A stretch of DNA of 32,435 bases from the NCBI GenBank assembly GCA_947453155.1, contig CANGFE010000026.1, positions 1 to 32,435 on the forward strand, in the 5' to 3' direction. The stretch is from Beijerinckiaceae bacterium. GTDB taxonomy: Bacteria; Pseudomonadota; Alphaproteobacteria; Rhizobiales; Beijerinckiaceae. A program made the translations under genes and the position numbers. This document shows positions 1 to 32,435 of this stretch, in pieces; the stretch's first letter is position 1; each line of letters starts with the position of its first letter. The notes under the pieces are model-generated. The model searched no databases, had not been told where the DNA came from, and saw only the letters and a list, made by a program, of their open reading frames with translations.

Positions 1-1
1 G

Positions 2-1990
2 AAGCGCTTTGCCACAGGCGCTATGTCCTTCGGCTCGATCTCGCGTGAAGCCCATACAACACTCGCTGTTGCGATGAACCGCATCGGCGGTCGTTCCAAC
101 ACGGGTGAAGGTGGTGAAGAGCCCGATCGTTTCAAGCCGATGGCGAATGGCGATTCCATGCGCTCGTCGATCAAGCAGGTGGCTTCCGGCCGCTTCGGTG
201 TGACGACGGAATATCTCGTCAATTCCGACATGATGCAGATTAAAATGGCGCAGGGTGCCAAGCCCGGCGAAGGCGGTCAGCTGCCCGGCCATAAGGTCGA
301 TGCGGTCATCGCCAAAGTGCGCCATTCCACACAAGGTGTCGGCCTGATTTCGCCGCCGCCTCATCACGACATTTATTCCATCGAAGATCTGGCGCAGCTG
401 ATTTACGATCTGAAGAACGTCAATCCGGAAGCACTCGTCTCCGTGAAGCTCGTCTCTGAAGTCGGCGTCGGCACAGTGGCAGCTGGTGTTGCCAAGGGTC
501 GCTCCGATCATGTGACGATCTCGGGCTATGAAGGTGGCACGGGCGCCTCGCCGCTCTCCTCCATCAAGCATGCGGGTTCCCCATGGGAAATCGGTCTGGC
601 TGAAACGCATCAGACGCTCGTGCTGAACCGTCTGCGTTCGCGCATCACGGTGCAGGTCGATGGTGGTCTGCGCACGGGTCGCGATGTGATCGTCGGCGCG
701 CTTTTGGGTGCGGATGAATTCGGCTTTGCCACTGCGCCGCTGATTGCTGCGGGCTGTATCATGATGCGCAAGTGCCATCTCAACACCTGCCCGGTGGGCG
801 TGGCGACGCAGGATCCTGTGTTGCGCAAGCGCTTCGTCGGCCAGCCCGAGCATGTCATCAATTACTTCTTCTTCGTTGCGGAAGAAGTGCGCGAGATCAT
901 GGCTTCCATGGGCTATCGCACATTGAGCGAAATGACCGGCCAGATGCAGATGCTTGATCGCGATCGCGCGATTGATCATTGGAAGGCCAATGGTCTTGAT
1001 TTCTCGCGTCTCTTCCACAAGCCGGATGCTGGCAATCTGCCGATCTTCAAGACGGAAGATCAGGACCATAATCTTGGTGCCGTGCTCGACCGCACGCTCA
1101 TCGAAAAGGCCAAGCCCGCGATTGAAAATCGCGAGAAGGTGCGCATTGAGCTGCCGATCAATTCGGTCAATCGCTCAACGGGCGCCATGCTCTCGGGTGT
1201 GATCGCCAAGAAATATGGCCACAAGGGTCTAGCTGACGACACAGTGCATGTGAAGCTGAAGGGCACGGCTGGCCAGAGCTTCGGCGCATGGGTCGCTCAT
1301 GGCGTGACGCTCGAACTCGAAGGCGAAGCCAACGACTATGTTGGCAAGGGTCTTTCCGGTGGCAAGCTGATTGTCTATCCGCCGAAAGAGGCCAAGCAGA
1401 TCGTGCCGGAAGAATCGATCATCGTCGGCAATACCGTGCTCTATGGCGCGATCAATGGTGAATGCTATTTCCGCGGCGTCGCGGGTGAGCGTTTCGCCGT
1501 GCGCAATTCGGGCGCCATTGCGGTGGTCGAGGGCACAGGCGACCATGGTTGCGAATATATGACGGGTGGCATCATCGTCGTCATCGGCAAGACAGGTCGC
1601 AATTTTGCAGCCGGCATGTCGGGCGGTATTGCTTATGTGCTCGATGAAGACGGCACATTTGAAAGCCGCTGCAACATGTCGATGGTTGATCTCGAGCCGG
1701 TCGCTGAGGAAGAGGAGCTGAACCAGCGCCTCAACCATCAGGGTGGTGATCTCGAAGGTCATGGCCGCGTCGATGTTATGAGCGACATGACGCGCTTTGA
1801 CGCTGAACGTTTGCACCAGTTGATTGAAAATCATCAGCGCCACACGGGTTCGACCCGCGCCAAGCTGATCCTCGACAATTGGGATTCCTATAAATCGAAG
1901 TTCCGCAAAGTGATGCCGGTTGAATATCGCCGCGCGCTCGCTGAACTCATGTCACAGAAGGAGCAGCCTGTGGCTGCTGCGGGGGAGTAA
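2..1990 (+). CDS. gltB: Glutamate synthase (NADPH) large subunit, C-terminal part (5' end outside window)
   Basis: Catalyses the ammonia-transfer half of glutamate synthase, making glutamate from 2-oxoglutarate and glutamine-derived ammonia. The reading frame is open from base 2, so the N-terminal amidotransferase and central domains lie upstream of the window. Visible are the FMN-binding TIM barrel (for example [10 protein letters not shown] and the [10 protein letters not shown] stretch), the three cysteines of the 3Fe-4S cluster (GCIMMRKC followed by HLNTCPVG, spacing C-x5-C-x4-C), and the C-terminal glycine-rich beta-helix ([12 protein letters not shown] and later repeats). The first ATG at 23 is internal: the codons before it encode KRFATGA, which belongs to the conserved motif. 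The gene ends 4 bases before gltD, and its last codons carry the gltD ribosome binding site, so the two form an operon. Identification is very secure. Confidence 0.97.
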
Positions 1991-1994
1991 TCCG

Positions 1995-3413
1995 ATGGGT
2001 AAGGTAACCGGATTTCTCGAAATCGATCGTCGCGACCGTCGCTATGCGCCGGCCTCTGATCGTATTCGCCACTACAAGGAATTTGTGATCCCGCTGTCGG
2101 AAGAAGCGGTCAAGGATCAGGCCGCGCGTTGCATGAACTGCGGCATTCCTTATTGCCACAACGGCTGCCCGGTGAATAACCAGATCCCCGATTGGAATGA
2201 TCTGGTTTACAACGGCAATTGGGAAGAAGCGTCGCGCAATCTGCACTCGACGAATAATTTCCCGGAATTTACCGGCCGTGTTTGCCCTGCACCTTGCGAA
2301 GCATCCTGCACGCTGAACCTCAATGATCAGTCCGTGACGATCAAGTCGATCGAATGTGCGATTGTTGATCGCGCCTGGTCGGAAGGTTGGCTGGCGCCAG
2401 AAGTGCCATCGCACAAGACCGGCAAGAAGATTGCTGTTGTGGGCTCGGGCCCCGCGGGTCTCGCGGCTGCCCAGCAGCTCGCGCGTGTTGGCCATGATGT
2501 GCATGTGTTCGAAAAGAATGCGCGCGCTGGTGGCCTGCTCCGCTATGGCATTCCTGACTTCAAAATGGAAAAGCAACTCATCGACCGTCGCGTGAAGCAG
2601 ATGGAAGGTGAAGGCGTGACCTTCCATTACAATGTGAATGTCGGCGTTTCGATGAAGGTCGAAGACCTCATCGACACGCATGACGCGGTGATTTTGGCGG
2701 GCGGGGCTGAAAAGCCGCGCGATCTGCCGATCCCGGGTCGTGAATTGGCGGGTGTGCATTTCGCCATGGATTTCCTGCCGCAGCAGAATCGTCGCGTTTC
2801 GAAAGAACCGCTGACGACCAATGCCCCGATCCTGGCATCTGGCAAACATGTTGTCGTCATCGGTGGTGGTGATACGGGTTCGGACTGCATCGGCACCTCG
2901 GTGCGCCAGGGCGCGCTGTCGGTGACGCAGCTCGAAATTATGCCCAAGCCACCGGAGAAGGAAAACAAGCTTCTCACTTGGCCGGAATGGCCGCTGAAGA
3001 TGCGCACGTCTTCTTCGCATGAAGAAGGTGCGGAGCGTGACTTTGCCGTGAATACGGTTGAATTCGGTGGCGAGAACGGCGCAGTCAAATCGCTGAAATG
3101 CGTGCGCGTCGATGGAAAATTCCAGCCGGTTCCCGGCACGGAATTCGAAATCAAGGCTGATCTCGTTCTTCTCGCCATGGGTTTCGTGGCGCCGATTCAA
3201 GACGGCTTGCTGAATGGTCTGGGTGTGAAGCTCGACAATCGCGGCAATGTCGCGGCTGACACGCTCAGCTACAAGGCGTCGAAAGAAAAGGTCTTCGCTT
3301 GCGGCGACATGCGTCGCGGCCAGTCGCTCGTTGTTTGGGCGATCCGCGAAGGTCGCCAGACAGCGCATTCGGTCGATCAGTTCCTGATGGGCTCGACCGT
3401 TCTGCCGCGCTGA
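1995..3413 (+). CDS. gltD: Glutamate synthase (NADPH) small subunit
   Basis: The FAD-dependent, NADPH-oxidising subunit that feeds electrons through iron-sulphur clusters to GltB. At 472 residues it has the usual length. The N-terminus carries the cysteine clusters [15 protein letters not shown] and CPAPCEASC that bind 4Fe-4S centres. These are followed by an FAD-binding Rossmann motif ([16 protein letters not shown]) and a second dinucleotide motif for NADPH ([12 protein letters not shown]). The near-C-terminal segment [16 protein letters not shown] is typical of the family. The ATG at 1995 is chosen because GGGGGAG at about 1981-1987 sits at ribosome-binding distance and the protein begins with the expected MGKVTGF. 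An upstream ATG at 1920 in the same frame lies inside gltB and is rejected. A large palindrome follows the stop. Confidence 0.97.
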
Positions 3414-3426
3414 GTCAGTTTTTTAC

Positions 3427-3507
3427 CGTCATTGCGAGCGCAAGCGCGAAGCAACCCAGAAGCACCACGTGAGGCTTCTGGGTTGCTTCGCTTCGCTCGC
3501 AATGACG
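3427..3507. repeat. REP-like imperfect palindrome, possible bidirectional terminator
   Basis: The left arm, about 3427-3463, and the right arm, about 3474-3507, are reverse complements apart from a three-base bulge; the loop is about ten bases. The ends read CGTCATTGCGAGCG and CGCTCGCAATGACG, a sequence style known as a dispersed intergenic palindrome in many proteobacteria. It fills the gap between the convergent stops of gltD and the lytic transglycosylase, so it could fold in both transcripts. There is no long T-run after either arm, so factor-independent termination is uncertain. Only one copy occurs in this window. Confidence 0.75.
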
Positions 3508-3521
3508 CGCGCGGGTCTGTA

Positions 3522-4760
3522 TCAATTTGCGCGGCGCAGACGCTCTAGAAGAGCGAGATTGGCAAAGCCATCAGGCTCAAGCCCCGCTTTGCGTTGATAT
3601 TGACGAATGGCAGCTTGCGCTTTCTCGCCAATCTTGCCGTCGAGCTTGCCAATATCATAGCCCATGCGCACCAGCTGCTTTTGAATTTCGAGCGATTGCT
3701 CGGCATCAGGCATGCGCTCATGCACCGGCCATTTTCCGACAAGACCATCTGTGCCTGCCAAGCGATCTGACAAAAGCGCAACGCCGAGCGCGTAAGCGGT
3801 CGATGTATTATAGGCTTTGATCGCTTGGAAATTTTTCGTCACCAGAAACGCTGGGCCTTGCTTCCCAGCTGGCAGGAGAAGCGTGGCATCACCCGTTTTT
3901 GGCATGGTGCTGCCATCGGCAATTTTTACGCCTGCGCGTGCCCATTCCGTGAAGGAGCGTTCTGTATTTGGCTCGTATTTGAGGAGCGAAAATCCCTGCG
4001 GCAGAAGTACTTCATAGCCCCAGGTCCAGTCACGCACCCAGCCATGTTCGGCGAGGTAATTGGCGGTCGAGGCCAAGGCATCAGGTGCGCTGGTCCAGAT
4101 GTTTTTGTGATTGTCGCCATCCCAATCGACTGCATATTTCATGAAGCTTGAGGGCATGAATTGCGTCTGGCCCATGGCGCCAGCCCAGGAGCCCAGCATA
4201 TTTTCAGGCTCGATATGTCCTTGTTCCAGAATTTGCAGTGCGACGATCAGCTCATTGCGAAAGAATGTGCCGCGATAACCGGATGCAGCAAGAGTTGCCA
4301 GCGAACGCACGACATTCATCTTGCCCGAAAAGCCGCCGTAATTGGTTTCCATGCCCCAGACCGCGAGCACAACATAGCGGTCGACGCCATATTTGCTTTC
4401 AATGCGCGCCAGCGTTTTTTCGAATTCCTTGGCGCGTGCCTCGCCGCGCTCAAGGCGTTGGGGCGATACAGCGCTGGTGATGTAATGCCAGATTGGCTTT
4501 ACAAATTCCGATTGCTTGCCGGTGATTTTGATCACGGATGCATCCGGCGTGAGCTTGCCGAGCGCGGCATCGAATGTGGCGCGCGAGACGCCGGCCTTGT
4601 ACGCATCCGGCCAGAGATTTGTGACGAAGGTGCGGAATTGTGCGTCGCTGACGGGTGCGGCTTCCTGCGCACGGGCGTGGACGGTGGCGACCATCAGCCC
4701 CGCGCAGAAAAGTGCAAACAGCACAAGCGTGCGGATGATTTGGCCGGGCGAGCAAATCAT
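3522..4760 (-). CDS. Lytic murein transglycosylase (MltB family) with C-terminal peptidoglycan-binding domain
   Basis: Predicted periplasmic enzyme that cleaves peptidoglycan glycan strands non-hydrolytically. From the ATG at 4760 it is 412 residues, with a hydrophobic signal segment (IIRTLVLFALFCAGLMVA) ending near ARAQ. The catalytic domain holds the family signature VWGMETNYGGFSG, whose Glu is the expected catalytic residue, then ASGYRGTFFRNEL and GSWAGAMGQTQFMPSSF. The last 60 residues form a PG_binding_1 domain (IQKQLVRMGYDIGKLDGKIG and AIRQYQRKAGL). An in-frame ATG at 4841 would add 27 residues before the signal peptide; I prefer 4760 because it gives a normal signal peptide, but neither start has a strong ribosome binding site. 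The gene is divergent from the hydrolase at 4997. The exact subfamily member is not assigned. Confidence 0.9.
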   Translation of the reverse strand: MICSPGQIIRTLVLFALFCAGLMVATVHARAQEAAPVSDAQFRTFVTNLWPDAYKAGVSRATFDAALGKLTPDASVIKITGKQSEFVKPIWHYITSAVSPQRLERGEARAKEFEKTLARIESKYGVDRYVVLAVWGMETNYGGFSGKMNVVRSLATLAASGYRGTFFRNELIVALQILEQGHIEPENMLGSWAGAMGQTQFMPSSFMKYAVDWDGDNHKNIWTSAPDALASTANYLAEHGWVRDWTWGYEVLLPQGFSLLKYEPNTERSFTEWARAGVKIADGSTMPKTGDATLLLPAGKQGPAFLVTKNFQAIKAYNTSTAYALGVALLSDRLAGTDGLVGKWPVHERMPDAEQSLEIQKQLVRMGYDIGKLDGKIGEKAQAAIRQYQRKAGLEPDGFANLALLERLRRAN

Positions 4761-4996
4761 CTCGCGCTGGCCGATGGGCGCGAGGGATGTCACCCGCCCC
4801 GGATATGCTGAACGCCTCAACACAGCAAAGCCACTCCACATGAGGTCTGATCGCCTTTTAGAAGCGAATCTGGGGGACCTTAGGGTGCTTTCGTTTCCGA
4901 ATTATTTACCACGATGGAAAAAAGCGCGGGGAGCTTTACGCGGGCGCCTGTGGGGCTCAAGATTGGGGTCAAGCATTAAGAAAAGAGGGAGGCCCC

Positions 4997-5827
4997 ATGC
5001 CCCGCACATTTGAGATTGGCCATATTCGCATCACGCCGCTGCTGGATGGCGACCTCGACGCGGCACTCGATAAAGTGCCCGATCCCGTCGATCGCGCAGC
5101 TGCGACGGAGCTGATTGCTCAGGCAGGCGGCGACAAGGCGCTGACCATGGATTGCCACGCTTTCCTGCTGCATCTGCCCAACGGCCCCGTGCTGATTGAT
5201 GCGGGCACGGGCACGATGATGCATTCCCGTCTTGGTCATTTGCACAAGCGTCTCGCTGAGACGGGCGTCAAACATGCGGACATTCGCGCGGTCTATCTCA
5301 CCCATGTGCACAAGGATCATTTTGGTGGTCTGGTCGATGATGCGGGTGTGGCCATGTTCCCCAATGCAGAAATTGTTTTGCATGAGGTGGAAGCCGATTT
5401 CTGGTTTGATACGCAGCCAGAAAATATGCCCGAGCGCGCCCGCGGCACGCTGCATATGAATGACAAGGCGTTCCGCCCCTATCTCGACCGGATTCGCCGC
5501 GTGCCGGAAGGGGGCGGTGAAGCCGGCATTGCTGCGCGGCTTGCGCCGGGCCATACACCGGGACATACGGCTTGGGTGATTGAGACAGGTGCAGAGCCGA
5601 TCATCGCTTGGGGTGACGTGGTGCATCTGGCGGCTTTGCATTTGGTGCGCCCGCAAACTGCGATGATTTATGATCTTGATCCCAAGACAGCGGGCGAAAC
5701 GCGCAAGGCGATGCTGGAATGGGTCGTCTCAAACGGCGCTATAGTCGCGGCGGCACATATGGATCATCCCGGCATTGGTCGCCTGCGGCGTGATCCGGAT
5801 CGCTATTCTTTCGTGCCGCTGTCCTGA
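4997..5827 (+). CDS. MBL-fold metallo-hydrolase, lactonase / parathion-hydrolase-like
   Basis: A 276-residue metallo-beta-lactamase-fold hydrolase. The zinc signature HVHKDH is at residues 103-108. Downstream metal ligands are visible as APGHTPGHT (about 183-191), WGDVVH (about 208) and AAHMDHPG near the C-terminus. This arrangement, with an N-terminal LLDGDLDAAL segment, resembles the methyl-parathion-hydrolase and AHL-lactonase-like group, but the substrate cannot be read from sequence. No signal peptide is seen, so it is probably cytoplasmic. The start is well supported by GAGGGAGG at 4985-4992. The last 25 bases overlap the 3' end of galE on the other strand. Confidence 0.88.
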   Translation: MPRTFEIGHIRITPLLDGDLDAALDKVPDPVDRAAATELIAQAGGDKALTMDCHAFLLHLPNGPVLIDAGTGTMMHSRLGHLHKRLAETGVKHADIRAVYLTHVHKDHFGGLVDDAGVAMFPNAEIVLHEVEADFWFDTQPENMPERARGTLHMNDKAFRPYLDRIRRVPEGGGEAGIAARLAPGHTPGHTAWVIETGAEPIIAWGDVVHLAALHLVRPQTAMIYDLDPKTAGETRKAMLEWVVSNGAIVAAAHMDHPGIGRLRRDPDRYSFVPLS

Positions 5828-6810
5828 TTTCGACGATTATGCAGCCGGCGCTCCCAGTCGAGTGCCTGCTGTGTGATTTTGGCAAGATCGTCAAAAAGTG
5901 GCGTCCAGCTGAGCTTTTCGCGCACGCGCGCATTGCCAGCCACAATGGCGGCCGGGTCTCCGGGGCGTCGCTCGGACGTTTTCACGGGGAAGTCGATGCC
6001 GGAGACTTTCTTCATCGTCTCGATGACTTCGCGCACAGAATAAGCGCGCTCGTAGCCGCAATTGCAGATGAGATTGTCACCGCCTTGGCGCAAATGCGTG
6101 AGGCCCGCCATATGTGCGCGCGCCAGATCTGTGACTTGAATATAGTCGCGTAAACACGTGCCATCGGGTGTCGGGTAGTCTGTCCCAAAGATTTGCAGTG
6201 CGGGCTTGATGCCGAGCGCGGCTTGCGCTGCGAGTTTCACCAGATGCGTCGCAATGGTGCAAGATTCGCCGGCGCGGCCTTGCGGGTCTGCGCCAGCAAC
6301 ATTGAAGTAGCGCAGAATGACAAAGCGCAGTCCATGCGCGCGGCTGGCATCTTCCAGCATCCATTCGCACATGAGTTTCGAGCGGCCATAAGGTGAAACA
6401 GGCGTGAGCGGCTCGTTCTCTGTGACCGGATTGGCTTTGGGTTCGCCATAGACGGCGGCCGTCGACGAAAAAATGAAATTCTTGACGCCGCCTTTGATCG
6501 CGCAATCAATCAGATTGCGCGTCTGGCTCGTATTGTGATCGTAATAGTCGAGCGGTTGGCTGACCGAATCCGAGACAATAATTTTCCCCGCAAAATGGAT
6601 GATCCCGGTCACGCCATGGTCGCGGATGATCTGGCTAACAAGCGCCTGGTCGCCACATTCACCTTCAAAGAAAGGCACGCCTTCGGGTACGGCCCAGCGA
6701 AAGCCGGTGGAGAGATTATCCAGGACGATGGGCTGCTCGCCGGCATCCAGAAGCTCCAGGACCATATGGCTGCCGATATAGCCGGCGCCCCCCGTGACCA
6801 GAACGCTCAT
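5803..6810 (-). CDS. galE: UDP-glucose 4-epimerase
   Basis: Interconverts UDP-glucose and UDP-galactose in the cytoplasm for exopolysaccharide and lipopolysaccharide synthesis. The 335-residue protein is a short-chain dehydrogenase/reductase of the extended type. It starts with the NAD-binding motif VTGGAGYIGSHMV; the catalytic elements are FSSTAAVYGEP (Ser/Thr) and PVSPYGRSKLMCE (Tyr-x3-Lys). Other family marks are HFAGKIIVSDSV and RYFNVAGADPQGRAGE. It is divergent from galU across 141 bases, which fits shared control of UDP-sugar supply. The 3' end overlaps the preceding hydrolase gene by 25 bases. Confidence 0.95.
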   Translation of the reverse strand: MSVLVTGGAGYIGSHMVLELLDAGEQPIVLDNLSTGFRWAVPEGVPFFEGECGDQALVSQIIRDHGVTGIIHFAGKIIVSDSVSQPLDYYDHNTSQTRNLIDCAIKGGVKNFIFSSTAAVYGEPKANPVTENEPLTPVSPYGRSKLMCEWMLEDASRAHGLRFVILRYFNVAGADPQGRAGESCTIATHLVKLAAQAALGIKPALQIFGTDYPTPDGTCLRDYIQVTDLARAHMAGLTHLRQGGDNLICNCGYERAYSVREVIETMKKVSGIDFPVKTSERRPGDPAAIVAGNARVREKLSWTPLFDDLAKITQQALDWERRLHNRRNQDSGTKE

Positions 6811-6878
6811 TAACCTTCACCCCATTCGTGCCTGCTATAGACTGCCACAGGAATGCCCCGATCAGGGGTTTAACCCGT

Positions 6879-6919
6879 CTAGCTGCGCTTGCGTTCCGCA
6901 AGCTCCGGGCGCAGCCTAG
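6879..6919. promoter_or_regulatory. Long hairpin in the galE-galU divergent region
   Basis: CTAGCTGCGC (6879-6888) pairs with GCGCAGCCTAG (6909-6919), with one bulged C. Inside it TTGCG (6889-6893) pairs with CGCAA (6897-6901) around a TTC loop, leaving a seven-base bulge. The whole lies 32 bases before the galU ATG and could be a leader structure of galU or a protein-binding palindrome. No T-run follows, so it is not a terminator. Its role is inferred only from position. Confidence 0.5.
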
Positions 6920-6951
6920 CCGTCCTTTGGTTAATCGTTTGGAATAGCCCT

Positions 6952-7836
6952 ATGAAGCGTGTTCGCAAAGCCGTCTTTCCTGTCGCGGGCCTCGGCACCC
7001 GCGTGTTGCCCGCCACCAAGGCCATTCCAAAAGAAATGCTGACCGTCGTCGACCGCCCTGTGCTGCAGCATGCGGTGGATGAAGCGCGCGAAGCGGGCAT
7101 TGAACATTTCGTCTTTGTGACCGGCCGCAACAAGCAGGTGATCGAAGATCACTTCGACATGTCCTATGAGCTGGAAGATACGCTGCAGAAGCGCGGCAAG
7201 CTGAAAGAATATGAAGCGCTGATGGCGGATCTGCCAGCTGCAGGTGCGACCAGTTTTACGCGCCAGCAAGCCCCCTTGGGCTTGGGCCATGCGGTTTGGT
7301 GCGCGCGCGATATTATTGGCGACGAGCCTTTCGCTGTCATTCTGCCTGACATGATCACGCTGCCTGGCCAGCGCAAGACGCGGTGCATTGCGCAATGTCT
7401 TGACGCGTATGAAAAGCATGGCGGCAATATTATCGCGGTTGAAGAAGTGCCGCCGGAAGACACGCATATGTATGGCGTGGTGTCGGTGAAACAGGATTTT
7501 GGTGCGACCTTCCAGATTGGCGGCATGGTTGAAAAGCCGCCGAAGGGCACAGCGCCGTCCAATCTGATTATTTCTGGTCGCTATGTGCTGGAGCCGCAGA
7601 TTTTCGACATTCTCGAAAAGATCGAAAAGGGCGCGGGCGGCGAGATTCAGCTGACCGATGGCATGAAGAAGCTTTCCGAAAGCCAAGATTTCTTCGGCGT
7701 GCGTTTTGACGGGCGTACCTGCGATACGGGCTCGAAGCTGGGCTTCCTGATGGCCAATGTCGCTTTTGCTCTGGAGCGTCCTGACATTGCGCCTGCATTC
7801 AAGGCGGAGATGAAGAAGCTGATCGGCTCGCTGTGA
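6952..7836 (+). CDS. galU: UTP-glucose-1-phosphate uridylyltransferase
   Basis: Makes UDP-glucose from UTP and glucose-1-phosphate, supplying envelope and storage polysaccharides. The 294-residue protein has the nucleotidyltransferase signature near its start (FPVAGLGTRVLPATKAIPKE), then VVDRPVLQHAVDEA, FVTGRNKQVIEDHFD, and the metal-binding FAVILPDMI. GMVEKPP and LTDGMKKL are further GalU marks. The ATG at 6952 gives the expected MKRVRKAVFPVAG N-terminus; an in-frame start at 6889 would add 21 residues translated from the hairpin region and is rejected. kdsD follows 48 bases downstream on the same strand, probably in the same transcript, so UDP-glucose and Kdo precursor synthesis may be coupled. 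Confidence 0.96.
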   Translation: MKRVRKAVFPVAGLGTRVLPATKAIPKEMLTVVDRPVLQHAVDEAREAGIEHFVFVTGRNKQVIEDHFDMSYELEDTLQKRGKLKEYEALMADLPAAGATSFTRQQAPLGLGHAVWCARDIIGDEPFAVILPDMITLPGQRKTRCIAQCLDAYEKHGGNIIAVEEVPPEDTHMYGVVSVKQDFGATFQIGGMVEKPPKGTAPSNLIISGRYVLEPQIFDILEKIEKGAGGEIQLTDGMKKLSESQDFFGVRFDGRTCDTGSKLGFLMANVAFALERPDIAPAFKAEMKKLIGSL

Positions 7837-7884
7837 GTCTTTGGCAGGGTTCCCTCTTGAGCTTGGCGCTGGTATGAAAGCCGC

Positions 7885-8874
7885 ATGACATCAAGCGCAC
7901 ATTCATCCCAATTGGCGAAAGCCTCCGCCTTGCGCACGCTCGGACTTGAGCGTGCCGGCATTGCGGCGATTGAAGCCGAACTTAGCAATGGTCTTGGCGA
8001 TCTCTTCGCCCGCGCGGTGGAGTTGATCCTCGCTGCAAGCGGTCGTGTGATTGTCACCGGCATGGGCAAGTCGGGCCATGTGGGCCGCAAGATTGCAGCG
8101 ACTTTGGCCTCAACCGGACAACCGGCTTATTTCGTCCATCCGGGTGAAGCGAGTCACGGTGATCTGGGCATGATCCAGCAAGGCGATGTGATCCTCGCTT
8201 TGTCCTGGTCGGGCGAGACATCGGAGCTTGCTGATATCATCACTTATTCGCGGCGCTTCCAGATTGGTCTGATTTCGATCACGTCGAAATTGGAAAGCGC
8301 GCTTGGCAGTGAGGCAGACGTCTGTCTGGCTTTGCCCAAGAGTGAAGAAGCTTGCCCGAACGGGCTCGCGCCAACAACGTCGACGACTATGCAATTGGCT
8401 TTGGGTGATGCGCTCGCTGTTGCGCTGCTCGAAGCCAAAGGATTCACGGCGCAAGATTTCCGCGTCTTCCATCCCGGCGGCAAATTGGGCGCCAAGCTCA
8501 CTTTCGTGCGCGATATTATGCATCGCGATGATCGTGTGCCTTTGGTGAAGCTGGGCGTGGCCATGGGCGAGGCTGTGGTGCAGATTTCGGCCAAGGGTTT
8601 TGGCTGTGTGGGCGTGGTCAATGTCGATGGCACGCTCGCAGGCATAGTGACAGATGGCGATTTACGCCGTCACATGCGCCCCGATCTCATGGTTGCGAAA
8701 GTGGATGATGTGATGACGCGCGCACCGCGCACCGTCACGCCTGAGACTTTGGGCGTTGAAGCGCTGGAAATGCTGAATGCGCGCAAGATCAGCGCTATGC
8801 TTGTGGTGGATCAGGCCAACAAGCCGTGCGGCATTGTGCATTTGCATGATCTGTTGCGCTTGGGCGTCGCCTAA
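7885..8874 (+). CDS. kdsD: KpsF/GutQ-family arabinose-5-phosphate isomerase
   Basis: Predicted to convert ribulose-5-phosphate to arabinose-5-phosphate, the first step towards Kdo for lipopolysaccharide. The 329-residue length is typical. The first two-thirds is a SIS sugar-isomerase domain (VTGMGKSGHVGRKIAATLAS, HPGEASHGDLGM, LALSWSGETSELADI). A pair of CBS domains follows (from about residue 208, with DIMHRDDRVPLVKL and DVMTRAPRTVTPETLGVEAL). The C-terminal GIVHLHDLLRLGVA is the family ending. It sits downstream of galU and convergent with hisN. Orthologues may be called kpsF when placed in capsule loci; no capsule genes are visible here, so kdsD is preferred. Confidence 0.92.
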   Translation: MTSSAHSSQLAKASALRTLGLERAGIAAIEAELSNGLGDLFARAVELILAASGRVIVTGMGKSGHVGRKIAATLASTGQPAYFVHPGEASHGDLGMIQQGDVILALSWSGETSELADIITYSRRFQIGLISITSKLESALGSEADVCLALPKSEEACPNGLAPTTSTTMQLALGDALAVALLEAKGFTAQDFRVFHPGGKLGAKLTFVRDIMHRDDRVPLVKLGVAMGEAVVQISAKGFGCVGVVNVDGTLAGIVTDGDLRRHMRPDLMVAKVDDVMTRAPRTVTPETLGVEALEMLNARKISAMLVVDQANKPCGIVHLHDLLRLGVA

Positions 8875-8889
8875 GCGCACGCACTTTCA

Positions 8890-9687
8890 TCAGGCGTTCA
8901 AAATCCGCAGCGCTTCTTCATGCAAGCGCTTGTCGCCGGCCGCGATAATGGTGCCACCCGAGGCTGCGCTCTCACCTTGCCAATTGGTGATGATTCCGCC
9001 CGCCCCTTCAATGATCGGGATCAGCGCGACAATATCGTAAGGCTTCAAGCCGCTTTCGATGACGAGATCGATTTGTCCCGCGGCGACCATGCAATAGGCA
9101 TAGCAATCGCCGCCATAGCGTGACAGGCGCACTTGTTTTTCGACGCGCAAATAGGCATCGCGCGTGTCATCCGTCAAAAGCGAGGGATGTGTCGTCATGA
9201 GGGTTGCTTGCGAAAGCCTGTCGCAGGCACGCGTGCGCAAAGCGCGCTCTGTCATTTTTCCGTGTCGATCCAAGCCGCGCCACAGCGCACCTTGTCCATC
9301 GCCCGAAAAACGCTCGCGTGTGAACGGCTGGTGCATCATGCCATAGCAGGGGCGCCCTTGATGTTGCAGGCCAATCAACGAGCCCCAGACAGGCATGCCG
9401 GAGATGAAACTTTTTGTGCCGTCGATGGGATCGAGCACCCAGACATAATCGGCGGCTTCATTCTTGTTGCCGAATTCTTCGCCGATAATGCCATGCGCCG
9501 GAAAAGCATCTTCAATCATGCGGCGCATGATGATTTCTGCGGCTTTGTCAGCCTCGGTTACGGGATCGAAGGCGCCGCCACGGTTTTTGTCTTCCGTGCC
9601 CAGATGGGTGCGGAAGAAGGGCAGAATGGCGTCGCCCGAGGCTTGAGCCAGTTCATCGACGAAACGCGCAAAATCGACAGCGCCCAT
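8890..9687 (-). CDS. hisN: Histidinol-phosphatase, inositol monophosphatase family
   Basis: Predicted to remove phosphate from L-histidinol phosphate, the penultimate phosphate step of histidine synthesis in many alphaproteobacteria. The 265-residue protein carries the magnesium sites of the IMPase fold: GEEFG, WVLDPIDGTKSFISGMPVWG and the C-terminal GLKPYDIVALIPIIEGAGG. The FISGMPVW segment and YGGDCYAYCMVAAG favour the HisN subgroup over SuhB or CysQ. The start at 9687 matches the family N-terminus (MGAVDFARFVDEL) and has a purine-rich GGGG upstream. An ATG at 9885 would add 66 residues that do not look like protein and would run across the promoter of the sRNA gene, so it is rejected. Substrate assignment is by family. 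Confidence 0.85.
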   Translation of the reverse strand: MGAVDFARFVDELAQASGDAILPFFRTHLGTEDKNRGGAFDPVTEADKAAEIIMRRMIEDAFPAHGIIGEEFGNKNEAADYVWVLDPIDGTKSFISGMPVWGSLIGLQHQGRPCYGMMHQPFTRERFSGDGQGALWRGLDRHGKMTERALRTRACDRLSQATLMTTHPSLLTDDTRDAYLRVEKQVRLSRYGGDCYAYCMVAAGQIDLVIESGLKPYDIVALIPIIEGAGGIITNWQGESAASGGTIIAAGDKRLHEEALRILNA

Positions 9688-9862
9688 CAGAAAACCCCGT
9701 GTCCCTTCGAAAAAAAGTCGGTCGAGACATACAGGAGCCGCCCGCCCGAGGCGAGGGGCTTGCGGGCTTTTTGGATCCCCGCGACAAGTTCTATGAATTT
9801 CAGTGGTTTGTAACAAAAGTTGCGACAGGCTGCCGCAGAGCCATAAAAATAGGTCAGCATCA

Positions 9863-9891
9863 CTTGCTTTTTGTGCAGTGCACATCTATAT
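9863..9891 (+). promoter_or_regulatory. Promoter of the intergenic sRNA
   Basis: CTTGCT at 9863-9868 and CTATAT at 9886-9891 are separated by exactly 17 bases, close to the alphaproteobacterial housekeeping consensus CTTGAC-N17-CTATAT. Transcription would start near 9898, just before the first hairpin of the RNA. No protein-coding start follows on this strand. Confidence 0.7.
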
Positions 9892-9897
9892 TCTTTT

Positions 9898-9988
9898 CAT
9901 GCGACTGGCTATGCCGTCGCTAATGCCCTCCTTGGGCGTTTCCTCCCTAGACTTGGGCCGCTGGTGCAAACCGGCGGCCGTCTTTTTT
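9898..9988 (+). ncRNA. Trans-acting sRNA candidate, AbcR (alpha-r15)-like
   Basis: About 91 nt with three consecutive hairpins. Hairpin 1 is at 9901-9920 (GCGAC and GTCGC closing an inner GGC/GCC stem). Hairpin 2 is at 9925-9937 (GCCC-TCCTT-GGGC). Hairpin 3 is at 9956-9979 (GGCCGC and GCGGCC with inner GG/CC, loop TGCAAA) and is followed by TCTTTTTT, a factor-independent terminator. Two pyrimidine segments complementary to ribosome binding sites are exposed: TCCTT in the loop of hairpin 2, and TTTCCTCCCT at 9940-9948 between hairpins 2 and 3. This layout matches what is known of rhizobial AbcR RNAs, which repress solute-binding-protein mRNAs. The family name is an inference from architecture and remembered motifs. 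The T-run ends about 12 bases from the 3' end of the opposing amidohydrolase gene. Confidence 0.65.
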
Positions 9989-9999
9989 ATGGGGTGGTT

Positions 10000-10950
10000 T
10001 TACTCTGCCGCTAGAGCGATGCCGCGGTCGCGGTCCATCTCGGCGGCGACAGCCATCAGGCGGGAGGTGAGATCGGTGAGATCTCGCGCAATGGCTTCAA
10101 AGCTCGCTTTGCGCTCCAGCGACTGCTCATCCATGTAAAGCGCGCGATTGACTTCAATCTGCACGGCATGAAAGCCAGCACCCGGATTGCCGTAATGTTC
10201 GGTGATGAAACCGCCCGCATAAGGCTTGTTGCGCTGGACGTGATAGCCGCATTGGCGCAAGTGGCGCTCGATCACATCCATGAAGGGCGAGCCGCAGGCC
10301 GTGCCGTAGCGATCGCCTAAAACAAAATCAGCATCAATGCGTTCTTGTCTTTGCGTGCCCGCGCCAATCCATGAGGGCATGGAATGGCAATCAATCAAAA
10401 GCGCCAAGCCGAACTGGCGCTGCGCGCGGCGCAGAAGGGTGCGCAATTGCTGGTGCCAAGGCTTATACAGCGCTTCAATGCGCTGCATGGCCTCATCAAT
10501 AGAGAGTTTGCTCGCGTAAATATCCTGGCCTTCGCCCACCACGCGCGCAATCGTGCCGAGTCCGCCTGCCACGCGCACAGAGCGCGTATTGACGAAATGC
10601 GGCAGAGCGCCTTCAAACATGCGCGGATCAAGCTCGTAAGGCTCGCGATTGAGATCAAGAAAAGCGCGCGGAAAATGCGCTTTCAGCATCGGCACGCCAA
10701 GTGTGGCGGCCTCTGACCAGAGCGCATCGACATGGGCATCTTCTGAACGGCGCAGCAGATGCGGGTTGAGCCGCGAGGCCGCCAAAAAGCGCGCCGGATA
10801 GATCGTGCCCGAATGGGGCGAGGAAAGGACGAGCGGCGTCTCCAGCGAGGCCGGATCAAGCGTCTCGAACGGGGACGCGAGCTCAGGTTCCAGCGTCGCG
10901 GCGGGCGCATCTGGCAAGGCTGCTGATCCTGTCTGGGCTCGGCTCATCAT
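10000..10950 (-). CDS. N-formylglutamate amidohydrolase family protein
   Basis: Family members hydrolyse N-formyl-L-glutamate to formate and glutamate, the last step of one histidine-degradation route. The 316-residue protein shows the family's ordered motifs: LSSPHSGTIYPARFL, RRSEDAHVDALW, PRAFLDLNREPYELDPRMFE, a central LLIDCHSMPSW with likely metal ligands, and NKPYAGGFITEHYG. No other hut genes are present, so a degradative role is not supported by context. Two adjacent ATG codons (10950 and 10947) lie directly after AAAGAGG; 10947 has the better though short spacing, so the start is uncertain by one codon. A TTG at 10995 is less likely. It is divergent from cpdR. Confidence 0.88.
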   Translation of the reverse strand: MMSRAQTGSAALPDAPAATLEPELASPFETLDPASLETPLVLSSPHSGTIYPARFLAASRLNPHLLRRSEDAHVDALWSEAATLGVPMLKAHFPRAFLDLNREPYELDPRMFEGALPHFVNTRSVRVAGGLGTIARVVGEGQDIYASKLSIDEAMQRIEALYKPWHQQLRTLLRRAQRQFGLALLIDCHSMPSWIGAGTQRQERIDADFVLGDRYGTACGSPFMDVIERHLRQCGYHVQRNKPYAGGFITEHYGNPGAGFHAVQIEVNRALYMDEQSLERKASFEAIARDLTDLTSRLMAVAAEMDRDRGIALAAE

Positions 10951-11122
10951 CCTCTTTCGGGGCTCGGCGCAACATTTTCTGCCCCAATGTGCCAAGCTGG
11001 CACAGGTCTGTCCATTGCGGCCCTTTGCCCAGCGCGAAAACTTCAGCGGGGGCGGTTTGTTTTCACGCCTTCTTTACGTTCATCGGTGCTTATGGAGGGC
11101 AAGAGTTCTGCGTGAGGCCAAT

Positions 11123-11497
11123 ATGAATCTTCCTCTCTCGACCAAGATCCTTCTTGCCGAAGACGACAATGACATGCGCCGCTTCCTTGTGAAGGCGCTG
11201 CAAAACGCCGGCTATGATGTCGCCTCCTTCGATAATGGGCTCTCGGCCTATAATCGCCTGCGCGAAGAGCCCTTCGAGCTTCTTCTGACCGATATTGTGA
11301 TGCCGGAAATGGACGGCATTGAGCTCGCCCGCCGCGCGACTGAGCTGGACCCCGATATCAAGGTCATGTTCATCACCGGTTTTGCGGCTGTGGCCCTCAA
11401 TCCCGACAATAATGCCCCGCGTGAGGCGAAGATCCTCTCGAAGCCGTTCCATCTCAAGGATCTGGTCAACGAAGTGCAGCGCCTGCTGGCTGCCTAA
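11123..11497 (+). CDS. cpdR: Response regulator CpdR (cell-cycle proteolysis adaptor)
   Basis: A stand-alone receiver domain of 124 residues with no output domain. It has the acidic pocket (LLAEDDNDMRRFL, residues 10-22), the phospho-acceptor Asp57 in LLLTDIVMPEMDG, the Thr of MFITGFAAVALNPD and the Lys of ILSKPFHLKDLV. The blocks NDMRRFLVKAL and ITGFAAVALNP match CpdR specifically rather than generic CheY-like receivers. In Caulobacter, CpdR is phosphorylated through CckA-ChpT, and its unphosphorylated form directs ClpXP to substrates such as CtrA and PdeA. The start at 11123 has TGAGG at 11113-11117; a longer frame starting near 10805 runs antisense to the amidohydrolase and is rejected. 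Confidence 0.93.
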   Translation: MNLPLSTKILLAEDDNDMRRFLVKALQNAGYDVASFDNGLSAYNRLREEPFELLLTDIVMPEMDGIELARRATELDPDIKVMFITGFAAVALNPDNNAPREAKILSKPFHLKDLVNEVQRLLAA

Positions 11498-11524
11498 AAA
11501 AGCCTGCCCGAGCGCCGCCTAAAG

Positions 11525-11552
11525 CTTGCGCCGGGCCGCATTGCCCTTTATA
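11525..11552 (+). promoter_or_regulatory. Probable promoter of tRNA-Val
   Basis: CTTGCG at 11525-11530 and TTTATA at 11547-11552, spaced 16 bases, lie 45 bases before the tRNA 5' end. The hexamers fit alphaproteobacterial housekeeping promoters only moderately. Confidence 0.45.
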
Positions 11553-11597
11553 CCCCGCCCATTCCGTTTGCAGCGGTCTTCCAAGACCATCTGCCAC

Positions 11598-11672
11598 GGG
11601 CTCGTAGCTCAGCGGGAGAGCACTACCTTGACATGGTAGGGGTCACAGGTTCGATCCCTGTCGGGCCCACCA
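11598..11672 (+). tRNA. tRNA-Val (anticodon GAC)
   Basis: A 75-nt cloverleaf can be drawn by eye. The acceptor stem is GGGCTCG / CGGGCCC with one G-T pair. The D arm is GCTC-AGCGGGA-GAGC. The anticodon stem CTACC / GGTAG encloses TTGACAT, giving anticodon GAC. The T arm is ACAGG-TTCGATC-CCTGT. The encoded ACC plus A at the 3' end completes the CCA tail. It stands alone between cpdR and a solute-binding protein and has its own terminator. Confidence 0.97.
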
Positions 11673-11677
11673 ATTGA

Positions 11678-11707
11678 AAGCCCTGGCCTTGTGCCAGGGC
11701 TTTTTTG
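11678..11707 (+). terminator. Rho-independent terminator of tRNA-Val
   Basis: AAGCCCTGGC pairs with GCCAGGGCTT around a short CTTGT loop, and the 3' arm runs into TTTTTTG. It begins about five bases after the tRNA CCA end. Confidence 0.9.
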
Positions 11708-11799
11708 TTTTGGGCGGGGGCTGACACAGGCGTGACAGACGAGAAGCTTTCGCCCGCACCGTTAAGCCGCTAGTTTCCCCGTCAAAATGGGAGGTCGTG

Positions 11800-12816
11800 A
11801 TGCGGTTTGGATTGGCTGGCGCGCTTGTCGCGCTGATGGGTGTTTCGGCGAGTGTCGCTCAAGCCCAGACGCCCGAAGCTTTCTACAAGGGCAAGACCAT
11901 TTCGCTCGTCATGGGCACGGGCCCCGGCGGCTCTTACGATCTTTATGGTCGCCTGATTGCCACCCATATTGCCAAACATATTCCCGGCCAGCCCAATATC
12001 ATTGTCGAACATATGCCAGGCGCTGGTGGCGCCATTGCTGGCAATTTCATTTTCAACAATGCGCCTATGGATGGCAGCAAACTCCTGCTCGCCCATGCGT
12101 TGCCCTTGATTGAAAAATTACAAAATGATGGCGTGCGCTTTCAATCGAAGAAATTCCAATGGCTCGGCGCTTATGACCAGATCAGCCAGATGCTGGCGAT
12201 CTGGCATACGTCGCCCGGCAAATCGATGAGCGAGCTCAAGAGCGACCGCAATGTGGTGCTGGGCTCGATGGGTCGCTCGCATCTGTCCTATCAATGGGCC
12301 TCTTTGTTGAAAGATGCCGTCGCGGGTCAGTTTCGCGTCATCTCCGGTTTTCCAACCGGTGGTGAATTGAACATGGCGATGGAGCGCGGTGAAATTTCGG
12401 GTTGGGTTGTGGCGTGGGAAAATATTTCGGGCGGCAATGAACATTGGCTGCGCGAAAAGAAAGTCACCATTCCCGTGCAATTCACTCTCACCCGCATGCC
12501 CGAATTGAAAGATGTGCCGACACTCATTGAATTGTCGCAAGGCGAGAATAAAGAGATCGCAGAATTTCTGGCGGCCGGCACGCCGCATGCGCGCGCCCTT
12601 GCTGTTGGCCCGGGCGTTCCCGCTGATCGCGTGAGCGCTTTGCGCGCGGCTTTCGAGGGAATGGTGAAAGATCCGGCTTTCCTTGAGGAAGCCAAGAAGC
12701 GCAATCTCTCCATCACGCATCGCGATGCTGCCGAAGTGCAAAAGCTCGCCGAGCGCATCGTCGATGCCTCGCCCGAGTTTATTGCGAAAGTGAAGAAAGC
12801 GGTGGGCGCGGATTAA
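11800..12816 (+). CDS. TctC/Bug-family tripartite tricarboxylate transporter substrate-binding protein
   Basis: Predicted periplasmic binding protein of 338 residues. A signal peptide (GALVALMGVSASVAQAQ) is followed by the family start FYKGKTISLVMGTGPGGSYD. Next come the ligand-pocket region PNIIVEHMPGAGGAIAGNF and the AMERGEISGWV hinge motif. The ligand is unknown; the family binds carboxylates, amino acids and nicotinate-like compounds. No TctA/TctB membrane subunits are nearby, so it is an orphan. The ATG at 11800 has GGGAGG at 11789-11794 with five-base spacing; a GTG at 11797 is too close. Its ribosome binding site is complementary to the CCTCCC segment of the sRNA at 9942-9947. Its stop overlaps the convergent TPR gene in a shared TTAA. 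Confidence 0.9.
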   Translation: MRFGLAGALVALMGVSASVAQAQTPEAFYKGKTISLVMGTGPGGSYDLYGRLIATHIAKHIPGQPNIIVEHMPGAGGAIAGNFIFNNAPMDGSKLLLAHALPLIEKLQNDGVRFQSKKFQWLGAYDQISQMLAIWHTSPGKSMSELKSDRNVVLGSMGRSHLSYQWASLLKDAVAGQFRVISGFPTGGELNMAMERGEISGWVVAWENISGGNEHWLREKKVTIPVQFTLTRMPELKDVPTLIELSQGENKEIAEFLAAGTPHARALAVGPGVPADRVSALRAAFEGMVKDPAFLEEAKKRNLSITHRDAAEVQKLAERIVDASPEFIAKVKKAVGAD

Positions 12817-13481
12817 ATCTCGCGCCCTTCGACGTCAATCGTCAGCTTTTCAACTTTGCTGCGGATCTCATCGAGCTGCGGATTGATTTCAAGTGCGCGG
12901 CGGAAGACGCGCAAGGCCTGCGCCTTGTTCTCTTCCCGCTCGAGGATGGAGCCGACACCCACCAGCGCCATGAAATGGCGCGGTTCGATCTGCAGCACAT
13001 GGGCGAGATCTTCCATGGCGCCCGCAAAATCGCGATCCATAAAGCGCGTCGTTGCGCGGCGGCTCCAGACTTCCGACCATTGCGGTTCGATCTCGGTCAG
13101 CCGGTCGAGCATGTCGCGCGCGATTTTGAAATCTTTCTGGCGGAAGAGCGCGGTCACGCGCTCCATCAGCAAATCAGCCGTATCCGAGCCCGACCGCGAC
13201 CAGACACGTTCAATGGCACCCGCCAGACCGCGCGCTTCATCGCGGTCCTGGGCTTTGGCCAGCCGGTCGAACAATTCGTCGAGAATCTTCTGGCGGCCCG
13301 CAGGCTGGCTCTGGGCGGCAGCAGGCGGGGCTGGGGTCTGTGGGGCGGCGGCGGGCGGCTTGGCCCGCTCTGGCAGTTTGGGGGGCGCCTGTGGGCCTGT
13401 CTGCGCATGGGCTAGGGTCGCAGCCCCGGCAATCAGGGCGGCTACCGAGAGGCTTATCCAAAGGCTCTGTGCGGCGCGCAT
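12813..13481 (-). CDS. Periplasmic TPR-repeat protein, function unknown
   Basis: A 222-residue protein with a signal peptide (LSVAALIAGAATLAHAQ), a proline/alanine-rich linker at about residues 28-60, and tetratricopeptide repeats in the second half. Examples are FKIARDMLDRLTEIEPQWSE, FAGAMEDLAHVLQIEPRHF and KAQALRVFRRALEINPQLDE. TPRs mediate protein contacts, and the linker suggests an envelope scaffold. No enzymatic motif is seen. It lies downstream of rpmJ on the same strand, but a strong terminator separates them, so it probably has its own promoter. The 3' end overlaps the solute-binding protein gene by four bases. The function is not known from sequence. Confidence 0.82.
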   Translation of the reverse strand: MRAAQSLWISLSVAALIAGAATLAHAQTGPQAPPKLPERAKPPAAAPQTPAPPAAAQSQPAGRQKILDELFDRLAKAQDRDEARGLAGAIERVWSRSGSDTADLLMERVTALFRQKDFKIARDMLDRLTEIEPQWSEVWSRRATTRFMDRDFAGAMEDLAHVLQIEPRHFMALVGVGSILEREENKAQALRVFRRALEINPQLDEIRSKVEKLTIDVEGREI

Positions 13482-13522
13482 GGTGAAAGACTAGGGCGCC
13501 CGTATGGGGGCGTCAAAGCCCA

Positions 13523-13553
13523 AAAACGAAAAAACCCCGGCGAGCCGGGGTTC
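13523..13553 (-). terminator. Rho-independent terminator of rpmJ
   Basis: On the minus strand GAACCCCGG-CTCG-CCGGGGTT is followed by TTTTCGTTTTTG. On the plus strand this appears as an A-rich tract, then AACCCCGG, CGAG, CCGGGGTT. It begins about 28 bases after the rpmJ stop codon. Confidence 0.88.
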
Positions 13554-13580
13554 TTGCGGTCAAAAAGACGACAGAAGGGC

Positions 13581-13706
13581 TTAGCCCTGGCGCGCCTTGA
13601 AGCGCTTCTGGGTCTTGTTGATGATGTAGACGCGGCCCTTACGGCGCACGAGCTGGTTGTCGCGGTGGCGACTGCGCAGCGATTTCAAAGAGTTACGGAC
13701 CTTCAT
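13581..13706 (-). CDS. rpmJ: 50S ribosomal protein L36
   Basis: A 41-residue basic protein found by translating the minus strand. It starts [18 protein letters not shown] and ends [12 protein letters not shown], with [11 protein letters not shown] in the middle. This is the cysteine-free, longer L36 form common in alphaproteobacteria; the zinc-binding Cys/His set of the short form is absent. The ATG at 13706 is preceded by AAGGACGA as ribosome binding site, and a strong terminator follows the stop, so it is a monocistronic gene. Too short for most ORF length cut-offs, but the match to L36 is unambiguous. Confidence 0.96.
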
Positions 13707-13859
13707 GACTCGTCCTTAGAACAGTTGGGGAGCGGGACGGAGCCACGCAACCGAATTTCGTGACGGGTCTATGCCCCATTTGCAGGGGGAGATCAACCTG
13801 AAAACGTCTATTGTCCCCGTCGAGCACCCGATTCTGAAGCCTTTGATGTGACGTGCCTG

Positions 13860-14603
13860 ATGACCCTCGCCGACAATCTCGCCAATGCCCGCCTGACCCG
13901 CTCCTTTCACGCCTATCAGGCAGGCGAGGGGCCTGCCGACCGTGCCGGGGCCTATGCCATCCAGGCGCAGGTCGCCAAGCTCACCGGCAATGGCGTGGCG
14001 GGCTGGAAAACAGGTTTTGCGCCGCAGGGGCAGGGCATCGCCATTGCCGGTCCGCTTTTTTCGGGCGACACGCGTCCCAATGGCGGTGCCTATCGGCTCG
14101 CCAAAGGCGCATGGGTGATTGTGGAAGTGGAGCTCGCCATTCGCTTGGCGCGCGATCTGCCTAAGGGGCCAGTCTATTCGATCGGCGATATTCTCGATGC
14201 CACTGATGAAGTGCTGACAGCCATTGAATTGGTCGGCACGCGCTACGCCGATTTCGATGCGCCGCTGTTTGAAGCCAAGCTTGCCGATAATCTCAACAAT
14301 GCGGGTTTTGTCGCGGGTTCGGGCCGGCGTGATGTGCGCGCTGTGGCGCGTTCCGGCATGGCGCTGAAACTATGGCGCGATGGGGCTCTGATCGCCGATC
14401 ATGAGGCGCGCCATAATGATGGCGAACCTTTGCTCGCGGTGGCGGCTTTCGCGTCTCAGCAGCCAGATCATTTGGGGGGATTGAAAGCGGGTCACTATGT
14501 GACCACGGGATCGCTCAACAAGCTTCTGAAAATCGATGGTCCCGCCGAATTCAAAGCCGAACTCGGCGGGATTGGAAATGTGTCTTTGCGGATCGAGATT
14601 TAA
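13860..14603 (+). CDS. 2-keto-4-pentenoate hydratase / FAH-family enzyme
   Basis: A 247-residue protein resembling the MhpD/DmpE hydratase branch of the fumarylacetoacetase fold, which adds water to 2-hydroxypenta-2,4-dienoates in aromatic meta-cleavage, or acts as a related decarboxylase. Visible features are GNGVAGWKTGFA early on, VEVELAIRLARDLP with metal-ligand Glu residues, AIELVGTRYADF, and the C-terminal HYVTTGSLNKLLKIDG. No other aromatic-degradation genes are present, so the substrate is open. The ATG at 13860 is used; a GTG at 13848 in frame is an alternative, and neither has a clear ribosome binding site. Its stop shares TTAA with the convergent TctC-like gene. Confidence 0.82.
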   Translation: MTLADNLANARLTRSFHAYQAGEGPADRAGAYAIQAQVAKLTGNGVAGWKTGFAPQGQGIAIAGPLFSGDTRPNGGAYRLAKGAWVIVEVELAIRLARDLPKGPVYSIGDILDATDEVLTAIELVGTRYADFDAPLFEAKLADNLNNAGFVAGSGRRDVRAVARSGMALKLWRDGALIADHEARHNDGEPLLAVAAFASQQPDHLGGLKAGHYVTTGSLNKLLKIDGPAEFKAELGGIGNVSLRIEI

Positions 14604-15640
14604 GCGGGCGGAGAAATGATTTCCTTGGCGCGCTTGATCGTCTCTTTCGGCGTGGCATAGAGTTTTTCGACAACGCTTTGCACGCGTTCACCTGATGAAG
14701 GTGTGACATCCAAACGGTTCTTTTCAGCATCCGCCTGGAATTCAGCGTCCTTCACGGTCTTCATGAAAGCATCGCGCAGAATTTTGACTTGCTCCGCGCT
14801 GGTGCCGGGAGGCGCCAGATAGGGGCGGCCGAAGATCTGCTGGCTGAAGACCATTTCCACCGCACGCTTGTCTTCGTCCTTCTTGATGAATTTCCAAAGC
14901 GTCGGCACGCCCATTTTGTCGAGCTCGGCTTCGGATTCGAGACCATTCTGCACGAGAATATTGATCTTCTTCTCAGCGACCCATGACGGGCGCTGCGACT
15001 TCAAGCTTGACCAATCCAGCCCGCACATGCCGTCGACTTCACCGCGTTCCATTGCGAGGAAAATATCGACCGTGCCTTTATAGCCCGACACGACATTGAA
15101 GTTTCCGCCAGCGGCATTTTGATGGAGATAGGCATAGTCACGCGTCGAGCCGCCAGCCGCGCTGGCGCCGATGATGACTTTATTGGTCTGCGCCTGTTCG
15201 AAAGTTTTGATCTTCGAATTTTCATAGGTGATGCAGACGCGCGTGCCGGAATCCGCGCTGCCGAGATAGATGAATTTTGTCGGATCGAAGAGACCTTGCT
15301 GCTTTTCTTCAAGCAACGGGCCGATGATCACGCCAGGAAACACCGCGCCGATCATCGTGCCATCTTTCGGCGCGACCGAGGCGAGATAGGCGGCGGCTGT
15401 GCCAGAGCCAGCGCCCGGCTGGTTGCGCGGCACGAAGACGGGATTGCCGGGAATGAAGCGATTCATGTGGCGTGAAATGGCGCGGGCATAGAGGTCATAG
15501 CCACCACCCGCATCGCCGCCGATCAGAAAGACGAGCTGCTTGCCTGCATAAAAATCCGCAGCCTTGGCTGGGGCGCCCAGCAGCGCGAGGCTGGCGACGG
15601 CGGCCGCAAGGCCTGTCTTCAGGTGTTTCAGCTGGATCAT
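14600..15640 (-). CDS. TctC/Bug-family solute-binding protein (second copy)
   Basis: Predicted periplasmic binding protein of 346 residues. A signal peptide (GLAAAVASLALLGAPAKA) leads into DFYAGKQLVFLIGGDAGGG. Next are the family loops VFVPRNQPGAGSGTAAAYL and AMERGEVDGMCGLDW, and a C-terminal helical region. It is a distant paralogue of the protein at 11800: the same start FY-x-GK, the PGAG loop and the AMERGE motif can be aligned by eye. No membrane components are adjacent. The start at 15640 has AGAGGGAG upstream, complementary to the CTCCCT of the sRNA at 9945-9948. A possible promoter (15697-15725) and a terminated structured element (15742-15790) lie upstream. Confidence 0.9.
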   Translation of the reverse strand: MIQLKHLKTGLAAAVASLALLGAPAKAADFYAGKQLVFLIGGDAGGGYDLYARAISRHMNRFIPGNPVFVPRNQPGAGSGTAAAYLASVAPKDGTMIGAVFPGVIIGPLLEEKQQGLFDPTKFIYLGSADSGTRVCITYENSKIKTFEQAQTNKVIIGASAAGGSTRDYAYLHQNAAGGNFNVVSGYKGTVDIFLAMERGEVDGMCGLDWSSLKSQRPSWVAEKKINILVQNGLESEAELDKMGVPTLWKFIKKDEDKRAVEMVFSQQIFGRPYLAPPGTSAEQVKILRDAFMKTVKDAEFQADAEKNRLDVTPSSGERVQSVVEKLYATPKETIKRAKEIISPPA

Positions 15641-15696
15641 GTCCCGGACGCTCCCTCTTATTTCATTCTCGTACTGCTCTTTTCGAGCTTGAGTGA

Positions 15697-15725
15697 TTTA
15701 TCGGGAATTTCTTGTCTGGATGCAA
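15697..15725 (-). promoter_or_regulatory. Possible promoter of the second TctC-like gene
   Basis: On the minus strand TTGCAT (15725-15720) and GATAAA (15702-15697) are spaced 17 bases, about 57 bases before the ATG. The match is moderate. If real, the terminator further upstream belongs to a separate transcript. Confidence 0.35.
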
Positions 15726-15741
15726 CTAAAGTTGGGTGGCG

Positions 15742-15822
15742 CGAAAAACCCCGCCGAATGACTTCGGCGGGGCTCAAAAAGGTCGGGAATACGCAAGACT
15801 CACAATTTCCCGGACCGGGACC
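15742..15822 (-). ncRNA. Candidate structured RNA ending in an intrinsic terminator
   Basis: Reading the minus strand, GGTC-C-GGGAA (from about 15819) pairs with TTCCCGACC (about 15789-15781) around a 17-base loop, giving a nine-pair stem with one bulge. Directly after it comes CCCCGCCGA / TCGGCGGGG, followed by TTTTTCG at about 15746-15740, a typical terminator. No minus-strand gene lies upstream to explain this terminator. It could be an independent sRNA or a terminated leader of the TctC-like gene whose ATG is about 100 bases downstream. The 5' end is not defined, and no convincing promoter was found between 15822 and 15940. Confidence 0.45.
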
Positions 15823-15939
15823 ATGGCTGTTGAGTCTCTAACGTTGGGTTAAGCGAGGCGGGGGGTAGCTTTTTCTGGGGAGCGTCCGGGCCCTTGGCGC
15901 GTTTCAAGGCCAGATCTCTGGCTGTGGGAGCCCGCCCCG

Positions 15940-16740
15940 ATGACCTCATATGACCACGCTCTGCCCTTCTCGCAAAAACCTCGCTTCGTGACGCGCCGCT
16001 TGCGGGTCGCGGATATTTTTCACGCGCTGCGCTGGGGCCTGCAGGATTTCTGGGCCATGCCCTCGCATCTGCTTTTTCTGGGCCTGCTCTATCCGGTGGC
16101 GGGTTTCGTGCTGGCCTTCGTCACCGCCGGACAAAATGCCTTTTGGCTGCTTTATCCATTGCTGTCGGGCTTCGTGCTGATTGGCCCCTTTGCCGCCATC
16201 GGCCTTTATGAGATGAGCCGCCTGCGTGAACGTGGTCAACAGCCTGCGTGGCGGGATGCTTTTAATGTTTTTCGCGCGCCGCATCTGGGCAGTATATTGG
16301 CGCTGGGCGCTTTGCTGGCGGTTTTGTTTCTCGCCTGGCTGACGGTTGCTTATGGCCTCTACAGCTATTTCTTCGGCGAGAGCCCTGCAAAAACCTACGA
16401 GCAATTTTTTCAGCAGATTTTTTACACGCAAGCGGGTGTGCGCCTCATGCTGACGGGCAATATTCTCGGCTTTTTCTTCGCCGTGATTGCGCTGGCGATG
16501 AGTGTCTTTTCATTTCCGCTCATGCTGGACCGGCATGTGGGGATTGATGTCGCTTTGGCGACGAGTTTTCGCGCGGTGCGCGACAATCCGGTTGTGATTG
16601 GTCTTTGGGGGCTGACGATTGCTGTTCTCCTCGCAATCGGCATGGCGCTCGCGCTCATGGGTCTGGCGATTGTCATGCCTGTCTTGGCGCATGCGACATG
16701 GCATTTTTATCGCCGCGCCATTGGCCCGCCTTTGACATGA
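15940..16740 (+). CDS. DUF2189 integral membrane protein
   Basis: A 266-residue inner-membrane protein of the DUF2189 family, whose function is unknown. About six hydrophobic segments are visible, including LLFLGLLYPVAGFVLAFVTA, LLSGFVLIGPFAAIGLYEMS, ILALGALLAVLFLAWLTVA, LTGNILGFFFAVIALAMSVF and the C-terminal IGLWGLTIAVLLAIGMALAL. The GPFAAIGLYEMSR segment and FSFPLMLDRHVGIDVALATS are characteristic. The start has GGGAG nine bases upstream. The gene is alone in its direction, and a terminator begins right after its stop. Confidence 0.85.
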   Translation: MTSYDHALPFSQKPRFVTRRLRVADIFHALRWGLQDFWAMPSHLLFLGLLYPVAGFVLAFVTAGQNAFWLLYPLLSGFVLIGPFAAIGLYEMSRLRERGQQPAWRDAFNVFRAPHLGSILALGALLAVLFLAWLTVAYGLYSYFFGESPAKTYEQFFQQIFYTQAGVRLMLTGNILGFFFAVIALAMSVFSFPLMLDRHVGIDVALATSFRAVRDNPVVIGLWGLTIAVLLAIGMALALMGLAIVMPVLAHATWHFYRRAIGPPLT

Positions 16741-16769
16741 AAAAGGGGCGGATGATCCGCCCCTTTTTT
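16741..16769. terminator. Bidirectional rho-independent terminator
   Basis: AAAAGGGGCGGAT pairs with ATCCGCCCCTTTTTT. The hairpin has an A-run before and a T-run after, so it can stop the DUF2189 gene on the plus strand and the convergent chemotaxis gene, which ends at 16774, on the minus strand. Confidence 0.92.
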
Positions 16770-16773
16770 GATT

Positions 16774-18651
16774 TCAGCGACCGAAGGCAGCTGCAATGCG
16801 CTGGGTAAAGCTGCGCACGGGCGGATTATTGGGCGTTGCATCGGCCTTGGCCAGACCGATAGAGCCGCGCATACCCTCCAGCGTGAATTTGCCAACCAGC
16901 ATTTCCAGATCATGCGCCTTGTCGGTGAGCGCATGGCTGGCGCTGGTTGTCTCATCCACCATGGCCGCATTTTGCTGTGTGTTCTGATCCATCTGGCCTA
17001 CAGCCACATTCACTTCGCGCAGGCTAACCGATTGATCGTGCGCGGAGGTGGCAATGGCTTCAACGAGTTCGGTCACACGCACCACATGATGGCCAATGGA
17101 GGTGAAGGCTTCGCCCGTGTGCCGCACAAGGCCGACACCCGATTCGATCTGTGCTGACGAAGTCGAGATGAGGCCCTTGATCGCCTTCGCCGCTTCGGTT
17201 GAGCGTTGAGCCAGGCCGCGGACTTCTTGCGCGACAATGGCAAAGCCGCGTCCTGCTTCACCTGCACGCGCTGCTTCCACGCCTGCATTGAGTGCGAGCA
17301 GATTGGTTTGGAAGGCAATCTCGTCAATCATCGTGATGATCTCGCCAATCTGGCGCGATGATTGCTCGATTGTGTCCATGGCCTTGATGGCATCACGCAC
17401 GATGGAATCTGATCCATCGGCTTCCGTCTTGGCGGCTGTGACGGCGCTGCGTGCCTTCTCGGACATTTCCGACGTGCGGCGCACCGCATCGACGATGCCA
17501 TTGAGGGCGGCGGATGTTTCTTCCAGCGCGGCTGCCTGTTGTTCAGTGCGGCGTGCCAAATCATCAGCGGCGGTTGTGATATCGCGCGCGCCGCTGTGAA
17601 CAGCTTCGGTTGCTTGCGAGATCGACTTCAGCGTGGTCGAGAGAGAAGCAATGGCGGCGTTAAAGTCATTGCGCAGTTTTTCATATTCGGCGGCCAGCGG
17701 TTCATCGAGACGGAAAGCCAGATCGCCGCGTGCAATATGTTCCAGCCCCATGGCGAGCGCCTCGACCACGCGCTGGCGCTTGAGATCGGCTTCGCGCTCC
17801 AAAGCCTCGCGCTGTTGGCGCATGGCTTCGGCTTCGCTGCGAGTCTGTTCTTCACGTTCGCGCGCTTGCTGGCGTTCAATGGCCGAGACACGGAACACAG
17901 CCACAGCGTGAGCCATTTCGCCAATTTCATCGTGACGACCAACGAAGGGGACTTCTTCTTCATAAGTGCCCTTGGAAAGGCGCGTCATATAATCAGCAAT
18001 GGCGAGCAAGGGCTGCACCACTTTCTTGCGGATCATGTAAACGCCGAAGCAGACGCAGACGAGAACCAAGCCTGCTGTCGCCAGCATGATCGTCTGCCAG
18101 ACATTGCCAGCTTCTTGGGCTTCGGATTCTGCATTGGCCAAGAATTTATTCGCATCGACAACGAGCACATCCACCGCCCGGCGATGCTCAGTGTAGAGAG
18201 CCGTCAGCTCGTCGCCCAACTTGCGAATGGCTTTCGTATCGCCGTGCGCAACGGCCGGCAGATATTTGTCTTCGAGAAGGCTCCAGAATTTCTCTGCCGC
18301 TGCGGAAGAGGCGGCGAGTTCTGACTTCAGATAGAAAGGCAGTTCGCTTTTGGCCCAAAAGGCGCGGCGCTCGTCGAAATCTTTTTTCAGCGGCGCGAAG
18401 CGGGCTTTCGATTCTTCCAGTGGAATTTTTTCATCGGCCATGATCGTCGCATTGAGATAGGCTTCGATCACATAAAGAGGTGGCGGTAAAACATCGGCCA
18501 CCAGACCCTTACCTGCGATCATATTACTGTAGGCCGCGCCGCCCACACGCAATTGCTGCAAGGAATAAGTGGCGGCCGTCGCGATAATCAGGCAGCCGAC
18601 CACAACGGCCATGCCGAAAGAATTAAGCGCGCGCGCAATGGTCAGATTCAT
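16774..18651 (-). CDS. Methyl-accepting chemotaxis protein
   Basis: A 625-residue transmembrane chemoreceptor. TM1 is at about residues 9-30 (MAVVVGCLIIATAATYSL). A periplasmic helical sensor region of about 150 residues follows, and TM2 is at about 183-206 (LATAGLVLVCVCFGVYMI). Next come a HAMP domain containing GRHDEIGEMAHAVAVFR, a coiled coil, and a signalling domain whose hairpin tip reads DEIAFQTNLLALNAGVEAAR (about 436-460) and binds CheW/CheA. The C-terminus lacks a CheR-tethering pentapeptide; it ends in AAAFGR. The ATG at 18651 has AGGAG seven bases upstream; a start at 18684 would add eleven residues and is less likely. No other che genes are present, so it is an orphan receptor; its ligand is unknown. 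Confidence 0.95.
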   Translation of the reverse strand: MNLTIARALNSFGMAVVVGCLIIATAATYSLQQLRVGGAAYSNMIAGKGLVADVLPPPLYVIEAYLNATIMADEKIPLEESKARFAPLKKDFDERRAFWAKSELPFYLKSELAASSAAAEKFWSLLEDKYLPAVAHGDTKAIRKLGDELTALYTEHRRAVDVLVVDANKFLANAESEAQEAGNVWQTIMLATAGLVLVCVCFGVYMIRKKVVQPLLAIADYMTRLSKGTYEEEVPFVGRHDEIGEMAHAVAVFRVSAIERQQAREREEQTRSEAEAMRQQREALEREADLKRQRVVEALAMGLEHIARGDLAFRLDEPLAAEYEKLRNDFNAAIASLSTTLKSISQATEAVHSGARDITTAADDLARRTEQQAAALEETSAALNGIVDAVRRTSEMSEKARSAVTAAKTEADGSDSIVRDAIKAMDTIEQSSRQIGEIITMIDEIAFQTNLLALNAGVEAARAGEAGRGFAIVAQEVRGLAQRSTEAAKAIKGLISTSSAQIESGVGLVRHTGEAFTSIGHHVVRVTELVEAIATSAHDQSVSLREVNVAVGQMDQNTQQNAAMVDETTSASHALTDKAHDLEMLVGKFTLEGMRGSIGLAKADATPNNPPVRSFTQRIAAAFGR

Positions 18652-18837
18652 GACAACTCCTGTCGCCGCAAAGGCAAAAGACATTTTTAAAAACAGGAGA
18701 AGACTACAACTCAGAAGTTACTTTTCTTCTGACGAGTGTACTTACGATTGTCTTTTTCCGAAAAGCGTCGCTGGCTAAGTCTTTGAAAAATCAATCTGCC
18801 GAAAATGAGCATGCAAAATGCCGCTGCGGCACAGGCA

Positions 18838-18876
18838 TAAAAAGAAAGCCCCCGTTGGTGAGACGGGGGCTTTCCT
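18838..18876 (-). terminator. Rho-independent terminator of the haem/propeller gene
   Basis: On the minus strand GAAAGCCCCCGTC pairs with AACGGGGGCTTTC and is followed by TTTTTATG. It starts about 17 bases after the stop codon at 18893. Confidence 0.88.
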
Positions 18877-18892
18877 ATTCATGTTTTGCGAA

Positions 18893-21046
18893 TCAATGCG
18901 CGAGCGGATTGGGTCGCAATTGGAAGTGGGCAGCGAGCGGGCGTGAACCCTTGCCGCCTTCGATCAACCACGGTGTGCGATCGCCATTGGCGGCCCAAAT
19001 ACCGCGGCCTTTCCAGCCAGCTTTCGGATCGTCAATGCGGCCATCGAGGCCCTTTGCGTAGAAGCCCATTGGATAGGGCACGCGCAACACAACCATCTTG
19101 CCATCTTTCTTCATGGCAATCAGGCCGTCATTGAGATTGCCGGTCGAGACGGGAACATTGTCGCCGAGACCGAAAGTGTTGTGCTGGTCGACCCAAGTGT
19201 AATAGCTCGACTCGGCGCTGTTATCGCCAACACCTTCAAAGCCAGGGCCGGGATATTTGTAGAAGCTCCAGCCTTCGGGGCAATGATTGCCGGTGGCGTT
19301 CGGGCCATTGAGCGGGCCTTTGCACTTGCGACGATCAAACGAGCCGAGGTGACCAGAGGCCAGCGACGTCCAGACAACGCCATTCTTGTCGATGTCGCCA
19401 CCACGCGGGCCAAAGCCCGGTGCGGGGACATTGTAGATTTCAGCCATGGCTGTTTCTGACGGGTTGGCGCCCGGCACAACGCGCACGACAGCGCCCGGAT
19501 TGGAGCGCAGCGTGCCCCAGACCGAACCATCCGTATGCGGCATGACCGCATAGAAGCTGGCGATGATGCGCTTGTCTTTGGTCGGATCAACCGGCTGGTT
19601 AGGCTCGACCCATGCGTCACGCTTGCCATTGCCGTTGGTGTCGAGGATCAGCGGAGTCCAGCCTTGAGCTTTCTTCACGTCACCTGTCTGCAACAGCACG
19701 CGGGTGTTGAGCCAGCCAAGCACTTGGCCACCGCCCGAACCCCAGACCGTATTGTCCTTGTCATAGCCAAAGTTCAGATGATGCGTCTGGAAGCATGTCT
19801 GATAGGGCGTGTAGGTCTTGGTCTTCGGGTCATACATCGCGATGCGACGTGCTGAACTGTCGAGCGGGAAGACTTTTGCGGAAGGATGATCCGAGCCCTT
19901 CTTACAGAAGTCTGGATTGCCCGGCTTGAAGCCCGTGGCTGCAAACCATGCACGGCCATCCTGGTCCATCATGCCATTATGATTATTGGCATGTGTGTCC
20001 CAGATTTTTTCATTGCCCCAATAGGCCGACGGCTGCAGCGCTTCTTTCGCTGCGGCGTGTCCCGGCCCCAAGGCTTCCGGCGTGCCTTCCTCATAGGTCA
20101 TTTTGATTGTGGTGAAGTCATTCTTCTTCACATCCATGACCGGAATAAGATCAGAGGAATATTCCGGCGAACCATAGAGCGGGCCGTAACCATTGACGGT
20201 CGGCTTGCGACGATCGGTCGAGATCAGATCGTGCAGATATTTCTTGTCCGAATACCAATCGCGCAAGGTCACAACAATGTTGCGCTCGTCGCCCTGCGGG
20301 CGCTGCGGCTTGGCCTTGGGCAATTCGCCCTTGGCGACACGGTCTGTCCAATCGCCAAGATATTTATAGCCTGCGCCGCCCAATTCACCGGCGAGAATAT
20401 TGGTCATGCTCTCGCCAGCCTGACCGGCCTGCGTGCGGCGTGCCCAAGCGTCAGCGCCTGAATCAAACTTGCCGAGAGCTTCCGGCACGGTGCGGGTGGA
20501 GAGCTGGCCAAGCTGGTGGCAACCCACGCAGCCGTTGTTCTTCATCAGATTGAGCCAGTCGGTCTGCTTCATCTTTTCCGGGATTTCGCTCTTGCCACCG
20601 AACTGGTCGGCGCCCGGAATCTTCATCATCGAATACCAATAGATCGCCGGATAATAATGCGCGGCGGATTTTTCATCCGGCGCAATTTTCGCGGTGATCG
20701 AAATCAGCTTGCCTGGCTCGACCTTCTGCTTGTCGGAATCGATCAAGCCATAGCCGCGCGCCCAGACATCATAAGTGCCCTTCGGCAGATCGGGCACAAC
20801 GAAGCGGCCCTGATCATCGGTCACAACAATCTTGATGTAGCGCACGGGTTGATCGCGTGTTTCCGCAACCACCCAGACGCCGGCCTCGGGGCCATTGGGG
20901 CCGGTGACGGTCCCGCCAATGTCGTCTTTGTCGATTTTGATGGATGGTTTGGCCGGAGCCTTGGCCTGCTGGGCATAGGCCGGCAGGCTGGTCATCAAAC
21001 CAAAGGTGAGAAAGGCCGCGGCAAGGGCCTTGGTGCTAGGGCGCAT
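18893..21046 (-). CDS. Periplasmic c-type haem protein with carboxypeptidase-regulatory-like and beta-propeller domains
   Basis: A 717-residue secreted protein with a signal peptide ending near SLPAYAQQ. Domain order read by eye: a carboxypeptidase-regulatory-like beta-sandwich (about 35-120, with GGTVTGPNGPEAGVWVVAET and PDLPKGTYDVWARGYG); a covalent haem site NGCVGCHQLG (Cys173, Cys176, His177); then a long C-terminal region with recurring D-x-x-G-x-x-W units (DQDGRAWFAATG, DKDNTVWGSGGG, HTDGSVWGTLRS, DKNGVVWTSLAS), which suggests a Vgb/NHL-like propeller. DTNGNGKRD looks like a calcium loop. Similar proteins are annotated only by domain; the substrate and partner are unknown. GGGAGG at 21056-21061 favours the ATG at 21046 over that at 21055. 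It is divergent from the hybrid kinase at 21369. Confidence 0.85.
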   Translation of the reverse strand: MRPSTKALAAAFLTFGLMTSLPAYAQQAKAPAKPSIKIDKDDIGGTVTGPNGPEAGVWVVAETRDQPVRYIKIVVTDDQGRFVVPDLPKGTYDVWARGYGLIDSDKQKVEPGKLISITAKIAPDEKSAAHYYPAIYWYSMMKIPGADQFGGKSEIPEKMKQTDWLNLMKNNGCVGCHQLGQLSTRTVPEALGKFDSGADAWARRTQAGQAGESMTNILAGELGGAGYKYLGDWTDRVAKGELPKAKPQRPQGDERNIVVTLRDWYSDKKYLHDLISTDRRKPTVNGYGPLYGSPEYSSDLIPVMDVKKNDFTTIKMTYEEGTPEALGPGHAAAKEALQPSAYWGNEKIWDTHANNHNGMMDQDGRAWFAATGFKPGNPDFCKKGSDHPSAKVFPLDSSARRIAMYDPKTKTYTPYQTCFQTHHLNFGYDKDNTVWGSGGGQVLGWLNTRVLLQTGDVKKAQGWTPLILDTNGNGKRDAWVEPNQPVDPTKDKRIIASFYAVMPHTDGSVWGTLRSNPGAVVRVVPGANPSETAMAEIYNVPAPGFGPRGGDIDKNGVVWTSLASGHLGSFDRRKCKGPLNGPNATGNHCPEGWSFYKYPGPGFEGVGDNSAESSYYTWVDQHNTFGLGDNVPVSTGNLNDGLIAMKKDGKMVVLRVPYPMGFYAKGLDGRIDDPKAGWKGRGIWAANGDRTPWLIEGGKGSRPLAAHFQLRPNPLAH

Positions 21047-21368
21047 TTTTTTCATCCTCCCGCTCTGGCCCTCTTGGTGGGGCCAAAGTTCATTTGGCAG
21101 ATTAAGCCAAGATTCGATGGACCTGCAATGGGAGGCTAAAGGCGGCCTTGGGCGCCGATGCGGGGAGCGAGTGGCTGCCTTTGATGTTGCGCATACCCCC
21201 CATTTTCGGGTTATTTTTCCGAGAAAATCCTTATTTTCGATAGTATTAGCTGTAGCTTAGCCATAAGTCGCATCTTGCCCAGACCAAGCTACAAATGTTA
21301 AGCTTTCCGTGACTTATCGCTGGCCTTAAGACACAAAGCCAAGACCCAGCCACCGGAGCGCGACAGAT
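21047..21368. other. Divergent intergenic region between the haem protein and hybrid kinase
   Basis: About 320 bases without a gene. It holds GCCAAA-gttca-TTTGGC (21082-21098) just upstream of the minus-strand start. An A/T-rich imperfect palindrome lies at about 21202-21230 (ATTTTCGGG and CCGAGAAAAT). A separated inverted pair, GTAGCTT (21252-21258) and AAGCTAC (21286-21292), is closer to the kinase. Promoters for both genes should lie here, but I could not pick convincing -35/-10 pairs. Confidence 0.4.
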
Positions 21369-24300
21369 TTGAACCGACAGATCGATCAGATGGACGGCCG
21401 CGCCGGTGCTTTTTCGCTCCGGCGGTTCCTGGCTGCCGCCACGCAGACGACGACCCTGCTGGGCTTGGCGGCGCTGATCGTCGGCAATGTGTCGGTGGCG
21501 ATTTATCTCGATCGACAAGAGCGCAAGGAAATTGAAACCGCGCATCACAATGCCAGCAATCTGGCGACGGCCTTCGAGCAGCATACGGTGCGCGCAATCC
21601 GCAATGTCGATCAGGCTTTGCTGGTAGCGCGTGGCGAATATGAGCGCGATCCGCAACTATTCGATATCGAAAAGCTGATGGCGCGCGATTATTTCCCGAA
21701 TGATCTGGCCATTCAGGTTGCGGTGATCGGCGCGGACGGATGGATGCGCGCCTCCAATCTGCAAACACGCACGTCGATTGATTTGCGTGACCGCGAACAT
21801 TTCCGCTTTCATATCGACAATCCGAAAGACGAGCTGTTCATTTCCAAGCCTGTGCTGGGGCGCGTCAGCAATGTGTGGACGATTCAGTTCACGCGGAAAT
21901 TGCGTGATGCGAGTGGACGCTTTGGTGGCGTGCTTGTGGCCTCTGTTGATCCGCGTCTTTTGTCGCGCCTGTATGATTCCGTCGATGTTGGAAAATCTGG
22001 GGCCATTACGGTGTGGGGCACAGATGGCGTTGTGCGTGCACGCAGCGGCATGGGCGGCGATGTGCTGGGGCGTCAGCTTTCCAATCAAAGTGTCGCGCGT
22101 GTGGTCGGCGGTGCTTTGAGCGGCAATTATGAGACGGCCAGCGTCGTGGATGGTGTGGCCCGCATCATCAGCTTCCGCAAAATCACCGAATATCCACTCG
22201 TTGTGACGGTTGCTTTAGGCCGCGAAGAAATTCTGGCTGATTTTACACAATCCAAATTTGTCCTGGCGCGTTTGATGATCCTGATGGATGCTGCGCTTTT
22301 GATCATTATGGGTCTCGGCACGGCTGAAAAATACCGCCTCAATACATTGCGTGAGCGGCTGGATGATAAAGCGCAAATGCTGACATCAACGCTGGCCAAT
22401 ATGCAGGAAGGGATTTTGATGGCCGATGCACAGGGGCGCGTTCTGACCATCAATGATCAAGCTCTTGATCTTTTGGGGCTTGTGCGAGCGCAGCTGACTG
22501 TGCCGACGCTTTATGCCAATTTGCCGCTTTTGAAATTTGAAGAAAAACTCGGTGGCGCCCTGCAGTCGCGACTGGAGATTGAATATCAGCCAGAACAGGT
22601 TTTGGAAGTGCGCACCTCGCCTTTGGCGGATGGTGGTTTTGTCAAAACCTTGAGCGATATTACGGACCGTCGTCGCAATCAGGACATGCTGCTCGAAGCG
22701 CGTGACCGCGCTGAAACAGCAAGCCGCGCGCGCACCGCTTTTCTGGCGACGATGAGCCATGAAATTCGAACACCCGTTGCAGGCATTGTCAGCATGGCTG
22801 ATTTGATTGGCGCGACGCCGCTTGATCATATGCAGCGTCGCTATGTCGAGATTACGCGTGAATCTGCCGAGCATTTGCTGACTTTGTTGAGTGACGTGCT
22901 GGATGTCACCAAGCTAGATGCCGATCAAGTCAGTCTTGAGACCATTCGCTTTGATCTCTTCCGGGAATTGCGCTGCGCGCTGGATATTCTGGGCACCAAA
23001 GCGATTGAAAAAGATCTGGTCGTGGGCTGTGCCATCGCGCCCGATGTGCCGCGCGAGATCACGGGAGACCCGAGCCGTCTGCGCCAAGTCTTACTCAATC
23101 TGCTTGGCAATGCGATCAAATTCACCGAGCGCGGCCACGTCCTGCTCAGCGTGAAACGCTTGCACGATGGGGATAGCGATCGGCTGCTCATCAGCATTGA
23201 AGACACCGGCATTGGTGTTGCCAAGGAAAATCTGCGCGATCTGTTCCGCGACTTTTCGCAGATTGATTCTTCCATTTCGCGCCGTTTTGGTGGCACAGGC
23301 CTTGGCCTTGCGATTAGCCGCAAATTGATCATTCGCATGGGCGGTTCGATTGGTGTGCGCAGTGAATTGGGGCAGGGCAGTACGTTCTTCTTTGAGGTGC
23401 CGTTGAAAGGTTTCACGGAGCCAGAGCCGCACGCGCGTGAGCAGGCAGCAATTGCCGTCCTCAGTCCAGATTCATTCGAACGCACTCTGATCGAGCGTCA
23501 AGTCTCACTGGCCTATTCGGATGTTGCTGCATTTACGTCCTACGAAGAGGCGCAAGCCTGGTTGAAGGCAGCTGATGCGCAACGCCGCATTCTTCTGACT
23601 GAATTGTCGCTGGTACCAAGTCAAGTGGAGACATTTGCCGGTGGCGACTTCGATGTCTATTTGCTCTGCACGCGGCAAGATTTCCTCGCCTATGAACATG
23701 CCAGCGAATTATCTTGTGCGGGTCTCGTGCAAAAGCCGATTTTCCTGGATGATCTGCGTGAGACTTTGAGCCGTCCAAGCCAAACAGCGGCGCCCCTGGC
23801 GGCGGTGGAATCCGTGTTGCCGCTGGCGCATAAGTTGAACGGTCTGCGTGTGCTTTTGGCCGAAGATAATGCCACCAATCAATTTGCTCTGCGCCGCATG
23901 CTGGAAAATATGGGCGCGCAGGTGACGGCGGCGAAAGATGGCTGCGAAGCTTTGGAACAAACGCGCCTGCATATTTTCGATGTCATCCTGATGGATGTGA
24001 TGATGCCGGAACTGGACGGATTGGCGGCGGCGCGCGCCATTCGCGCGATGGATGGTCCGCACCAAAATATCCCCATCATCGCCCTGACTGCCAGTGCTTT
24101 TTCTGAAGATCGCGAAGCGGCTTTTGCTGCGGGCATGAATGCTTTTGCCACCAAGCCCATCACCGCACGTGGTCTTTTAAATTCGATCAATGATTGTTTG
24201 AAACACACGTCTGCTGCGCCAGTCCAGGAGCCGCCCGTCTCCTCTTCCGTGCATGATGTGCCAGCCCTTGATCGCAAATTTCTCGATCAAATGGCCGAGG

Positions 24301-24584
24301 ATCTTGGGCCTCCCTATCTTGCGCAGGCTTTGCAGGTGTTTTTGAAAGATTTGCAGCAGCGTGCAGAGGCTCTGCGCCAGGAAGGCGAGGATGCTGATCG
24401 CTTGCGCAAAGCAGCCCATGCGATCAAGGGCAGTGCGGCGAGCTTTGGTTTCAAGCGACTGGCGCATATGGCTGAGGATCTGGAAGTCGCCGCGCGTCTG
24501 GGCGAAGTGGCGCGTTTTTCTGAATTGAAAGACACGTTGCTGCGCGAGGCGGCTGATGCCCCCGAATATGTGAGCCTCGTCTAG
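21369..24584 (+). CDS. Hybrid sensor histidine kinase (Cache-PAS-HisKA-HATPase-pseudoREC-REC-HPt)
   Basis: A 1071-residue inner-membrane phosphorelay kinase. TM1 is at about 24-46 (TLLGLAALIVGNVSVAIYL). A periplasmic Cache sensor spans about 50-290 (DLRDREHFRFHIDNP, GVLVASVDPRLLSRLYDSV). TM2 is at about 296-317. A PAS domain (ANMQEGILMADAQGRVLTIN) precedes HisKA with His464 in ATMSHEIRTPVAG. The ATPase domain has LLNLLGNAIKF and DTGIGV and RRFGGTGLGLAIS boxes. A degenerate receiver-like segment (about 690-800) has Glu745 where the phospho-Asp would be. A true receiver has Asp876 (VILMDVMMPELDG), and a C-terminal HPt has His1017 (AAHAIKGSAASFG). This ArcB/BarA-like relay should hand phosphate to a separate regulator. 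It starts with TTG; GGAG lies about eleven bases upstream, while the ATG at 21390 has none. Confidence 0.93.
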   Translation: MNRQIDQMDGRAGAFSLRRFLAAATQTTTLLGLAALIVGNVSVAIYLDRQERKEIETAHHNASNLATAFEQHTVRAIRNVDQALLVARGEYERDPQLFDIEKLMARDYFPNDLAIQVAVIGADGWMRASNLQTRTSIDLRDREHFRFHIDNPKDELFISKPVLGRVSNVWTIQFTRKLRDASGRFGGVLVASVDPRLLSRLYDSVDVGKSGAITVWGTDGVVRARSGMGGDVLGRQLSNQSVARVVGGALSGNYETASVVDGVARIISFRKITEYPLVVTVALGREEILADFTQSKFVLARLMILMDAALLIIMGLGTAEKYRLNTLRERLDDKAQMLTSTLANMQEGILMADAQGRVLTINDQALDLLGLVRAQLTVPTLYANLPLLKFEEKLGGALQSRLEIEYQPEQVLEVRTSPLADGGFVKTLSDITDRRRNQDMLLEARDRAETASRARTAFLATMSHEIRTPVAGIVSMADLIGATPLDHMQRRYVEITRESAEHLLTLLSDVLDVTKLDADQVSLETIRFDLFRELRCALDILGTKAIEKDLVVGCAIAPDVPREITGDPSRLRQVLLNLLGNAIKFTERGHVLLSVKRLHDGDSDRLLISIEDTGIGVAKENLRDLFRDFSQIDSSISRRFGGTGLGLAISRKLIIRMGGSIGVRSELGQGSTFFFEVPLKGFTEPEPHAREQAAIAVLSPDSFERTLIERQVSLAYSDVAAFTSYEEAQAWLKAADAQRRILLTELSLVPSQVETFAGGDFDVYLLCTRQDFLAYEHASELSCAGLVQKPIFLDDLRETLSRPSQTAAPLAAVESVLPLAHKLNGLRVLLAEDNATNQFALRRMLENMGAQVTAAKDGCEALEQTRLHIFDVILMDVMMPELDGLAAARAIRAMDGPHQNIPIIALTASAFSEDREAAFAAGMNAFATKPITARGLLNSINDCLKHTSAAPVQEPPVSSSVHDVPALDRKFLDQMAEDLGPPYLAQALQVFLKDLQQRAEALRQEGEDADRLRKAAHAIKGSAASFGFKRLAHMAEDLEVAARLGEVARFSELKDTLLREAADAPEYVSLV

Positions 24585-24622
24585 CGCGGGGCTGCACTTG
24601 CCGCTTTTATTCTTTGCGCTAG
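24581..24622. other. Inverted repeat after the hybrid kinase
   Basis: CTAGCGC (24581-24587, overlapping the TAG stop) and GCGCTAG (24616-24622) are perfect seven-base inverted repeats 28 bases apart. Inside, GCGG and CCGC can extend the fold, followed by TTTTATTC. It may be a weak terminator or a processing structure. Confidence 0.3.
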
Positions 24623-24669
24623 TCTCCCCTGACAGACGGATGGCCAACACATCCGCAAAGGGGGGGAAT

Positions 24670-25140
24670 ATGTCGAGCCCAGATGTGACACCGCAGAATG
24701 AAACGCGCCTGTTTTTCCCAGCTTTGCAGGGATTTTATGAGCGCGTCATTCCATTGTCTTGGCCGATCCTGCGCATTGGTGTCGGTCTGATTCTCGCCGT
24801 GCATGGCTATGGTAAGATTGGTCGCACCGCGGGCCCCGCACAATTGCTGGAAAAAATGCCAGAGGCGGCGACTGTAGGTGCGCAGCTCACCTTTGTTTTG
24901 ATGGTGACGGAATTTGTCGGCGGCCTGTGCATTGCAGCCGGTCTTGCCACGCGTTTCTTTGCTGCTGCTGCGGCGATCGAAATGGCCGTGCTGACTTTTT
25001 ATATTTACTGGGGCAATGGCTTTGGCTGGCTCTCGCGCGGCTATGAATATGTCTTGCTGTGGGGATTGATGCTCTTCGCCATTGCTTTGCGCGGTGGTGG
25101 GCCTTGGTCGCTCGATCGCGTGATCGGCAAGGAATTGTAA
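24670..25140 (+). CDS. DoxX-family membrane protein
   Basis: A 156-residue inner-membrane protein of the DoxX/DoxD superfamily. Four hydrophobic segments are seen: ILRIGVGLILAVHGYGKI, LTFVLMVTEFVGGLCIAAGL, FFAAAAAIEMAVLTFYIYW and YVLLWGLMLFAIALRGGG. The RIGVGLILAVHGYGKI segment and the C-terminal GGGPWSLDR are typical of the family. Some members relate to quinone or thiol redox; no specific role can be given here. The ATG at 24670 follows a strong AAAGGGGGGG ribosome binding site; an in-frame start at 24598 would run back towards the kinase stop and is rejected. A short stem (ACAGGCA 25150-25156 / TGCCTGT 25170-25176) follows the gene. Confidence 0.87.
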   Translation: MSSPDVTPQNETRLFFPALQGFYERVIPLSWPILRIGVGLILAVHGYGKIGRTAGPAQLLEKMPEAATVGAQLTFVLMVTEFVGGLCIAAGLATRFFAAAAAIEMAVLTFYIYWGNGFGWLSRGYEYVLLWGLMLFAIALRGGGPWSLDRVIGKEL

Positions 25141-25301
25141 AGGCTAAAGACAGGCAAGCGCGCGGCGCCTGCCTGTATCAAGCCATTGGGATCACGAAGA
25201 AAAATTGTTTTATGACAGGCGAGTGCGCCTATGTAACGGTCGGTGCGACATTGTCTGGGCGATAGTGTCTTCACACGTCGCACACGAACCAGGCTGATCT
25301 C

Positions 25302-25592
25302 ATGTCGTCATACCTTTTCACCGGACTGGCTTTTGCCTGCGCCGGAGGTGTGTGCGCTTTGCTGGGTGATGTGCAGCGCCGAATGTATCTCGGCCTCGCC
25401 TGCTTTCTTGCGGTCAATGCCGTGGTCTGGGTGCGCTTTGTCGTGGCGCTGTTCCAGTCAGATGATTTGTTGATCGCCACAGGTCTTTTCTTGGCGTCGC
25501 ATTTGGCCGCGACCTGCACTTATCTCGCGACCATTTATTTTCTGGATGTGATGAGCGAGCCTGCTACCGATCCGGTGCTCGCTCAAGATTGA
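25302..25592 (+). CDS. Small membrane protein, unknown function
   Basis: A 96-residue protein with three probable membrane helices: YLFTGLAFACAGGVCALLG, MYLGLACFLAVNAVVWVRFV and LIATGLFLASHLAATCTYLA. It has a short acidic C-terminal tail. I do not recognise a family. Codon use looks like that of its neighbours, and AGG lies about nine bases before the ATG. It is 161 bases downstream of the DoxX-like gene on the same strand, and its last ten bases overlap the 3' end of the convergent hybrid kinase. A membrane partner for either neighbour is possible but speculative. Confidence 0.65.
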   Translation: MSSYLFTGLAFACAGGVCALLGDVQRRMYLGLACFLAVNAVVWVRFVVALFQSDDLLIATGLFLASHLAATCTYLATIYFLDVMSEPATDPVLAQD

Positions 25593-26914
25593 TAGGCTGG
25601 CGCGCTGAGCGTCGCGAGCACGAAACTCAATCGTTCTGGGTTCACCGGCTTAAGCAAAGCATCGTCAAAGCCTGCGGCTGCGAGCCCTTGCGGACCATTC
25701 ACATCTGCATTGGCAGAGACGGCGATGATGCGGGTAGCCTGATTGAGCCCGCCGGGCGTGCGAATGCGCCGCGTTGCCGTGATGCCATCCATCTCGGGCA
25801 TTTGTAGATCCATCAGAATGAGATCGAAACTTGATTGGCTCGCCGCATAGACGGCTTCCAAACCATTTTCGACGGCCGTTACTCGGTGGCCCATATTTTC
25901 AAGCATGATGGTCAAAAGCATGCGGCTTGGCGCGACATCTTCTGCAATCAGAATCCGCAAGGAGGTGGCGAATTCGGCCGATGCTGTATGGGGTTGAGAC
26001 TCCATGATTTGATGGGGCCGCGCCTCGAGGGCTGGAATCTCCACCGTGAAATGCGTGCCTTGGCCCATCTCGCTGTGCAGCAAGATCGTGCCGGACATGG
26101 CCTGCGTCAGCTTTTTGCAAATGGTCAGGCCAAGGCCCGTCCCAGGCTTTTGGCGGGCGCAATCTGTGCGTTCAAATGGGTCAAAAATGCGCGCCTGATC
26201 CTCCTCGGAGATGCCGGGCCCCGTATCAATCACTTGCAGGATGAGCAGGTTGTGGTTGGCGCGGATGCAGGAAACACGCAGTTCGACTTTACCGCGGTCT
26301 GTATATTTGATCGCATTGCTCAGCAGATTGAGGATGATCTGTTTGATGCGGTTGGAATCACCCATGATCAGAGGTGGCACTTTTGCATCTATTTTTGTGA
26401 TCAGTTCCAGCTTGGTGTCTGGTGCCATCGCGCGGACCATGTCCATGGCATTTTGCGCAAGTAAACGCGGATCAAAGGGCGCCGTCTCGACGCGGAACTC
26501 GCGGGCGTCAAAATAAGAGAAATCCAGAATATCATTGATGAGCACAGTGAGCTGCTGCGCCGAGGAGGAGACAATCTGCAAAGTGCGTTGCGCATCAGGC
26601 AGGAGGTCGATTTGCTGCAATTGGTGTGCGCCCGCGATGATGGCATTCATCGGTGTGCGCAATTCATGGCTGACGCTGGTGATGAAGCGGGTCTTTGCAT
26701 CCGCCGCCGCCAAAGCCGCATTGCGGGCCTGCTCAAGCTGGCTGACAAGGCGTGACAGGAGCAGAGTGAGAAGGACCAGAAGAGCGGACATGACGCCATA
26801 GAGGCTCGCCCAACTGACATAGGCTGCGCCCAGTACGCCCAGGGCCGTGAGAATCAGCCCGCCCATCAGGATGAGCGTTGAACCGCGTAACCACTTCCGT
26901 TTCAGCCGCAGCAT
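25583..26914 (-). CDS. Hybrid sensor histidine kinase with C-terminal receiver
   Basis: A 443-residue kinase with two closely spaced membrane helices at about 13-34 and 38-56 and almost no periplasmic part, so it probably senses a membrane or cytoplasmic signal. HisKA holds His83 in TSVSHELRTPMNA. The ATPase domain shows LNLLSNAIKYTDRG, DTGPGISEEDQ and GTGLGLTICKKL. The receiver follows (LRILIAEDVAPSRMLL, phospho-acceptor Asp369 in LILMDLQMPEMDG, Lys in LLKPVNPERL). There is no HPt, so a separate phosphotransferase or direct transfer is needed. It is divergent from the OmpR-type regulator at 27270, the obvious candidate partner. The ribosome binding site is weak. Confidence 0.92.
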   Translation of the reverse strand: MLRLKRKWLRGSTLILMGGLILTALGVLGAAYVSWASLYGVMSALLVLLTLLLSRLVSQLEQARNAALAAADAKTRFITSVSHELRTPMNAIIAGAHQLQQIDLLPDAQRTLQIVSSSAQQLTVLINDILDFSYFDAREFRVETAPFDPRLLAQNAMDMVRAMAPDTKLELITKIDAKVPPLIMGDSNRIKQIILNLLSNAIKYTDRGKVELRVSCIRANHNLLILQVIDTGPGISEEDQARIFDPFERTDCARQKPGTGLGLTICKKLTQAMSGTILLHSEMGQGTHFTVEIPALEARPHQIMESQPHTASAEFATSLRILIAEDVAPSRMLLTIMLENMGHRVTAVENGLEAVYAASQSSFDLILMDLQMPEMDGITATRRIRTPGGLNQATRIIAVSANADVNGPQGLAAAGFDDALLKPVNPERLSFVLATLSAPAYQS

Positions 26915-27269
26915 AATGTTGCCCGTGGATTCCCAAGCATTTCTAAACTTTAGTTTATATGTAATCGATTTTGAAAATTAGTGACCTTGCTGCGGTTAAG
27001 ATAGTATCGGGTAGTAACGCCGAATTTGGGCGAATAGGCTTGTTGAGGGCTCATCCGAGGATTACCAACCCCCGCAAACGCGCGCCTGAGCGTGAGAGCG
27101 GCTAAAGCTAGGCCATAAAAATATCAAGAATCCCAATGCTGCCATGTAGATAAATGCCAGCTTGAGTATTTGTAACCGAAAATGTTTCGCTTATCGCGTT
27201 ATAGGGTGATTTGTAACGAGAGCCTGGCCTTTCCTGCGCCTGACGTGCTCGCAACAGTGGAATGGTTTA
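26915..27269. promoter_or_regulatory. Divergent kinase/regulator intergenic region with direct repeats
   Basis: About 355 bases, more A/T-rich than the flanking genes, with no coding sequence that I can support. ATTTGTAAC occurs twice in direct orientation, at 27168-27176 and 27209-27217, 41 bases apart (about four helical turns) and 53-102 bases before the regulator start. OmpR-type regulators commonly bind direct repeats, so autoregulation is plausible. No clear -35/-10 pair was identified. Confidence 0.4.
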
Positions 27270-28034
27270 ATGACCGGACAAAATGCGGGCGCTGCCCCAG
27301 CGCGAGTGGTCTTGATTGAGGATTCTGAGCCGATCCGCCAGATGATCTCGGTCTATCTGTCCAATAATGGCATGAAGGTTTTTGAAGCCGACACGGTGAG
27401 CGCAGGTCGCCGCGCGGTGAACCTGCTGAAGCCGCAGATCGTGCTGCTCGATCTGGGCCTGGAAGATGGCGATGGCATCGACCTTTTGCCGGAGATCGTG
27501 AACCAGAAAATTCCCTGCATGGTTATTTCCGCGCGCAGCCAAGCACTGGATCGCGTCATCTCGCTCGAAAAGGGCGCGCATGATTACATGACCAAGCCGA
27601 TTGAATTGCGCGAATTGCTGCTGCGCATGCGCCGCATGCTGGCCACGCAATCCATCGTGTCTTCGCCCAATGAAACAGTCTGGGCCTTTGGTGAAATCAA
27701 GGTCGATCAGGCTTTGCGCGCCATTATCCCGGCGAGCGGCAACAAGAATGTTCCGATTACGGCGATGGAGTTCAAGCTCTTGCGCATGTTCACCTCACGC
27801 GCTGGTCGCGTGGTGGACCGTGCAGAACTCGCCAAGGTGATTGGCGTGCGCTCGGTCGAAGTCAGCCGCGCTCTGGATATTTCGGTCAGCCGTCTGCGCA
27901 AGAAATTGCGTGATGCCGGTTATGAAGTGAACCTGCGCTCGGTGCGCGGTTCGGGTTATCTCTTCTCGTCTGATGCGATCACGCTGGGTGAAGCGGCTGA
28001 CGAGACCGAAGATGCAGATACGCTGGCCTCGTAA
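27270..28034 (+). CDS. OmpR/PhoB-family response regulator
   Basis: A 254-residue DNA-binding regulator. The receiver has the acidic pair at residues 17-18 (VVLIEDSEPIRQM), phospho-acceptor Asp61 in IVLLDLGLEDGDG, Ser87 in MVISARS and Lys109 in YMTKPIELREL. The winged-helix domain spans about 135-235 (ITAMEFKLLRMFTSRAGRVV, SRALDISVSRLRKKL, LRSVRGSGYLF), with an acidic C-terminal tail (EAADETEDADTLAS). It is divergent from the hybrid kinase at 25583. Target genes are unknown. A strong terminator follows. Confidence 0.93.
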   Translation: MTGQNAGAAPARVVLIEDSEPIRQMISVYLSNNGMKVFEADTVSAGRRAVNLLKPQIVLLDLGLEDGDGIDLLPEIVNQKIPCMVISARSQALDRVISLEKGAHDYMTKPIELRELLLRMRRMLATQSIVSSPNETVWAFGEIKVDQALRAIIPASGNKNVPITAMEFKLLRMFTSRAGRVVDRAELAKVIGVRSVEVSRALDISVSRLRKKLRDAGYEVNLRSVRGSGYLFSSDAITLGEAADETEDADTLAS

Positions 28035-28050
28035 GCCAAACTGAGAGACA

Positions 28051-28078
28051 AGCGGCGCCTCTGGCGCCGCTTTTTTTT
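28051..28078 (+). terminator. Rho-independent terminator of the response regulator
   Basis: AGCGGCGCC pairs with GGCGCCGCT around a TCT loop, followed by eight T residues. It lies 17 bases after the stop. Confidence 0.93.
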
Positions 28079-28181
28079 CAGCCTTCGCCTCCACGATCTG
28101 AAATTTTGATAAGGTGTTGTGTCGCAACCGGCGCGCCTTTCCGGCGTTGCTTGCTGACTTTCGATTTGTTCAAGGTTGCGC

Positions 28182-28709
28182 ATGAAAAAAACCATCAAAC
28201 CTTTCTCTGTCGAATGGCGACGCGCCGACCGCAAAGGGTCTGGCGCGGCAAAGGGCGCGCAGGATTTGTCGGCATCGGCGCCACAAGAGGCGCCGCCTTC
28301 CACAGCATGGCCCGACATGCCAGAGCCAAGCCAATCAGACGCCCGCCGCGCCGCCGATGCGCTGTTCACGCGCGCGGTCGAGCCGGAGGCTGTACGGGCT
28401 TCTGTGACGCCGCAGCCCACGCGCCGCGTGCTGCAGACATTGGACGAGGAAGATCATATTGCGCGTCTCTTGGAAGACGAGGACGCGCAGCGTCCACGAC
28501 GTGGCCGCAAGCCGCTGCGAGATGACGCCCTCGCGCCATTGCCACAGATGAGTGCACGGCGTGCAGCGCCCGCGATTGCGGCGCCAGCGCCTGCTCTGCC
28601 GCAACGTATTGCGGGCTATATTCCCGGGCGCATCTTTGCGCGCTATGCGCGGCGCACGGAACCGGCTCCGGGAAAAATCTGGGGCAAGCGGCCCAAGCCC
28701 GCCTGGTGA
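28182..28709 (+). CDS. Uncharacterised basic, low-complexity protein with AT-hook-like motif
   Basis: A 175-residue protein that starts MKKTIKPFSVEWRRADRK and is rich in Ala, Pro and Arg, so it is probably largely disordered. A helical acidic patch (TLDEEDHIARLLEDED) is followed by QRPRRGRKPLRDD, which resembles an AT-hook minor-groove DNA-binding core (RGRKP). The C-terminus is strongly basic and ends in PGKIWGKRPKPAW. Overall composition could suit a small nucleoid- or RNA-associated protein. I do not recognise a named family. The ATG at 28182 is used; a TTG two codons upstream is also in frame. It is convergent with the beta-CASP gene, with only six bases between stops. Confidence 0.65.
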   Translation: MKKTIKPFSVEWRRADRKGSGAAKGAQDLSASAPQEAPPSTAWPDMPEPSQSDARRAADALFTRAVEPEAVRASVTPQPTRRVLQTLDEEDHIARLLEDEDAQRPRRGRKPLRDDALAPLPQMSARRAAPAIAAPAPALPQRIAGYIPGRIFARYARRTEPAPGKIWGKRPKPAW

Positions 28710-28715
28710 GACGGT

Positions 28716-30302
28716 TTAGGCCTTTTCGTTTTCCAAGGCGCGGCGCAGGCGGCGGATGATGACACGGCGTGATTTCTCATCCTGCGATTTTTGCAGCTCA
28801 TCAGAAATATCAAGGATGAGTTTCGACACATCATTATGCCAGTCGAGATGACCCGTTTGTGACGGCTCAAGGCGATGTGGGCGCCCACCATCCAGCAGGA
28901 CAGCCTGCGCGCCACTCAAGTCAAAGCCATCATCCAGATGCGGGGCAATGATTTTGGCGCCCAGTTTCTCTGACAGGCGCTGCTGAAGTCCGCTGATCGA
29001 TTCTTCTTCGCCATGAACGAGGAAAAGATCGCCAGAGATCGGACCGCGCTCCGAAACCCATTCCACCAATTCACTCGCATCCGCATGGCCGGAGTAGAGA
29101 TCAAGCGTCGCAATATGGGCGCGCACTTGAATGTCTTCGCCCTGGATGCGCACGCGAGCGGCCCCATCATGCAATATGCGCCCGAGCGTGCCTTGCGCCT
29201 GATAGCCCACCAGCAGGATCGTCCCCTCGGCCCGCCAGAGCCAGTTTTTCAAATGGTGGCGAATGCGCCCGGCCTCACACATGCCACTGGCTGCAATGAC
29301 GATGTGGAAGCCTGAGAAACGCGCAATGGCTTTGCTTTGCTCGACGCTTTCGGTGAAACGCACATGATGGGCATCAAGCGCGCGAATGAGATCAGCGCCA
29401 ATCGCCAAAGATTTGGCATGGGCTTTGAAAACCGCGCTGGCTTTGGTGGCCAGAGGTGAATCGATAAAGATCGGCGCTTGCGGGACTTCGTGGCTGTCCA
29501 TCAGCTTGACGAGATCGACCAGCAATTCCTGCGTACGCTCCACCGCAAAGGAGGGGATGATTAACGCGCCATTGCGTTCCATCGCCCCCTCAACCTCTTT
29601 TCGCAATTGCTTGCGGCGGCTCTCGGAACTCAAATGGGCGCGTTCTGTATCGCCATAGGTTGATTCACAAATGATGTAATCGAGATCCTTGGGTGCTTCC
29701 GGATCGCTCTCCAGCAATTTCTGGTCAGGGCCGATGTCGCCCGAGAAAAGCAGTTTTTTGGTCGCGCCATCTGCCATCTGCACGTGAATTTCTGCAGATG
29801 CTGAGCCCAGCAAATGGCCCGCATTCCAGAAGCGCAATTTGATCCCCGGCGCAGGATTGGTCCAAGTGCAATAATCAACCGGTCGGAATTGCGGTAGACA
29901 GGCTTGCGCATCCTCCGCTGTATAGATGGGTGAAACAGGCTCACGCCCGCGTTGCTGGTTGCGTCGATTGAGCTGCTTCACTTCGCTTTCTTGAATGAAA
30001 CCGGAATCAGGCAGCATGACGGAACAAAGATCACTCGTTGCGGCTGTGGCGAAGATGGGCCCCGAAAAGCCAGCCTTCACAAGCTTTGGAATGAGGCCGC
30101 TGTGATCAATATGCGCATGGGTGAGAACAAGCGCGTCAATGTCATGCGCTGAGAAAGGAAAGTCTCGGTAGTTGAGTTCCTTTTCGGACTTCGAACCCTG
30201 GAACATGCCGCAATCAATGAGAATGCGCGTCCGGTCATGCTCAAGCAAAAAGCAGGATCCCGTCACCGTGTGAGATGCACCATAAAAGCTTAAGCTGAGC
30301 AT
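28716..30302 (-). CDS. Beta-CASP metallo-beta-lactamase-fold RNase-like protein
   Basis: A 528-residue cytoplasmic metallo-hydrolase of the YSH1/CPSF73-like group, expected to process RNA. The MBL core has YGASHTVTGSCFLLEH, the zinc motif THAHIDHSGLIPKL, NAGHLLGSASAEI and LLFSGDIGPD. The beta-CASP insert begins near YIICESTYGDTERAH and includes IIPSFAVERTQELL and IVIASGMCEAGRI. The C-terminal RMMBL part contains LYSGHADASELVEWV. AAGGGG lies eight bases before the ATG. It is the last gene of a minus-strand run, 41 bases after the small haem protein. Bacterial targets of this subgroup are not well known. Confidence 0.9.
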   Translation of the reverse strand: MLSLSFYGASHTVTGSCFLLEHDRTRILIDCGMFQGSKSEKELNYRDFPFSAHDIDALVLTHAHIDHSGLIPKLVKAGFSGPIFATAATSDLCSVMLPDSGFIQESEVKQLNRRNQQRGREPVSPIYTAEDAQACLPQFRPVDYCTWTNPAPGIKLRFWNAGHLLGSASAEIHVQMADGATKKLLFSGDIGPDQKLLESDPEAPKDLDYIICESTYGDTERAHLSSESRRKQLRKEVEGAMERNGALIIPSFAVERTQELLVDLVKLMDSHEVPQAPIFIDSPLATKASAVFKAHAKSLAIGADLIRALDAHHVRFTESVEQSKAIARFSGFHIVIAASGMCEAGRIRHHLKNWLWRAEGTILLVGYQAQGTLGRILHDGAARVRIQGEDIQVRAHIATLDLYSGHADASELVEWVSERGPISGDLFLVHGEEESISGLQQRLSEKLGAKIIAPHLDDGFDLSGAQAVLLDGGRPHRLEPSQTGHLDWHNDVSKLILDISDELQKSQDEKSRRVIIRRLRRALENEKA

Positions 30303-30343
30303 GATCTGCGCCCCTTCAATATTATTGGTTTAATATAGGCTCA

Positions 30344-30832
30344 TTATTGATTGGGCGTGAAATCTTGATTGGTAAAAGGTGATGATGTGGGTGTTTTGAT
30401 TTTCACAAACGCAAGCCCCGCTGCTTGATGACAAGCATTGCAGGCTATTGTCAGATCACGGAAAGCCGATTGAAATTCGGCGCCATTGCGCTTATCGGCG
30501 GCCGCTGAAATGCGCATGAGCGCTTCATCTGTGGCTTTCACCAGCGGCACCGGAATATTCGAATAAAGCGAAGCCGCGCGATAAAGGCTGTCGGACAGTT
30601 TGTTCGCTTCATAAGTCACCAGCGCATAATGATTGGCCTTGCCCGCCTGCCAGAGCTTGATGTGGCGATCCTGTGCAAGGCTCATCAAATCTGCCAATGC
30701 CAGCAACATGGGCTGACGATTGCCTGTGCCTTGATAGGGCTGTTCAGCAAAGGGACTATCTTGCGCCAAGCTTGGCAGGGCACCGAGAACAGAGGCTAAT
30801 CCAAGAACAAGGCAAAGTCGCATTTGCGTCAT
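30344..30832 (-). CDS. Small periplasmic c-type haem protein
   Basis: A 162-residue secreted protein with a signal peptide (CLVLGLASVLGALPSLAQ). The body is helical and carries one covalent haem motif near the C-terminus, ACNACHQAAGL (Cys131, Cys134, His135). A C-terminal CxxCH in a helical protein resembles the cytochrome c'/c-556 layout, but I cannot assign it firmly. The ATG at 30832 is preceded by AAGGAAG and gives a clean signal peptide; an earlier in-frame start at 30904 is less likely. It lies 41 bases upstream of the beta-CASP gene on the same strand, so the two may be co-transcribed, although the intervening A/T-rich stretch could hold a promoter. Confidence 0.78.
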   Translation of the reverse strand: MTQMRLCLVLGLASVLGALPSLAQDSPFAEQPYQGTGNRQPMLLALADLMSLAQDRHIKLWQAGKANHYALVTYEANKLSDSLYRAASLYSNIPVPLVKATDEALMRISAAADKRNGAEFQSAFRDLTIACNACHQAAGLAFVKIKTPTSSPFTNQDFTPNQ

Positions 30833-30922
30833 GGTTGAGCTTCCTTGCGAAGGGGCAGGGTTAGTCTCGCGCGCGCAAAGCAGCTTTGCCTTGTTCGAGA
30901 TCAAGAAAAGGACGAAGGCAGG

Positions 30923-31207
30923 TTAAGCGACGTTGCGCTTATCATTATCGCTGACCACCCAATAGGCCGGGCGGGGCGCCAGATCATACAGAGCGCGCGC
31001 AGTGAGGCGGGCAGGATCGAGTTCGCCGCGCGCGGCATAGCGTAGAATGGCGCGCGCCAATTCCTCGCGCGTCATTGTGTCGGGCACATCATTTTCCCGG
31101 AAGGCAAAGGCCAAGGCATTTTGTGCGCTCTTCAAGGCCGTTTTCATGATCCCAATGTCGGCTGGATCAAACACATGCTGTACAGACGCAACCGAACGCT
31201 CACTCAT
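30923..31207 (-). CDS. Small hypothetical protein
   Basis: A 94-residue cytoplasmic protein with no signal peptide or membrane segment. Sequence blocks are FDPADIGIMKTALKSAQNAL, DTMTREELARAILRYAARGE and LAPRPAYWVVSDND. It looks mostly helical and soluble, similar in feel to short conserved rhizobial proteins of unknown function, but I do not recognise a named family. The ATG at 31207 has a GGGGGG ribosome binding site; the in-frame codons up to 31318 look non-coding. It is 90 bases upstream of the haem protein on the same strand, possibly in one transcript. Confidence 0.7.
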   Translation of the reverse strand: MSERSVASVQHVFDPADIGIMKTALKSAQNALAFAFRENDVPDTMTREELARAILRYAARGELDPARLTARALYDLAPRPAYWVVSDNDKRNVA

Positions 31208-31375
31208 CGTGCGCCCCCCTTTCTGGCGGATGGAAATTGATGGGTGAATTCTTGCGCGCGGGAGGCGGTAGCGTCCAGAGGAATCAGACGCGTGCAGTGC
31301 AAAGGTCTCGAACCGCACTCAGTCGAAAGAAATGGGAACTTTCGATCTTATTCCCAATCGGGGCGCGACTTGTGA

Positions 31376-31402
31376 AAAAGCCCGCCAGAGGCGGGCTTTT
31401 TG
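31376..31402. terminator. Terminator downstream of pntB
   Basis: AAAAAGCCCGCC pairs with GGCGGGCTTTTT around an AGA loop, with A- and T-runs on the two sides. On the minus strand it begins about five bases after the pntB stop; on the plus strand it has no obvious gene to stop. Confidence 0.9.
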
Positions 31403-31406
31403 ATCT

Positions 31407-32435
31407 TTAATGTGCGAGCGCTTTGACGATTTCGTCGACGACTTTTTTGGCATCGCCAAAGAGCATCATCGTATTGTCTTTGAAGAAGAGCTCGTTCTCG
31501 ACGCCTGCATAGCCTGAGCCCATGCCGCGTTTGATGAACAGCACAGTCTTTGCTTTCTCGACATCGAGAATGGGCATGCCATAAATGGCCGAGGTTGGGT
31601 CGGTCTTGGCGGCCGGATTGGTCACGTCATTGGCGCCAATCACAAAGGCAACGTCAGCGCGGCCGAATTCCGAATTGATATCTTCGAGCTCGAAGACTTC
31701 ATCATAAGGCACATTGGCTTCAGCCAAGAGCACGTTCATATGGCCCGGCATACGGCCAGCCACCGGATGAATGGCGTAGGAGACTTCGACGCCTTCCTTC
31801 TTCAGCATGTCAGCCATTTCACGAAGCGTATGCTGAGCCTGCGCCACCGCCATGCCATAGCCGGGCACGATAATGACCTTACCGGCATTCTTCATGATGT
31901 AGGCCGCATCTTCCGCCGAGCCTTGCTTGACGGGGCGCGATTCCACCGCGCCAGCGACAGCAGCTGCGGTGTCGCCACCAAAGCCGCCGAGAATGACGGA
32001 GAAGAAGGAGCGGTTCATGCCCTTACACATAATGTAGGACAGGATCGCGCCAGATGAGCCTACCAGCGCGCCGGTGATGATGAGGGCAAGATTGCCAAGC
32101 GTGAAGCCAATGCCTGCCGCTGCCCAACCCGAATAGGAATTGAGCATCGACACGACGACCGGCATGTCAGCGCCACCAATCGGCACGATCAGCAAAACGC
32201 CGAGCGCCAGCGACACCGCGCAAATCGCCCAGAAGAGCAGATGGCTTTCGGTGATGCAGAACATGGCGACCAGAACGATCAAGCCTGCGCCCAGCGCAAT
32301 ATTGATCAGGTGGCGGCTTGGCAGCAGGATCGGCTTGCCTGACATGCGGCCATCAAGTTTCAAAAAGGCGATGATCGAGCCGGTGAAAGTGATGGCGCCA
32401 ATGGCAGCACCAATCGACATTTCAACCAAGCTTGC
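31407..32435 (-). CDS. pntB: NAD(P) transhydrogenase subunit beta, C-terminal part (5' end outside window)
   Basis: Proton-translocating transhydrogenase subunit that couples hydride transfer from NADH to NADP+ to the membrane proton gradient. The reading frame stays open to the end of the window ([13 protein letters not shown]), so about 120 N-terminal residues are missing compared with the usual length of about 465. Visible are several membrane helices ([55 protein letters not shown]). The NADP-binding domain III follows ([75 protein letters not shown]). Identification is secure. Confidence 0.96.

Follow-up and report, generated by a model that had tools for sequence, protein, structure and literature searches.

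An alpha-r8 (MmgR-type) small-RNA gene with a candidate PhaR operator in its promoter, next to a formylglutamate amidohydrolase gene of a Beijerinckiaceae bacterium

The small-RNA gene and the conservation of its structure

The window, meaning the whole analysed stretch of 32,435 nucleotides from a Beijerinckiaceae bacterium (contig CANGFE010000026.1), contained a small-RNA (sRNA) gene between a gene of the inositol monophosphatase (IMPase) family and an N-formylglutamate amidohydrolase (FGase) gene (Table 1). FGase is described as the usual neighbour of alpha-R8 RNAs (PMC12559287). A tRNA gene (RF00005, 66.2 bits) was located further downstream at 11598-11669 (+).

Table 1. Positions of the sRNA gene, its elements and its neighbours in the window
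Feature	Position	Strand	Basis
IMPase family gene (PF00459), neighbour	8890..9687	-	domain match
Putative promoter: -35-like TTGCTT (9864-9869), 17-base spacer, -10-like TATATT (9887-9892)	9864..9892	+	direct reading of the sequence; layout kept in relatives
Candidate PhaR/AniA-type operator TGTGCAGTGCACA, filling the -35/-10 spacer	9872..9884	.	perfect dyad; resembles S. meliloti sites
MmgR/alpha-r8 sRNA, about 89 nt	9900..9988	+	RF00519 match and fold; 5' end inferred from the -10
Hairpin 1	9901..9920	+	changes on both sides in 6/7 main-helix pairs
Hairpin 2, loop TCCTT at 9929-9933	9922..9940	+	fold; nearly invariant in 65 copies
Anti-Shine-Dalgarno decamer TTTCCTCCCT	9939..9948	+	invariant in 65 aligned copies
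Intrinsic terminator: stem 9956-9979, U-tract TCTTTTTT 9981-9988	9956..9988	+	fold, pattern scan, covariation
FGase gene (PF05013), neighbour	10000..10995	-	domain match; start approximate

The fold of 9895-9992 had an energy of -45.8 kcal/mol (z -5.95), and none of 200 shuffled sequences was as stable. The terminator was also detected by a pattern scan, with 10 pairs of which 8 were G-C. A sequence-only reading of this DNA had described a complete gene for a trans-acting type of sRNA with anti-Shine-Dalgarno segments, three hairpins and a U-rich terminator, and this description was borne out by direct reading, the fold and the RF00519 match described below. Its promoter with 17-base spacing stood in part: the layout could be read directly and was kept in relatives, but a consensus scan, which used the E. 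coli consensus, showed 0 promoters at the sRNA gene because TTGCTT matches the E. coli -35 at only 3 of 6 positions. The call of this putative promoter rests on its place and its conservation.

To follow the structure in relatives, 80 distinct copies scoring at least 58 bits were collected; the 65 copies from the genus of the window were aligned together with 32 bases upstream, while the remaining 15, which came from other genera, were not included. The structure tested consisted of the pairs read from the window's own fold. In the 65 copies, 90.0% of the cells were paired, compared with 81.4% in shuffles and 34.7-61.8% when the partners were slid. Cells changed on both sides numbered 147 against 47.6 in shuffles, and the covariation score was 0.302 against 0.151; neither value was reached by any of 500 shuffles. 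The number of pairs with a double change (10 versus 9.2 in shuffles, reached by 187/500) and the number of further pair types (36 versus 32.3, reached by 19/500) were not decisive. Double changes occurred in six of the seven pairs of hairpin 1 (80.8% of cells paired) and in 3/10 pairs of the terminator stem, in its outer part (95.5% of cells paired). Hairpin 2 was nearly invariant and therefore gave no covariation evidence. RNAalifold recovered parts of all three stems, with 13 pairs, 8 of which had double changes. The check for covariation in relatives thus favoured the stems that had been proposed, with covariation in hairpin 1 and the outer terminator stem, and at the level of sequence a real sRNA gene was confirmed at 9900-9988 (+).

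Assignment to the alpha-r8 family

At the gathering threshold, an Rfam search of the whole window gave two matches, the tRNA and RF00519 (suhB/MmgR, alpha-r8). The latter scored 69.4 bits, above its cut-off of 41, at 9918-9994 and covered model positions 1-77 of 77. The match began inside the 3' arm of hairpin 1, which was the sole structural point worth noting. A search of 9700-10200 at a lax threshold yielded four further matches, each under its family cut-off. Overlapping matches of the same clan are otherwise reduced to the best one, and the ar15 model (RF02345) was run alone because this filtering might have hidden it. In the window's own genome (a metagenome-type assembly, 83.6% complete) it gave 0 matches at E 0.001, with no control genome reaching the ar15 cut-off. 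In 41 genomes, own included, it gave one sub-threshold match, again with no relative reaching the cut-off. Since no control matched, these searches show that the window does not fit ar15 well, not that the organism is without AbcR.

Three features that mark an alpha-r8 RNA were found, namely a model score above the cut-off, the decamer after hairpin 2 and the FGase neighbour. The feature of MmgR proper, a PhaR/AniA dyad between -35 and -10, was also present by its sequence. The sequence-only reading had assigned the gene to AbcR/alpha-r15, which would make it a repressor of transporter and solute-binding-protein mRNAs. The plan of three stem-loops and two CU-rich anti-Shine-Dalgarno motifs speaks for this and was present in the window, but it is not specific to AbcR. 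The alpha-r15 RNAs are described as having this plan and partial homology to RF00519, and a three-stem MmgR had already been described (PMC7143759), which makes a mix-up of AbcR and MmgR understandable. The AbcR locus of S. meliloti adjoins lsrB (PMC7143759); lsrB was absent beside the window gene, whose neighbours were the IMPase and FGase genes. The Rfam covariance check put RF00519, not alpha-r15, at the top, and with a full RF00519 match and no good ar15 match, although the ar15 search had no positive control, the AbcR assignment was not supported by the family models and was rejected. We regard it as very improbable.

The window sRNA is, as judged from its sequence, another member of alpha-r8/MmgR, a known family of carbon-storage regulators. 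MmgR of Sinorhizobium meliloti likewise matches RF00519 and has three stem-loops, an anti-Shine-Dalgarno motif and a PhaR/AniA dyad between -35 and -10; it is 77 nt long, compared with the inferred 89 nt or so here, and exists in one copy, whereas the own genome has five matches. SisA-D of Caulobacter crescentus (alpha-R8) are similar in having several siblings per genome, a common decamer and an FGase-linked copy. No common motif of the sisA-D promoters is reported in the available text of PMC12559287, whereas the operator was found in 2/5 own copies; the lack of a common motif is compatible with one sibling bearing the operator. The string "phar" had 0 occurrences in this SisA/CrfA paper. 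In contrast to the SisA-D system, no CrfA-like sponge perfectly complementary to the decamer was found here: perfect AGGGAGGAAA was confined in the own genome to the strands opposite two sRNA genes, which counts against the explanation preferred below, and a shorter or imperfect sponge is possible. AbcR1/AbcR2 (alpha-r15, RF02345) have three stem-loops and two anti-Shine-Dalgarno motifs in common with the window sRNA, but differ in the family model (RF02345 unmatched here, with no positive control), in their neighbours and in the PhaR-type operator present here.

The candidate operator and its distribution among siblings

The spacer dyad looks like a binding site of PhaR, a repressor that responds to the storage polymer PHB. 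The heptamer TTGTGCA, reportedly named at the mmgR promoter in a 2018 study, was present in the window. The motif TGTGCRNYGCACA matched once in the window against 0.01 expected. A perfect operator occurred at 2 sites of the own assembly (83.6% complete), in the window and at G000:C21:19742-19754, upstream of tandem phasin genes. With one mismatch or fewer, the own genome contained 29 forward matches versus 15 for the reversed control, so the one-mismatch sites are partly background. A phaP2 site of S. meliloti reads TTTTTGTGCAGTGCACATAGA (PMC12542648), and the window reads TTTTTGTGCAGTGCACATCTA, with 3 of 21 bases different. In S. meliloti, the mmgR promoter was shifted by PhaR (PMC12542648), and a review places the mmgR dyad within the -35/-10 region, with AniA as repressor and NtrC as activator (PMC8401924).

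The own genome had five RF00519 matches (69.4, 66.4, 56.6, 36.9 and 33.6 bits). The two highest-scoring copies carried the operator at position -44 relative to the model start; the other three carried none, which counts against the explanation preferred below. The copy of 66.4 bits (G000:C93:3755-3831) closely resembled the window sRNA, with the operator TGTGCGCCGCAAA at the same distance as in the window and neither FGase nor IMPase adjoining. Across 61 genomes, RF00519 matched in 54 and exceeded its cut-off in 49. The following counts refer to the best 136 of at least 150 matches; 14 copies of 33 bits or less were left out, and three of these were examined and had no motif. The motif YGCRNYGCR was found at -75..-8 in 68 of the 135 copies whose upstream sequence was 150 bases or longer, compared with 11 at -150..-83, and the reversed motif was found 5 times near the promoter and 4 times farther upstream. 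The strict form TGCRNYGCA occurred in 51 copies near the promoter versus 5 farther (reversed, 0 and 1). The motif was absent near the promoter in the other 67 copies, which also counts against the preferred explanation. Its presence by score was 52/72 at 60 bits or more, 12/36 at 41-60 bits and 4/27 below 41 bits. A copy with the operator at -60..-15 was present in 47 of 52 genomes, the copies taken from G015, G021, G047, G050 and G058 having none, and 33/37 multi-copy genomes held both operator-bearing and operator-free copies. Two motifs were found in 21 copies, 20 of them spaced 20-22 bp and one an overlapping pair 5 bp apart. The 20-22 bp spacing may suggest cooperative binding of PhaR on one face of the DNA.

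Among 34 loci with long flanks, some reaching contig ends, an FGase gene was present in 25, and one operator-bearing copy was found in 24 of these 25. Exactly one copy bore the operator in 9/10 tandem pairs of the long-flank loci, and neither did in the G021 pair. Of nine such loci without an FGase match, some of them truncated at contig ends, six had an operator copy. A scan of species genomes for the core complement together with the operator gave at least 118 stretches, which bear the operator by construction and so give no operator frequency; an FGase-like gene was found in 62 of the 118 stretches listed. The IMPase most similar to that of the window among these 118 was 63% identical and came from a record titled 'Rhizobiales bacterium 65-9', which points to no more than the order. 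In 17 Caulobacteraceae records, picked by name among the matches listed, the operator lay 54-59 bases before the core in 15, and an FGase gene was present in 10. Three records titled Clostridia, Solirubrobacterales and Cyclobacteriaceae (L049, L064 and L110) held this alphaproteobacterial sRNA and were probably mis-binned contigs. The split into operator-bearing and operator-free siblings and the frequent pairing of operators 20-22 bp apart are mildly new, as is the apparent operator at FGase-linked alpha-r8 copies of Caulobacteraceae. A literature search that did not cover the main alpha-r8 papers found nothing on the sibling split or on paired operators.

Two divergent classes were also observed. 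The first, comprising G000:C5:9591-9664 (L005) and L224, L226, L229, L237, L239, L243 and L247, was alpha-r8-like, with a 5' extension GGATAGCC... and CTCCCCAGGGCTACTCCTCCC in common; the PhaR-type operator was absent in most members, with a loose match at -38 in G025_C221. In the second, weakly RF00519-like class (L315, L316, L241, L248 and L251), found in several order-level genomes, TTTGACGCCTCCCTG replaced the decamer, and L315 and L316 were without the operator.

PHB genes, targets and the proposed role

The genes phaR, phaC and hfq were each present in the own genome, together with two phasin matches above the cut-off and one below. Loose operator matches, one or more per locus, lay within 260 bases before the start in 26 of 33 phasin loci (30 from relatives, 3 own), a count without shuffled control and with starts set by a rule that was wrong for several loci; these operators were often two, about 30 bp apart. 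In 20 order-level genomes, RF00519 exceeded its cut-off in 11/14 with phaR and in 0/6 without (Fisher p 0.002, uncorrected for phylogeny). Within the genus no link to phaR was found, an operator copy being present in 22/27 genomes where phaR was found and in 4/4 where it was not, some assemblies being incomplete; this counts against the preferred explanation.

The duplex of the sRNA core with the own phasin leader had an energy of -11.9 kcal/mol, and 38/500 mononucleotide shuffles were as good. It was better than the pairing with 7 of 9 window genes, galE and tctC being better, although one or more of the nine starts used may be wrong. This pairing was thus not distinctive, which counts against the preferred explanation. 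The strongest duplex among those tried was with the own phaR leader (-16.2), but GGGAGG recurred in only 2 of 23 valid leaders (from 30 loci, 5 of them without a start codon and 2 without leader sequence), and phaR mRNA was rejected as a feedback target. Our pairing tests gave phasin mRNA no further support as a target and argued against phaR mRNA.

We consider it quite probable that the gene encodes an alpha-r8 (MmgR, RF00519) sRNA at its usual FGase locus that is controlled by PhaR, is switched on along with phasin genes and restrains the building of granules. Occupation of the spacer dyad by PhaR (AniA) would hold the promoter closed. The formation of PHB granules would draw PhaR away, and the sRNA gene would be released at the same time as the phasin genes with the same operator, a step proposed because of the identity of the operator and the published binding in S. 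meliloti. The sRNA, probably with Hfq, would then cover ribosome-binding sites with TTTCCTCCCT, so that phasin and other mRNAs would be damped. This second step is proposed because of the family: in an mmgR mutant of S. meliloti the PhaP1 and PhaP2 proteins were up with their mRNA unchanged (PMC8401924), and repression by SisA works through base pairing in which the conserved seed takes part (PMC12559287). PhaR repression, Hfq dependence and target repression would thus be expected here by analogy with S. meliloti and Caulobacter.

An alpha-r8 RNA whose operator is idle, or on which PhaR has a minor effect, with main targets other than PHB genes as for SisA, appears unlikely. The mRNAs repressed by SisA form a broad set, SisA itself is nearly constitutive and a TonB-dependent receptor is among its tested targets (PMC12559287), and the phasin pairing was not distinctive; against this, the position of the operator is kept in relatives, and the sole other perfect copy in the own genome lies upstream of phasin genes. 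That there is no gene at all, the hairpins and terminator being untranscribed leftovers of the neighbouring genes, draws on the consensus scan without a promoter. It is scarcely credible given the decamer invariant in 65 copies, the covariation of hairpin 1 and the conserved operator position.

With the PhaR-controlled alpha-r8 sRNA as the preferred reading, the locus would belong to carbon storage rather than nutrient uptake, and the spacer operator could serve as a simple sequence mark for an alpha-r8 sibling that is likely coupled to PHB. In a wider proposal, whose chances we regard as evenly balanced, the FGase-linked alpha-r8 RNA is the ancestral PhaR output across Alphaproteobacteria, including the sisA-like copies of Caulobacteraceae (e.g. 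Caulobacter segnis, L077), and duplicates have lost the operator. Siblings without the operator would then mean that one anti-Shine-Dalgarno seed is run by both PHB-coupled and uncoupled genes. Should the operator prove functional in Caulobacter, PHB sensing would be linked to the SisA/CrfA feast-famine switch, which was described recently.

An RF00519-like element of 34.4 bits, below the cut-off, was also observed in a relative (L255/L246, G018:C336:490-564, minus strand). It contained TTTCCTCCC and lay immediately 3' of a phasin stop codon, likely as the phasin 3' UTR and terminator, and no second clear element of this kind was seen in L254-L283. It may represent an alpha-r8-like RNA derived from the phasin mRNA.
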